A stretch of DNA of 64,000 nt from Acholoe squamosa. Lineage: Eukaryota > Annelida > Polychaeta > Phyllodocida > Polynoidae. A model generated the notes under the pieces. It ran no database searches and was not told the origin of the DNA. It saw nothing but the letters and a program-made list of their open reading frames with translations. A program made the position numbers and the translations under genes. The DNA lies in NCBI GenBank assembly GCA_949317995.1, contig OX439040.1:73567972-73631971 (forward strand), in the 5' to 3' direction. Below, one piece after another: positions 1 to 64,000 of the stretch (position 1 is its first letter; every line of letters begins with the position of its first letter).

Positions 1-130
1 AGAAACCTAAGTTTTCAGAGTAAAAATCAAACCATTTCAGGCATTTTCATGCTAAATAACTTTCATCTCTGTTAATTATATAATAAAATTTACCTGTCAT
101 ACATTAATATAACATAACCTTTCTTTTCAG

Positions 131-698
131 AGAAAAACTTACCTTAATTAAGACGTCTGAACAGCAAACCACAACTGCTCCTCAAGAAAAAGACTATCAA
201 AATGAGGATACTATAACAACATCTTCAGCGTCTGGAGAAGGATTTCATCTGGAAGATCAGCCCAGCACTCCTGCTTCTTATATACCAAACCATGAGGAGC
301 TGTCAACCTTAAGCCCCGCCTTGAAGAGCAGCTCTCCCCTTTCAGCTGTACCAAGAGAGCACCAACTGACAACGTTAAGCCACGCCTTAAAGAGCAGCTC
401 TTCCCTCTCACATACAGTAACAGATCAGAAAATGTCAACTTCAAGCCCCGCCTTTATGAACAGCACAAGAGAGTCTCTTCCAAACAATTCTATTAACTCT
501 TCAATGGCATCTTCATCTCTTATTGTATCTGTATCGTTTGGTGTAATCATTCCTTTACTTATGATAACAAGCATTGTTATAATATTAAAGGCTCGAAAAA
601 AAAGAAACAGATCTCCTATATATAGACCAACTTCAGGTCAAGCTAGCACAAGCAGAGAAATTTTCGAGTTAATACCTCTACATTCAAACATACCATAA
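131..698 (+). CDS. Last coding exon of a single-pass membrane protein with Ser/Thr-rich stalk (5' part outside window)
   Basis: The exon follows a pyrimidine-rich acceptor ending TTTTCTTTTCAG and reads open from 132 to TAA at 696-698. It begins EKLTLIKTSEQQTTTAPQEK and runs for about 120 residues rich in Ser, Thr and Pro, as in a mucin-like extracellular stalk. Three related blocks of about 25 residues are visible (LSTLSPALKSSS, LTTLSHALKSSS, MSTSSPAFMNST), showing internal duplication. A hydrophobic stretch (LIVSVSFGVIIPLLMITSIV) is the likely transmembrane helix. It is followed by a basic stop-transfer run (KARKKRNR) and a cytoplasmic tail of about 40 residues. The topology is therefore type I: ectodomain upstream, short tail inside. 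I do not recognise the family because the ectodomain that would identify it lies outside the window. The coding status is supported by the acceptor, the open frame and the TM/stop-transfer pattern. Confidence 0.7.
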
Positions 699-707
699 TG
701 TCTTACA

Positions 708-713
708 AATAAA
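708..713 (+). terminator. Candidate polyadenylation signal AATAAA
   Basis: Canonical hexamer 10 bases after the stop codon of the upstream exon. It would give a very short 3' UTR, so a later signal may be used instead. Confidence 0.35.
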
Positions 714-721
714 AGACATTC

Positions 722-1415
722 CCTACTACGTCTTATAATATTTCCTCAAGTTGAAGGGTATATTTACTAAAAAAACAGCATTAAAATTAAAGGTGCTTCT
801 TATATACGCACTGTCTTTTATACATTAGAAATTAAGGTAGTAATTCTGTTTATCCAAAGAAACAATCATATTTTACAGCTACGCTTGTTAATAATTATAA
901 ATCACTTAACCAAATTTATATATTTCATTATGTACAACTATATAATCTCATATATGTATCTTGGCTATAAGGTATATTCTACCCTTCTGTATAGCTTTTG
1001 AAATTTGTATGTAAGAAACATTAGGTTGCATAATCTGATCTAATTTTACCATATGCCTTATACATAAATATACATATATATATGCTTACTAGTATAATCT
1101 CTTGCATATAAAAGGTATTCTCTACATCAAACAAATCCCTTCTAAGTCTTATAGGATTTACTCAAATTGAGGGGTATATTTTCTGAAAAAAAACAGCGTT
1201 GAAATTATGGGTGCGTCTTATATGCGCACTGTCTTTTATACATTAGAGATTGAGGCAGTAATTCTATTTATCCAAGAAAACAATTATTTTTTACAGCTAC
1301 GCTTGTTAATAATTATGAATCACTTAACCAAAATTCATATATTTCATTATGTATGGCTATATAACCTAACGTATGTATCTTGGCTATAAGGTATATTCTA
1401 CCCTTCCGTGTGCCT
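722..1415. repeat. Direct duplication, two copies about 417 bp apart
   Basis: The block at about 722-1000 recurs at about 1138-1415 with scattered substitutions. Anchors include GCACTGTCTTTTATACATTA at 808 and 1225, and CTTGGCTATAAGGTATATTC in both. It is noncoding 3' flank of the first gene; the short frame inside the second copy is not supported as a gene. Confidence 0.8.
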
Positions 1416-3309
1416 TTTAAAAGAAGACTATTCATTATGCAATACGCTATTCTATTAAAATCTGTATGTGAAAAACAATAAACAATTACTCTGTTATTGA
1501 AAATCTTTTAATTATTGGAATAATCAAACTAAAGAACTAAGTACGTATGTACTGATACATAATTTATGTCCTTGTTTTGTTCAGAACGTTATCTGGAAGA
1601 CATGATTAATATCCTTGTTTTGCTCAAGACATTATCTGAACGCAGTATTCTCTGGGAAAGTTGTGACATTTTGACCTTGGGTCTTTAGCTCTATAAGAAG
1701 TAATATAGTGAAAAATCCATCTTTAATCTTCTAAATACAAGACTCATAATTTTTTTTCTATTCAAAAATCACTTTTTTTAACTTCAAGCATCGTTAACTT
1801 TAAAAAACTTATAAAAAATATATGAATTAAAAAAATTATCTTGAGATAATGATTACAATAATAACATTTATCTTGATATATATAGGATAAGACCTAAAGT
1901 GGTTAAGGGTGGGAAAGCTTCCAGTCTTCACCCTTTAAGACTAGCAATATAAAACTGTGTTTAATGCGCAATTCATAAGAAAACAGTGGAAAATAAAAAT
2001 AAATAGCAAAAATAGAAATAAAAAGCTGACATACCATCTGCCATAAAATATTTAATTAAAAACTTCAATAAAATTTCATTAGAATTTCTCTCTAGCACTT
2101 TATTAATTATGATAGTATCGTAACATTCAACAAGTACAAAACATATGCGAACCTTAAAGGATTTCCTACCACATAGGAGACAAACACGTCTGTAACTAAC
2201 ATAAGAGTGCATCATACTCAATATTCATACGATATGTTTTATTTTCAATTATGATACACAGTACATAAAAAATACTATCATAATATTCTCTCTTAAAAAA
2301 AAAATAAAAAAGTCAAAAAAAAAAAAAATAAGACTTTATCAATGTAATATGATAATCTACAGCAAGAAATACAATAATCCATTTTCAGTATTTAAAGGGT
2401 GAAGAAAAATATATTGCTTTGTCCTAAGAAAAGATTCTTCCTATAACATAGAGAATAAACACCAGCTCAGCTAGTCTACCATAATACCTTACGTATAAGA
2501 CGCATCTCAAAACTCAACTATACGTGAGATGTTATAATATGATCAAAAAAAATCCTATGAGGTCAACATTTTACTTCATTAAGAGTTAATAACCACGTAA
2601 TACGATACTAAATCAACAGGTGGCAGCACTATTCTCTTTTTACATAAAGCTACGTATTAGAACACCACTGTCCTATAAAAATATGATGTTATATAAAGAA
2701 ATATATCGATACAATATAAATCTTTTATACAATAAACTATAGCCTATACCAATAAAACATTAGGTAACATTTATTTATAACACATCTTCTCTCAAAACAT
2801 TTATCAATGTAGCACACCCATAATCATAACACTCGTACATGAACATATAGAAATAAATTCATGCATGTATCATACTAATATAACTCAAGTCTAGGCTAAC
2901 ATTAGCTTAAGAGTTCGTAGATCTTCTATTTGGAATTTTTGAAGGTCTGGTCTCTCCAGACCAATATTTAATCCAAAAAACATTCTCCTGAGATCTGCAT
3001 TATACTTCTTCAATCCAACTTACTGATATAATCCCAAAAAATCCTGAGAGGTCTACATAACACTTCATTAAACGTCATCAAACAGTCTCGATTTATCAAT
3101 AAAATGATATTCATCAGCGCCGTATATAATACTCTACTATATCAACAGGTGGCAGGACTATATACTATTTGAGAGTTTACAGCATAACGAAACTCAGGGT
3201 AAGGAAGGTGGGGGGTGTGTGTAATTGATCCCTAATGCTCTCATATTGTATGATTTGGTTAAAACGAAATTCTTTTATAACTAAAATTACACACTTTGTT
3301 ATAACAGAA
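1416..3309. other. AT-rich intergenic DNA, no gene seen
   Basis: No exon-like open frame with splice signals is visible on either strand. The sequence is AT-rich with A-runs near 2297-2330. Motifs resembling CAACAGGTGGCAG at 2613-2626 and 3142-3155 are discussed in the findings. Confidence 0.6.
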
Positions 3310-5335
3310 TTTTACTACAGTAATTTAACAACATAGAACCTAATGACAAGGACATGGAAAAATGTCATTAGACATGATTATATCCTAAATTCGTCATGTG
3401 ACACTCAGATCAGTGACAAAGACATGGGATAATAGTAATTTGACGTGTGACATGGAACCTAGTGTCAAGAACGTGGAGAAAAATAACATGAGACATGATC
3501 ATATCCTAAATTCGCCATGTGACACTCAGATCAGTGACAAAGACATGGGATAATAGTAATTTGACATATGACATGGAACCTAGTGACAAGGACGTGGAGA
3601 AAAATGACATGAGACATGATCATATCCTAAATTCGCCATGTGACACTCAGATCAGTGACAAAGACATGGGATAATAGTAATTTGACGTGTAACATGGAAC
3701 CTAGTGACAAGGTCATGGAGAAAAATGACATGAGACATGATCATATCCTAAATTCGACATGTGACACTCAGATCAGTGACAAAGACATGGGATAATAGTA
3801 ATTTGACGTGTGACATGGAGAAAAATGACATGAGACATGATCATATCCTAAATTCGCCATGTGACACTCAGATCAGTGACAAAGACATGGGATAATAGTA
3901 ATTTGACGTGTGACATGGAACCTAGTGACAAGGTCATGGAGAAAAATGACATGAGACATGATCATATCCTAAATTCGCCATGTGACACTCAGATCAGTGA
4001 CAAAGACATGGGATAATAGTAATTTGACGTGTGACATGGAACCTAGTGACAAGGACATGGAAAAAAATGACATGAGACATGATCATATCCTAAATTCGCC
4101 ATGTGACACTCAGATCAGTGACAAAGACATGGGATAATAGTAATTTGACGTGTGACATGGAACCTAGTGACAAGGACATGGAGAAAAATGACATGAGACA
4201 TGGTCATATCCTAAATTCGCCATGTGACACTCAGATCAGTGACAAAGACATGAGATAATAGTAATTTGACGTGTGACATGGAACCTAGTGACAAGGTCGT
4301 GGAGAAAAATGACATGAGACATGATCATATCCTAAATTCGCCATGTGACACTCAGATCAGTAACAAAGACATGGGATAATAGTAATTTGACGTGTAACAT
4401 GGAACCTAGTGACAAGGTCATGGAGAAAAATGACATGAGACATGATCATATCCTAAATTCGACATGTGACACTCAGATCAGTGACAAAGACATGGGATAA
4501 TAGTAATTTGACGTGTGACATGGAGAAAAATGACATGAGACATGATCATATCCTAAATTCGCCATGTGACACTCAGATCAGTGACAAAGACATGGGATAA
4601 TAGTAATTTGACGTGTGACATGGAACCTAGTGACAAGGTCATGGAGAAAAATGACATGAGACATGAGCATATCCTAAATTCGCCATGTGACACTCAGATC
4701 AGTGACAAAGACATGGGATAATAGTAATTTGACGTGTGACATGGAACCTAGTGTCAAGGACGTGGAGAAAAATGGCATGAGACATGATCATATCCTAAAT
4801 TCGCCATGTGACACTCAGATCAGTGACAAAGACATGGGATAATAGTAATTTGACGTGTGACATGGAACCTAGTGACAAGGACATGGAAAAAAATGACATG
4901 AGACATGATCATATCCTAAATTCGCCATGTGACACTCAGATCAGTGACAAAGACATGGGATAATAGTAATTTGACGTGTGACATGGAACCTAGTGACAAG
5001 GACATGGAGAAAAATGACATGAGACATGGTCATATCCTAAATTCGCCATGTGACACTCAGATCAGTGACAAAGACATGAGATAATAGTAATTTGACGTGT
5101 GACATGGAACCTAGTGACAAGGTCGTGGAGAAAAATGACATGAGACATGATCATATCCTAAATTCGCCATGTGACACTCAGATCAGTGACAAAGACATGG
5201 GATAATAGTAATTTGACGTGTGACATGGAACCTAGTGTCAAGGTCGTGGAGAAAAATGACATGAGACATGGTCATATCCTAAATTCGCCATGTGACACGC
5301 AGATCAGTGTCAAAGAGATGGGAAAAGCTATGTAC
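3310..5335. repeat. 121-bp satellite array with a 705-bp higher-order repeat
   Basis: The word AAATTCG recurs at 3387, 3508, 3629, 3750, 3850, 3971, 4092, 4213, 4334, 4455, 4555, 4676, 4797, 4918, 5039, 5160 and 5281. The intervals are 121 bp except two of 100 bp (3750-3850 and 4455-4555). The short units lack the same 21 bp. They lie 705 bp apart (5 x 121 + 100), and private variants such as TTCGACATG recur at the same offset, which defines a higher-order unit. An extra 121-bp unit is inserted in the second copy near 4756. The open frame at its 3' edge is not a gene. Confidence 0.95.
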
Positions 5336-5805
5336 ATAAATTATTTAGTTCCACATAACCTAGAACAGGAGAAAGATAGTTCATATTATTCTCGGTAGAG
5401 GGAAACCCGAGAATGCGTTCTAAATACGATGAAATCTAACGTCTCAATTGTAAACTATGAGCAAATATTCTTTATTGATATCAATGAAATATATCAAACA
5501 ATGAAAGGAAAGAGCTCTATACGTAATTCATTCAAACTGATCAAGAAAATATAAAGAAAAGAGCATTATACATGTAATAATTTAGTTCCACATAACCTAC
5601 ATCATGCCAGAAATAGTTCATATTATTCTCGGTAGAGGGGGACAAAAAATCCGCGTTTTGAATATAAATCTATCGTTTCAATTTAAACTACCGCTGTAAA
5701 TTCCTCTAATAACTCAGCAAATGTTCTTTGCTGATATCAATGAAACATATCAAAAAATAGAGGAGAAAAAACTCTGTCCCTAAATCACTCAAACTGATGA
5801 AAAAA
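5331..5805. repeat. Tandem duplication of about 240 bp beside the satellite
   Basis: ATTTAGTTCCACATAACCTA and TTCATATTATTCTCGGTAGA occur near 5342-5398 and again near 5579-5636. ATATCAATGAAA...ATATCAAA is likewise found near 5480 and 5738. The copies are diverged, with no coding potential. Confidence 0.75.
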
Positions 5806-6025
5806 ATCTATATCCTCTTAAACTGAATGTCTATTTGTTCATAGACTTAAAGGTGTAACACCACATTTATGATTTCACTGCTGAGGTGGAGTATATAAGG
5901 AACGCAATGTCTGGGGTTAATTGGAGAGGTCCGGCCCTCATGTCACGAACCTCCTTGTCTGTAGCTCCAGGTGCAGCTTCAGTGCGTAAAAGATCTCGAC
6001 TATTCTTGCGACCTTGTCGACCTTA

Positions 6026-6115
6026 ATGCTCCCATTGTTGGTTGAAGCATGAACGGGTGATGCTCCCATTGTTGGTTGAAGCATGAACGGGTGATGCTCC
6101 CATCAGTTGGTGGAA
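6026..6115. repeat. 34-bp tandem repeat, about 2.6 copies
   Basis: ATGCTCCCATTGTTGGTTGA begins at 6026 and 6060, with a diverged third copy at 6094. Confidence 0.8.
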
Positions 6116-6194
6116 GCAACCATACATAATGGTCCTCCTGTTTCAGTAACGCTCACCGTTCCTTAGAGCACTGATCTGGAATTGAACGTGTTCC

Positions 6195-6302
6195 ACAATC
6201 CTCCTTCAATCCTTCAATCCTCCTTCAATCCTTCTATCCTCCTTCAATCCTCCTTCAATCCTTCAATCCTCCTTCAATCCTTCAATCCTCCTTCAATCCT
6301 TG
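6195..6302. repeat. Short tandem repeat built from TCCTTCAATCC
   Basis: Irregular array of CCTTCAATCC and CTCCTTCAATCC words, about ten copies. Confidence 0.85.
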
Positions 6303-6429
6303 GTGCACTTAGTTCATTCCTCTGTACCGAAAGCTCAGCTAAGAACCGTGTGACATGAGAACCACTTGACCTCTCTTTTGTATTTAAAATTTATGATATG
6401 ATTACTATTTCCAAAAATAATCCTAATAT

Positions 6430-7143
6430 CCAAAATAATAGGTATTTTCTGGATATTCAAAAAATATAGGTCTTCTTTGGAGAAATATTTCATAACCTCT
6501 GTACCTCCAGTTCTTATTTAAGACTGGTGCTCATTCAAATCCTAGCGCTTAAAGACAACAATATGGTATAGCATAAAACCAATGCTATCCCTGTTTTCAC
6601 TGTAAGAGCTTTATAGTACTCAACTAAATCACTAGATGGCAGCACTAACCAGATATTCACATTATGCCAGTATCTTACCCAGCATATGAGCTTTTTTTTT
6701 CAAAATATCAAAGAAAATAATCTTCCCTCACAAGTCTTTTCACTTTTAAAAAATAACGCAAAGCAATAAATATACAATGTATTATTTCATTCAGTGAAAT
6801 AACTTCCATTAAACCAAAAAACTGTGTCACACACCACAAACTTAATTATCAATACATCTATATACAATAATCCAATCATTAACTTACTTGTACAATAATA
6901 CAACACGGGTGTTGTAAAACTAATAGGGTTTTACTTCTCTGTTAATACAAATTTTTGAAGGTTTGGTGAAATCCAAACCGACATTCTAATCAAAAATAAT
7001 CCTCTACTAATCATCTCCATTATTAGCAAATGCGGCTTATAGTCAAAACTGTTATTATCCAAAATAATAGGTATTTTCTGGATATTCAAAAAATATAGGT
7101 CTTCTTTGGATATTTTTTTAGAAATATCCAAAGAAGACCTATA
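6430..7143. repeat. Direct repeat pair, second copy ending in a 22-bp perfect hairpin
   Basis: A segment of about 50 bp containing ATAATAGGTATTTTCTGGAT occurs near 6438 and again near 7066. Only the second copy runs into a perfect inverted repeat: the left stem at 7094-7115 (TATAGGTCTTCTTTGGATAT plus TT) pairs with 7122-7143 around a 6-base loop. The minus-strand frame across it is not a plausible gene. Confidence 0.75.
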
Positions 7144-7188
7144 TATATACTACTGAGGATAAGCCTCGGACATTGGTGTCACTAATAA

Positions 7189-8160
7189 TGCCCTAGGGGC
7201 AAGGACCTACAATAAAACTAGTCTGAGGTTATTGTTTATAAAAGAAATGTAATGCCCTGGGGGCACTGATACTATTGGTAATGCCCTGATGGCATGCATT
7301 GGTCAATTGTCTCTAGAGGTAATTAGGGATGGGCCTATGTCCCGGGGGCATGTGTCACACTAATGATGCCCGAGGGCATAGTTTAATAGTATGTATTAAA
7401 GCAAGTGCAAATGTTAGCTTATCAAATTCTGCAAGTACTGTATGGAACATTTCCAGAGGGCATACATTGGCCAACCAGTATAGGTAGGCTGAGGAATATG
7501 CCCTAGGTCAACACCAGTGTTATCTATGCCCTCAGGGCATATTTCTTTAAGTCCATGGTTAAGAAATTCTCACCCTCACTGAGGGCATAGGCCTAAACTG
7601 ACTGGTTTAAAACAAAGACATGCCCTTGGGGCATCACCAGTATTATACATGGATGCTCTCAGGGAATATAGCCTATATCACTTATCAAGGAGAAACAGCT
7701 GTAGCATGCCCTCAGGTCATCACGACCTGTCATAGGTCTTTCACTGATGCCCCAAGGGCATAAATATAGACTTGTAGGATATTACTATTAGGGAGAGATT
7801 TTTCAATGGCCTAGGCCTACAGTAATCCCTATAATCCCTATAGTAGATGTCCTCAGGGCATATCATCAATTCCCTGGAGACTAAACTGATGTTGGTAATG
7901 CCCTGAGGGCATGAATTTAGATTTCAGTCATCTGTAGTTTGCTGAAAAGGAAATGAAAATGCCCCAAAGTCATGGATATTACTGCTGATGCCCTCAAGAC
8001 ATCCCATCCTCAACTAGTCTGTACAATGCCCTAAGTGCATGCTGGTAATGCCCTTAGGGATCTTTCCATGGGGCAGGGTGGGAAAGCGACGCCCCCCATC
8101 CCCTCCTGCCGCATAATTTTTGCGTCACTCCTACCTGGCAATCGGTATGTCCCCAGGGCA
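7189..8160. promoter_or_regulatory. Cluster of about 20 TGCCCNNNGGGCA-type palindromes
   Basis: Perfect TGCCC-N3-GGGCA sites start at 7189, 7253, 7527, 7621, 7748 and 7899, and a TGCCC-N2-GGGCA site at 7367. Copies with one mismatch start at 7282, 7338, 7707, 7848, 8027, 8049 and 8148. Weaker copies lie near 7451, 7499, 7575, 7654, 7960 and 7989. Spacing is irregular and the intervening DNA is not repeated, so this is not a simple tandem array. The motif equals the long palindromic form of the TFAP2 (AP-2) family site. A regulatory role is inferred, not shown. Confidence 0.5.
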
Positions 8161-8280
8161 TAGTCCGACGTAGCAAGTTGCGTCCTGCATTTCGTTCAGG
8201 GCCTGAAACATTTTCTCACCCTGGAGGAGACTATAGGGTTGCTATGTGCTAAACCCCTAGACTGTGGCTCACCATGGCAG

Positions 8281-8450
8281 ACAATGACAATGATGACAAT
8301 GACAATGACAATGATTTTATTTCGTAAAAACCTCATAGAGGTGCACAAGATGTAAACATATATACAAGTAATTAAACAATATCTAGTGCAGCTACATGTA
8401 CTAATGCTTAAAAAGTACATGTACCGGATAGCAGTGATGGCTATAGAAGA

Positions 8451-8511
<61 letters not shown>

Positions 8512-9631
8512 AACATATTAAAATGTCAATTTGCTGATCCATCAGAGTGGTTTCAGCAGCACCATTTTTCATGTTAATACTGAAGTCACTTGTTCTACTA
8601 TACTAACATAATATTTGACACACAAATAAGTATAAGACTTCTTTCTTTTTATACCTGTGACTTAGATCTTTGGTTAGGGATACCAGTGTAGCACCTGTTT
8701 GCTAGCTTCATTAGCCAGACTAGTATGGAGAGTTATCATTGACAAGTATAATACATGTGAGATTCTGTAATTAATGTGTGAGGATTTTGATTATATGTGA
8801 TCTGTGTCAGTAGCACCAGTTACAGAGGTAGATGTTGGTATTTGCTTTGTAATGCTGACGTTACATTCATGAGGCAAGTTTGATCATTATGCACTGGACA
8901 AACTGTGACAGTTTTTGTAGTTTTTTCTGGTCCGCACTATTGAACAATTTATAAATAGTCGTGTTGGCTCCCGGTCTCATCCTGGGGGGTGTTAGAAAGT
9001 TACAACGTTCTTGATCAAAAGCGGGACATTTAACAAGGTAGTGCATTTCATCACCTATTTCTCCCCTAGTACAAAGTGGGCAGAGCCTGTCTTGGATATC
9101 AATGTTGTTAAAGCGGCCTACTGTGACTGGCAGCTTATGGTTTCCTGCTCTAAATCTGGTGAGTGGGATTGAGTATTTCTTATCAATCTTGAGGAGATAT
9201 GCTTCTATTTTGAGTTCAGACTTAAGTAACCTATAGCTCCGGCATATGCTTGAGTTTGTTAATGACTCACACCAGCTTTGTCATTGCTGGTCTTCGCTGA
9301 CCAGCCGTATTTTACCCTTAAACCATATTGGTTCGAGCTGGTTCTGAAGCCAAAGGTATGATAGACTGAGGTAGTTCAGTTCCCCGCATATTTTCCCGAG
9401 CCACTTAGATTTGTATGTTCCACTCATATTTCATTAGGGAACTGGACAAATAAAGTAAAACACAGAAATCAATAAAAGTATTGTGAGTGTCGTTTCTATC
9501 TTGGCAGGGGTGATTCAACACCAGCACAGCCAAAGTGAGATGCACATGGCATGTACCATTAGCGGACACACTGGTTTATGTTTCAGAATGTGAACCAATG
9601 CCCCTTCCAGTTTAGTAGTACTTGGTGCTTG
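8281..9631 (-). mobile_element. 5'-truncated non-LTR retrotransposon, 3' end with (CATTGT)n tail
   Basis: On the minus strand about 8890-9240 translates to the C-terminal knuckle region of CR1/Jockey-like reverse transcriptase proteins: PLTRFRAGNHKLPVTVGRF, then CPLCTRGEIGDEMHYLVKCP. The minus-strand 3' end is AATAAAATCATTGTCATTGT, a microsatellite tail typical of this class. The insertion is bracketed by identical 27-bp copies of a target sequence (8254-8280 and 9632-9658; core TAGACTGTGGCTCACCATGG). The 3' tail abuts the left copy, as target-primed insertion predicts. The reverse-transcriptase core is missing, so it is a dead 5'-truncated copy. Confidence 0.8.
8454..8508. repeat. (AT)n microsatellite
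   Basis: Uninterrupted AT dinucleotide run inside the retrotransposon 3' region. It produces a Tyr/Ile-repeat frame on the minus strand that is not a gene. Confidence 0.95.
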
Positions 9632-9816
9632 CCCCTAGACTGTGGCTCACCATGGCAGGCTGCAGTGGGAAGTGTACACAAGGCGTTCGGGTAGCGGTTT
9701 TTTAACAATATGCAGTGCATTGTGGGATAGGGTGACCTCGAACGCTAACTACAACACCTCAGCTGGTTCCCTCCACCCCTTTCCACCCCAGCCAGGTCTG
9801 GCTAGGTACCAGTCCT

Positions 9817-10176
9817 TAACTATGCTTGGGAGTGTAGTAAGTTGACTTGGGGATCAACATTGACCCACATGGGGAGGACCAATAGGGAATGGCCTTACAA
9901 AACAGCATTGATCCCTTCCCAGTCAACAAAAAAACGTTATTTAACGTCAAAAAACGTTTTAAAACGTTTTGCCATGATAAAGAGCCATATGGAAACGTTC
10001 TGAAACGTTTTGCAACGTTTTTTGTTGACTGGGTTGGTTGATGTACCTGACACCCGAGGCATTCGGAGTACGGCCAAGGGATCAATGGTGGTTTGTAAGG
10101 CCACCCCCTATTGGTCCCCCCCATGTAGGTCAATGTTGATCCCTGAGTCAACTTACTACCCTCCCAAGCATAGTTA
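9817..10176. mobile_element. Foldback element with arms of about 100 bp, carrying a nested foldback
   Basis: The left arm (9817-9917) pairs with the right arm (about 10077-10176) at roughly 90% identity; for example TTGGGGATCAACATTGACC pairs with GGTCAATGTTGATCCCTGA. Between them, 9918-10033 starts CCCAGTCAACAAAAAAACG and ends CGTTTTTTGTTGACTGGG, a second inverted-repeat element rich in AACGTT. No transposase frame is present, so both are non-autonomous. Confidence 0.75.
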
Positions 10177-12900
10177 GTGAATACTTTAGCCCATATTGTG
10201 TCACATATCATGACCTATGTTTTATAGAGGAATGTATAGAATTACAAACTATCATTGTGGAAAGGCCTAAATACAAAGCCATGATTATAATGAATATATA
10301 TAGATCCCCAAACAAGGACATACAGATATTTCTAGATAGGTGGGATTTTGCCATAAAAAGAGTAGATCGTGACAAATATGAGCTCTGGGTGATTGGGGAT
10401 CTAAACATCAATACAAGGGATCGAAAAAGTATAGGTGTGAAAAACCTATTTGATAAATGCAGAGAATATAAAATAAAACGACTTAATGAAGAGATAACCA
10501 GGCCCAACGAGCACATCAATGGAGGTACTTGTATTGATCACATAATCACTGATTGTGAAACGGCAAGCCACTCTGGGGTATTAGTGTGCCTAATAGCTGA
10601 TCATTACAATGTGTATGCATGTTGCAAGAAACCCAGAGAGACTCATGTGGAATTAAGATTCACTGGCAGATCATATAAAAACTAAATAGCAATGACTTAA
10701 GCGAATATCTCAGTGACCTGGATTGGACCGATTTCTATGATAGCACTAACCCTGACTTCCAATGGGACTTCATACAGACTAACCTATTATCCTATCTAGA
10801 TGTCACTTGCCCTGTCAGAACTGTCAAAGTAAAAAAAAGATCAAAACCTTGGGTCAATAGTGAAACAATTGAATTAATTAATGACAGACAACTTTTATTA
10901 CTTGAATTACAAAGAACAAATGACTGCATGACTCTAAAACAAGTCAGAACAATGAGGAATCAAATACAGCATCAACTTAATAATGGTAAAAGTGAATTTG
11001 TATTAAACTTACTTGAAGAAACGATCACTGATCCCTCAAGATTCTGGAGAGAAGTGAATGAATTGTTAAATCCTGTTAAAAAAAATTAAATATACAGTTA
11101 ACCAATGACTTAACAGGGGCAATAATCCCCAAAGAGGAGACAGCTAACTATATCAACTCATACTTTGCTAACATTGGGAATGATCTCTTTTCTAAACTGC
11201 CACAGACCGGATTACTTATTGATGAACCAGTGATTGAACATGACCCGCGTGATATCGATCTCCATGAATTGGTGAATAGAGATGAAGTAATAAGACAAGT
11301 AAAAAATATTAACATTGGCAAATCTAGTGGCATAAAGGGGTTGAGTAGCAGAGTCTTAAAAGATGCACTATTATTCTTAATCGATGAATTAGTAACCATC
11401 TATAGGAACTCAATCAATGAGGGTACATTTCCCATCGCATGGTCCAAAGGAACCCTAATTCCAATACCAAAAAAGGGAATCTGAACAGTATCAAAAATTG
11501 GCGCCCGATTACCCTACTACCATTACCGGGTAAACTACTTGAAAAAATCATCCATACTTTACTTAGTAAACATCTAGAAGAAGCCGATATCTTATGTGAT
11601 AACCAATTCGGATTCCGACCTGGAAAGGGTACGACTGATGCTGTCTTCCATGTGTTAAAAGACATTTATGACAATATTGATGATGGCCTCATAACTGTGG
11701 CATGCTTCATTGAATATTGTAAAGCGTTTAACAGTGTAAATCATGTAATACTGAGAAGAAAAATATGTAACCTAAATATCCATGGAAAAATAAAAAAATG
11801 GCCCACAGACTATCTTGGGGTTCCACAGGGTTCAATTTTGGGTCCATTGTTATTTGTCCTATTCATTAATGACTTACCTACCAGATTGCAGTATTGTAGA
11901 TATGCGATGTATGCTGATGACGTCATCATCTATATTAGTGCTCGGTCTCAGGATGCAGCTATTGCCTTATTACAAAGTGATTTGGATCACATACATGAAT
12001 GGTGTAATGAAACTCAATGACGGTTAATAGAAATAAATCAATGTGCATGCATTTTGGCTCGGCCCACAAATTAAAAGACCTCCCTGACCCTATATTGGAC
12101 TTTGGTGGAACACCACTGCCTTCTTGCAAAACATATAATTACCTAGGTGTGGTACTAGATCCAAGACTAAATATTAACCCACATATTGGTAAAGTGAAAA
12201 AGTCACTAGGTAATAAACTATACAAATTTAGTAAGCTACGCAACGCAATGACTAAGGAAGTGAGTATTGAGATATATAGAACAATTATAAGCCCTGTCCT
12301 TGGTTACTGTTCATTCTATATCGGTAGTGGACAAATTGCCGAATTACAAAAACTACAGCGAATGCAAAACTCTGCACTACATACTTGCTTAAAGCAGTGA
12401 ATCAGAGATATAGGTATTGACGAGCTACATAATAATTGCAAGATAGATAAATTAGAATGTAAAAGAAAAATCCAGCTATTAAATATTATGTGGAAAAAGG
12501 CTCATAATGGTGAGGTGATAAACGATATTAGAATTAGAGGGGACCGCAAAATGAAGTTTGTTAAAAGGCGGGCTCGGACCACATTCTATCAAAAATCTCC
12601 ATACTACAGAGGTGTGGAATTATGGGACCTTTTACCTGCCGATGCACAAAGGCTATCAACCAAATGTCGTTTTAATAATGCACTGAAAAGATTAATTACC
12701 TGATAAAGAAAAAGAATATTGTCACACTACATAACTGCCATTGTGTCACAAATGCACTGCATCAATTCATATTGAATCATAGTATATTGATATACTCATA
12801 ATCCAGCTCTTCTAATTACAGCCTTCTACTTGTAAACTGTAACTGGCTGCGGAAAAACGTCCCATTGGGACGAGTACGCTAATAAATTCAAATTCAAATA
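10177..12900 (+). pseudogene. Broken non-LTR retrotransposon: endonuclease plus reverse transcriptase
   Basis: The 5' part (about 10224-10683) matches the C-terminal half of an APE-type endonuclease: ELWVIGDLNI, then TCIDHI and DHY. The next segment carries reverse-transcriptase landmarks: NWRPITLLP, DNQFGFRPGKGTTDAVFHV, GVPQGSILGPLLFVLFINDL and the catalytic AMYADDVI. Breaks: frameshifts near 10680, at the A-run near 11082, near 11472 and near 12016, and an in-frame TGA at 12398-12400. The last segment stops at 12701-12703. Motif A reads FIEYCKAFNSVNH with Glu where catalytic Asp is expected, and roughly 25-30 residues appear deleted just before GVPQGS. The 3' UTR ends with a CGTCCCATTGGGACG hairpin (12858-12872) and an AATAAATTCAAATTCAAAT tail (12881-12899). 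It is a CR1/Jockey-type element by motif order; the exact clade is not assigned. It is 5'-truncated and cannot be active. Confidence 0.85.
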
Positions 12901-13772
12901 AGGCCCTGCCTTGACTATGGTTCTGAGGTATAGGGCTTGACTAAGGGAAATAAGGTGGAGAAACTAGAGTCCATACACCTAAGGTACTTAAAATCGATGT
13001 TCAGTGTTAGAAAGCAGACAACAACAGCTGCAGTATATGCAGATACAGGGAGGGTTCCTCTGAAAGCGCAATGGGAAATTCGAGCACTCAGGTACCGGGA
13101 AAGAATTATAAACCTCCCAGAGTCACACATACTATGTGAGTGTTACAAGAAGCTAAGTTTGCTTGAAGATGCTGGTCAGATAAATTGGTTTAGTAATGTT
13201 TGATGCTTGTTGAACTCACTGGATGAACTATATATTCAACTCTAGATTAACCAGACAACTTGTGATGACCCTAAAGCTATCACTGCTGTAACTGGAACGA
13301 TAAATAGGAAATATATAGAACAAACAATGAACGAAATAACATCAGCTGGTGAAGGAAAAAAAAACTAAGAACATACAAAATATTCAAAACTGAATTCAGG
13401 CTTGAAAGTTATCTATTCTGTATCCCTAACAAAGCCCACCGTACAGCATTAGCTCATTTTAGACTGAGCTCTCATAACCTGGGTATAGAAACAGGCAGGC
13501 ATTGTCAGCCCCCAAAACCTGTGTGTAATCGGATTTGTCTATATTGTTCTAGTGGCCATATAGATGATGAAAGATATTTTCTCTTCCAATGTGACTCTCA
13601 TAGTGTATCAAGACAGTTGTTCGACAATGTTATGAATGAAAAAAATCAGAACTATCAAGAATTGAATGATGTAGAGAGATTCATTTCTGCTTTGAACAAT
13701 ACTGATACTGATGTCATCAAAGCTCTCACCAAGTTTATATACAATGAATTTAGACAGAGACAGGAACTGTAA
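12901..13772 (+). pseudogene. Fragment of a second non-LTR retrotransposon (thumb and C-terminal knuckle)
   Basis: The first segment reads KVEKLESIHLRYLKSMFSVR and AAVYADTGRVPLKAQWEIRA, typical of the region after the reverse-transcriptase core. It stops at 13201-13203 and resumes in another frame near 13380 (FRLESYLF...FRLSSHNLGIETGRH), ending CLYCSSGHIDDERYFLFQC and TAA at 13770-13772. Its knuckle region resembles that of the minus-strand element at 8281-9631 more than the adjoining element. It begins directly after the previous element's 3' tail and lacks endonuclease and palm. Confidence 0.75.
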
Positions 13773-13906
13773 TAGCTAGCCTATGTAACAGCTGTGTATA
13801 CTACGATATTTTTGTAATCAACAATGTAACAAAGAGTGGGTATGTGTGCCAGGAGAGAGAGGGATAGAGAGTGACAGAGAAAGAGAGAGGACTAGTATGT
13901 GTATGT

Positions 13907-13909
<3 letters not shown>

Positions 13910-13965
<56 letters not shown>
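13910..13965. repeat. (GA)n microsatellite
   Basis: Pure GA run flanked by impure GA-rich sequence from about 13850. It explains a Leu/Ser-rich minus-strand frame. Confidence 0.95.
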
Positions 13966-13967
<2 letters not shown>

Positions 13968-14125
13968 AGAGAGAGATAATAAGACTTAGACTTAGTTGTA
14001 GAGTAGAGCAATGGGCATATAGAGTAGTGGACATACACATGCTATAAAGAACCATTTATGTAAGACACATAGGTCAGTAATGACTCTTTTTTTGCTGTCA
14101 ATGAAATATTATCATTATTATATCA

Positions 14126-14287
14126 AAGGGGGGCTGGCACAGCTAAGACATACCCGCGTTAGCAAGTCATGTGACCACCCTGTGACTAATCATAGCATAG
14201 CAAATCTTCCGCTGGGTACCCTGGGTTTATCAACAATCTTTGGGCCAGTACCCATATTGTATTTTGCCGTGCTAGCCCCCCCCCCTT
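14126..14287. mobile_element. Small inverted-repeat element
   Basis: The ends AAAGGGGGGCTGGCAC and GTGCTAGCCCCCCCCCCTTT are inverted copies with one mismatch and C-run length variation. It is 162 bp with no coding capacity. Only one copy is seen here. Confidence 0.4.
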
Positions 14288-14299
14288 TAATGCATCACA

Positions 14300-17030
14300 C
14301 AACCCTTAGTCGGTTAAAGAGTTGATGGCATTTCACCTAGTATTCAAGGGTATGGCTTATAGGTGGTCATTACAGTAGGAGGTGGAGGTAATAACAAACT
14401 GGAGAATAGCCAGCTGTAAGTACACTTCAAAACCACTTACTGGTACATATGTCACATGTATACCACATGTGGACTCTAGACAGGGGGGCCCATCCCCACT
14501 TGACAAAAAAGGATTTTCAAAGTTTGTGAACATTTTATTCAGTTAGTGTAAAAACAGACAACAATACGTTTATGAGAACCTTTTTCTAATGTTGATAAAC
14601 ATTTTGTTCATTAAAAAACCTCTTGTGCGTATTAGGCCGCACCATAAGAAAAAGTTGGTTTACGGATTTTGGTTTTGAAAAAAAATTTAATGTGTATGTC
14701 CGAAAATACAGAGAGGGTGATCCGTAGACCAACTTAATTTTTGGTCAGCCTAATAAAAATGTTGTTTTAAACATTCGCTTTTTCAATGTTTAGAAAAGTT
14801 TTCAGGTTACCTTACTTTTGCATTAAAACAACGTTTTTTTAACCTAAAATATAAAAACGTTTTTTTTGTAGAATGTTAGAAAACGTTTTTAATACTTGCT
14901 CTGACGTTTGATAGGGAATTTGCCATTAGTTACGACATGCAGTGTGCCAACAGGCTCGCCATCCTCCTAATAACCCCATGTCAACAGAGGAAAATATAAC
15001 ACCAGGGTGACAAACCATTTTATTTCTTAGTCCTGACGCAGCCTTACTAACACAAGGCGTTGTAATTTATATATTTTCTGTTGGTAGCAGGAATATGATT
15101 GGAGTTGAACAAATTGGAGCTAATATCAAGGAGCTTATACCAAGTCCCTGTGGTATCTTTGCTGATATTGTGGAACTCTCTTTCAGTGTTCTCTCTAGAA
15201 ACCATGATAATAGACAATAAAGTATTTTTCCACCCCCCCCCCACTAAGACAAATATGATCGCGACCACCCACTAAGAGGTAATTTTGGAAAATGAGCCTC
15301 CCCTCCAAAAAGATCAGATGCACACATGGAATGATGCGTCCCGATGGGTGTTTGAACTGCCCATATTTAGTTTTGAACCCCCCCCCCTAGTGTGAAGGTT
15401 TATTGGGTTTTGGCCCCCCACCAAAGGGCTCTTTTTCAAAATGCCCCCCCCTCTTTATCTAACAAGCCCCCCTCCCCCAAATGACTCGTCCCCAACTGTC
15501 TGATGCTGAAGCTGTCAAAACCTGGCATGTAGCTCATTATGTCTACGTTTATGGTGTCTGGATAGGATATAATTATTTTCATCCAATACCTCTGCGCGGT
15601 GTTTTGCCCCCCCCCCCCAAGTTATGGGCCTTTTGTGAATTTACCCATAGTATTTTTATTATTTCTTATTGGCTCAGGGTCCTCCCTGAGTCATAGTAGC
15701 TGTGTTGCGGTGACGATTTCAAATTGATCAACTTCAAATTTTGAATCTCAAATTGAAATTATAAATCCTCAATTTATCATTAAAACAGTAAACAGTCTAG
15801 TGGTCACTGTGAACTCATTTTGAACAAAAAAGATTAATAATTTAAAGCCTTAAATTTCCATTGAAAATTTGTCATGAAAAACACCTCATTTGCAAACTTT
15901 TGTGTTCCCCACTGAATCCTATGTCAAAGCCAATTCCTGCGCAATTCAATTCCTCATTGAACTCTATGTTAAAGGCCCCAAATTTGTCTGAAAGTGACTG
16001 GAAATGAAATTTTCCTCTGCGTCAATCGCTATGTTTCGACAGTCTGGCGCGCTCCTACATCAATAAACCACTAAACTTATACCACCCACCCTGAGCCATG
16101 TGTGCTTCACAGCACATCGTCAATTCATTCATAAACGGAGCTCTGTAGATTTAGTAAACACTAAGAGACATTTCTATCCACTTTCTGGTTTTTATTTGCA
16201 TAAAGCCTATTATCAGTAATACTTTAAAAATCTCAAGAGTATTTAAACACCGGTTATCTATACTTGACTTGGATATTCCATGCACAGCAACACAATTTAA
16301 TCTATCAAGATGGCGCTACTACCATCTAGGCCTAAGCCGGTAGCAAAGGTTGACACCCTACATAAAACCATTGGTCTGCAAAATAATCTTAGAGCAAGGC
16401 TCACCTTTGGTCAACAGAGGGACAAAGGATTACCTTTCACGGATTTAATTTCTGTTATTTTCAATTTTTCAGAATCTAGCCTGATCCTGACAAAACTTTT
16501 ACACTTGTTCTTATCTGACTTTCTTCATTCTTTTTAAAGCAGATATTCCAGCAAAAAATATTTATATCTATAGTGGGGTATCCACTGCTATGAATTTCTT
16601 GCGACTTGCACTTGTGCGTGTCTTCTCGCAGACAACGTTCCAGCAGTGGATCTGCTGCTGCGAGTATGTTCATGCGATGTCTGAGCGGTGTGCGAGAACT
16701 CTCGCAGAAATCAAAATAATTTGATATTTGCAACTGCTCTGCGAGACCACACGCACGGGTGCAACTCGCAAGAGATTTGTGGTAGTGGATCCCTAGCTTA
16801 TCGCTCGGATGGTTGTTCCCCAAATGTTCATCAGAATTGTGTTTATAGATGACAAAGGCTTGATTCTAGCTGGTTGTCTTTTGATACTCATTCTATGTTG
16901 CTACATTGTATATATTTTTTTACTAGTAAATGCACATAAAGGCCACCATTTGTTCCTGGAGGAATCCTCACCACAGGAATATGAGAAGGACTACATGTTA
17001 CACCTCTGCTTAATTTGATTAATCAATTTA
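14300..17030. other. Repeat-rich intergenic DNA, no convincing exon
   Basis: Contains AACGTT-rich foldback debris (about 14505-14900), several C-runs (15230-15245, 15380-15390, 15606-15618) and short frames without splice context. GATGGCGCT at 16308-16316 starts a 75-residue frame, but nothing supports it as a gene. Confidence 0.5.
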
Positions 17031-17338
17031 CCCACTTGAAAAAAAGAGTTTATCCACGTAAAAATATTGTTTTTGGGTTTATAAGTATGTCTAGTATCTA
17101 TTTCAAGCATCAAAAAAAGGTGTTTACGACTATACCTTTTCTCTATGGTCCCTATGAACGTTTTTGTTTCTTGGTTTAAAAACAAAAGTAATTTTGACAT
17201 GAAAAACTTGAAGTGACAAAAGAATTCAAAAACTTTTTCCTACCTAACCGTTAAACGTTTTAGGTATTTTTCTTCTTTTTGGGAGCTAAACTATTTTCAA
17301 ATGCTCCCAAACGTTTCAAATATGTTTCTGCCAAGTGG
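17031..17338. mobile_element. CCACTTGG-family foldback element
   Basis: The ends CCCACTTGAAAAAAAGAG and TTTCTGCCAAGTGGC are inverted copies. The interior is AT-rich with repeated AACGTTT words. The same ends recur in introns at 35096-35606 and, degraded, at 49402-49606 and 60532-60632. Confidence 0.5.
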
Positions 17339-17464
17339 CAATTGGTTCAGTTCCTATTTCTATTTGTGTGTGTGACCTTTCTTGTCTACATTATCTACAA
17401 CTACATCGCGACTACCAAATACCACTACACGTATGTTATCCACTTTATGATCCAGTGTTCTACT

Positions 17465-17765
17465 CATGGGCGTGGACTGGTTACCAGATTTAGTCTGTGT
17501 AGGTATTATCCATATGCTATAGTAAGGGTGAGAAAGTAAAGGGAACAGTGCTGCCCTCTGGTGCCTTTATTTGCTATGCACAGACCTTGATTACGGAGGT
17601 GAGGGGTTACTTTGGCAAAGTCACCACTCACCTCCGTAATCAAGGTCTGTGCATAGCAAATAAAGGCACCAGAGGGCAGCACTGTTCCCTTTACTTTCTC
17701 ACCCTTACTATAGCATATGGATAATACCTACACAGACTAAATCTGGTAACCAGTCCACGCCCGTG
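17465..17765. mobile_element. 301-bp near-perfect palindrome with 8-bp target duplication (hAT-like MITE)
   Basis: 17468-17603 pairs with 17627-17762 without mismatch. Pairing continues inward almost to the centre at 17615 with two mismatches. The ends read CATGGGCG and CGCCCGTG (imperfect inverted repeats). The 8-bp GTTCTACT flanks both sides (17457-17464 and 17766-17773). An 8-bp duplication and CA(N)GGG-like ends are hallmarks of hAT elements. Each arm holds GCACCAGAGGGCAGCACT (17666-17683, and its complement at 17547-17564), close to the CTCF consensus. Confidence 0.8.
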
Positions 17766-17819
17766 GTTCTACTACAGTTCTCCACATGTAAATTCAATGA
17801 ATCATCCTTCTTCTCCAAA

Positions 17820-17874
17820 ATGGATATTTTCAAACTTGTGGCTGCTTTGGTCCTTAATTTCATACTGTTTTATA
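17820..17874 (+). CDS. Candidate first coding exon (signal peptide) of the polycystin gene
   Basis: ATG at 17820 in a good context (CCAAAATGG) opens MDIFKLVAALVLNFILFYS, a textbook signal-peptide profile: short polar start, hydrophobic core, small residues at the end. A GTAGGG at 17875 would leave phase 1, which fits the first firm exon at 21624. The join would read ...LFYS followed by TPTTTNPTST. The donor is weak (preceding base A, then GTAGGG) and one in three random frames would fit, so this is a hypothesis. Without splicing the frame stops at 18030-18032. Confidence 0.25.
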
Positions 17875-18032
17875 GTAGGGCAGCAAATTTAAAAAGATGT
17901 TCACGAAAATTCTCCCCTCAAAGGCCATTCTACATTTGTCCTACTTATACACAGGCCTGGTTTATACCCCAACAGCCTAGTATAACTTTGCGTCTGATGT
18001 CAGTTCCAAAGCAGTATCAGTCTAGAGAGTAA

Positions 18033-18790
18033 CCAACCAGGACTGCATTCATACATCATGCCGACTTTGATGTACTCACTCCCAGAGGGTGCTAATGAGG
18101 CAAAGATAGTGTGAAGCATGACTTGAAATGAATGATGCATTTCTGCAATAGAGGCACTTCAAGAATAACTGTGCCGAATTCATGCATCAAGAGGAGTGAG
18201 GGGAAATGGTGATGATGCCTTAATGCATTCTCCGCCTTTAGAAGGGTTAAGTTACACACCAGGGGGGGGGGCTGCATTTATGTATGGAAAGCTGACCATG
18301 TGTGATGGTATGCAATGTTTTAATAAAGGATTAGCTATTTACCAGAAGCGGACAGACCTCCACCCCAGGTGATCATCGTCTCCAGGCCCCACCCTTAAAT
18401 TTTGTAGTCCCTGTAATTACTGACAACTAGCCAAGAACAGAGAGACATGGGTAATGACAACACAACACATCTGCTGCTATGGGGACTGCAGCAGTGTGTA
18501 ATGAAGTCGTCATCTTTTAACAATGAGGGTGGTGGGGAGGTGGATGTCGGGGGTGGTGGGCAAAGATATGGTACCCATTTTAAGCAAAATGAATATCCCT
18601 CATATATCGAGATTCTTTATGGTTATGAAGTAGGCGCAATATCATATGGTGAAATATTTCTATGTTATTTTGAAGGGAGGCTACCATATTAAAATATAGC
18701 ACTGGTCAGATGATAGCCCTCCACTATAAGAGTGGCATGATTCATGAATGATAGGAGTGGAATGTTGTAAGCTTCAGCGGTGTGAGTAGT
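18033..18790. other. No gene recognised
   Basis: Contains a family of ATGATGCATT/AATGCAT words also seen near 22560, 55840 and 57000-57080, suggesting remnants of a dispersed element. The frames are short and unsupported. Confidence 0.4.
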
Positions 18791-19001
18791 ATATGGGCAG
18801 GTCCAAGCAGATCCCCTCCGTGACATTTCCTATTTTAGACTCTGGAATCCACATCTAAAAGAATATAATCATTTCTTTTGGTGGGAATTTGGTGCCAGAC
18901 ATAAAGGAATAATTTTATTCTTTTAGAAGTCGATTCCAGAGTGTAAAATGGAAGTGTCACGGAGGGACAAAATGGACCTATCTGCTTGAACCTGCCCATA
19001 T
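18791..19001. mobile_element. 211-bp foldback element inserted at the edge of the minisatellite
   Basis: The ends ATATGGGCAGGTCCAAGCAGAT and its inverted partner ATCTGCTTGAACCTGCCCATAT match except for one base. Inner arms pair too (CTCCGTGACATTTCC with GGAAGTGTCACGGAG). The left flank GGTGTGAGTAGT is the minisatellite motif that resumes to the right, so the element sits inside or at the border of the array. Confidence 0.65.
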
Positions 19002-19009
19002 GCCAAAAA

Positions 19010-20515
19010 ATATTAGGGGTATGAGTAGTGTATGGAAAGAGTGGTATGCTGCAGGTATTGGGGGTGTGAGTAGTGTATGGAAAGAGTGGTATGCTGCAGG
19101 TATTGGGGGTGTGAGTAGTGTATGGGGGTGTGAGTAGTGTATGGAAAGAGTGGTATGCTGCAGGTATTGGGGGTGTGAGTAGTGTATGGAAAGAGTGATA
19201 TGCAGTAGGTATTGGGGGTGTGAGTAGTGTATGGAAAGAGTGATATGCAGTAGGTATTGGGGGTGTGAGTAGTGTATGGAAAGAGTGGTATGCTGCAGGT
19301 ATTGGGGGTGTGAGTAGTGTATGGAAAGAGTGATATGCAGTAGGTATTGGGGGTGTGAGTAGTGTATGGAAAGAGTGGTATGCTGCAGGTATTGGGGGTG
19401 TGAGTAGTGTATGGAAAGAGTGGTATGCTGCAGGTATTGGGGGTGTGAGTAGTGTATGGAAAGAGTGGTATGCAGTAGGTATTGGGGGTGTGAGTAGTGT
19501 ATGGAAAGAGTGATATGCAGTAGGAATTGGGGGTGTGAGTAGTGTATGGAAAGAGTGGTATGCAGTAGGTATTGGGGGTGTGAGTAGTGTATGGGGGTGT
19601 GAGTAGTGTATGGAAAGAGTGATATGCAGTAGGTATTGGGGGTGTGAGTAGTGTATGGAAAGAGTGGTATGCTGCAGGTATTGGGGGTGTGAGTAGTGTA
19701 TGGAAAGAGTGGTATGCTGCAGGTATTGGGGGTGTGAGTAGTGTATGGAAAGAGTGATATGCAGTAGGTATTGGGGGTGTGAGTAGTGTATGGAAAGAGT
19801 GGTATGCAGTAGGTATTGGGGGTGTGAGTAGTGTATGGAAAGAGTGGTATGCTGCAGGTATTGGGGGTGTGAGTAGTGTATGGAAAGAGTGATATGCAGT
19901 AGGTATTGGGGGTGTGAGTAGTGTATGGAAAGAGTGGTATGCTGCAGGTATTGGGGGTGTGAGTAGTGTATGGAAAGAGTGGTATGCTGCAGGTATTGGG
20001 GGTGTGAGTAGTGTATGGAAAGAGTGGTATGCAGTAGGTATTGGGGGTGTGAGTAGTGTATGGAAAGAGTGATATGCAGTAGGAATTGGGGGTGTGAGTA
20101 GTGTATGGAAAGAGTGGTATGCAGTAGGTATTGGGGGTGTGAGTAGTGTATGGGGGTGTGAGTAGTGTATGGAAAGAGTGGTATGCTGCAGGTATTGGGG
20201 GTGTGAGTAGTGTGTGCAAAGAGTGGTATGCTGCAGGTATTGGGGGTGTGAGTAGTGTATGGAAAGAGTGATATGCAGTAGGTATTGGGGGTGTGAGTAG
20301 TGTATGGAAAGAGTGGTATGCTGCAGGTATTGGGGGTGTGAGTAGTGTATGGAAAGAGTGGTATGCTGCAGGTATTGGGGGTGTGAGTAGTGTATGGAAA
20401 GAGTGGTATGCTGCAGGTATTGGGGGTGTGAGTAGTGTATGGAAAGAGTGGTATGCTGCAGATATTGGGGGGGGGTGAGTAGTGTGTGCAAAGAGAGGTA
20501 TACAGTAGGTGATTG
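19010..20515. repeat. 45-bp minisatellite, about 33 units, with a 559-bp higher-order repeat
   Basis: The unit begins GGTGTGAGTAGTGTATGGAA and ends TGCAGGTATTGGG. Truncated 19-bp units (GTATGGGGGTGTG) occur at 19121, 19590 and 20149. The private variant AGGAATTGGG occurs at 19522 and 20081, 559 bp apart (12 x 45 + 19). Because 45 is divisible by three, minus-strand frames of up to 532 codons arise by chance. Confidence 0.95.
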
Positions 20516-21623
20516 CAGTGTTAGTACCAGTAGTGTTTGGTAGGTATTAGGGGATGTGACTGTGAGTAGTGTACGGAAAGAGGGGTATGCAGCACACCCA
20601 GATTCCCACATATAACACTAGCATCTATTCAAGGCGGAATGAGGCTCCAGCATTTCTCAGGACTAATGTGAACAAAAGTGTTGTATAAAACTCTGTCTTA
20701 TGGACCAGTATGCAAACATGAACGCATGAAGGGTTAATTTCCTCCCACTCTTATTAGGCCCCCATGAACTCTATTATTATTATAATTGACAACTAGCCAA
20801 GAACCATTTTGTCAATTAACATCAACAACACTGCTGTTGCCATAGGCTTGTGTGCAATTGGACGGTTATTATGAGTTTGGCCAAAATATGCTTTATGTTT
20901 TATGGAACGAGAAATTGGATTTAAGTAGACACTTAAGGGGGTGCTAGTATGGTGATACATCATTCCCATTGATTGTCAGGATGCACGTATCCAACCCTGG
21001 CCATTCACTTGTATATTGAAGCATTAAACCTCAGGCACAATTCTCTTACCGACCAAATCTGGCCAAATCCATAAGCATCGACCATTGAGCTTATGTTTTA
21101 AGAACTCAAAAGTACATGTTGCATTGTGAAGCTGGTCTGTAAGCAGAACGCGTGCATCTCTTTGTAGGCATGACGTGGGCTGGATAACATCATTGCCTAA
21201 AGTACCATGGGATGCATAGCGCTTGGAATATTACAGGAGTACTTGTACATCGCTGAGGCAGTTTCCAATTAATTTCTATGCTTTTATAGCCATGTTGAAC
21301 AATGTCTTTTGTCCATATTCCTATCAGCATCAAGATGTCGCCACACAGATCATTCTCCTCGAGGCGATCACTCAACAACATTTTGTATAAACCTAATAAC
21401 TAACACTCTTTTTGGTTGACAGGGAAAGGTTTCTCTCACCAACAGGACTTCACTGGCTTTATCTAGGTTTCTTTTCCTCCTCCAAACACTTATTAATTCC
21501 TGTGTTGTCTTCCAATCCCTTGTGTGTCTGTGTGAGTGAAAATGCGGATTTTTATCTTCTGTCTTCTATGTTCAAAAATCATTTTATGTTATAAATGTGG
21601 TTGATTCATTATTGCTTTTGAAG
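20516..21623. other. Upstream flank or intron of the polycystin gene, nothing firm
   Basis: No exon with both splice signals was found. A CTTTTTGGTTGACAG acceptor-like sequence ends near 21421, but the frame after it lacks family resemblance. Confidence 0.4.
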
Positions 21624-21740
21624 GTACACCAACGACAACCAACCCAACATCAACAACAACAGCAACCACTTCGACAACAGCATCGACATCAACCTCGCCT
21701 ACGCCTACCACTACGAAACAACTTACAACTACAACAATAG
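21624..21740 (+). CDS. Polycystin exon 1 (first firm exon): Thr-rich linker
   Basis: Enters in phase 1 and reads TPTTTNPTSTTTATTSTTAS, then STSPTPTTTKQLTTTTI, a probable heavily O-glycosylated linker. The donor is AG|GTAGGC. Upstream exons are not resolved. Confidence 0.7.
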   Translation, partial: VHQRQPTQHQQQQQPLRQQHRHQPRLRLPLRNNLQLQQ

Positions 21741-24700
21741 GTAGGCTGAGTGTTGTTAATATTTCTCATAAAGGAACCTTCTTGGGAAGAAAAACCGTAC
21801 ACGTCTTTTAAAGTTTTGAAAGGTTTGGGTAAAAAGAAAAATGTTTGTAAATGATGTTTTTGTTACACCCCAAAAAGAAACAACTTCTATAAACGGTGTC
21901 AATGTCAAAACCTTTTTAATAGTGCATAGAAAAACAAAATTTTAACGTCTCCATAAACGGTAGCTGAACTTGGAAACGAAGGAATAACCTTTTCCATACT
22001 ATGTTCTATAGGGGATTCTTTAGTGGCTATTGCCAATGCAAACAAACAGAACACGCTAAAAGAGAGCTACAGAAGGTTTCTGATTGTAGACTAAGAACAT
22101 GTGCAAGCACTGTGGCACAATGTAACGTCATAGCAACCATTAACTTATATTTTCCTTCTTATAAGGTACAATGTTTCACCAACTATGTCAAAATCCTGTA
22201 CATGTATTAAATACAAGTCTATCAAAAACACTGCCATGAAAATAGTAGTAGGACAGGCATTATTTTCACGTGTATGTTGCAGATAACACCCCGTGTGTGG
22301 AGGTTCAGCTTGTAGGTGTAGGACAGAGTCCAGGAGCAGCTACAGAGTACACCAAGACCAGCATAATCACAATATCAGCCACAGTCAGTACAGCATCATG
22401 TACCACCACCGCACCACAACTAGACTACAGCTGGACAATTACTGATTCTGTAAGTTAATATCCACCATTGAATTCAAAGAAGATTCATGTCCGATTGAAC
22501 ATAAGGCAGTCTCAGAGGGTGCTTGTGCACTGGGATATTTACCATGCCCAATTGTTGTTGTAATGCATGAATGCAGCATTGGCAAATACTCGTGACAACT
22601 GCATAAATGCATCATACCAATTGCATTGGGCTGAAGGGACCAGAAGGGACCAAGCAGCATTCCGACCTAGCGGGATAGAGGTGGCGCCGTAGTGTCTAGC
22701 TAAAGCTGGTCAGCAGCATGTGCTTTACACTGGTTGTAGGGTACAGTTATGTAATACCTGGTGAGAATCCACTCTGTCCCACCCTACACACAGAAGTACT
22801 ATTAATACTCATTAATTAACACAGAGTGGCTTAATAATATAAATACAAGTTTAAAGGTATGGTTAGTGTGGGTTATCACTCATTACACCTTCAGGTGTGG
22901 AGTCTTCACACCTCCAGGTGTGGAAACTAACCCATCTATAGAGAGGCTTCTTGACCCCTGAAGCTGCAAATCTCGCGAGAATGCATGTTAATTAGGCCTG
23001 AGCTGGTAGCTGCAGTGTAGTCACACCTGCATGCACTACCAGCATTGTACTAGCACCCACTGGTAAACATACAAAGTCGGTATTGGTCCTCAAGGACCAA
23101 TCACTGATCAGTCTGACCTTTCTCAACCTGTCTGTAATGAGCTCAGGACCAACATATGTAACTCTACACACCTCCATCAAAAACGATATCATAAAGCACC
23201 CCAAAACAGACTCAAAAGCTATCTAAACAACAAACCATTCAGGCTATTGAGGTTTCCCATAATACACTCTGTTCATGGAGGTTAACTACCATAATTACGT
23301 CAGTCATGTGACCTGCACTGGCCAATGGCATTGGTCACGTGACTGACATACTTATGGTAATTAACAGGAAATCTCCACAAACAGAGTGTATTATAGGAAA
23401 CCTCAATAGCGTGAATAGTCAGATTTATAAAAAGTCTGACATCTTTTCCCCCCACCAGAGTCAACAGGAAATACAGCTTTCCCAAAATAAGGTAACATCC
23501 TCTCAGGAGGAACTGGAAATGTTGAAGAACTTCTTAGAAGTTGGCAGCTATGACGTCACCTACACCACATGGTACCCAGATGTAGCTGATACCCAGGTGG
23601 TTGTGTCAGGTTATCTGACAGTGACGTCCAGCCCCCTGAGGGCTGCCATACAGGGAGGTCACAAGGTCACAAGGTCTGGCTCGTTTTTACTAGATGCTAC
23701 AGGCAGCCAGGACCCGGATGTCTCAGGTGAGCTACTCAGGGGCACATTTCACTTTTGAAAACAAAAATGAAACAACCTACCATGTCCCATATTAAATTTG
23801 AAAAGTACTCAACACTTTAAGGCTGTCACTCGTTTCCTTTTAAGAACTGATGGAGTGTTGCTCCATTCAGTTTTTATGGTTATAAGAACACAATAGAAAC
23901 CTAAGCAAACATACCCGTGAGTGTCGTTGATCTTTAAAGCCCCCATGTCTCATTAATTTCTAAAGCGTAAATTATTAACTTTTCTATTTTTTTTTGGAGG
24001 AGGTGACCAGGGACTGGAGTACACTTGGTCTGTTGTCATGGTAACAGGAGGTGACAACACAGAACTGTGTACAGGACAGGCACAGGGTGGCACCTACAGG
24101 TAGGTGGTTTAAGGTCTGTTGTCATGGTAACAGGAGGTGACAACACAGGACTGTGTACAGGACAGGCACAGAGTGGCATCTACAGGTAGGTGGTTTAATG
24201 TCTGTTGTCATGGTAACAGGAGGTGACAACACAGGACTGTGTATAGGACAGGCACAGGGTGGCACCTACAGGTAGGTGGTTTAAGGTCTGTTATCATAGT
24301 AACAGGAGGTGACAACACAGGACTGTGTACAGGACAGGCACAGGGTGGCACCTACAGGTAGGTGGTTTAAGGTCTGTTGTCATGGTTGCAGGAGGTGACA
24401 ACACAGGACTGTGACCAGCACAGGCACAGGGTGGCATCTATAGGTAGGTGGTTTAATTTATGTTGTCATAGTAACAGGAGGTGACAACACAGGACTGTGT
24501 ATAGGACAGGCACAGGGTGGCACCTACAGGTAGGTGGTTTAAGGTATGTTGTCATAGTAACAGGAGATGATAACACAGAACTGTGTACAGGACAGGCACA
24601 GGGTGGCACCTACAGGTAGGTGGTTTAAGGTCTGTTGTCATGGTTGCATGAGGTGACAACACAGGACTGTGTACAGGACATGCACAGGGTGGCACCTACA

Positions 24701-27700
24701 GGTAGGTGGTTTAATGTCTGTTGTCATGGTAACAGGAGGTGACAACACAGGGAGGCACAGGGTGGCACCTACAGGGAGGTGGCTTGGGAAAGTCCTGGGG
24801 CCTGTTACTCGGACATACCCACCGCTAAACAGAATGAATGGCATCTGATTAGAGGAAATTGGGTACGAAATGATCTGAGATTTTAGAGAAAAAAGTATTC
24901 CAACCGTTTTATACACTCTAAGAAATGACTGCTGAACTACCGGGGATCCTCATAAAATTGGACTGTGAACCATATAAATCTAACGCCGTGAAGCGGTCAT
25001 TTTCTACAATGAAGCCCCAGATGCAGTAAATCACTGTTTGAAAAGAAAGGTTTGTAAAAATAACAGTGAAATCATTGTCCCAAACGTTACCAGTGAACCG
25101 CCAATAATTTGATGGCACATTTTTACAGGGTTGATAGATAAGAAAAAAGGGTATTCAAACTATACTATTGTATTAAATGCATTTCTACATTGGCTTAATT
25201 AAGATCAGCATTATATTCATACACCTACTGTTTCAGTGTTAACTATGTAGCAGAGATGAAAGGGTTAGTGTGTGAATACACAGTGGAAGTTACAAAAGGT
25301 GACAGGAGTGCTACAACATCTACCACAGTCACACTAACAGGGCCCTCTGCACCTACACTCAGCCTCAGGTAAGGAGGTACACCAACTTTTGGTTATCAGT
25401 GTGTGTTTTATTAAACTCTACAATAGTGAATTATTCATCGTTCAACTGTTATAGCCCCCCCCCCTCCCTGAAAAGGGATTGGTTTATATGCAAAGATAGC
25501 CTCAGATTCTTTTTTTATTGGATTATGTGTACAATTAAGGCAGTGTGTCTCATAGCCAATATATTTTCATGCAAGTATTCTCTTTGCACTCATCTTATCA
25601 AAAAGAATTGCTTGCTTCTTGAAATAACATTTATAGGCCTATAATTAGAACCAATAGTATTGGTTTTAATTTGATTTGCACGCTTGTGTCAAGTAACCAC
25701 TATACAATATAATAATAAGAAAATTGATTTTCGATGCCCAATTTACTGATACAATTATACTTATCTTACACTTTTTTATTCTCAACAGTATTGTTGGTGA
25801 GAATTCTAAAGATGATTGTGTCAAAGTGCACCTGGTGGTGAAGCTACAAACCACGTGCAGCCCAGAATGTTCGGGTTATAACTGGTTTGTAGAGAAACTC
25901 ACCCAAACAACACAAGGTGGCACAGATGTATCTGTGGACATCACTAAACAGGATGGTAAGAGTTATTTTGTAATGACCTACAGCTAGAACATATATATCT
26001 CTGGAGGGCATTTCTCAAGATGGTATGACTGCACATATCTACTACGATTTGAAACCATCAAAATTAGAGTGGGCGATCATAGGTAATGCACTATGACTGC
26101 TCTGTATGGTCAGCACTTATTAGAGAAGTTGCATGGTTTGGTAGGGCAGTCATACCAGTAAAATCATTAGTGACCACTAGATTCAGGGCTGTAGTGGCAT
26201 CAAAGTGAGGGCATCTTTAGAAATGCCTCCCAGAGGGTTGTATACTCCTTATCCTCTAATACTATGATATTGACCATTGACTCGCCACTTTGCAAAGAAC
26301 CGTATTTGTAATTATTTTTTCCTTTTACCCTAGAATAAAACACAGTATCATTTCTAGGTAAAAAGACCTTTCTACCAAACGAAGGTTTATAGATTTTTTT
26401 CGTGCGTTTTCTTTTTCTTTCATAAAGGTTTCGATGTTTTAAAAAGTCTTTGGAATAAGAAAACACTTAAAACAAACAATGTTTTTCATCCATCAGTGAG
26501 AGGGTGCCTGGCACGGATCCATCCTGATCAGATGGTGGGTAACACCGAGTACATAGTAGGCGTGACCAGTGGTGAGGGATCAGTGGAGGAGACCTTCTAC
26601 ACCTGTCCTGTCCCTAAACTAGGGCTTTGTACTACAAACATACAACAAGGTAAAATAGTGCCTGATATTATACAAATGATGTCTTTACTCATGTGTGGTT
26701 ACTAGTTGAAAGAACTAGTGAATTGCAGAAATAAGTACAATTCTCAGCAATTTAGCCTAACTTGTTACGTTCAGAGGCCTTTGTTGTTTTTTTTTTTTTT
26801 TTTTTTGGGGGGAAGCTTTTTTTTCTGAATTGAGAAAAGAAAAAGAAATTAATTTTGGTCTCTCTGTATAAAATTCTAAATTTCCAATCTACCAAGCTAC
26901 CCCTGCTTAAAATAACTAAAAAAGAATTTTCATCAAAAATAGATGTTTTTTCTCTCTCCCTGATGGATCTAAAAATCCACCCTCTGGATTGTTCAGGTGT
27001 AGCAGTACGCGACTGGTTCCAGGTGACGTGTGATAATTGGTTCGATGATGACTTCCCGGATGACCCAAACACCCGCCTTTGGTACTCTGCCTGGTATTCA
27101 ATACCTGATGGCGATCCTGACCAGGTAACCTTCCCACTTGGCCAAAAGAAACATCCCTTTTAAGTTCCAAATTCTCGAAACGTTTCGTCTAAGTGTAAAA
27201 AATATGTGTACTCAAAAAATGTATAATTGCAAAAGTTATCAATGGTTCTATAAACATTTAAAAACATTGAGAAAATGAACGTTAAACATTTTATTATGTT
27301 CAAATAGGTTCAAAAACAAGTTCTTCATTATGTTCTCATTACGTCAAAAGGGTTTGTTCGTGAAGAAAAAGTAATTAATGCTGGCAACCAGATTTGGATG
27401 GTTCATTTAGTTGTACAAAAACTTTCCAAGGCTCACTGTAAAAATAAAATTGTTGAATCCACAAGGAATCTTTGTAAAACTGAATGGCGAACCACTGTAA
27501 TTGTATTGCAGTGAAACCAGTGTAGCTTTTACAAGAAGCCCCAGGTGGCAGTACAGTATTACAAGGAAACTCTGTGGAAATAACGACGGATCTCTGGCAA
27601 TGGTGGGACAAGGATTCTGCCATTATTTCAACATTTTCTAAAGTGTTGTACATTTAACCATTTGGTGATTATAGACTGCATTCTAAGATTTCTTGTTATT

Positions 27701-30700
27701 CCATTACCAGGTGATGCTTCACGAGGGCCCGGCGAGGGCCATCTACCGGACTAACTCATTCATGTTACCAGAGGGTGTAGAGACTACAGGGTACAAAATC
27801 ATACTGACAATGTATATCGGAGCGACACGTGGGGGCCGCAAACTCACTAACATAGAATTACAGGTTTGTATGACAAGCCAAAAAGGGATTACCCTCGTTA
27901 CAGATAATGTATACATGTTTACTTGCAGTATTTGGAAGAGTTGTCCCTATATGTTATGGAGGAGAATTAAATATTTTGTAATTACCCTTCCCTTTTATGA
28001 CCCATGTTTGGGAAAGCATGTACTGGATTTGACTTCGTTTGCCAAAAACAAAGGGATATTTCAATTGTCCTTAGTAAAGACACCCTATAGGTTATTATAT
28101 TAGGCGCAATAACGGAATCTGCACAATTCCGGAATTGACCCCCTTGTTTTGCTGCGCAGTTTCTGAATTATGATAGGAAAAACTTCCCTTGAAGAGTATA
28201 GAGCCTCAGATATTGGACTTAAGTATGGGTAAGATCTGTAAAAATGTTTACCTATATATCAGGTATTGAAAATAAAGCTAACCATTGGTGTTAAGATCAC
28301 AGCTTTATTCACACCTATGCCTAGGTGTGGTATTCAGGGGCCTCCCATTACTGCCATTGCACCTCTAACACTTGGCACGGCATACCCAAAACATGAAGTA
28401 CTGTGTGGGTAAATCTCACTTTTGAGACAATTTTATGTCAGTCTATTGACATGGTTCATAAGAATTTCAATTGATATAGAAAAGTTCCAAAACTGCGCAA
28501 GTTCTGATATTGCGCTAAACATATATACACTGGATGATCAAAGCTCATTACCACAGATATTCACCATGTTGTAGACATTTTGCCTATCAATAACTATTTT
28601 ATACAACATATTCTAGGTGCGCCCAAACAAAGCAGTGAATATGACATTGGTAAATGAGGGTGTAAGGTCAGGAAACCCACTTGTTGTACAGAGGACTGCC
28701 GCACTGAGTGTTGCCTATTCTATCAAGGTAAGATCTAGTACAAGCTATTCAAGATTCCTTAAACAATACTTCTCAATCCTATAGTAATCCAACTTCGCAA
28801 AAAGGTTGTCTGGTAAAGTTTTGGGTAAAAAAGGTTTTTAAAAACCTTTTTACTATGTAAACAACATAAATATTTTTAGTGTTGTAAAGAGAGAAAGGTT
28901 CTGGAGAACGTTCGGTATCTTTTTACATGAAGGAGTTTTTAAACAGAAATGTAAGTTTTTTCCCTTTTCTTTTTTATCTAATTATATAAGAAGAACACTA
29001 AAAACAAAACTTTTGTTTCTTCTGGATGTTGTGTTCCACGATTATGACAATATGCACAGAGTGAATTGTTTTGTAGATGCCTTGTTTAGAATGAGTTTAA
29101 GACAGAAGAAACTTTAATTTCATGTATCTATTATTTAGCAGGTGGAGGATGTGGTGACAGAGGCTCTCATCGAGTCCACTAAAACTGTCACACGTCCCAA
29201 CATGTGTAACTCTGCAGCCAAGATTAGGGCCAAGGTGGCAAGGAAAAGTTCTCCGCAAAAGAAGGTAACCTTATCTCAATTGTTATATTATATTCAGAGT
29301 ATCAACTTCTTATGTTAATCTTTATCAGTTATTGTTCACTGCTATATACATTAAACCTTACTGTACAAAATACCATACTGATGCCTAGGCTGCACCCTTG
29401 TGTCATATACCCATGCCAGGTGGCGTGACCTACCTTTACTACATATAATTATATTTACGCTGCACTCCCATTGAGAGGAGACCCAGCACAGTCGCACTAA
29501 CGCTGCAACCTTTACCTTAAGACTCCGTACAATATGCTGGAATAAATACACCTTCACTGCAAACTGATACAAGGTTTCATCCTACAGGTCATGTCTATAT
29601 AACTGATATTCCTAGACTATCAAGATATGACACAATGTCAAAGTTAGTCTGGGGCATCTGACATCCCAGTGGGCACAGAACGTTGAATTCACATTAAAAC
29701 AACATTGATCATTGTTGATCAACATTTTATCAATGTTGATTCAACGTTCTGTGCCCACTGGGATATATAGATTCACCGTTTTCTCATATACAACATCGTA
29801 CTTTAGTGTCTATAGGTGTAATCATATTATGTTATTTTTGGCAAAATATCCTCTCTCTAATTTCATGTGTTATGGAATGCAGTAAGATTTCTCGGGAATA
29901 GAAGTGAATTTGATAATTAAAATCATGTGAGGCATTATTTTTAACACACAGTAAAAATAATGGTGAAATCCTTGTACCTGAGTAACTGCACTGATTCACT
30001 TCAATGCAATTATGGTGGTTCAGTTTTATGGTGGTTCAGTTTTACGGTGGTTCAGTTTTACGGTGGTTCAGTTTTACGGTGGTTCAGTTTTACGGGTATC
30101 CCTGGTAGATCTAGCAGTTATTCCTTAGATTGCAACAAGAAAATATAAGACACAAAGTAATCTGATGTTTTACCTATCATTTACTAAAGGATGATATGTT
30201 GGACAGCATGCCAAACTTCAGTTCAGACATAGGGAGAGTCATGGATAAATTCGGTTATGCTGATATCAAAGGTGTAGTGACAGGTAAGACGTGTCACAAT
30301 AACAACACATTTGGTAATACCACAGCGCAAATGGCAAGAAGATATATTTGTAACGGTTAGAAATGTTTCAAATAGGTTTGGGTACATGAAGATACACTGT
30401 TTTTTTTTGTTAAAGAAAGCGTTTTACTCGCGCTTAAAAACGTTCTAAATTTGTTGTTATTTTTTTCCAACAACAATATGCTTCTTTAGATAACACGTTT
30501 TTAAGTAAATATCAAGTCGTTTTCTTGAATGCATACTTAGACGCTTTTGGGATCCTCTGAAAAAGGTTATAATCAGGGTCTTACAGTGTGTATGTTTTTT
30601 TTTTGTGTGATAACCCGTCCCACTTTGAGATAAAACCTATTTGTAAGTTTGGAAACGTTAGGAAAACGCTATTTAAAGGCTTATTTTCCACATCCAAAAA

Positions 30701-33700
30701 GTCTTTGGATATATAAATAAGCAAGGAAACGTTTTAAAACGTTTTTGTCATCTGTGCAGGTAATGTGGATTGTCTGGGCGCTGTATGGGTAGAGGAGAAC
30801 ATCTGTTCTGAACCCGTGCCATATCCACAACTAAGTGAAGACCCATCCCCGAAGGAACAAGAAGCTGCAAAGGAGGAATATGATAAGAAAGTAGCTGAAA
30901 GGAAAGAGAAGGTATTATTTTCTATCATCATACACTATGAACAGATTAAATTTATTGGCAACTATACAAAAGGAATGAGTTTTAAACAAGTTTATATTGG
31001 CCAGTTTATTGAACTGAAGGGCTCACACACTCAATTCTTATCAACATATTCAACATTTGTTAAATTAGTGGAGTATAGGGAGCAAAATGATATGGCCAAA
31101 GAATGTGTAGTGTTTTAGGATGTTTTAATGGAAAATGTGTGTTTTTTTAAATGACGCATGTTTATGCCAATAACTTTTTGAAATGCTTTATGAATTTTGA
31201 AAGACATTTAGAATGAAAACATTTCAGACACACTTATTAGAAGAGTTTTAGTTCCGTTTTATGTCAGGATTATGTTTTTTTAACCTGAAATTAAAATGCT
31301 TTCTTTTAAAACGTCAAAAAGAACGTTTTCCAAGTGCAATATTGGGGAACTTAGAAATAAAATGATAATGTTTTATAACTTGTTAACGTTACAAAGCGTT
31401 GTTTCCTTTGTTTGCCAAATGGGAACATGCTAGATACTCTTATCGCCCCCTTATTGGTGATTCATTACTCCTCAATTCATGACCCTTCTGTTACTACTGA
31501 ATTCCGTCCAATTCCTCCCAGTGTGCAGAGCGGGGCAGTAAGGCACTGAATGCCTCAGCCAGTATCAGCGGTGTGATGGAGAAGTCAGTAGTCAGCAATG
31601 AGCAGTCAGAAACCTGCACCTTAGGGCTCTGTATGCTTGGTGCTAAGGTCACACCTGAGGCACTACAAGGTCAACCACTCAAGGTCATGAACAGCTCCAT
31701 CACGGTGCCTGCAGGGGTCGCTGCAGCTGGGCTTAGTGTCACGGTTAGTATAGAGGATCAAGGTCATTGGCCAGCATTTAAATGCAATCCCACATACTTG
31801 TAATGTTTGGAATAGGCTTGGGTAAAATGTGTTAGATGTTTGTCTTTATGGTTCATTAAACACATTTAGAAACTTTTTTTTTCTAATATTGGAAAACAAT
31901 TGTAAAGAAAACGTCTCAAAAACGTAAACTAGATTCTTAGTCACTTTCGTTTTACAATAAATAATTTTTAAATGGTCAGGAAAAATTGCTTTTTGACTTA
32001 AGCACAGACATGGGCAGAACTTGTAAATCACAAAATCACATGTTTAAAACATAAAAAAAGTTTTTTTCCCACCAAGTTGGTTACTTCCTGAATTCTTCAA
32101 ACCTCTTTGTTCCAGATGATGGGCACAGAGAACAACACATTAGGAGGAGGTCCCACAGAAAGTTGTACCAGCCTGACTTTAACCCATCCAAATGGTACAA
32201 AGATTTCACACACCCCACCGCACGACCCGTTTATAGTGAGGATACCTGTCAAACAGCCACCTGAACCACAGAATGTCTCCTGTCAAGGCTCCAGGCTCAT
32301 CAACAGTTCCGATAGTCTTCAAACTGTTATAGTGGTCGTTGATAGAGGCTGTAATATATCTTGTCAGGTACTTTTATAGAAGTCGGTGAAGGGGGGGGGG
32401 TAACACATCATGAAAAGTGAAAACATTATTTTGGGGTTTATAAATTTTGCTTAAATTTTGTCTTATAAAAAAAAGTAAGAAATGACAACATGCAATTTCA
32501 CTGAAAAAAAATCACCGTAGTCATGCATTAAACGTCTTCAGAAAATGTCTGAAACATTTTTTTCAATCACTTTTCGATACTTATAATGTTTTAAAATGTT
32601 CATCTTGAAAATGTGGTAGTAGTTTAAAAATGAAGTAAGAGAAATACCATTTAAAAACGTTTTATATCCAAACCCTACATATATATCCATCAAATTTCCA
32701 CAAAGAAATACTTTTTTTTGTATTGATTGATACAGTTTATAGACAATAAGTTGCCCTTTCATTACATTTACTAGATTGGAGGCAGAGTGATTCTCTCTGA
32801 GCCCTATGTGCCCAGGGAGTCTGAAGCATACAGCAGTCAGTTTTATGGAGCAGTGAGACGTCTTATGGTGCCCCTCATAGATAATGATGACATTAAGGTC
32901 AATGGTAGTGTCACACTCAACATATCAATGAAAGCTGGTGAGTATTGACTAATGTTTTACTGAAAACCTGGAAGATTTGAAACCTGTCAGTGGTGACGAC
33001 TTTAGGTCCTCAGGTTGACAATACATAAACAACTACACTAATGCTACATCAGTATGATGACTCTGTATTGTCAGTATTATCATACTGACGACGTAGGTCG
33101 TCAGGGTGATGACATAAAGTCGTCATTTTGACCACCTAAGGTAGTTGTTTTCAAGCAGTCGTAGTGTGTTAAGAAATGTTCTTGCAATGGTGTGTAGATG
33201 TTGACAGAGGACGTGGAGAAAGGCCGCCTGACGTCATGTTTGCTCACTCAGCTGCAAAGTGTGTTTACTGGAATGAAGAGGATAATGATTGGGCAACTGA
33301 TGGCCTTACGGTTTGTATGTCCAGCTTAAAGTTTGACCATAATGATATGCCATCTCTTGCCAGGACTGTTCAGCGTGATCAGATCTTATGATGCAATATA
33401 TAGTGATTCTATACTCTCTTTGGAGATCTAGACCTATGTTCTAGCAAATATTCCTAAGAGACTCTACTCACAAATCACCAATGAAAAATATATTACCAAC
33501 TCTAAATTACATTTAATTGACATTTCACTTAACTTCAAATGCACGAATACATCTAGGAGATGCTATATGCCTGCAAACATCTCAATCTTTTCAATTCATC
33601 CACGCCCTGCCAAACCCCAAAATTAGACAACAACAAATTTCAGACAAATACATAAATTACATTCTGTATATCCTCACTGCTACTACCAAGATACCAATGA

Positions 33701-36700
33701 CACGACGCACATAAGATTTCCCACCCACCATCACCCAATTTAATTACTTTTATATACATTATCCAGTTGCACAATGACACTTCTATGGAGGAGATGGTTT
33801 GTGCCTGCACCCACCTCACACTGTTCAGTTCTTCCTTTGTGGTACCCCCGAATACGATCGACTTCAGTACAGTGTTCGACAACCTGGACCAGAAGCTTTT
33901 GGAGAACATTCATGTCGTGTTGACAGTTATTGGTATTATTGTTGTTTATGCTGTGGCTGTTGTGTTCTTAAGAAGGAAGGATAAACAGGACCTCATCAAA
34001 GTAGGTTCAATATTCCCTCCTTGAATGAGGATTTTCATTTTTGGCTTTTACCTATCATACATGTGACTAGTAATGACTGATGCTCTGTTTTCTATGTTAT
34101 AAATCTTTACTGTGCACAAGTTTGCTTTTCTCTTTAGTAATGACCGATGACAATTAACCTTTAGAAGCTTCTTGCAACGCGATGTTTTCAATGTTCTTGT
34201 TATACTATTATCTGAATAGCACACGCACCTTAGACCAAAAAAAAGAGTTGTATTTCCAATTACCCGACCGACCCTAGCGAAACAGGGCCGACCCTAACTT
34301 TTTTCTTCTTAAGCACTGGTTCCACAGGCATAAAATCGGTCGGACTAGCCCTAATCCGATGATTTATAATATATCAAAAGTATAGAAAAAATTGGTCGGA
34401 TTAGTAATAATCCGACCGATTTATGTCTGTGGAACCAGCACTTTAATTTTGAGAATTTTTAGGAAATCTTTCACATTTCTTTACAATTTTTCATGTTTTT
34501 TTTTTCCGTTTTAAGTATGTTCATCAATATTTTTATGGGTCTTGAATCCATAGTTTAACATGCAGATCTTTTTTCACCATTCTCATATTTTTCATAGGTA
34601 TAGCATAATATACCCATACATTTATATACAAAAAAAATCTGACCTACTGACCCTAGATATTTGAGGCATGTAACTCGAAACACACAATATTTTTTTGGGC
34701 CTTAGTATAGATAGCATTGAACTTTTGCGAGCTTTTAATACAATTTAGTATTCTTTGAGTTCACCTTCTACATACATGTGAGTAGTCAATCATTAAGAGT
34801 TACTTTTTTCCTACTCAATTTCTTTAATCTTCAACTCTTCTATAATCGGGTATATCAACTTTTTTTCCACAGTGGGGTATAGCACCACTGGCAGACAATT
34901 TACCTGATGACCGTATTGACTACCATCTTAGTGTACATACAGCCCCTCGGAGTGGGGCAGCCACCCGCTCTAATGTCTACTTTGTACTAGCCGGGGAGAT
35001 GGGGGAAACTTAGGTCCGCAAACTGGAAACTGTACGCAAAAAGGTAAGTCTAGAAATTATGTAAAACTCAGGTCGATGGGACATTTGAGTTTGCTCCCAC
35101 TTGGGAAAAAGGTTATGAAACAGTATTTCTGGGTTCAAAAGTTTTGCTAGAGAAGAGATGAAAACGTTTCCAAGTTGAAAAACGTAATTTGTCAAGATGT
35201 GACCACTTGGCATAAAAACGTTTTAAAGTTCAAAAAAGTTTTCATTTTAGATTAAAAAAAAAACGTGTTTTCTTTGATATAGCAAAGACGTCACTTAAAA
35301 ACGTTTTTTTTTCAACATTGAAAAGCCTAACATGAAAACATGTTAGAAAAACGTTTAAAACGAACGTTTATCACCTTCAGTTTTGAAAATATCTTTTACC
35401 CAAACATGAAAAAAAAAATTGCAATCGTCAAAATTCGTTTTTGCTAAGTTAGAAATGAAGTATCTATCAAACGATTTTAATTTTTTTGAAACCTATTACG
35501 AACGTTTCCAAACACTCAATCATGATTGACAACGTTTTTTGGACACAACCCAAACCTATTTCAAAGGTTTCAAAATATTAAAAAAAACGTCTTTTTTTCC
35601 AAGTGGGCTGTAGTCCTTTGACAGTCTCCTATATATCATATTAGCTTATATTCTGCAGCTTATATCTTAATATATTTCAGCGTCTAACTTGTGGCAGTGT
35701 ACACCGCTAAAACTAAGTGTCCCGGAGTCCTTAGGCAGCCTCCTATATATCATAGTAGCTTCGAATTTTTTTCCAGCTAATATCTGCTTATATCTTCCAG
35801 CGTCTAACTCGAGGCAGTGTACACCGTTACATACTGAGTGTCCCAGAGTCCTTAGGTAGCCTCTTGTACATCCGGGTATGGCATGACAACACGGGGCGGG
35901 GACGGAATGCCTCCTGGTTCCTAGACAGGGTCGTTGTACGGGATGTTGCCGCATCAGAGAAGTAAGTTTATTAAGCAATGACATGAGTCGCTTGTATATT
36001 ATCAAAGTCAAATGATATCAGGGCTTTGGTAATAGGACAAAAGCTTGAACGTATTTCATTTTGGTTTAAACAAAAATTGATGTACAAGATACTAAAAAAA
36101 ATATGTTAATAAGGAACAATTTCAAGGAATGTTTTTAAAATTTTCTTTCAGAACACTTTTCTTCCTTCCCAAACATTTTCTCAAATAATTTGCACTAATG
36201 ATATTCAATTAAATTTTCACCTAATCAGACTTTCATAATATGTAACAATATATTTAGACATAGCAATCACAGTAGTATATACATACTTAAGTAAAGCAGA
36301 TCAAAGATTAAGATTCTAGTCTGAGCGCTCATAGACCATGGGTATATTTCACTATATCTGACAATCTGAAGATTCACTGTCAATTTGGTAATCTAACTGA
36401 AGAGGGATGCTGTTGTCAGATATTCCTCCCTAAGTTTGTTCCCTATGTCACCATCATCATATAGGATTTGGTAGAGTAGTCGTAGCACTGCGGGCACTGA
36501 TGCAGGTCACTATGATCAGCACAGTGAGTTTCTGAACAGTTATTGGCCTATATTGTCTTCAGGGATGTTGAAATAGTCCCCAGGGGCAAGTGCCACAAAA
36601 TGTAAAACTCACTCCTTACTGGTATCCAATCATTCAGGTATGTCTTCCTGTGTAACCGCTGGCTGGCCGTGGATCATGATGATGGACAAATCGAGCGGCT

Positions 36701-39700
36701 GTTACCAGTTGCCACCTTGGATGACCTCAAGACTTTCCAATTCCTGTTCAGAACAACCGCTCGTAAAGACCTCTCTGATGGCCATCTTTGGTTCTCGTTA
36801 TTGAGTCGTCCAACATACAGCAAGTTTACCCGTGTACAGAGATTATCGTGCTGCTTGGCCTTGCTTTATGCTACCATGATAGCCAATGCTATGTGGTACA
36901 AATCAGATGATAACATACAAGGTATGCATTAGTTCTGTCTGATAAAGATAGCCAATTAATGCAGGTTATGATAACTACAGTTCCTGAGAGGAAGCACATC
37001 CTCATTGTAGGCTGTATGGAAAGGGCTCTTCAAGAAAGGGCAAGCACAGCTATAGCACAAGTCTTATTTCTTAGCACCCATACCTGATGTTGTTTTAGCA
37101 ATTTCATTTACCTTTTCAATTTTGTAAACTTTATTTGCATCTTCATTGTGGATAAAACGTGATCCTCCAAATTCAGAGATGGTCAGGCTCTTCATAATCA
37201 AAGATATCAGCATAGGGCATACAATTTCGCTAAATAAATGCATTTGACATAAGTCTTATCACAAGGTATCACTATAGTTGTGCGCGTACCAAAAATACAT
37301 AGACACAAATAAACTAGAGTTTGTTATGCTAATGTGTTGCCCTTCCCTTCTAGAACAATAACCAAATTAATACAACTCCACCAAAGTTATTGTGATGTGG
37401 GACACTGACATATTCATATGGGTGAATAATATGCATATACCTATTTGTATAGAATAGATACTTTTATACATGTATAGAAAACCCACAAAATAATAACATT
37501 CAACGCCATGATTGTAAAGTTGTCATATATCAGAGTCAATGACTGAGCAGGTCCAGCCTCATATTCAAGGCTAGTTACAAAAATAGACAGCATTTCCCTC
37601 CCCACATGACCTGTGGTACAAAATACTATATAAAGGATACATATTCTGGCTAATCACACAGCTTCCAATCATACATGTTGTTATATGATTTCAATACAAT
37701 GCTAGTGAGGGAACCTTAAGGAGATTCCATAGTTAGCCCTTAACCATGCAGGTGTGTTTGCCAAGACGAGCAGTGTTCAAAATGTAGTAAGTACATACAG
37801 GAAAAAATAGTAATGGGGGGTGGGGGGGGGGGGTCACCTGTGGGCAGCCCATACTCACTCCTTTTATAAAACACTTATACTGACACTCATTCAATCAACT
37901 CATGCACTCAATGCCTGTAGTCAGGACTTTTAGTGGTATGGCTGGTGTAGGACATCATGGGGAAAGGGGGTAAGTAGGGGTAGGGGTGAATAACTTAATT
38001 CCACACTTGGGCTGGCCTTCTTTTGCCTACCTCGATATTTTAACTAACATTTTCCTGATCAGGACATCAAAGCTCACATCTTTCATTCCAAACGCAGCTA
38101 ACACAACTCAAATTTTACCTTATTCTTACATGAAAACTCATCAGGTTTACGTAAGAAAGATGTCGTTTGGATGAGTACTAGCAGTTAAAGCTTTGAAATT
38201 ATGTCGTTTTCACTGCAGTCTTTCTATGGATATAATAATTTAATTGATTATACATTTGCAATACAAACACAAATTCAAAGGATTCTTTGAAGCGAAAATT
38301 GGCCATGCTGTTTCCTTTTTTAATGTCCACAGGTACCCAGTATGTGCGCATTGGTCCATTGGAATTCACTCCACAGCAGGTGTTTATCAGTATCGCGAGC
38401 AGCCTCGTTTCCATTCCTGTGTCTGTGGTCATTGTCTTCCTGTTCAGAAGGTCAAGGACAAGGCCACCAAAACGACCAAAGGTACCTCCTACTAATGACA
38501 GGTAAGTATTGAATACTCAAAACAATATTTCTGAAGGAAACGATAGTTTGAACGATCACATAGAAATGACCTGGTCTCCAGTTTAAAATTGTTATCTCCA
38601 CTTTTGTACATGTGTTCAGCAATGATTATAGGTCACTTTAGACTTTTAACAGAGAATGTATTTCAGAAATGTTTCTAAAAACGTGTTGTATTTAAAACGT
38701 ACCCAACTTAACATCTTTTCAACATCCAAAAGCTTTTGAATGTCTGTTTTTCTAAAGGTAAAATTCATGTCCTTATTTTACAAACGGCTCTTGACCCAAT
38801 AAGAATTTTTTTTTACAGATATTCCCAAAAGTTACAAATGCGTGATATGGCCAAATGGGATTATTCAGCATTGCTTTGGTTGTACACTGCTATAGGCCGT
38901 ACATATTAAAATCAAAGATTTTTCAAATTTCTCTCAATTTATTCACAGCCCAAGTGGTGTAGAGGTGACTGATATAGACCCAGAACTAAACCAGACAAGT
39001 GACTATGGAGGCAGCAACTCTACAATCAACACAGATGATGGTGACAATATTAGTAATCGCCAAAATGATGGATCTCAAATGGAAATGGGTGATTTGCAGA
39101 ATGGTGCAAGACTGGATTCTACTGGAAACATGAAGGACAATGTACCGGAGGATACACATGTTGGTATGGACACGCCAAATGGTAAAACAATGGACCGCAG
39201 TGACGAACAGGACGTCATAAGGGATGATCAAGAAGGCAATGTGAACAACAGCTTAGATGTAAGTTAGAAGTTTAGTAAGTTTGAATAAGCTTTTGACTCC
39301 AAGGATATCACCATATCAGTTTCAGTTGCAATGAAACAGATTGGTGTAATATGCATTAGGTGTGTACAAGAAAATAAGAAGTCTAAATCGCACTTGTAGA
39401 CCATCCTAACTTAATGCCACCTATACGAAATAATGGGCGTTGCTTGATACAGACTTAACACAACGTTTCCGGGGGCCATCAGACAGCTTATTTATTTCTG
39501 AATTGCTACCATCCAAATGAAAGATGAAATAATCCCAAATTGTCTTTATTTTAAAAGAGCACCAAACAGCCACAAGCTACTGGCAAACCTACTACAAAGA
39601 CCAGTACCGTGCGGGGCCCACTGACCCTCCCTTGGTGGTGTATTTACATAGCGTGGTTCCTAGTCGTTCTGACAGTCACCGTGTCTGGGTTCTTCACCAT

Positions 39701-42700
39701 ATTGTACAGCTTTGAGTGGGGACAAACAAAGTCATTGGGATGGCTGACTTCATTCATACTCTCCTTCTTCCAGTCCATCATCATTGTACAGCCACTGAAG
39801 GTAAATATAAAGTGGACAACAAATATCAAGCATAAAACCAGGATCTCAAACACCTATCATGGATAAGCACTAGTGCAGTAGCATATTTGCCCTGGTGCTT
39901 AAACAGGCCAATACTATAGTATCTTTTATAGATTAGTCCAAAGCATTCGACAGCATGTGGTAAAAGCTACCTTATTGAACAAATTAAAAAACATAACACA
40001 TTTGCTAGTGATTTGGGATTTATGTTTATCAATATTTGATACCATTCTTGATTTGCGAGCACTATCTGTTCGAGACTAAAGGAAATTAAATTTCGAGTGC
40101 CTCAGGGATCCATGTTAGGGCTATTACTATCAAGGATTTGTATAAAGGATTTACTTGCATGCATGCCAGATTCTGACATGCCAGGTTGCTAGCACTTGCA
40201 GATGATGCTATGAAACCTACCTCTAAGTAAACCACAACAACAAAACAATCCACTGGCCAATTTACACTATTTGCCATTGCATAAATGTTGGGCTTTTTCA
40301 TATGTGTAATGGTATACAATCTCTGTAACTACCAAGGTTCTAGCACTGGCCATGGTCGTAGCGCTCATCTTCAAACAACCACCAGATGATGAAGACGACT
40401 TCACCGAGCAGGATTTCAAAATGAGGCTCAGGGAGGAACAGTCAGAATTGGAACTAGAACGACCTCAGATTGCCTGTGGTAAGTGATTAATCTAATGTCT
40501 ATATGTACTGACATAAAGTGGCATTGCCCAATGATAGGAGTTTCCTAATTTCATTTGTAGCTTCGATTTGATGTAATAATCTTTTCTAAATAACCATTTC
40601 ATTACTGTGCAATGCATGTCATATTTCCACTTATAATATTATACCCTGCAAAATGTCCGTAGCTGGGCATATTGGACACATTTGGAAAACATTTAGGTGA
40701 AATTTGGAAAATCAAGAAAATCGGATTATGCCACTTTAGTATTTGATACACCAACACGTTACTGTAAAGTGCTGTTCTTTTCTCAAATTGTTTAGCATGA
40801 TATTGATTTTTACAAATGTGTAGAGGCTATAGAAAACTCTACAAGATCAATGGAATAGCCAAAGCTATACATCATCTCATACCTTGTTCTGCGACAATCA
40901 TTCATTTGGCAATGCCGCAGATATGGAAGTTATTCTTCCTCACTCTTTCATTTCCTTTTTCTTTTTATATCTTTTAAAAATCCTTTATGGAAAAGGAACA
41001 AAGGATTATCAAAGATTTGCAACCATGTCTTTTATCCAAAGTTTCACTTTCAAAATGATCTGTTTGATAGTATTGGGGTAAATGAGACATTCAGTAAGGG
41101 GGGACCCACTTAACTATGCTGATCTTGGGACTTGAGTTCTTAACATTGCACTGTGTGACCTTTCTAATCATTAATTGATACCCTACCAGCAGGGTGTAGG
41201 TATAGTGTGGTATACACTCTCATACATTCGATCAGTTTGGCCCATTACTGGCAGTAGGTAAGATAGATAGTAAGGTAGCATGACTCTAATCAAAACACTG
41301 CTAATCCCTTAACATTTAATTTCCACACTGCAAAAATGGTGTTTAGATTTTAAACATGTTTAGGTCTAAACACGTTTAAAACCTAAACATATAGGTCAGT
41401 TAGGTGTCTCATTGACTACACATTTAGGAAATGAACACTTTTATTCTAACTACATAAACATTTATGCTAAACATGTTTAGATGTTTAGAGTTGAAACAGT
41501 TGAATAATAGATGTTTAGATTTAAACATCAATATGTTTAGATACTTGGATGTTGAATACACACCAGGTAGCAACACTAGCTTTGAATGGACTATCTGCAC
41601 ACAGTTATAATCAATTGTTGTGACAAATGTCCCCAAATCCAATGTTTATCATGTTTTCATTTCATAGAATGTCATGTGAATAGAAAGGGCAATAGAAAAT
41701 TGACTAGATTCACCTTACTCCACCATCATTAGCATAAAATAATCAATAAGCTCCATGACTGACACCTATTTGATGTTATTTTGGAATAGATAAGGCAATG
41801 TCCTTCCTGCCAAGCTGTTGTACTTTCTCAAGTCTCTCATTCTGATGCAGTGTGTAATACATGTACACATATATAGCTGTGGCTGACATCTTTGGAGACT
41901 TTGCCAAGTAAATACCTGCTGATGTCCCCCCAGTAAATGAGAAAACAAACAAAATATATCTCTTTTTTTTTAATGCATACATGTCTGCAAACCTTAACTC
42001 TCCATCAAATCATTTAAACATCTAAACACAAAAATTCATAAACACCTAAACACAAAAATTCATAGATATCTAAACACAAAGTTTTAACCTAAACAACTAC
42101 ATTTCTAAACACCTGAGCTAAGCACATTGTTTGGCTAAACATGTTTAGGAAAATAATGTGATTACAAAAACGTTGCAAGAATATGTTTAGAATTGTGTTT
42201 AGGATCTAAACACCATTTTTGCAGTGCACAATACTGCCTTGGTAAGTAACCTCTCAGTGCCAAATCAATTCTTCAGGGCCCAGAGGTTTTTGCACTTCTC
42301 TGCAACATATCAACCATGTAAGGTTGTCAAGGTTTATGGAAGCAATCATTAAAATAATAGCCAAAATGTTAAACAGAGATCAAAGCGATTCATAAATGAT
42401 TATTGTCCATGTATCATTGGTGGTCTCGGTTTGGAGGTAGTCGGCCACACCATAGTTCTGGGTCTACACTTCATTGTTGCCAACATTGTCTATTAGAGTC
42501 GATAACAAATCAATGCACTAATTAGTAATGCAGTGTTCGATTGAGACTTGTTTGCATACAAACCAATAAATCATGCATTGTGATATCTCCCACTTGGTGA
42601 AAGCGGTTGCGAGCACTTACAAAAGGGTTTGGGTTAAAAAGGAGAAGACTTTGTGAAAGATGTACCCAAAAACGCTTCAAAAATGTTTCTAAGTGGTGAA

Positions 42701-45700
42701 AAGCCTAAGAAAAGGAAATATTATAGAAAGCGTCTATCAAATCTGTTTTATGTTTCTTTCATGTAAAACACAATAGAACAAAACGAAATCCAGAAAAAAA
42801 CGTATTTAAGCATGTTTAAACCGTTTTTAAGGGCACACAAACATTTTCAAAACTTATAAACGGAAAAGAATGCCGTTTTGAAGTAAAAAAAGAAAACTTT
42901 CTATCCCCTTGACTCACTGCAGATCACCGAGTGCCATATAAGCAGAAGGAGATGGATGACGACCACCTGGAGAACATGCGGATTGCGCGCGTGAAGGAGC
43001 TGCGGATGTTTGGTATCTGTAAGGAAATTACCATCTATGTCATTTACCTGGTACTCATCTGTGTGCTCATCTACGACAGCCGCGACCCAAACTCATTCAG
43101 AACTAAGCAAGAACTGAGCAGCCTCTTCAATGTAGACAAGTTTAACAAGGTAAGTATTACAACAATATGCAGTTCCCTATAATCTGTAAGGAGATATCTA
43201 TTATTACTTTTATCCATAATTATCCTGTAACTTCATCATCTTAAGTTGAACACAGCAGCCCCAACCAAGGGGCCTATACCGCACACTAAGTTGCAGCACC
43301 CTAAATGGTATGGCCACATAACATTTTTTTCACCTACTACGTACCTATATTGAACTTTACGCAAAAAGTGGCTTCTACCTCCTGAGATAAATATAAATAT
43401 ATTCATCCCTGGTAGGTACAGAGCATTGACTTGACTAACACTGGTTAAACAATATTGATTCCCTCCTTTGTGCCCATTGGGATATTGTTCTGACTACCCA
43501 GCAAGCATGTTCACATGTTCCACATATGGGAGCTTTTTGAGCTGTCCCAGATGGGCTCAAGCTTGTAAATGTCTGGGCTGTCGGACAGGTGGGGTCCAGT
43601 TGGTCTCAGCCCAGAAGCAAATATCTGGGCTCAGCCCATCTTGGCCCAAACTGGCAGCCAAGATATTTATCATCTTGAATTCACGTCTGGGCTAGCACAG
43701 AAAGCCCAGGAAGTCATTTCTCAAACCCAAAGATTACAACCCTCCCAAATCGTACCAACCTGGCCTGGATCGGAAGTGTATTCTTGGTTACACTGGGTCA
43801 ATCACTATGAGTGGTGCAGATATAGAGGGAAAAGGCATGCATCTGAATAGCCAATCTAGGTATTACATGATCACCCAGGGTCAATCACTATGAGTGTACT
43901 GGATCATAAGGGGTGTTCAATTCGTAGTGACCAGTCTCAATTCGTAGTGTTTGAGAAATACCTAGCAGATCATTGACCCTATGTGGGGCCTATGCGGACG
44001 TGCGGGCTGGGAAGGGTTTATCTGATGAGGCTTACTCATTTGGTTTCCTATTGTTTGCAGGAAGGTAACCAAGCCCGGTTGTTCACATGGATGGAGACAT
44101 ACCTGGTCCCTAACCTGTATGCAGAACGCTGGTACAACGACGACCAGGTGCACTGGCGCCTGGAGTACTTCCTGTCCGACCTGCATTACTTCCGGGTCGG
44201 GTCACCACGCTTACGTTTGGCTCGGGTAAAGCAAGGTCAGAGATTGGTTTGAGTAATAATCTGTTCTGATTGATTTTAAGGCCACCTCTATATCTACACC
44301 TAACATTTTGTTTTAGACAGTTATTGTACAGATGTTTGCTATCATTTATTCAATGACCCAATAGGGTTTAGTAATTTTGCGTCTGCTAAAGGAAAGACAG
44401 GAGAACAGATAAAAATAAAGAAATGACATTTGCCAATATCAGCTCATGGATTATAAGGATTGAGGGTAAATATTTCAAAAAACTGAATTCTTATGAACAT
44501 AATGGTCATAGTTCCTGGAATTGGAATGTCCGTTCCTCAAAGTCAAATGTTTGAAATAGACTACCCTTTTCTGTCTTTTCAGTTGACTGTTTAAGTGTTA
44601 CCACATTAGGAGGAGGTAGATCATCCTGCTACCCCGAGTACAGTGTTACCAGCTTTGATCACATAGACTACGTAGTGGGTTGGATATCATCATCCCAGTC
44701 ACAGGACACTAACATTAGCTCTACCATAGCTGTAAGTATAGCTGAGAAAACATGTATGGAGAAAATATGGCAGGGGCAGATATTGGCGCTAGCCTGGGCG
44801 CCATTGGCTTGTAAGTCTGGCTCCGGCCCAATGTCTTTTCCAGAAATGCCTTCCTAAGGGCACAGGGATTGTTTCGGAGAAACTCATATCACAAGGATCA
44901 TGATATATTTATTGTCATTGGAAAGAGAAGATTACAAGGAAGCTGAGCAATTTATACAAGTTTTGATGTTATCATATCAGTATCAGGTCTTCCGTTAAGT
45001 AGTGAGTGCAGGACTGTACTTTGATGGTCATATTTGGCTGTGATTTTCTGCTCCAATGGGAGATGGGGGGCAAACGATTTTGACCCTCGAGAAGGCAGAG
45101 GAAAAATTATTATTCATAAGTTAGCGTGAAAACCCACTTCCTGAACTCTGTTGTTAAAAGGTGATCACTTCCTTAAATCCACAATTTCCTTTGTACTGCA
45201 GGACACGTCTTCTACCCCGTGGGTGTACAGGAGCACCGTAGACCTTGGAGGAGCTCCCACTCTGGGTAAGCTCACTGTGTATGGTGGTGGGGGCTATGTG
45301 GCTAATCTAGGACCTGATATGGACTCTGCTACTGCTCAGATTCAACACCTTAAAGGTAAATGGACAGATTGATCGGTTTATATTAACACAAACTTGTATC
45401 TTGAAATTGATGTCAGCAAGCTGCAAACAGCGTAATGCAACTGAAGATGTTTTAATGGAAGAGAGCTATAATGAAGCCACCTTCTGATAGGTCTGAGGCT
45501 TAATTGGCGATGTCAAATTGAAGAATGGGGGCAATGACTAGATTACTTCACACGCCCCATGGGAAATGGCCTTTCTTATGTTTTGCAATAGATGCCCTCA
45601 TTCTCTATATAAATTAACTTTTTTCAAATGTTAAACTTCTCACTTTCACTTTTTAGGAAAGGGCTATGTTACATGTCACTTTTTCCCCTCAACATCCTTG

Positions 45701-48700
45701 ACATTTGAGGCGCCTTCTCCCCTGATTATTCTCATTAAAGGCCATAGGTCACCATATCGATTTTAAGAATCCATACCCATGCTATATATGAAATCAGCAA
45801 ATAAGCATAATCATGCCATAAATTCAAAACTACTAACTTTTTACAGACAACACATGGTTGGATCGAGCTGCACGAGCTGTCTTCATCGAGTTCAATGTCG
45901 TCAACCCTACGACCAAACTTTTCACCATGTTAACGTTCAATTCCGAGTTCCCTGCTACGGGCGGCATGATGAACCATGTTAATATAAAGACAATACAGTT
46001 GTACAGTTATGTGGGGGCCAAAGCACTATTTGTCATTATACTTCAACTACTGTTTGTGGCTTTTACTTTGTACTTCATTGTACTAATGGGCAAAAGGATC
46101 AAGGTGGAAGGAAAGGTAAGGTATACTATTTATCTATAATCACCATCAGTTACATTGGATCCCAATTCACATTTTCTTTACGTCAAGAAGAAAAAAGTTG
46201 TTTTAGAAAGGAAAACGTTTGATAAACGTTTTCGAAATTGTTTGAGATTAAAACATAGAAAAAAACTCCTTTCAAGAACAAGGGATTGTGTGTGTCACAC
46301 ACTTTGACATTTTCTGTCCTGTTTATAACACCGTAGACAAAAGTGATAACCTAACTTTAACCAAAAGTAGAAATGACAATTTTTGCAAAGAGATCGAGGA
46401 ATTAATGGTTGGCATCATGACGACCATAGGCACCATACAGAATTGACCTTTTGAAATGTGATATATCTTTGTTTTATTGACTAAGGGAGTGATCATTTTT
46501 TAACAACAGGGGGGGGCTGGTGGGTTTGCACGCGGACGCGCGAAAAAAATTTCGACCCCCCTCTCTCGAGGGGGTAAAATTTTTTTCGACCCCCCCTATA
46601 AGGGACAAAATCGCGCGTGAACGTCCCCTTTTAGCCTATATATATATATAGTAATGCGCGGGGTTTTCCACTGAAAACAGGTGAAATTATTTTGACCCCC
46701 CCATCAGAGGTATTGAAAAAATTCTGACCCCCCCAGTCAAGGGGTTGAAAAAATTCTGACCCCCCCTCAAACCCACCGGCCCCCCCCCTGTTGCTAAAAA
46801 ATGATCACTCCCTAAAGGGAAGTTTGTCAGTCTAAGACAGACAAACTTCCCTTGAAGTAACCATTTTTACAACTTCACACTTTATAGTATGTATGAGTCA
46901 AATATCATTCGACATACATGTAGGATTTTATGTGTGACCATCCGTTTATATGTATATTTTATGTATTTCATTACATTAGGCATACCTAAAGTCTAAGTGG
47001 AACATGTTGGAGCTGGCCAGTATAATAACAGCCTGTGTGACGTGTGTCATGTATGGCATAAGGTTTATTATGGTCAGAACTACCCTCAACAAATTTCACC
47101 AGGATAAAGGTAAAAATGGCAAATTCTTTTAAACATTCTAGTTCGATTTCCAATCAATTCATAACTAATTACTTCCTGATACAGAGAAATGAGAGATCTA
47201 ATCGTTCTGTCCTCCCATGTGTGAAGGTTTGAATGGAATGACATAAATCTGAAAACGGTAAAGCACTGTATGGTCCTCAATAAGATGGGAATTGGTATTA
47301 ATTGTCACTGAAATTCTATATCATGATGTTTGCTATTTGTAATGACCTTCACTCTTTGCTTCTTACAGCTGCGTTCCTGAGCTTCACCTACGTCATCTTC
47401 TATGACGAGGTATACAGCTACGTCCTTGGCTTCCTCGTCTTCCTCGCTATGCTCAAACTGCTGCGCCTTATACGCTTTAACCAGAAAGTAACCGAGCTAA
47501 TGTCAACCCTGGAGGTAGGTGTTGAATAACTTCTCACTTGAAGGTCATTACAAAGTAACTTAGCTTATGATAGCGAGGTGCATGGATGTGTTAATGCCTT
47601 TAATTTCAAGGTTATTAGGTCACTGAGCTCGTGGCACCTCTCAAATTGGTTGCATTTCTGATTTCAACTTTAAGGACATTAGAAGGTTATTAAGCTCATG
47701 TCACTTGCTGGTTCTAGGAGATTTCCCCCCTGGGAATCCCCCCCGGAAATTTCCCCCCTGGAAATTTCCCCCCTGGAAATTTCCCACCCTGGAAATTTCC
47801 CCCATCACTTCTATGTAATACAGATACAGTAAGAAATGACTGCATTTCAATTTTGTTGCGGAATAAAGATTCTTACTCTATTACCAACCTCATCCCTAAC
47901 CCTAACCTTATCCCTAACCCTAACCTCATCCCTAACCCTAACCTTATCCCTAACCCTAACCTTATCCCTAACCTTAACCCGATCCCTAACCCTAACCTCA
48001 TCCCTAACCCTAACCTTATCCCTAACCCTAACCTTATCCCTAACCTTAACCCGATCCCTAACCCTAACCTCATCCCTAACCCTAACCGTATCCCTAACCT
48101 TAACCCGATCCCTAATCTTATCCCTGACAATATTATCCCTAGCCCTATCCGTAACCCCATCCCTCACCCTAATCAAACCATATCCCTTTGCAAACTTGGG
48201 GGGGGGGGTAATTTCCAGGGGCGAAATTTCCGGGTGGGAGAATTTCGGGGGGAGTTTTCCAGGGGGTAATCTCTTGGCACCTCACTGGCTTCATAACAAC
48301 CCTGCAGGTATATATGTATTGAGGGCCTACACTGAAGGTTGCTAGAAGGTCATAGAACTCATGACAATCCTTGAGGTGGATGTGCTATTGACTCAAACCC
48401 GGGGGGGGGGCACTCTCTATGTAATGTATACACATATGTGCGGCTGGCAAGGGTACTTTTTCAAGGAAAAGTCCCTAGCAAGCCTGCTGTTTCAGCCACA
48501 AATGTCCCTAGCAAGGGTCTACTTTTGAGCAAAATGTCCCTAGCAAGGGTCAACTTCCGGCGAAATACCCCGATTCACGCAGAAAATTTAGAAATTTTCA
48601 TGAATATTTTCCAAGTTTTCATGAAAATAGCATGAACAAAATACAATTTTCTCCCAAACAAGGTCATTTTAAGATATTTTGAGCAAAATCTAAGATCATT

Positions 48701-51700
48701 ATGTAAAAAGTTCCCTAAAAAGGGTAGGGTTTGGAAGAAAAAACCCGCGAACAAGTGCCCTAGCAAGGGTAAGGGTAGTCGGGGGTTCAGCCACACACCC
48801 ATATCAAAAAAAAATTGAAGTGCCCCCCCCCCCGGGACTCAAAGGTAACTAAAATGTCACAACCTTCAAAACAACCCTGCGGATAGCTGTACTGAAAGCG
48901 CTGAACTCAAGGTCCCTAGAAGGTCGCAGTGTGGTGACATGTTTTAAGCTGCTAAGTACAATTTTAAAACATAAAAACCTTAAAGGATCAATTTCTATAC
49001 TTCAGGCAGCTGTGCGTCCACTGCTGAATTTCCTAATGTTCTTCTCCATCGTGTACCTGGCTTTTGCCCAGTTTGGCTTCCTCGTGTTTGGCCGGGTACT
49101 CACGGACTACTCCACCATCGTGTCGGCCATAGAGAGCCTCTTCTCTATCATGCTCATGAACTTCAGCTTTGACGACCTCCACTGGTAGGACATATACTTA
49201 CCCACACCCCAGAACTCTTAACACTTGGTTTAATAAGCCTTCCTACCCAGCCCGGACACACCATGGCAATCGACACCATGTTTACCTAAAAACTGAGTTT
49301 TACGTAGAGATCACATAAAAATGATGTAATTGCATGCCGTTTGCTAGCTGGATAACATCATATTAAAGCAAGTAATATCAAATGTAATTAATTAACCACT
49401 TATGTCTTGGCAAAAAAAAAATGTTTTAATTCTTTTAAATTCAATTTGAATCAAAAGAAAAACCTTTTTTGAAACTTTTTTTTCAATGTTCAAAAACTTT
49501 TGGATGTAGCAACACTTCTTTTTCAATTTCCTTTTCAATCCGAGCCATTAGAGCCATTATAAAACCATCTTAAGTAATGTTACAAATAATTTTTATGCCA
49601 AGTGGGTATGTATACATATAATTTCAGTGCTAACCCCGTGCTTGGCCCCATCTTCTTCTTCCTCTTTATCCTGGTGGTGGCTTTTATCGTCATGAACATG
49701 TTCCTGGCCATCCTGAACGAGGCTTACAGCGCCATGCAGGCGTCCAAACTGATGACGTCATCAGACGCTGAAATGGTGGAATACATGCTACAGCAGTTTA
49801 AGGGACTGTTGGGATTTGTTCCGCTACCCAGCGGGCAGGACCAGGATGGTAAGTGGGGAGGGACGGAAGAAATAAATACAGAGAGAAATGTTCTTTTTTC
49901 CCCCGAATTTTTGTCGTTTCCCTAAGAAGGTATTAGAACAAATACACAGAGGAAGAAACAAAACAAACAGAAGGAGGGGGTAAGTGACAATCAGTCGATG
50001 CGAAAGATTGATTGATAGAAAGAGAAAGAGAGAGATTAAGAGAGAGAGAGAGAAAGAGAGAGAAAGAGAGCAGCTATACCCCTTATTGGGCTACGTTGTT
50101 ACATAGGACCCCTAATACAGAGCCTCTAGAAAGACAGAGTGAGTGAGTAATAGATGTTTAACGCCATTTCGACAGCTAAGGTCATATTCATGGTGAGAAC
50201 ATTACACAATTTCACAAAGGAATGTGTCAGTGCCTGTGCATATGTGCACCACACACATCCTGAGGGGATAGGAAAGATGAGAATTAGACCCTTTTAAGTG
50301 GGCTAGGGAAGCCCGAGAAAGACAGAGAAAGAGAGTCGGACAAGAAAAGAAAGATGCTGGTTAAGAAAAAAAAAAGACAGAAAGAAAGAAGAGAAAAAAA
50401 AACAAAAAGAAACTGTAACAGCAAATAATCTGAAAAACAAACAACAAATAATCTGACAAACCACTTTCTAGCACTTTATTAAAGAAGAAAGAAGGAAGAA
50501 AACAACACATAAAGTTCTTGCACTGTCTACTGGCTGCCATGCCTGGCTGCTGCTTGCTGCTGAATGTCCCACTGGGGGGGGGGAGGGTGTAAGAGTCACC
50601 GGGTGAACTGCCTGTTCTACACCAGATGGTATTAGTAGTAGCGTCTTATAAGCTAATAGATGATGCATATCGGGGCCCTAGGGCTGTATATGCTGTATAT
50701 ACCTGAGCCGCGGAGCGGCGAGGGTATATACAGCATATACAGCCCGTGGGGCCCCGATATGCATCACCTAATAGGTTTATACCACCATTTCCTCCATTTT
50801 GTATCAATTTCTTACCTGAAATCCAAAGAATATAGCCAGGAGAAGACATTTTGTAAGTGCAAGCGACACCGCCCGTGTCCGCTCTGCGCGAAGCCATTGT
50901 TTTGGTTCCTTGCCAGGAGAGGTACCGCTGTGTATACAGTCACTTTTCGTATCGAATCCAACCATGACAAGTGTTCAAATTAAAACATACATATCCTTAG
51001 ACATTCTAGATGAGTACTCCATGCTTGATATGTCCAATATATTCAAAATAAATAAGAATCCATTGATTTTCCCAACGTACGCGTGTCGCGGTCCGGCCAT
51101 TCCCACCCGCCTCCTTGTTCGGCGAAAGTGTGTCAGTGGCCCGGATGTAGATATAGGTCAACTGCTCGTCGTACAAGAAAGACGCCGAAACAATGGCTTC
51201 GCGCAGAGCGGCCACGGGAAAATCAATGGATTCTTATTTATATCGAAGAAAATGGAGACAATTAGCACGCATTCCTCGTCTATGGATCGAAAACTTCTTG
51301 GGATTTTGATATTATAACATGAAAAGGTTGGAATGAAGACGAAATCTGACTGCAAACTTAGCACTAGGACCTCAGGTTAGAACTTATTTATTTTCACATT
51401 GTGTTTCATCACCGTTCAGTGTGGCGCTATGGCTAAGGCCTTCGCCTACCACCACTGCGGCCGGGGTTCGATCCTCATACGAGTTGGGACGATTTTTCAC
51501 ATTGAAACAATGGCGAGGCTAAATTTCTATGTCCGCCAGCGTCTCCAAAAATATTCTAAGTCCAACTTGACACCGAAAAAGTATATACCAAAAATTTCAA
51601 AAATGCACATGGGTGGTATATGCAGAATAATGCACGGCTAAACTGCATATAAACCCACCGGAAGTGCCGAAATCGTGGTATAAGAGCCAATAGACAAATA

Positions 51701-53773
51701 GATCCCACACATGCGATCTATTTGGACCATTAATAACCTTAAAAACGTGAAAACCACGGTTTTCTTGAATGTTAACTACATTTCCCCGCTAAGTGGGATG
51801 CTGGCTGATCATGGGTCATGATGCTGGGGTCATATTAGTTGTCATTATTTATCAACAGGGGGGGGGGATGGTGGGTTTGAGGGTGGGGTGTATAAAATTC
51901 AGACCCCTCCCGAGGGGGGCTAACAAAATTTTGACCCCTCTTGAGGGGGGTGGCTAAAAAAATTTACCCTCTTTTGAGTAAAAAAGCCCGCATGCTACTA
52001 TAGCTCAAAGAGGGTTGCAAAAATTCTCTGCGCCTCTGGTATTTTGACTGTCGTCGAGGGGGGGGGGGCCGTAAAAAATCTGCGGCCGCGCGGAAATCCA
52101 ACACCCACCCCCTGTTAATAAATAATGACCACTCCCTAAATGAGTCATAATTCTATAATCATGTTGACTGAGGCTATGCCTGCTGGCAGAGTGTGACTGA
52201 TACTTGATGGTATGAGTGCACTACCCCACCTTGGACAGCAGTAGTAATTAGACTTATTGATCTGTTGTTGGCTCCTGCTGCTGCTGAAACACACCCTGCA
52301 CCGCCAGAAATAAACAAGGTTCAACCTTCAACATTGCATCAATACAAGTAACTGAACTAGGATCATTGAATCAAAGATGACTTATGACCTACCAGCAGAA
52401 GCTTTAACATTGTGTCAATGAACCGTTACATGTGGGTGAAGTGATAATCACTGAATCCAGAAAGGGTTCATTTGATCCTCTTTATTGCACAGCTGACATG
52501 AGTGTTCATAAGGTGGTAACAATGATGCACTTTTCAGTGTCCAAGCTCTGCCCCTGAGCCTATGGCTCAAACTGTCGTAGGTTCTTGGTGTAAGGTGTAG
52601 GAATGGATATGGAGAGATGATGTGAGCTGCTCCTGTGGTCTGTTATATACCCAGGTGAGCAGCTCACGTCATGAAGAAATCTGCTCACTGCGTGTTGCAA
52701 TATGGATGTTGCAATCTGTATTGTGCAAGGCAGTGAGCAGCTCACTGGTTGTAACTGGTGTGGTCTGGTATGATCCAGTATGATCCGGTATGTTACATTG
52801 TCTCCAGTGGGACACTGTTCAGGAAGAGATTGTTTGTATACTCCAGTGTTGTCATGTGGGATGATCCACTGATCCCACTGGGGGAGACAAGGTTTGTTAT
52901 CGTTTCCTAATGAGCAATCTCTGCTTGTAATTGGTCAGAGGTTAGGGGTGGGTTGTAAGCTTATAGACAGATCTTGGGCCTGTATGGCAAAGACATTAAT
53001 AAAGGTGTAAAATAATGATAATACCCAGAATAGTCCATTGAAAAGACAATCGAAAAGCAAAATGTTTACATTAAGATCATATTTGATATATTTATGTTCC
53101 CTAGTGACCAGTACAATATTCACCTCATACACAATTCAAATTTCACAAGTTTGTCGCCTCTCAGAAAAAAGTGAGGGCCTAATCAATCAATGAAAGAGAG
53201 GAGAATTGTGATTGAAAACAGGCATATGGGAGAAACGCCCAAAGGCAATACCACTAGTGGAAACCCGTTTTAAACGTAAAAGATATGTCATATTGATGTA
53301 TAAGTTGTGCTAACATTTGTTTTTGAGTAAAATATGAAAAGATCGAAACAAAAAAGTTTACTTTTTAAAAGTATATTCCTAAAACTTTCAAAAGTCCATT
53401 GAACATCTTTGCATCTTATAAAAACGTTTGTTTTCGTCCAAACCATTCTTTAATTAAAGTTTCGGATTGTTAAACATGCAAATTACATGTAATAAATTGT
53501 TGCTACGTGAAAAGAATGGAGCACCATGGATAATTGCTTAGGATCAAGCAAACAGAGAACACTGATGCAGTGTTGAGAATGTTGACCAGAACCTTCCCCA
53601 TCCAGATTATTACAGTCTGTGCATTGATTGTTTTTATGTGTTTGTTTATGTTTATTTCTGCAGACGACGATGATGATGCGGCGGTTGCTAAGGCGAAAGG
53701 TAAACCGATGAATAAAGATCAATGTAAGGAATTCCTGAACTCCCTGGAGAATGGCGCGAAGTATAAAGTCTAA
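21624..53773 (+). CDS. Polycystin-1-like protein (REJ-GPS-PLAT-11TM cation channel family), 35 exons
   Basis: This is a membrane protein of the polycystin-1/PKDREJ/PKD1L/sea-urchin-REJ group. These act as cleaved adhesion-type receptors and channel subunits, often on cilia or sperm, usually with a PKD2-type partner. The exons all join in phase, giving about 6,086 bp (about 2,030 residues). Domain order: Thr-rich linker, REJ module (exons 2-11), GAIN-like region (12-17), GPS with the CTHLT cleavage site (17-18), TM1, PLAT (19-20), TM2-TM6 (21-26), polycystin extracellular domain (26-30), TM7-TM11 with pore (30-34), and a short Asp-rich tail (35). There are no PKD/Ig repeats in the part seen, closest to PKDREJ or suREJ architecture. 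Oddities: an in-frame TAG in exon 19, a splice-donor array after exon 4, a pseudo-exon copy before exon 20, and the pore motif LMN. The stop could mark a pseudogene, a null allele or a sequencing error. The amino-terminal exon is unresolved. A coiled-coil tail as in human PKD1 is not seen. Confidence 0.9.
22283..22449 (+). CDS. Polycystin exon 2: start of REJ module
   Basis: Acceptor TGTTGCAG. Reads DNTPCVEVQLVGVGQSPGAA and ends LDYSWTITDS, the Trp-containing strand that opens REJ modules. Donor GTAAGT. Confidence 0.85.
23243..23410. mobile_element. 168-bp foldback element in the intron upstream of the next REJ exon
   Basis: The ends GCTATTGAGGTTTCCC and GGAAACCTCAATAGC are inverted copies. 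The arms extend about 75 bp and include CAGTCATGTGACC paired with GGTCACGTGACTG. It ends 48 bp before the exon. Confidence 0.7.
23459..23726 (+). CDS. Polycystin exon 3: REJ module
   Basis: Begins SQQEIQLSQNKVTSSQ. It contains YTTWYPDVADTQVVVSGYLT and ends with the REJ signature GSFLLDATGSQDPDVSG. The acceptor CCACCAGAG offers a second AG two bases later, but only 23459 keeps the frame. Confidence 0.88.
24003..24099 (+). CDS. Polycystin exon 4: REJ module, source of the donor array
   Basis: Reads DQGLEYTWSVVMVTGGDNTE then LCTGQAQGGTY and leaves phase 2 at CTACAG|GTAGGT. The last 70 bases and the donor form the first unit of the 86-bp array. Confidence 0.85.
24030..24780. repeat. 86-bp minisatellite made of exon 4's 3' part plus its splice donor, 9 units
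   Basis: Unit starts: 24030 (in the exon), 24116, 24202, 24288, 24374, 24460, 24546, 24632 and 24718. Each unit repeats about 70 bp of coding sequence and the CTACAG|GTAGGTGG donor. Donor sites follow 24099, 24185, 24271, 24357, 24443, 24529, 24615 and 24701; the last unit has lost the GT. Reading past the first donor meets TAG immediately in frame, so only the first donor gives the normal protein. Confidence 0.95.
25237..25368 (+). CDS. Polycystin exon 5: REJ module
   Basis: Reads VNYVAEMKGLVCEYTVEVTK and ends GPSAPTLSL, closing one fibronectin-like subdomain of the REJ module. Enters and leaves in phase 2 (AG donor half-codon). Confidence 0.85.
25789..25955 (+). CDS. Polycystin exon 6: REJ module, Cys-rich segment
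   Basis: Reads IVGENSKDDCVKVHLVVKLQ then TTCSPECSGYNWFVEKL. The paired Cys and Trp follow the second REJ subdomain pattern. Donor G|GTAAGA. Confidence 0.85.
26497..26649 (+). CDS. Polycystin exon 7: REJ module
   Basis: Reads RGCLARIHPDQMVGNTEYIV then ETFYTCPVPKLGLC. The intron before it contains an unrelated minus-strand frame that is not coding. Confidence 0.85.
26997..27124 (+). CDS. Polycystin exon 8: REJ module, acidic Trp-rich segment
   Basis: Reads VAVRDWFQVTCDNWFDDDFP and LWYSAWYSIPDGDPDQ. Phase 0 donor CAG|GTAACC. Confidence 0.87.
27433..27645 (-). repeat. Copy of a CACTGTAAAAA dispersed repeat
   Basis: Shares CCAGAGATCCGTCG-like, TTCTTGTAAAAGCTACACTGG-like and GATTCAACA words with copies at 63540-63765 (+) and 29947-30137 (+). 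It is noncoding and intronic. Confidence 0.65.
27711..27863 (+). CDS. Polycystin exon 9: REJ module
   Basis: Reads VMLHEGPARAIYRTNSFMLP then TGYKIILTMYIGATRGG and ends LTNIELQ. Phase 0 at both ends. Confidence 0.87.
28617..28727 (+). CDS. Polycystin exon 10
   Basis: Reads VRPNKAVNMTLVNEGVRSGN and ends TAALSVAYSIK. 37 codons, phase 0 at both ends, donor GTAAGA. Confidence 0.83.
29142..29264 (+). CDS. Polycystin exon 11
   Basis: Reads VEDVVTEALIESTKTVTRPN and ends KVARKSSPQKK. The acceptor is TTTAGCAG, an NAGNAG pair: using the first AG would start at 29139 and add one Gln without shifting frame. Confidence 0.82.
29663..29764. mobile_element. 102-bp foldback MITE
   Basis: The ends ATCCCAGTGGGCACAGAACG and its exact inverted copy CGTTCTGTGCCCACTGGGAT enclose ATCAACATTGATCAATGTTG-type words. 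A degraded relative (GTGCCCATTGGGAT) is near 43470. Confidence 0.8.
29947..30137 (+). repeat. CACTGTAAAAA-family copy with internal 16-bp tandem repeat
   Basis: It starts CACAGTAAAAATAATGGTGA, and TCCCTGGTAGATCTAGCAGT near the end matches the copy at 63540-63765. About five units of TTACGGTGGTTCAGTT lie at 30011-30093. Confidence 0.6.
30190..30283 (+). CDS. Polycystin exon 12
   Basis: Reads DDMLDSMPNFSSDIGRVMDK then FGYADIKGVVTG. Enters phase 0, leaves phase 1 at CAG|GTAAGA. Confidence 0.82.
30760..30911 (+). CDS. Polycystin exon 13: charged helical segment
   Basis: Reads NVDCLGAVWVEENICSEPVP, then a Glu/Lys-rich stretch KEQEAAKEEYDKKVAERKEK predicted helical. Donor AAG|GTATTA. Confidence 0.83.
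31522..31743 (+). CDS. Polycystin exon 14: GAIN-like region
   Basis: Reads CAERGSKALNASASISGVME, ETCTLGLCMLGAKV and ITVPAGVAAAGLSVT. 74 codons, phase 0 at both ends. The alternating hydrophobic strands fit the GAIN domain that precedes a GPS. Confidence 0.85.
32116..32367 (+). CDS. Polycystin exon 15: GAIN-like region
   Basis: Reads MMGTENNTLGGGPTESCTSL, then PFIVRIPVKQPPEPQNVSC. It contains several N-glycosylation sequons (NNT, NGT, NVS, NSS, NIS). 84 codons, phase 0. Confidence 0.86.
32775..32937 (+). CDS. Polycystin exon 16: GAIN-like region
   Basis: Reads IGGRVILSEPYVPRESEAYS and ends DDIKVNGSVTLNISMKAG. Leaves phase 1. Confidence 0.85.
33198..33310 (+). CDS. Polycystin exon 17: first half of the GPS
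   Basis: Reads DVDRGRGERPPDVMFAHSAA then KCVYWNEEDNDWATDGLT. The Cys...YWNE...W pattern is the conserved first half of a GPS motif. Confidence 0.9.
33767..34000 (+). CDS. Polycystin exon 18: GPS cleavage site and TM1
   Basis: MVCACTHLTLFSSSFVVPPN gives the second half of the GPS. The cleavable Leu-Thr bond (His-Leu-Thr) is encoded at 33812-33820, so self-cleavage should be possible. The next stretch VVLTVIGIIVVYAVAVVFL is TM1, followed by the basic RRKDK. Confidence 0.93.
34313..34442. mobile_element. 130-bp foldback MITE with TTAA flanks
   Basis: Left CTGGTTCCACAGGCATAAAA pairs with right TTTATGTCTGTGGAACCAG, with ATCGGTCGGA arms inside. TTAA lies on both sides (34309-34312 and 34443-34446), as in piggyBac-type insertions. 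Confidence 0.6.
34873..35043 (+). CDS. Polycystin exon 19: PLAT domain, first half, with in-frame TAG
   Basis: Reads WGIAPLADNLPDDRIDYHLS, SVHTAPRSGAATRSNVYFVL and AGEMGET, then TAG at 35011-35013, then VRKLETVRKK before a strong donor AAG|GTAAGT. Resemblance continues on both sides of the stop (PLAT domains usually have an acidic or small residue there), so the codon is a point change rather than a missed boundary. GAG to TAG would be a single substitution. The exon is 57 codons in phase 0, so skipping it, or using the weak GT at 34984, would bypass the stop in frame at the cost of the PLAT fold. Confidence 0.88.
35096..35606. mobile_element. 511-bp CCACTTGG-family foldback element
   Basis: Starts CCCACTTGGGAAAAA and ends TTTTTTTCCAAGTGGG. 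The interior is dense in AAACGTTTT words. It lies 52 bp after the exon with the TAG. Confidence 0.6.
35607..35800 (+). repeat. Partial tandem duplication of the next PLAT exon's acceptor and 5' end (pseudo-exon)
   Basis: CAGCGTCTAACTTGTGGCAG at 35678 duplicates CAGCGTCTAACTCGAGGCAG at 35798, a period of 120 bp. The copy has its own acceptor but breaks into TAA, TAA and TAG within 20 codons and lacks the exon's second half and donor. A further partial copy of the upstream part precedes it. Confidence 0.85.
35801..35961 (+). CDS. Polycystin exon 20: PLAT domain, second half
   Basis: Reads RLTRGSVHRYILSVPESLGS, then LYIRVWHDNTGRGRNASWFL and DRVVVRDV. The RVWHDN...WFL core is the PLAT signature. 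Donor AA|GTAAGT leaves phase 2. Confidence 0.93.
36638..36921 (+). CDS. Polycystin exon 21: post-PLAT linker and TM2
   Basis: YVFLCNRWLAVDHDDGQIER is the polycystin-1 family linker. LWFSLLSRPTYSKFTRVQRL leads into TM2 (SCCLALLYATMIANAMWY). Confidence 0.94.
36922..38332. other. Intron, no element recognised apart from a G-run
   Basis: 1.4 kb with short unsupported frames and a poly-G tract at about 37816-37832. Confidence 0.5.
38333..38501 (+). CDS. Polycystin exon 22: TM3
   Basis: TQYVRIGPLEFTPQQVFISI, then ASSLVSIPVSVVIVFLFRR (TM3) and a basic Pro-rich stretch. An overlapping open frame exists, but only this one continues the phase. Confidence 0.93.
38949..39258 (+). CDS. Polycystin exon 23: acidic cytosolic loop
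   Basis: About 103 residues rich in Asp, Asn, Gly and Ser (such as STINTDDGDNISNRQNDGSQ). No domain is recognised; it is probably the disordered loop between TM3 and TM4, which is long and variable in polycystin-1 proteins. Confidence 0.85.
39558..39800 (+). CDS. Polycystin exon 24: TM4 and start of TM5
   Basis: LTLPWWCIYIAWFLVVLTVT is TM4, followed by FFTILYSFEWGQTKSLGWLT and SFFQSIIIVQPLK. This is one of the most recognisable stretches of polycystin-1 proteins. Confidence 0.95.
39905..40225 (+). pseudogene. Fossil reverse-transcriptase fragment in the intron
   Basis: Degraded motifs remain in order: SFID-stop-SKAFDSMW (motif A), RVPQGSMLGLLL (motif B) and LADDAM (motif C). Stops and shifts separate them. 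It is an old non-LTR insertion. Confidence 0.6.
40337..40478 (+). CDS. Polycystin exon 25: TM5 end and cytosolic acidic segment
   Basis: VLALAMVVALIFKQPPDDED then DFTEQDFKMRLREEQSELEL. Leaves phase 1. Confidence 0.92.
41336..42226. mobile_element. 891-bp element with CACTGCAAAAATGGTGTTTAG inverted ends
   Basis: The ends pair over about 23 bp without mismatch. Flanking arms repeat CTAAACATGTTTAG-type words. The central 400 bp is unrelated single-copy-looking DNA with no transposase frame. Confidence 0.7.
42923..43149 (+). CDS. Polycystin exon 26: TM6 and start of extracellular domain
   Basis: Basic HLENMRIARVKELRMFGICK leads into EITIYVIYLVLICVLIYDSR (TM6). It then reads PNSFRTKQELSSLF, the start of the TM6-TM7 extracellular domain. 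Confidence 0.94.
44061..44235 (+). CDS. Polycystin exon 27: polycystin extracellular domain
   Basis: FTWMETYLVPNLYAERWYND and FRVGSPRLRLARVKQ match the conserved start of the domain. The donor GTCAGA is weak. Confidence 0.92.
44583..44731 (+). CDS. Polycystin exon 28: polycystin extracellular domain
   Basis: VDCLSVTTLGGGRSSCYPEY with the conserved Cys pair, then DYVVGWISSSQSQDTNISS. Donor GTAAGT. Confidence 0.9.
45202..45355 (+). CDS. Polycystin exon 29: polycystin extracellular domain
   Basis: TPWVYRSTVDLGGAPTLGKL then TVYGGGGYVANLG, the family YxGGGYVxxL motif. Confidence 0.94.
45847..46115 (+). CDS. Polycystin exon 30: end of extracellular domain and TM7
   Basis: TWLDRAARAVFIEFNVVNPT (WLD..TRAVFxEF motif), then LFVIILQLLFVAFTLYFIVL as TM7. 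Confidence 0.94.
46488..46812. mobile_element. AGGGAGTGATCATT-family foldback element
   Basis: Left AGGGAGTGATCATTTTTTAACAAC and right GTTGCTAAAAAATGATCACTCCCT are inverted ends followed by G/C-runs. The interior repeats TTCTGACCCCCC-type words. Relatives lie at about 51832-52136 and 59770-59878. A separate 18-bp hairpin follows at 46814-46854. Confidence 0.75.
46980..47109 (+). CDS. Polycystin exon 31: TM8
   Basis: AYLKSKWNMLELASIITACV then TCVMYGIRFIMVRTTL. The W-N-x-x-E-L entry to the second channel helix is conserved. Confidence 0.92.
47369..47514 (+). CDS. Polycystin exon 32: TM9 and S4-S5 linker
   Basis: VLGFLVFLAMLKLLRLIRFN then QKVTELMSTLE, equivalent to the S4-like helix and linker of PKD2. 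Confidence 0.94.
47712..48274. mobile_element. Inverted-end element enclosing a telomere-like minisatellite
   Basis: The left border repeats GAAATTTCCCCCCTG about four times after GAGATTTCCCCCC. The right border carries the inverted form ending CCAGGGGGTAATCTC. Between them, 47884-48160 is an 18-bp array of CCCTAACCCTAACCTTAT variants. Confidence 0.65.
47884..48160. repeat. 18-bp telomere-like minisatellite (CCCTAACCCTAACCTNAT)n
   Basis: About 15 units. The variant ACCCGATCCC recurs at 72- and 54-bp spacing. It yields long overlapping frames on both strands because 18 is a multiple of three; none is a gene. Confidence 0.9.
48398..48836. mobile_element. 439-bp foldback element with ACTCAAA target duplication
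   Basis: Starts CCCGGGGGGGGGGCACTC and ends AAGTGCCCCCCCCCCCGGG. Inner ends ATGTGCGGCTG and CAGCCACACACCCAT also pair. ACTCAAA lies on both sides (48391-48397 and 48837-48843). The interior repeats GTCCCTAGCAAGGGT. Confidence 0.75.
49006..49184 (+). CDS. Polycystin exon 33: TM10 and pore helix
   Basis: LLNFLMFFSIVYLAFAQFGF (TM10), then FGRVLTDYSTIVSAIESLFS and MLMNFSFDDLH. The filter-position triplet LMN is encoded at 49153-49161. The last codon is split TG|T (Cys). Confidence 0.94.
49628..49848 (+). CDS. Polycystin exon 34: TM11 and proximal tail
   Basis: ANPVLGPIFFFLFILVVAFI, then VMNMFLAILNEAYSAM, the S6-equivalent. A mostly helical tail follows (MVEYMLQQFKGLLGF). The downstream intron is 3.8 kb, the longest confirmed here. 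Confidence 0.94.
50140..50315 (+). mobile_element. SINE-like element, copy 1, with 12-bp target duplication
   Basis: Starts TGAGTGAGTAATAGATGTTT and ends GGGCTAGGGAAGCCCG. Flanked by AGAAAGACAGAG at 50128-50139 and 50316-50327. It is about 90% identical to the copy at 53995-54171. Confidence 0.8.
50651..50776. mobile_element. 126-bp foldback MITE
   Basis: GATGCATATCGGGGCCC at 50662 pairs exactly with GGGCCCCGATATGCATC ending at 50765. The inner arms GGCTGTATATGCTGTATATAC also pair. The core is a GC-rich CCGCGGAGCGG. Confidence 0.8.
50876..51245. repeat. Nested inverted repeats with head-to-head start-codon-like segments
   Basis: A 24-bp sequence CGCTCTGCGCGAAGCCATTG (within 50876-50899) recurs inverted at 51189-51212. 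A second pair is AAGAATCCATTGATTTTCCC near 51054 and its inverse near 51218. Each 24-mer contains AACAATGGCTTCGCGCAGAG, which opens short frames starting MASRRA on opposite strands. Confidence 0.6.
51418..51640 (+). mobile_element. tRNA-derived SINE-like sequence
   Basis: GTGGCGCTATGGCTAAGGCC resembles an RNA polymerase III A box region. GGTTCGATCC at 51465-51474 is a B box, at the expected spacing. The head looks like a decayed tRNA; the cloverleaf is imperfect, so it is not called a functional tRNA gene. Confidence 0.55.
51832..52136. mobile_element. Second AGGGAGTG-family foldback copy
   Basis: GTCATTATTTATCAACAGGGGGG and CCCCCTGTTAATAAATAATGACCACTCCCT are inverted ends. The interior repeats AAAATTTTGACCCCTC-type words. 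The left terminus has lost the AGGGAGTG. Confidence 0.65.
53664..53773 (+). CDS. Polycystin last exon: short Asp-rich C-terminal tail
   Basis: Follows acceptor TTTATTTCTGCAG. Reads DDDDDAAVAKAKGKPMNKDQ then CKEFLNSLENGAKYKV and TAA at 53771-53773. Phase fits exon 34. Because the tail is short and unconserved, an additional intervening exon in the 3.8-kb intron cannot be excluded. Confidence 0.75.
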
Positions 53774-53994
53774 ATACAAAGGTCATGGTCGACTGATCCA
53801 CACAAATACCCATCTTGCGAATTGTCAATAAGCATCGGAATCATGGCTCTTCTAGAGCTGCACAGACTACCACAAAATAGTCAGTCAGTTGATAAAGCTC
53901 ACCTAAACCTTTATTTTAAGCTACTACATGGGCATCTATCTTGAATTACACTGCTGTCAAATTGGTTTTCACTTTGACCTTAACCTTGATAAGT

Positions 53995-54171
53995 GAGTGA
54001 GTAATAGATGTTTAACGCCATTTCGACAGCTAAGGTCATATTCATGGCGAGAACTACATTACACTATTTCACAGGGGAATGTGTCAGTGCCCGCGCATAT
54101 GTGCACCACACACATCCCGAGGGGATAGGAAAGAGGAGAAGTAGACCCTTTTAAGTGGGCTAGGGAAGCCC
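53995..54171 (+). mobile_element. SINE-like element, copy 2, with 12-bp target duplication
   Basis: Same family as the copy at 50140-50315. Flanked by ACCTTGATAAGT at 53983-53994 and 54172-54183. It lies about 220 bp after the polycystin stop codon, in the probable 3' UTR. Confidence 0.8.
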
Positions 54172-54183
54172 ACCTTGATAAGT

Positions 54184-55886
54184 ATGTTCACCAAAACATT
54201 TAGCACCTATCACATCTAGCATTACAATGGCATACTTTCGTAGTTGCTTTGGGGTAATGTATGTTCACAAGTTGTGGGCCTACTGAGAGGGTGATTACTC
54301 CGGTTATCAGGGATGTAGGTTTCCAGAACTTTACCTGATTTCAGAATTTTCGAAGTCCGGCATGCCTAAATTAATTTTGTACTATTTTACAACAAATTCA
54401 GAACTAATATATATGTGTATTTTCAGAAAATATCATACCCCTGACTTACATCCCTAGGTTATATTTGATGGTCAATCTGTATTCATGTGAATTACCAATT
54501 TATATTCCTTTTAAGAAACGTGAAGTAAGAGTATACCTTTACACTGAGCATGATAATGGCATTAGCTACTCATTGAAATATAATGCATGCACAAGACGCT
54601 ATGAGACAAGCAGATTTGAAATAGTTTTATCACAATTGGGCACATATTCTTGTAACAATACAAGCATATATCTACACACTAACGCATAATTATCACCATG
54701 GTAGGCCGAAAGAACAGTGCTTCTGTAGAATTGATGTCGGGTGCATAGCATCCATATTTGATTACCACAGTTGTTATTAGCAATGAACATGTATATATAC
54801 CCATTTGCACAACTGAAGAGGCCTTCCACAGTAAACAGACCTAACTTTATCCACACACACACCATAAATGATGTATATAAAAAGACGTTAATAATTAATC
54901 CTTTTGATGAACATTACCGCTCCATTCTATAGTGATAGTTGACAAAGAAGTTTGTACTTCTGTGATTCTCTTCATAATATTGTACAATTTTCAACGTTTA
55001 TATGTATTCAATAAATGCAGTCTAAGATGCTATAACTTTGTTTCATAACCTTCTATGAGTCTCTCATTTCTAAATACATGAATTGTCCAAGTAAAGTCCA
55101 TTTCCAGTTATATTTGGTAGCAGACTTGCGATTCGACTTCTCTCGATATTTTTGCATTCTTCCACTTATATCCAATGATATATAAAAATAGAATCTTTTA
55201 TGTATCATTTCAGTAAACATGTGGAGGTGTAGACATCTTATATTATGTATGACTTAAAAGTTAAATACAGACTGGAAATTGAGCTGCGAATTATTGTCAT
55301 ATTTTAAATAGCTTGATTGACCACAAATGATATAGAAAATGTGATTATATTTGACATGACTGCGGTTTTAGGTGTCCTTGCTAGTATTATGTTCCTGTCC
55401 GTATAAAAGTAAGATTAGCCACATAATACAATATCAGAAGAAAAGGTGCATGCACGTGCCAAAATGGTTGTGGTCAGTATGGCCATTTGCACCATAATAG
55501 TACATCAGGGTATCAAATACTCGCCGGTCTTGAATAAGCGCCAAGATAAGGGAGTATTGATATCAATCTAACACTAAAAGCATTAATCAATTACTGCTGG
55601 ACCCAAATAATGGCTGGTGGTACAGGGGTATTGGAATTTATAAATGCCTGGTCATTTAATAGACCTTTTACAACATATCAGTGTATACGAATGGCCTGAT
55701 AAAGGACACTTACAGTACTGTGAAATGGTTTACTAATTAGCACTACCTGAACCTGTGTGACTTGTGACCATTTTAATACTAACTCTTTTGTCGCTGATAG
55801 TGCTTTAATACTCCATGCCCATTGGTCGCCATAATGCATGAAGGCATAGTCTAGAATGTTTTCAAAGATATGTCAACAGTAGAATT
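54184..55886. other. 3' UTR or intergenic DNA, no gene seen
   Basis: Short frames only. AATAAA at 55010-55015 is a possible distal polyadenylation signal for the polycystin gene. Confidence 0.5.
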
Positions 55887-56017
55887 TTTAGTTCCTGTTG
55901 CCATGGCAACAATTTCCCTTAGCCTCAATAGAAAGTGAGTCTGTTCAATTCTGGGTGCTTTGTCATTTTCTACTGTCACTAGGGAAAGTGGTTGCCATGG
56001 CAACAGGAACTAAAAAA
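55887..56017. repeat. Inverted repeat carrying two perfect X-box dyads
   Basis: TTTTTAGTTCCTGTTGCCAT at the left pairs with the right arm ending CAACAGGAACTAAAAAA. Each arm holds GTTGCCATGGCAAC (55897-55910 and 55991-56004), the consensus RFX-factor X-box. Confidence 0.7.
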
Positions 56018-56844
56018 TCACAGAATTGACATCTTCCATTGAAATCTACACCCTCAAATTGATAAAGAGTCCCCTAAATTTTAGAATGAAATGCCCCTCA
56101 ATCTCAACTAATAGAAGCCCTGGAGAGTAACTCAGTTCAATCTTGGAGGGTCAGCATAATCCACCAGGAGGGTGGAGTGCAGATTCACTTCACCGGTGCA
56201 TCATGCCATGGTCCTATAGAGTATAGGTCTTGGCATGAGTCTGTATCTAACCCAGGTGACTAGAGGTAAGGATCAAGACAAGTTATGGTACGGGGGCGTT
56301 AGGCTGCTTGACATTCCTCAGCTAGACCTGGGGGCAATTTCTTAATATGCCACGAATGCACAGTCACTACAATATGAAAACTACAAAATTAGAATCATCA
56401 ATCGAAGGAAATTCCCTGCCACTACATTTATAGGGCTGTGCGGGCATTACAGTGAGCAGAGCTGCCACTTTTCCTAAACTTTTTAGGAATTCTTTTTACT
56501 TACATTCATATAGGTACTTCCTATTGTAAATTGGGAAAATTAAGAGGATTTCCGAATGTTTGGGGATCAGTGAGTGGCATCCCTGCAGCGAGGGATCCCC
56601 ACTATGATTTCAGGTATGGTAGTCGTTGTATGTTAAAACATGCCCCCAGGGATGTGGTATTCACATAGAGTACTACGGTAGACCTAATAGTTTAGTGCAT
56701 GTATAGTTCCACCTGTCTGGTTACATTACACATGGTTCCTGCACCCTGATCCTACAGGTACATAAGTATGTAAGGAGGCGCTTACATGGGGATCATTACA
56801 TCTCTGTGTACTTTCCAGTCCTTTAATAATCCTTTATTGGCCGC
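56018..56844. other. Intergenic DNA, nothing recognised
   Basis: No exon-like frame, array or inverted repeat stands out. Confidence 0.4.
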
Positions 56845-57225
56845 TGATGCAGGAGTGTATCATACTCATTCGTCGCCATGATGCACCAATGAAGTGCTGG
56901 CGAGACTGCTCACCAGCACTTCATTGGAGCATCATACCGACCCTTCAGGGATGTATCAACCCTGACAAGTTACTCACCAGGGCTGAAATCATGCATTATG
57001 ATGAATTCATGCATTATGACGACCAATGGGAATGATGCATTAATGCATTATAACGACCAATGGGCATGATGCATTAATGTATTAGTGTCCCTTATAGTGT
57101 TAAAAGACCACAGAGCAGTAAATAGCTATGTCCATTGATCATCATGATGCAGGCTCGCCAGCACTGCAGAAAGACGGCCAAAGGACGTGATGTACTCCTG
57201 CACCAGCAGTCCTTAAAGGGTTAAA
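56845..57225. mobile_element. Degraded foldback region with a 15-bp hairpin
   Basis: Left GATGCAGGAGTGTATCAT and right GATGTACTCCTGCACCAGCA are inverted ends. Inside, CCAATGAAGTGCTGG (56886-56900) pairs with 56913-56927, and TGATGCATTAATGCAT words repeat at 57030-57080. Confidence 0.5.
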
Positions 57226-59764
57226 GGGAATAACTGTGCCTCCGTGTAGGTCACTGCACCCAGGCAATGGTAAGCGTCCTAACACCCATATCAGGAGGAA
57301 CCATTTTACATACTAAAACCACAGTTTGAGATCCTTCTGATAGTGACATAAGTTGAACACTGGATATCGAAGGAGTGAAATAGAATAGGTTTTTGAATGT
57401 TGTTCTTTTAGTGATATAAAGTCTACACTTTGGTCAAACAGCCTAGACATCTATGAGCAACTATTACAATATCATTCAAAATGCCATAATTCCTCCATTG
57501 GCTGGCAACAATCACCGTCAACCAGAGTGATAGAAGTGCTGAAGTATATATCTGTGTTCAGACATGATTTCTCTTTCCCTGCATTATCAATTTATCATTC
57601 AAAAGTCACCATGGAAAGAAGTGCATAAGGCATCAGAAGTTTAAAAACGAGGAATATATATCCCAAGTGTTACCTCACAAACCGAAGGACATTATGGCAT
57701 CATTGCATAGTGATGCCCCTGGTGCTGGCAGAAATAGAGGAATTAAGATAAGGACGTTAGTTCATCAATCTGGGATGATGGTTTAAATTCACCCACTGAT
57801 TACTCTTTCGCAAACCTAGGTTTTCAATGTATGACATGGTTTGTATTGCTCTGTTGGCACAAAAAAAAATGACTAGTTATACTTTTGGTTACTTTCTTAA
57901 GCCTAATCAGCCTGTTGAATTATCAAAGGCTCTATCAAGAAAGTCAAGGCACAAAGATAATTTGATGCAAGTAATATGATATCTATTCCGTTGGAATTTC
58001 CGTTATAAATAGATGTTGTATAACCCAGACTCTATGACTCAAGACCGTTTTGCAATAATACTTGTCATGATTCGACAGTAGCAGTAACATATAAAATCAA
58101 CCTGTAATATAACTGTACCTTGACCTTATGCACCTTTAATTCCAGGTTTGACATTTGGTTCGGCTTGGGGCCCTGCCAGTCTGATTAGCCTGCCCTATTA
58201 CAGTAGTGGGTTAGTAAGGTATCAGAATCTTACAAAATTTACACATACTGATTGAGCAACTTTATTAAATTAGGACATCAACTAAATCCCAGCTTTTTTT
58301 ACATTTCACATTTATGCAATTACCCATCCTCTGTTTATAGTTTGTTTGACTCCGGCTTTTGAATCTAATACATTTCTTATAACATTACTGTAACATGGTA
58401 CTTCTAATACAAACCTAGGCAACTTCAAAGACATTGAGCTGACATCAGACATTAAATCTCAGTTGGCATAGAAATAAATAATAAATCAAAATTGGCAGGT
58501 GATTAATGAACTTTAATCAATGTTGATTCAACACTGAAGTAATTTTTCTACCTACTGGTATGATAGTACACGTTATATGTTACACCATAGTTACATGATC
58601 ATCTTGAAGAAACAGATGTCTGCCAGTTGTCCCTGCTCCGCATCACCAGACAATTATTAACGCGGCAGAGCCGCGTTTCTGCTATTGCCCAAAATGCCAT
58701 GACACACATATAGGGGAGCTTGAAATATTGCTTTTACAATCCGCCTTTAAAGTCAGAAATCTCAACCATCCTCTATTCTAATTATGTGAAAATGAAGGGG
58801 AACATGTTGGCACACAATTTAATCCTTATATTTTTTTTTGTGAAACAGTGTATTATTATGGGAAAAAGAGTAGTAAAGTAACAAATTTTCCTAATAAGAC
58901 GGTATGATTAAGACCAGTTGAAGTATCGCAATATCTCATGCATATTGCGAGAAGTCACGAGAGTTCGTGCAAGCTGGCATCAAATGCCCATACTGTAGGT
59001 CTATGCTTTAGAGATTGAAACTTTGAACAGAATTGTTCACAAAGAGGCAATGAGGTCAAGGTCGTATGCAATCTTGTCGAGAGACGTAGATTAAATGTAG
59101 TATCTGACCTCCCCCCTCTCAAGAATCAGAGTGACAAGTGTACATACAGAGACTATCTTACAAAAAATTCTCCATCGTAATACTTATGGCGAGTGAACAG
59201 GGAGATGATCGAACAGGGAGATGATCGGTCCTGGGGCGGAAGACCGGCATGGCGACGAAATGTTTACGGGAGGTGTAAGGGTAGCTTCCGGCCTGAGCGG
59301 TCATCCACCGCCGTGTTCTTTCCATGCATTGGCGTAGATGTATTCTATATTTATGAAAGATTGACACCATTGCCAAATATAGGGACAGATCCCGGACAGA
59401 TGCACACTACCAATGGGACACGGGGCTGATTCTATCGATACAGTTCAGTCTTATGACCACACATTTGAAGACTTATACAACCTTACTTTTATAACAGTAA
59501 ATACGTGAGGCCGGTCCAGTAAAACTGAAAAGCCCTGAAAAGCACCAACCGATTTAAAAATCAATTGAGGAAAATCATCAAAGGGTCACTGCGCATAATT
59601 GTTTGATTTATGGCTGTATAGGACAGGATTCATTTAGGTGCTATACCATCTGCATTACATATTCTTTTATTTATCCCGTTAAGGTTGGTTGCTACCATCC
59701 AGGCAAAATCAACAGGAGATCTTTTCGGTTTATAGGTAACTTAAATCATATAGAATTAAAAGGA
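57226..59764. other. Intergenic DNA, no gene recognised
   Basis: Only short unsupported frames. GGGAGATGATCGAACAGGGAGATGATCGG at 59199-59228 is a small duplication, and ACGCGGCAGAGCCGCGT near 58659 is a 7-bp-stem hairpin. Confidence 0.4.
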
Positions 59765-59769
59765 AATTT

Positions 59770-59878
59770 TATGGGGGGCTGATGACTTTTTAAAAAGGGG
59801 AGAGGGTGGTTTTAAGGGGAAGTTACTTTTTTCACCTCCAGCCCCCAGCATGTTATCAATAAATGATTACTCCATAAC
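59770..59878. mobile_element. Third, degraded AGGGAGTG-family copy
   Basis: The right end GTTATCAATAAATGATTACTCC matches the family terminus; the left end (GGGGGGCTGATGACTTTTT) is partly preserved. Confidence 0.45.
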
Positions 59879-60078
59879 AGAGGTAACCTTCTACTTTCAC
59901 AGAACCCTTGACCTGTCGGGTTTCTAACCACACCTTAGCCATAGGGCCTTTACAAGTGGTGTTATAGCATACAGTGTTTGTACTACGCGCCTTCTCGCCT
60001 TTCACCTCTAACCAAACAGGCACCATAGGGCCTTAGTGTACTCTGCAGGGTGTTTCAGAATGGACTAATTTGGCCAGT

Positions 60079-60428
60079 GGCTGTTTCCAAAACGTTGGGA
60101 GTCACTTCTGTCAGAGGTGTCTTCTGGAAGTAACTCATCTTTCGTTGTTACTTCTCTCTTGTGTTCACAAAAGCTACTTCCAAAGGAACTTGGTCCAGAA
60201 GTGGTCTGCATTTCCATGAAGAAGGCACTCAGAAGACCAATGATAAAGAGAATGAGCAAGGATGAGCTTCACCGATATTTTGTAAAACAGTCTGTTCAAA
60301 TTTCATAGGAAGGTTACTTCCTTTACAGTATAGGATAGTGAGTATCTTCTGAGGGTGGAGTATAGAGCATGGAAGTGGGAAGTGAGGTACCTAACATGAT
60401 ATGCCACATATGGATTTTGGAAACAGCC
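60079..60428. mobile_element. 350-bp element with 14-bp perfect inverted ends
   Basis: GGCTGTTTCCAAAA at 60079-60092 and TTTTGGAAACAGCC at 60415-60428. The interior has a 63-codon frame of no recognised family. Confidence 0.55.
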
Positions 60429-60531
60429 TCCAGACCTTTCAATCTACCATGGTGCCATTAGAAACCTACGTCAGAGAGCATGCACTACTTCTAAATTACG
60501 ACCTGTGGAATAGAGTAATTACATGACACCC

Positions 60532-60632
60532 ACTTGGCAGAAAAAAAAGTATTTTTCTTTAAATTAAAATGTAAAAATATGTTTGTTTTTCTTTTAAACT
60601 TTCTTAAAAAGCGCGTTTTTTCTGCCAAGAGC
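60532..60632. mobile_element. Short CCACTTGG-family foldback copy
   Basis: CCCACTTGGCAGAAAAAA pairs with TTTTTTCTGCCAAGAG over most of its length; AT-rich core. Confidence 0.55.
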
Positions 60633-60787
60633 CTAATACCAAATGTATATAGTTAACATATCTCCCCCCCCCCTTTTACAAATAATGGATATCCACTTAG
60701 GTAAGGTGGTACCACAAGTCTGTATGTATACACTACAAAATAGTCTCTAACACCATGTACGAAATGTAAATACTGATATAGTGTGTA

Positions 60788-62645
60788 TCACAAGTCTCCA
60801 TTGTCAATATTCTCAAAGGCTGCAGCAAATTCTCTGCTACATGAGAAGTTAGTGTTCCTACCACTGTTAGCTTTAGTGTTCCTACCAGTAAGCGATAAAT
60901 GCTGCCCATCTGTGAGACTGGGCAGTTTAAAACTCCCTTGTTGCACCAATATAGCCTGGTATTTCTTAGCTAACTTAACCTCCCCAGTTCCATGTGCCCC
61001 CTTTTCTCGCTTTTTCAAAATGGATTTTGGAGGCTTTTTCGAGCGTTTCTCCCCATCGTCTGTCAATAGTTCCCCCATTAGCGGAGATCGGTTGTGTTCT
61101 AATTTCTCCGATATTGCCGTTACAGGATCCTTGGATGTGACATCCAATACTTCTGGGGATTCGACCCTAAATTCAACCTTCCGCCTTTTGGTAATTTCCT
61201 GAGGCTCCCGCTCTCGTATTGGTGTAGAAGTCCTCAGGAGCTTGCGGAATCCAGGAGTGAGTTCGTTAGAAATACTTCCTTTCCTAGTCCGGAAGTCGTA
61301 ATCCTCATCGCCATTGTCAATTCTGAGCCTGTGGCTGAAGGTAAGGAGGCTGGATGAGGCACCGCTGTCTGTCACGGTACCGACAGACGTGGGAGATATA
61401 CTACTCACTGAGGATGGAAACCCTGGAGGAAAAGCACCTCCTCCAGGGTTTTTAGACACTATAGAACCCTCAGGAGGTAGATTAAAAGTAAACGTCCGAT
61501 GCTGGGTTGCCCCAGGCTCTTTTGTGTAACTCCTAAATTCTATCATGGGGAAATTGGTGTTGTTACTATGACCAATTCCCCTATTATCACCCCCTGCCAT
61601 GTGCTGCATGCTCCCCCTAGTGGCCGCCATGCGTTGTGCTAGGGTGAGGCTACTTCCGGTTCCTGTGTGCTTACTTCCGGTGTGTAAAGGAGAGAGGTGG
61701 TGCACATCTTTGTGGCCTTCCTGTAACAATTGCTGATTGTGCTTATTCCATGGCAACGGGGCATTACGCTGGTTACCATCCTTATTCCATGGCAACGCCT
61801 TATTCCGGTTGTTACTTCCGTGTTTGAGGGTTTGGTATCCTGAGGGGCTGGAGGAAGATGACGATGTATTTGAAGTATTAGGCACAGGTGACAGGTATTG
61901 AGAGGAATGCTGCTGGTGATGTGGAGGTGGGACAGATCCTATCAAAGTAGAGTTATCATCACTCATAAGATGATAATGGTGCCCCTCACCTTCCTCCCCT
62001 CTACCACCTCTCTCCCTAGGTAGTTTCCCTGTACTAGCAGTTACTGAACTGGCGGTATTAGTAATGCCAGCAGTTCCCCCAGACACCTGCTGGTGCTGGT
62101 GGTCTCTTACTCCAGGTGCTAAGTCTTGCTGTGTGTTATAATAACCTCCAGTGTGGCTTGGACCTCCTCCAGTAGCTGCCTGCTGCCTCTCCCTCCTCCC
62201 CGGCTGCTGATTGAGGGATTGGTGGTAGGGTCCCATGGCCCTCTGAGCCTGATCAGGCGCGGCGGCATTGGGAGACTTGTGGTAGGAAGGCAGGGCCTCC
62301 AACCTGCCCCCTCCCACGTGACGACCCTCAGTCTCTCCCACGTGACTCCTGTCAGTACCCACGTGACTGCTCTCACCTCCACCGCCGCCGCCAGGATCGC
62401 TGTAGTCTGGGGATAAGACGCGCTGTGGACACGTGATCAGAGACTGGCTCCGCCTGGTAGCGAGTGTCTTCCGGATGTAGGCGCCCACGGCACCAGAGTG
62501 CGCCACTGCAGCCACAGAGTCAGTGAGTTTGATCCTGGGCAGGGAGGTCCTCCTGGGGGCGGTGGTGGAGGTATTGGTGGTGTTAGGAGCTCCTCCAGCG
62601 GTTGTGGAAGGCCACGAGGAGGTTGAGGCTTTGGTCCATACCGAC
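60788..62645 (-). CDS. Long last coding exon of the minus-strand gene
   Basis: Acceptor TCTCTTCTCAG on the minus strand; phase 2 entry. The continuous frame of 619 codons is far too long for chance. It includes TSLPRIKLTDSVAAVAHSGA near its start, ALPWNK twice (about 61730-61800) and FRKLLRTSTPIREREPQEIT before the PP1 motifs. ATG codons upstream of the acceptor are intronic and were not used. Confidence 0.85.
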
Positions 62646-64000
62646 CTGAGAAGAGATTGATATGGCAAATTTGGCTAAATCTGAGAACATGATGATAATG
62701 GTTGTGAACCAGAATTTTCTCTCCTGCGAAAATATATATGGCCATCAATACATAACCGTCCCTCTCCTATATGATAATAAGCTCTGAATATTTGGATATT
62801 TGAGTGTCAAGCAATTGCAAAAAAAAAAAACAAACTTGTTAACACTCTGGTGCCAAAAGTGAAATTACCTGTGCCCTGAATCTGAAAAAAGGCAACAGTT
62901 TAATGGCACAAAACTGTTAGGCACAGCAGCCAAAATTGGTTTGAAATTCATACAAATGAGAGTCACTTATAGGATCCATAACAAAACAAGAGCACTATGC
63001 ATTTACTAACCTATTGAACCTGCCTGTATGTGTGCTTGCTACGCTGACCCTCTGTGCCTTGTTGGAGGTACCATAGGTGTGGCTTGTACTGACGTCGTGC
63101 CTCTCTGTATGCCCTCCTCTGTGCACATTTATCTGGGAAAATAAAAAAAATAAATGCATGCATGAAATGACTATCTTTCCATAGATATTGCCCTTTTGTT
63201 AATGGCTGTATTTTTTAATGGGAAATATGTTTCACTCATCCATTTTTTGTCTACATCCACTTGTTGCACTTCATTTCAAGGTTGATGGAAATTTTATCTC
63301 TAATTGCATGGATTTCATCTCAAGGCTGTTATTGTTGACAGCAAGCGAAAGAAACTTGGCTGAAAATTAATATTGATGGTAAGACAGCAGGCTGGCATCT
63401 CCTAACGCTATACCAATTTTAATAGTATCTTCAAATCCACGAAAATTTTCATTTAATACAACTTGGTAGTTAGCACCAAAAGACAACCAAAGTGATCAAC
63501 TTGAGGTTCTTGGACGACTCAAAACCATTCTATCCTACTGTAAAAAAATGTCGTTGATATAACGGTGCAATCCTTATCCGAAAGTTGCCAGAGATCTGTC
63601 GTTGATTTACAGCGATTCTTTGTACATTTGTTTACCACCATACTGCCACATGGAGCTTCTTGTAAAAACTACACTGGTTCAATGCTATACAATTGCAGTG
63701 TCTCACTGTTTAGTTCTACTAGGATCCCTGGCAGATTCAACAGTTATTTTTCACAGTGTAAATTGTAATTAAAGGAAATATTCTCAGGCCTAGATTACTG
63801 AGAGTTATAAATTAATCTTCAAGAATTTTCACTATCTTTGACATTGTGAATTACCACCCTTCTTGTCTCACCGTGTCACTGCTCCTGGTTATAGGTAGCT
63901 CCCCCTGGTGAGTATTCCTCCTGTATGGTACTCCTACTCCCTTGTAGGGGGCGCCCCGGGATGACGTCACCACGGTGGCCATCTTGTTTTCCGCCTTACC
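60788..64000 (-). CDS. 3' part of an unrecognised gene encoding a disordered PP1-docking protein
   Basis: Three exons on the minus strand join in phase: 64000(edge)-63872, 63132-63011 and 62645-60788, ending in TGA at 60790-60788. They give about 700 codons. The protein is rich in Ser, Gly, Pro, Asn, His and Gln, with few hydrophobic runs, so it is mostly disordered and probably intracellular. Near its C-terminus are KRRKVEFRVES (RVxF-type, 61169-61180) and PPKSILKKREK (SILK-type, 61013-61024), both docking motifs for protein phosphatase 1. No catalytic domain or membrane segment is visible in this part. The gene runs towards the polycystin gene, tail to tail. I do not recognise the family; the 5' part is outside the window. 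Confidence 0.8.
63011..63132 (-). CDS. Penultimate exon of the minus-strand gene
   Basis: The acceptor TTTTCCCAG and donor TAG|GTTAGT bound 122 bases. The frame reads INVHRGGHTERHDVSTSHTY and ends STHTGRFN plus a half-codon that the next exon completes as Arg. Of the other two frames, the one that would leave phase 0 ends in TAG. Confidence 0.75.
63540..63765 (+). repeat. CACTGTAAAAA-family dispersed repeat copy
   Basis: Starts TACTGTAAAAAAATG and ends TTTTTCACAGTG. Shares TTGCCAGAGATCTGTCGTTG and GGATCCCTGGCAGATTCAAC with the copies near 27.5 and 30 kb (some substitutions). It lies in an intron of the minus-strand gene. Confidence 0.65.
63872..64000 (-). CDS. Exon of the minus-strand gene reaching the window edge
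   Basis: Reads MATVVTSSRGAPYKGVGVPY then RRNTHQGELPITRSSDT, ending at donor ACG|GTGAGA in phase 0, which fits the next exon. AACAAGATGG near 63981 could be the start codon in a fair context, but the frame is open upstream to the edge, so it may be internal. Confidence 0.55.

Follow-up and report, generated by a model that had tools for sequence, protein, structure and literature searches.

A tandem array of an exon end and its donor site in a polycystin/REJ gene, read as a mirage

Minisatellite-like tandem copies of exon-intron boundaries, termed mirages, have been described in lancelets (PMC3087553). The globin gene BflGb6 carries an acceptor-side mirage with six and three units in its two haplotypes, and the globin gene BflGb9 carries a donor-side mirage (PMC3087553). 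The Adh3 mirage, as cited in the same paper, has units of 10-72 bp and shows somatic instability. In lancelet PGBD5, repeats of 60 and 108 bp are located at splice sites; the array of 108-bp units adjoins a 5' splice site, and the copy numbers are unequal between two assemblies (PMC3902484). Taken over both papers, lancelet mirage units range from 10 to 160 bp and differ in copy number (PMC3087553, PMC3902484).

Regular splicing is apparently undisturbed in the lancelet genes, though many mirage copies retain AG/GT signals (PMC3087553). The absence of aberrant mRNAs from Adh and troponin C is cited in PMC3902484, and normal mRNA is reported for Adh3, the globins and troponin C, whereas it is assumed for PGBD5 (PMC3087553, PMC3902484). 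The lack of aberrant mRNAs in lancelets could itself reflect decay of those mRNAs. Mirages have also been proposed as a source of introns (PMC3087553). Among the literature matches listed, no other case termed a mirage was found.

The array described here lies in a window of 64,000 nucleotides, by which the whole stretch of DNA that was analysed is meant. It begins within an exon that encodes part of a REJ domain in a polycystin-family gene and, by its structure, is a mirage. Its tandem units span an exon-intron boundary, as placed by the reading frame and the REJ match, and AG/GTAGGT is kept in eight of the nine units. The polycystin/REJ gene is thus read as a new gene for a class that is already published.

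Anatomy of the array and its gene context

The array was identified by TRF at 24027-24751 with a period of 86, 8.4 copies, 92% matches, 0% indels and a score of 1247. The similarity extends past the TRF end to about 24782, a limit set by eye where similarity ceases (Table 1). The array is composed of eight full units and a ninth with a 13-bp internal loss, and each full unit combines the final 73 bp of the exon with the initial 13 bp of the intron. The earlier note had described an 86-bp minisatellite of exon end plus donor in nine units, and TRF and the unit alignment agree with its coordinates and counts; the repetition of the exon end also stands, at an exact length of 73 bp by unit alignment instead of about 70 bp. 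The eight near-identical GTAGGT donors that it listed were all located by sequence, one every 86 bp. The sequence CAGGTAGGT occurs seven times in the window (both strands), always within the array, whereas 100 shuffles gave 0.46 occurrences on average and never more than 3. A chance repeat is ruled out by this count and the TRF array.

Table 1. Coordinates of the array, its donors and the neighbouring exons in the window
Feature	Position	Strand	Basis
Upstream coding exon, REJ domain; donor CAG/GTGAGC, end in phase 1	23459..23726	+	ORF and splice signals; REJ match over three-exon join
Exon with first repeat unit at its 3' end	24000..24099	+	Protein continues through REJ
Array of exon end plus donor, 86-bp unit	24027..24782	+	TRF 24027-24751 and unit alignment
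Inferred intron, 1137 bp, phase 2, containing units 2-9	24100..25236	+	Frame and splice analysis
Donor 1, GTAGGT; sole in-frame donor of eight to 25237	24100..24105	+	Frame analysis
TAG, read when donor 1 is skipped	24101..24103	+	7 of 7 later donors
Donors 2-8, GTAGGT each (24186, 24272, 24358, 24444, 24530, 24616, 24702)	24186..24707	+	
Dead ninth donor, GGAGGT (CAG/GGAGGT)	24775..24780	+	
Downstream coding exon, REJ domain goes on	25237..25368	+	Frame and REJ match

The three exons listed in Table 1 give an open reading when joined. The exon carrying the first unit may start at 24000 or, via the adjacent AG, at 24003, and the frame is kept either way. The joined protein matches Pfam REJ in a single stretch (residues 16-181 of 183) with 55.6 bits against a cut-off of 25 and an E value of 4.5e-15; the query was the hand-read protein of the three exons with 16 residues added upstream.

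Further domains of the polycystin family were found downstream on the same strand. The ORFs 45145-45369 and 45837-46136 match Polycystin_dom, and the ORFs 47302-47526, 48853-49185 and 49590-49922 match PKD_channel (Pfam). ORF 48853-49185 also matches 16 distinct solved sequences of polycystin-2 and PKD2L1. A GPS-like stretch at 33701-34021 scored 14.5 bits (E 0.052), which is under the Pfam cut-off of 22.5. Ten further ORFs were compared with Pfam: two matched, both to Polycystin_dom, and nothing at E 0.1 or below was obtained for the other eight; a PLAT domain was absent from all ten. The order from REJ to polycystin domain to channel fits a polycystin-1-like gene, and we infer that the REJ, Polycystin_dom and PKD_channel frames belong to one gene. 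A telomere-like 18-bp repeat, AACCTTATCCCTAACCCT, is located at 47886-48169 between two of the ORFs matching PKD_channel (TRF). Rfam gave no matches at gathering scores.

Other mirages were looked for among 11 distinct TRF arrays between 24 and 49 kb. Only one, the 86-bp array itself, touches an exon edge, in a check that covered the eight edges of four placed exons and is silent on the other exons of the gene. A pattern of 26 bases taken from the junction had no matches in the viral contigs scanned.

Several other repeats and frames are present in the window. A 45-bp minisatellite at 19011-20515 (TRF, 2.6 and 31.2 copies) has units that repeat GTGAGT, and many also GCAGGTATTG, both donor-like on the plus strand; the same interval is open over 500 residues in three minus-strand frames. 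A large tandem array with units of 121 and 242 bp and nested periods occupies 3331-5323 (TRF). Diverged tandem copies about 114-121 bp apart are found at 35598-35872, two of them with an acceptor-like TTTCAG or TTCCAG site, and these may stem from a mobile element or from duplication of a 3' splice site. The interval 17503-17727 is a near-perfect palindrome, of which both strands give nearly one 73-residue frame, and it suggests a foldback element. A row of plus-strand ORFs at 10140-12700 resembles a non-LTR retrotransposon remnant; ORF 11421-12017, the only one of the row that was tested, matches RVT_1 with an E value of 3.4e-29. In ORF 108-695, a stretch rich in Ser and Thr and a putative membrane segment were noted by eye, and TRF reports 2.3 copies of a 66-bp tandem unit at 301-454; no Pfam match above the cut-off was obtained for this ORF.

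Donors and the consequence of donor choice

The eight GTAGGT donors stand in the context CAG/GTAGGT in seven cases and TAG/GTAGGT at 24444. The frame into the next exon is open with donor 1 alone (one of eight) and the REJ match is unbroken across that join, and therefore use of donor 1 is the reading adopted here. Frame and REJ match both favour donor 1 as the authentic boundary. Any of the seven later donors brings the TAG of the first GTAG into the exon, which bears out the claim of the earlier note that a later donor truncates the protein. This stop is located 82, 168, 254, 340, 426, 512 or 598 nt before the junction with donors 2-8. Under the rule for nonsense-mediated decay, a stop more than 50-55 nt before a junction marks the transcript; all seven distances lie beyond that limit, and nonsense-mediated decay is therefore predicted.

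It had also been argued that the array cannot be absorbed as protein repeats because 86 is not a multiple of three. The remark on the unit length is true, and it is not the bar: the stop inside the GTAG of the first donor suffices and would exclude protein repeats at any unit length. A coding in-frame protein repeat was rejected on both points, the unit length and the TAG read in all seven longer forms.

Pairing with the U1 5' end was calculated at -12.9 kcal/mol for seven of the array donors, -11.3 for the donor at 24444 and -8.7 for the dead ninth site. Six of donors 2-8 are thus equal to donor 1 in U1 pairing, and this counts against the use of donor 1. Among 3840 GT sites on the plus strand of the window, eight reach -12.9 kcal/mol, and seven of these eight are in the array. 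In local folding, donor 1 ranks first in openness among the eight live donors in one setting and second in the other, with small differences, and all eight are surpassed in openness by the dead ninth site. Structural hiding of the decoys was considered and set aside, the edge of donor 1 in local folding being only slight. The exon is 100 nt long with donor 1 and 186-702 nt long with the later donors, and exon length favours donor 1. When a donor is duplicated in model systems, splicing often prefers the copy closer to the acceptor; papers by Eperon and by Krainer reportedly deal with this choice. Nearness to the acceptor favours the later donors. As U1 pairing and local folding are nearly equal among the donors, the choice of donor is left undecided by these sequence properties alone.

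Divergence of the units and the competing explanations

Units 1-8 share 86.0-96.5% pairwise identity. They vary in 19 of 86 columns, all of which are among the 73 exon columns, and none of the 13 intron columns is variable (hypergeometric P 0.029). Windows of 13 columns without variation, taken around the circular unit, number three of 86. The invariance of the 13-bp intron part leans slightly towards constraint. The longest invariant run is 15 columns, a length that is equalled or exceeded in 34% of random placements of 19 variable columns. Six-column windows as free of change as the donor number 15 of 86, and nine-column windows as good as the donor number 22 of 86. Selection on the decoy donors has no sound support in these figures, and because long invariant runs are common by chance, no selection on the donors is claimed.

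Against unit 1, units 2-8 have 29 codon differences: 23 alter the amino acid, 4 are silent, and the remaining 2 create TGA stops in the frame of unit 1, one in unit 5 and one in unit 8. A change found in several units was entered once per unit; six of the 23 come from a single site, where unit 1 is the exception. Silent changes make up 26% of all possible single changes in the exon part as against 4 of the 29 differences, so no coding constraint is visible. Units 2-8 look like unconstrained intron sequence.

Minor variants are shared most often by units three apart, with six in five pairs as against two in seven pairs at a lag of one (permutation P 0.010, for a lag picked after viewing six and uncorrected). 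Within 24000-24800, no exact repeat is longer than 75 bp, and the copies of this longest one lie 258 bp apart. Together these suggest that the array may have grown partly by the copying of three-unit blocks. The exon ahead of the array and the intron behind it both contain CTTGG, but the unit junctions read TTTAAGG, so no duplication breakpoint is claimed.

The array is probably a tolerated mirage. A tandem duplication across the exon-intron boundary, comprising the 73-bp exon end and the 13-bp intron start, would have given rise to the minisatellite. The transcript would use donor 1, the original donor of the exon, and join it to 25237, whereas units 2-9 would leave as intron and drift like intron. 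Transcripts from donors 2-8 would mostly be lost to nonsense-mediated decay, and the array would be a nearly neutral passenger with at most a small cost in expression. Array length would be expected to vary, by analogy with the six and three units of the two BflGb6 haplotypes.

A functional alternative makes the tuning idea of the earlier note specific: by competing for U1, the decoy donors would divert transcripts to decay in a proportion that depends on array length, and this length would thereby set gene output. The equality of six of the seven decoys with donor 1 in U1 pairing, the concentration in the array of the window's best-pairing GT sites, the stop at least 82 nt before the junction with every decoy, and the intron part that is invariant in all eight units (P 0.029) speak for this explanation. 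It is nevertheless unlikely: invariant runs and change-free windows of the observed size are common by chance, the ninth donor is dead, the later donors require exons of 186-702 nt instead of 100, openness in local folding is hardly greater at donor 1 than at the decoys and is greatest at the dead ninth site, and the lancelet cases Adh3, the globins and troponin C are reported with undisturbed splicing. The fuller form of the idea, a heritable, length-variable rheostat in which a ladder of equal decoys sends a set fraction of transcripts to decay and unequal crossing-over tunes expression stepwise, is distinctly unlikely. The tuning of splicing or expression by the array found no support in the analysis.

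An assembly artefact would mean that misassembly inflated a shorter array or a plain exon, or that the copy number is wrong. Precedents exist in lancelets, where one case has unequal copy numbers between two assemblies (PMC3902484) and another was aberrantly assembled in a draft (PMC3087553). There is, however, no N in the window, and the 19 variable columns include both private and shared variants; with these differences and no exact repeat above 75 bp in 24000-24800, simple assembly stutter is improbable, and the artefact as a whole is considered very unlikely. It is scarcely to be expected that the gain of an intron or exon is under way, with some units taken as small cassette exons that lengthen the REJ domain. 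Such a model has been published for the lancelet globins (PMC3087553), and the formation of novel introns has been reported for human tandem repeats that lie at exon-intron borders (PMC2812944). A cassette requires an in-array AG acceptor at least 60 nt past donor 1 followed by an array donor, and seven cassettes of 72, 111 or 123 nt that keep the frame and are free of stops are possible. The tracts of the candidate AGs, however, are poor in pyrimidines, with a C or T fraction of 0.26-0.47 where the inferred true acceptors reach 0.84 and 0.68, the REJ domain reads well without an insert, and units 5 and 8 contain stops in the frame of unit 1.

Comparison with known systems

Read as a tolerated mirage, the array enlarges a class of repeats that has received little study and from which new introns have been proposed to arise. 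Seven of its eight serial donors share one nine-base signal at constant spacing, and only the first is usable without truncation. The array offers a natural experiment on spliceosomal choice between equivalent donors, with exon length set against nearness to the acceptor. If the host is not a lancelet, mirages would not be confined to lancelets.

The array resembles the lancelet mirages in that boundary-spanning tandem copies are present, many of them with the splice signal kept (PMC3087553). The repetition is on the donor side, as in BflGb9 (PMC3087553) and one PGBD5 array (PMC3902484), whereas in BflGb6 the acceptor side is repeated (PMC3087553). Unlike the lancelet mirages, it is located in a polycystin/REJ gene and has eight intact donors and a unit of 86 bp. 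The human internal tandem repeats in segmental duplications are likewise border minisatellites described as able to alter the splicing pattern, but they were found via differences in copy number between recent paralogs, have RNA support and have units of about 30 bp on average (PMC2812944). In Drosophila, a tandem duplication that led to intron gain also copied splice signals; the duplicate itself turned into the new intron, whereas in the present gene an existing intron would merely hold the copies (PMC2891723).
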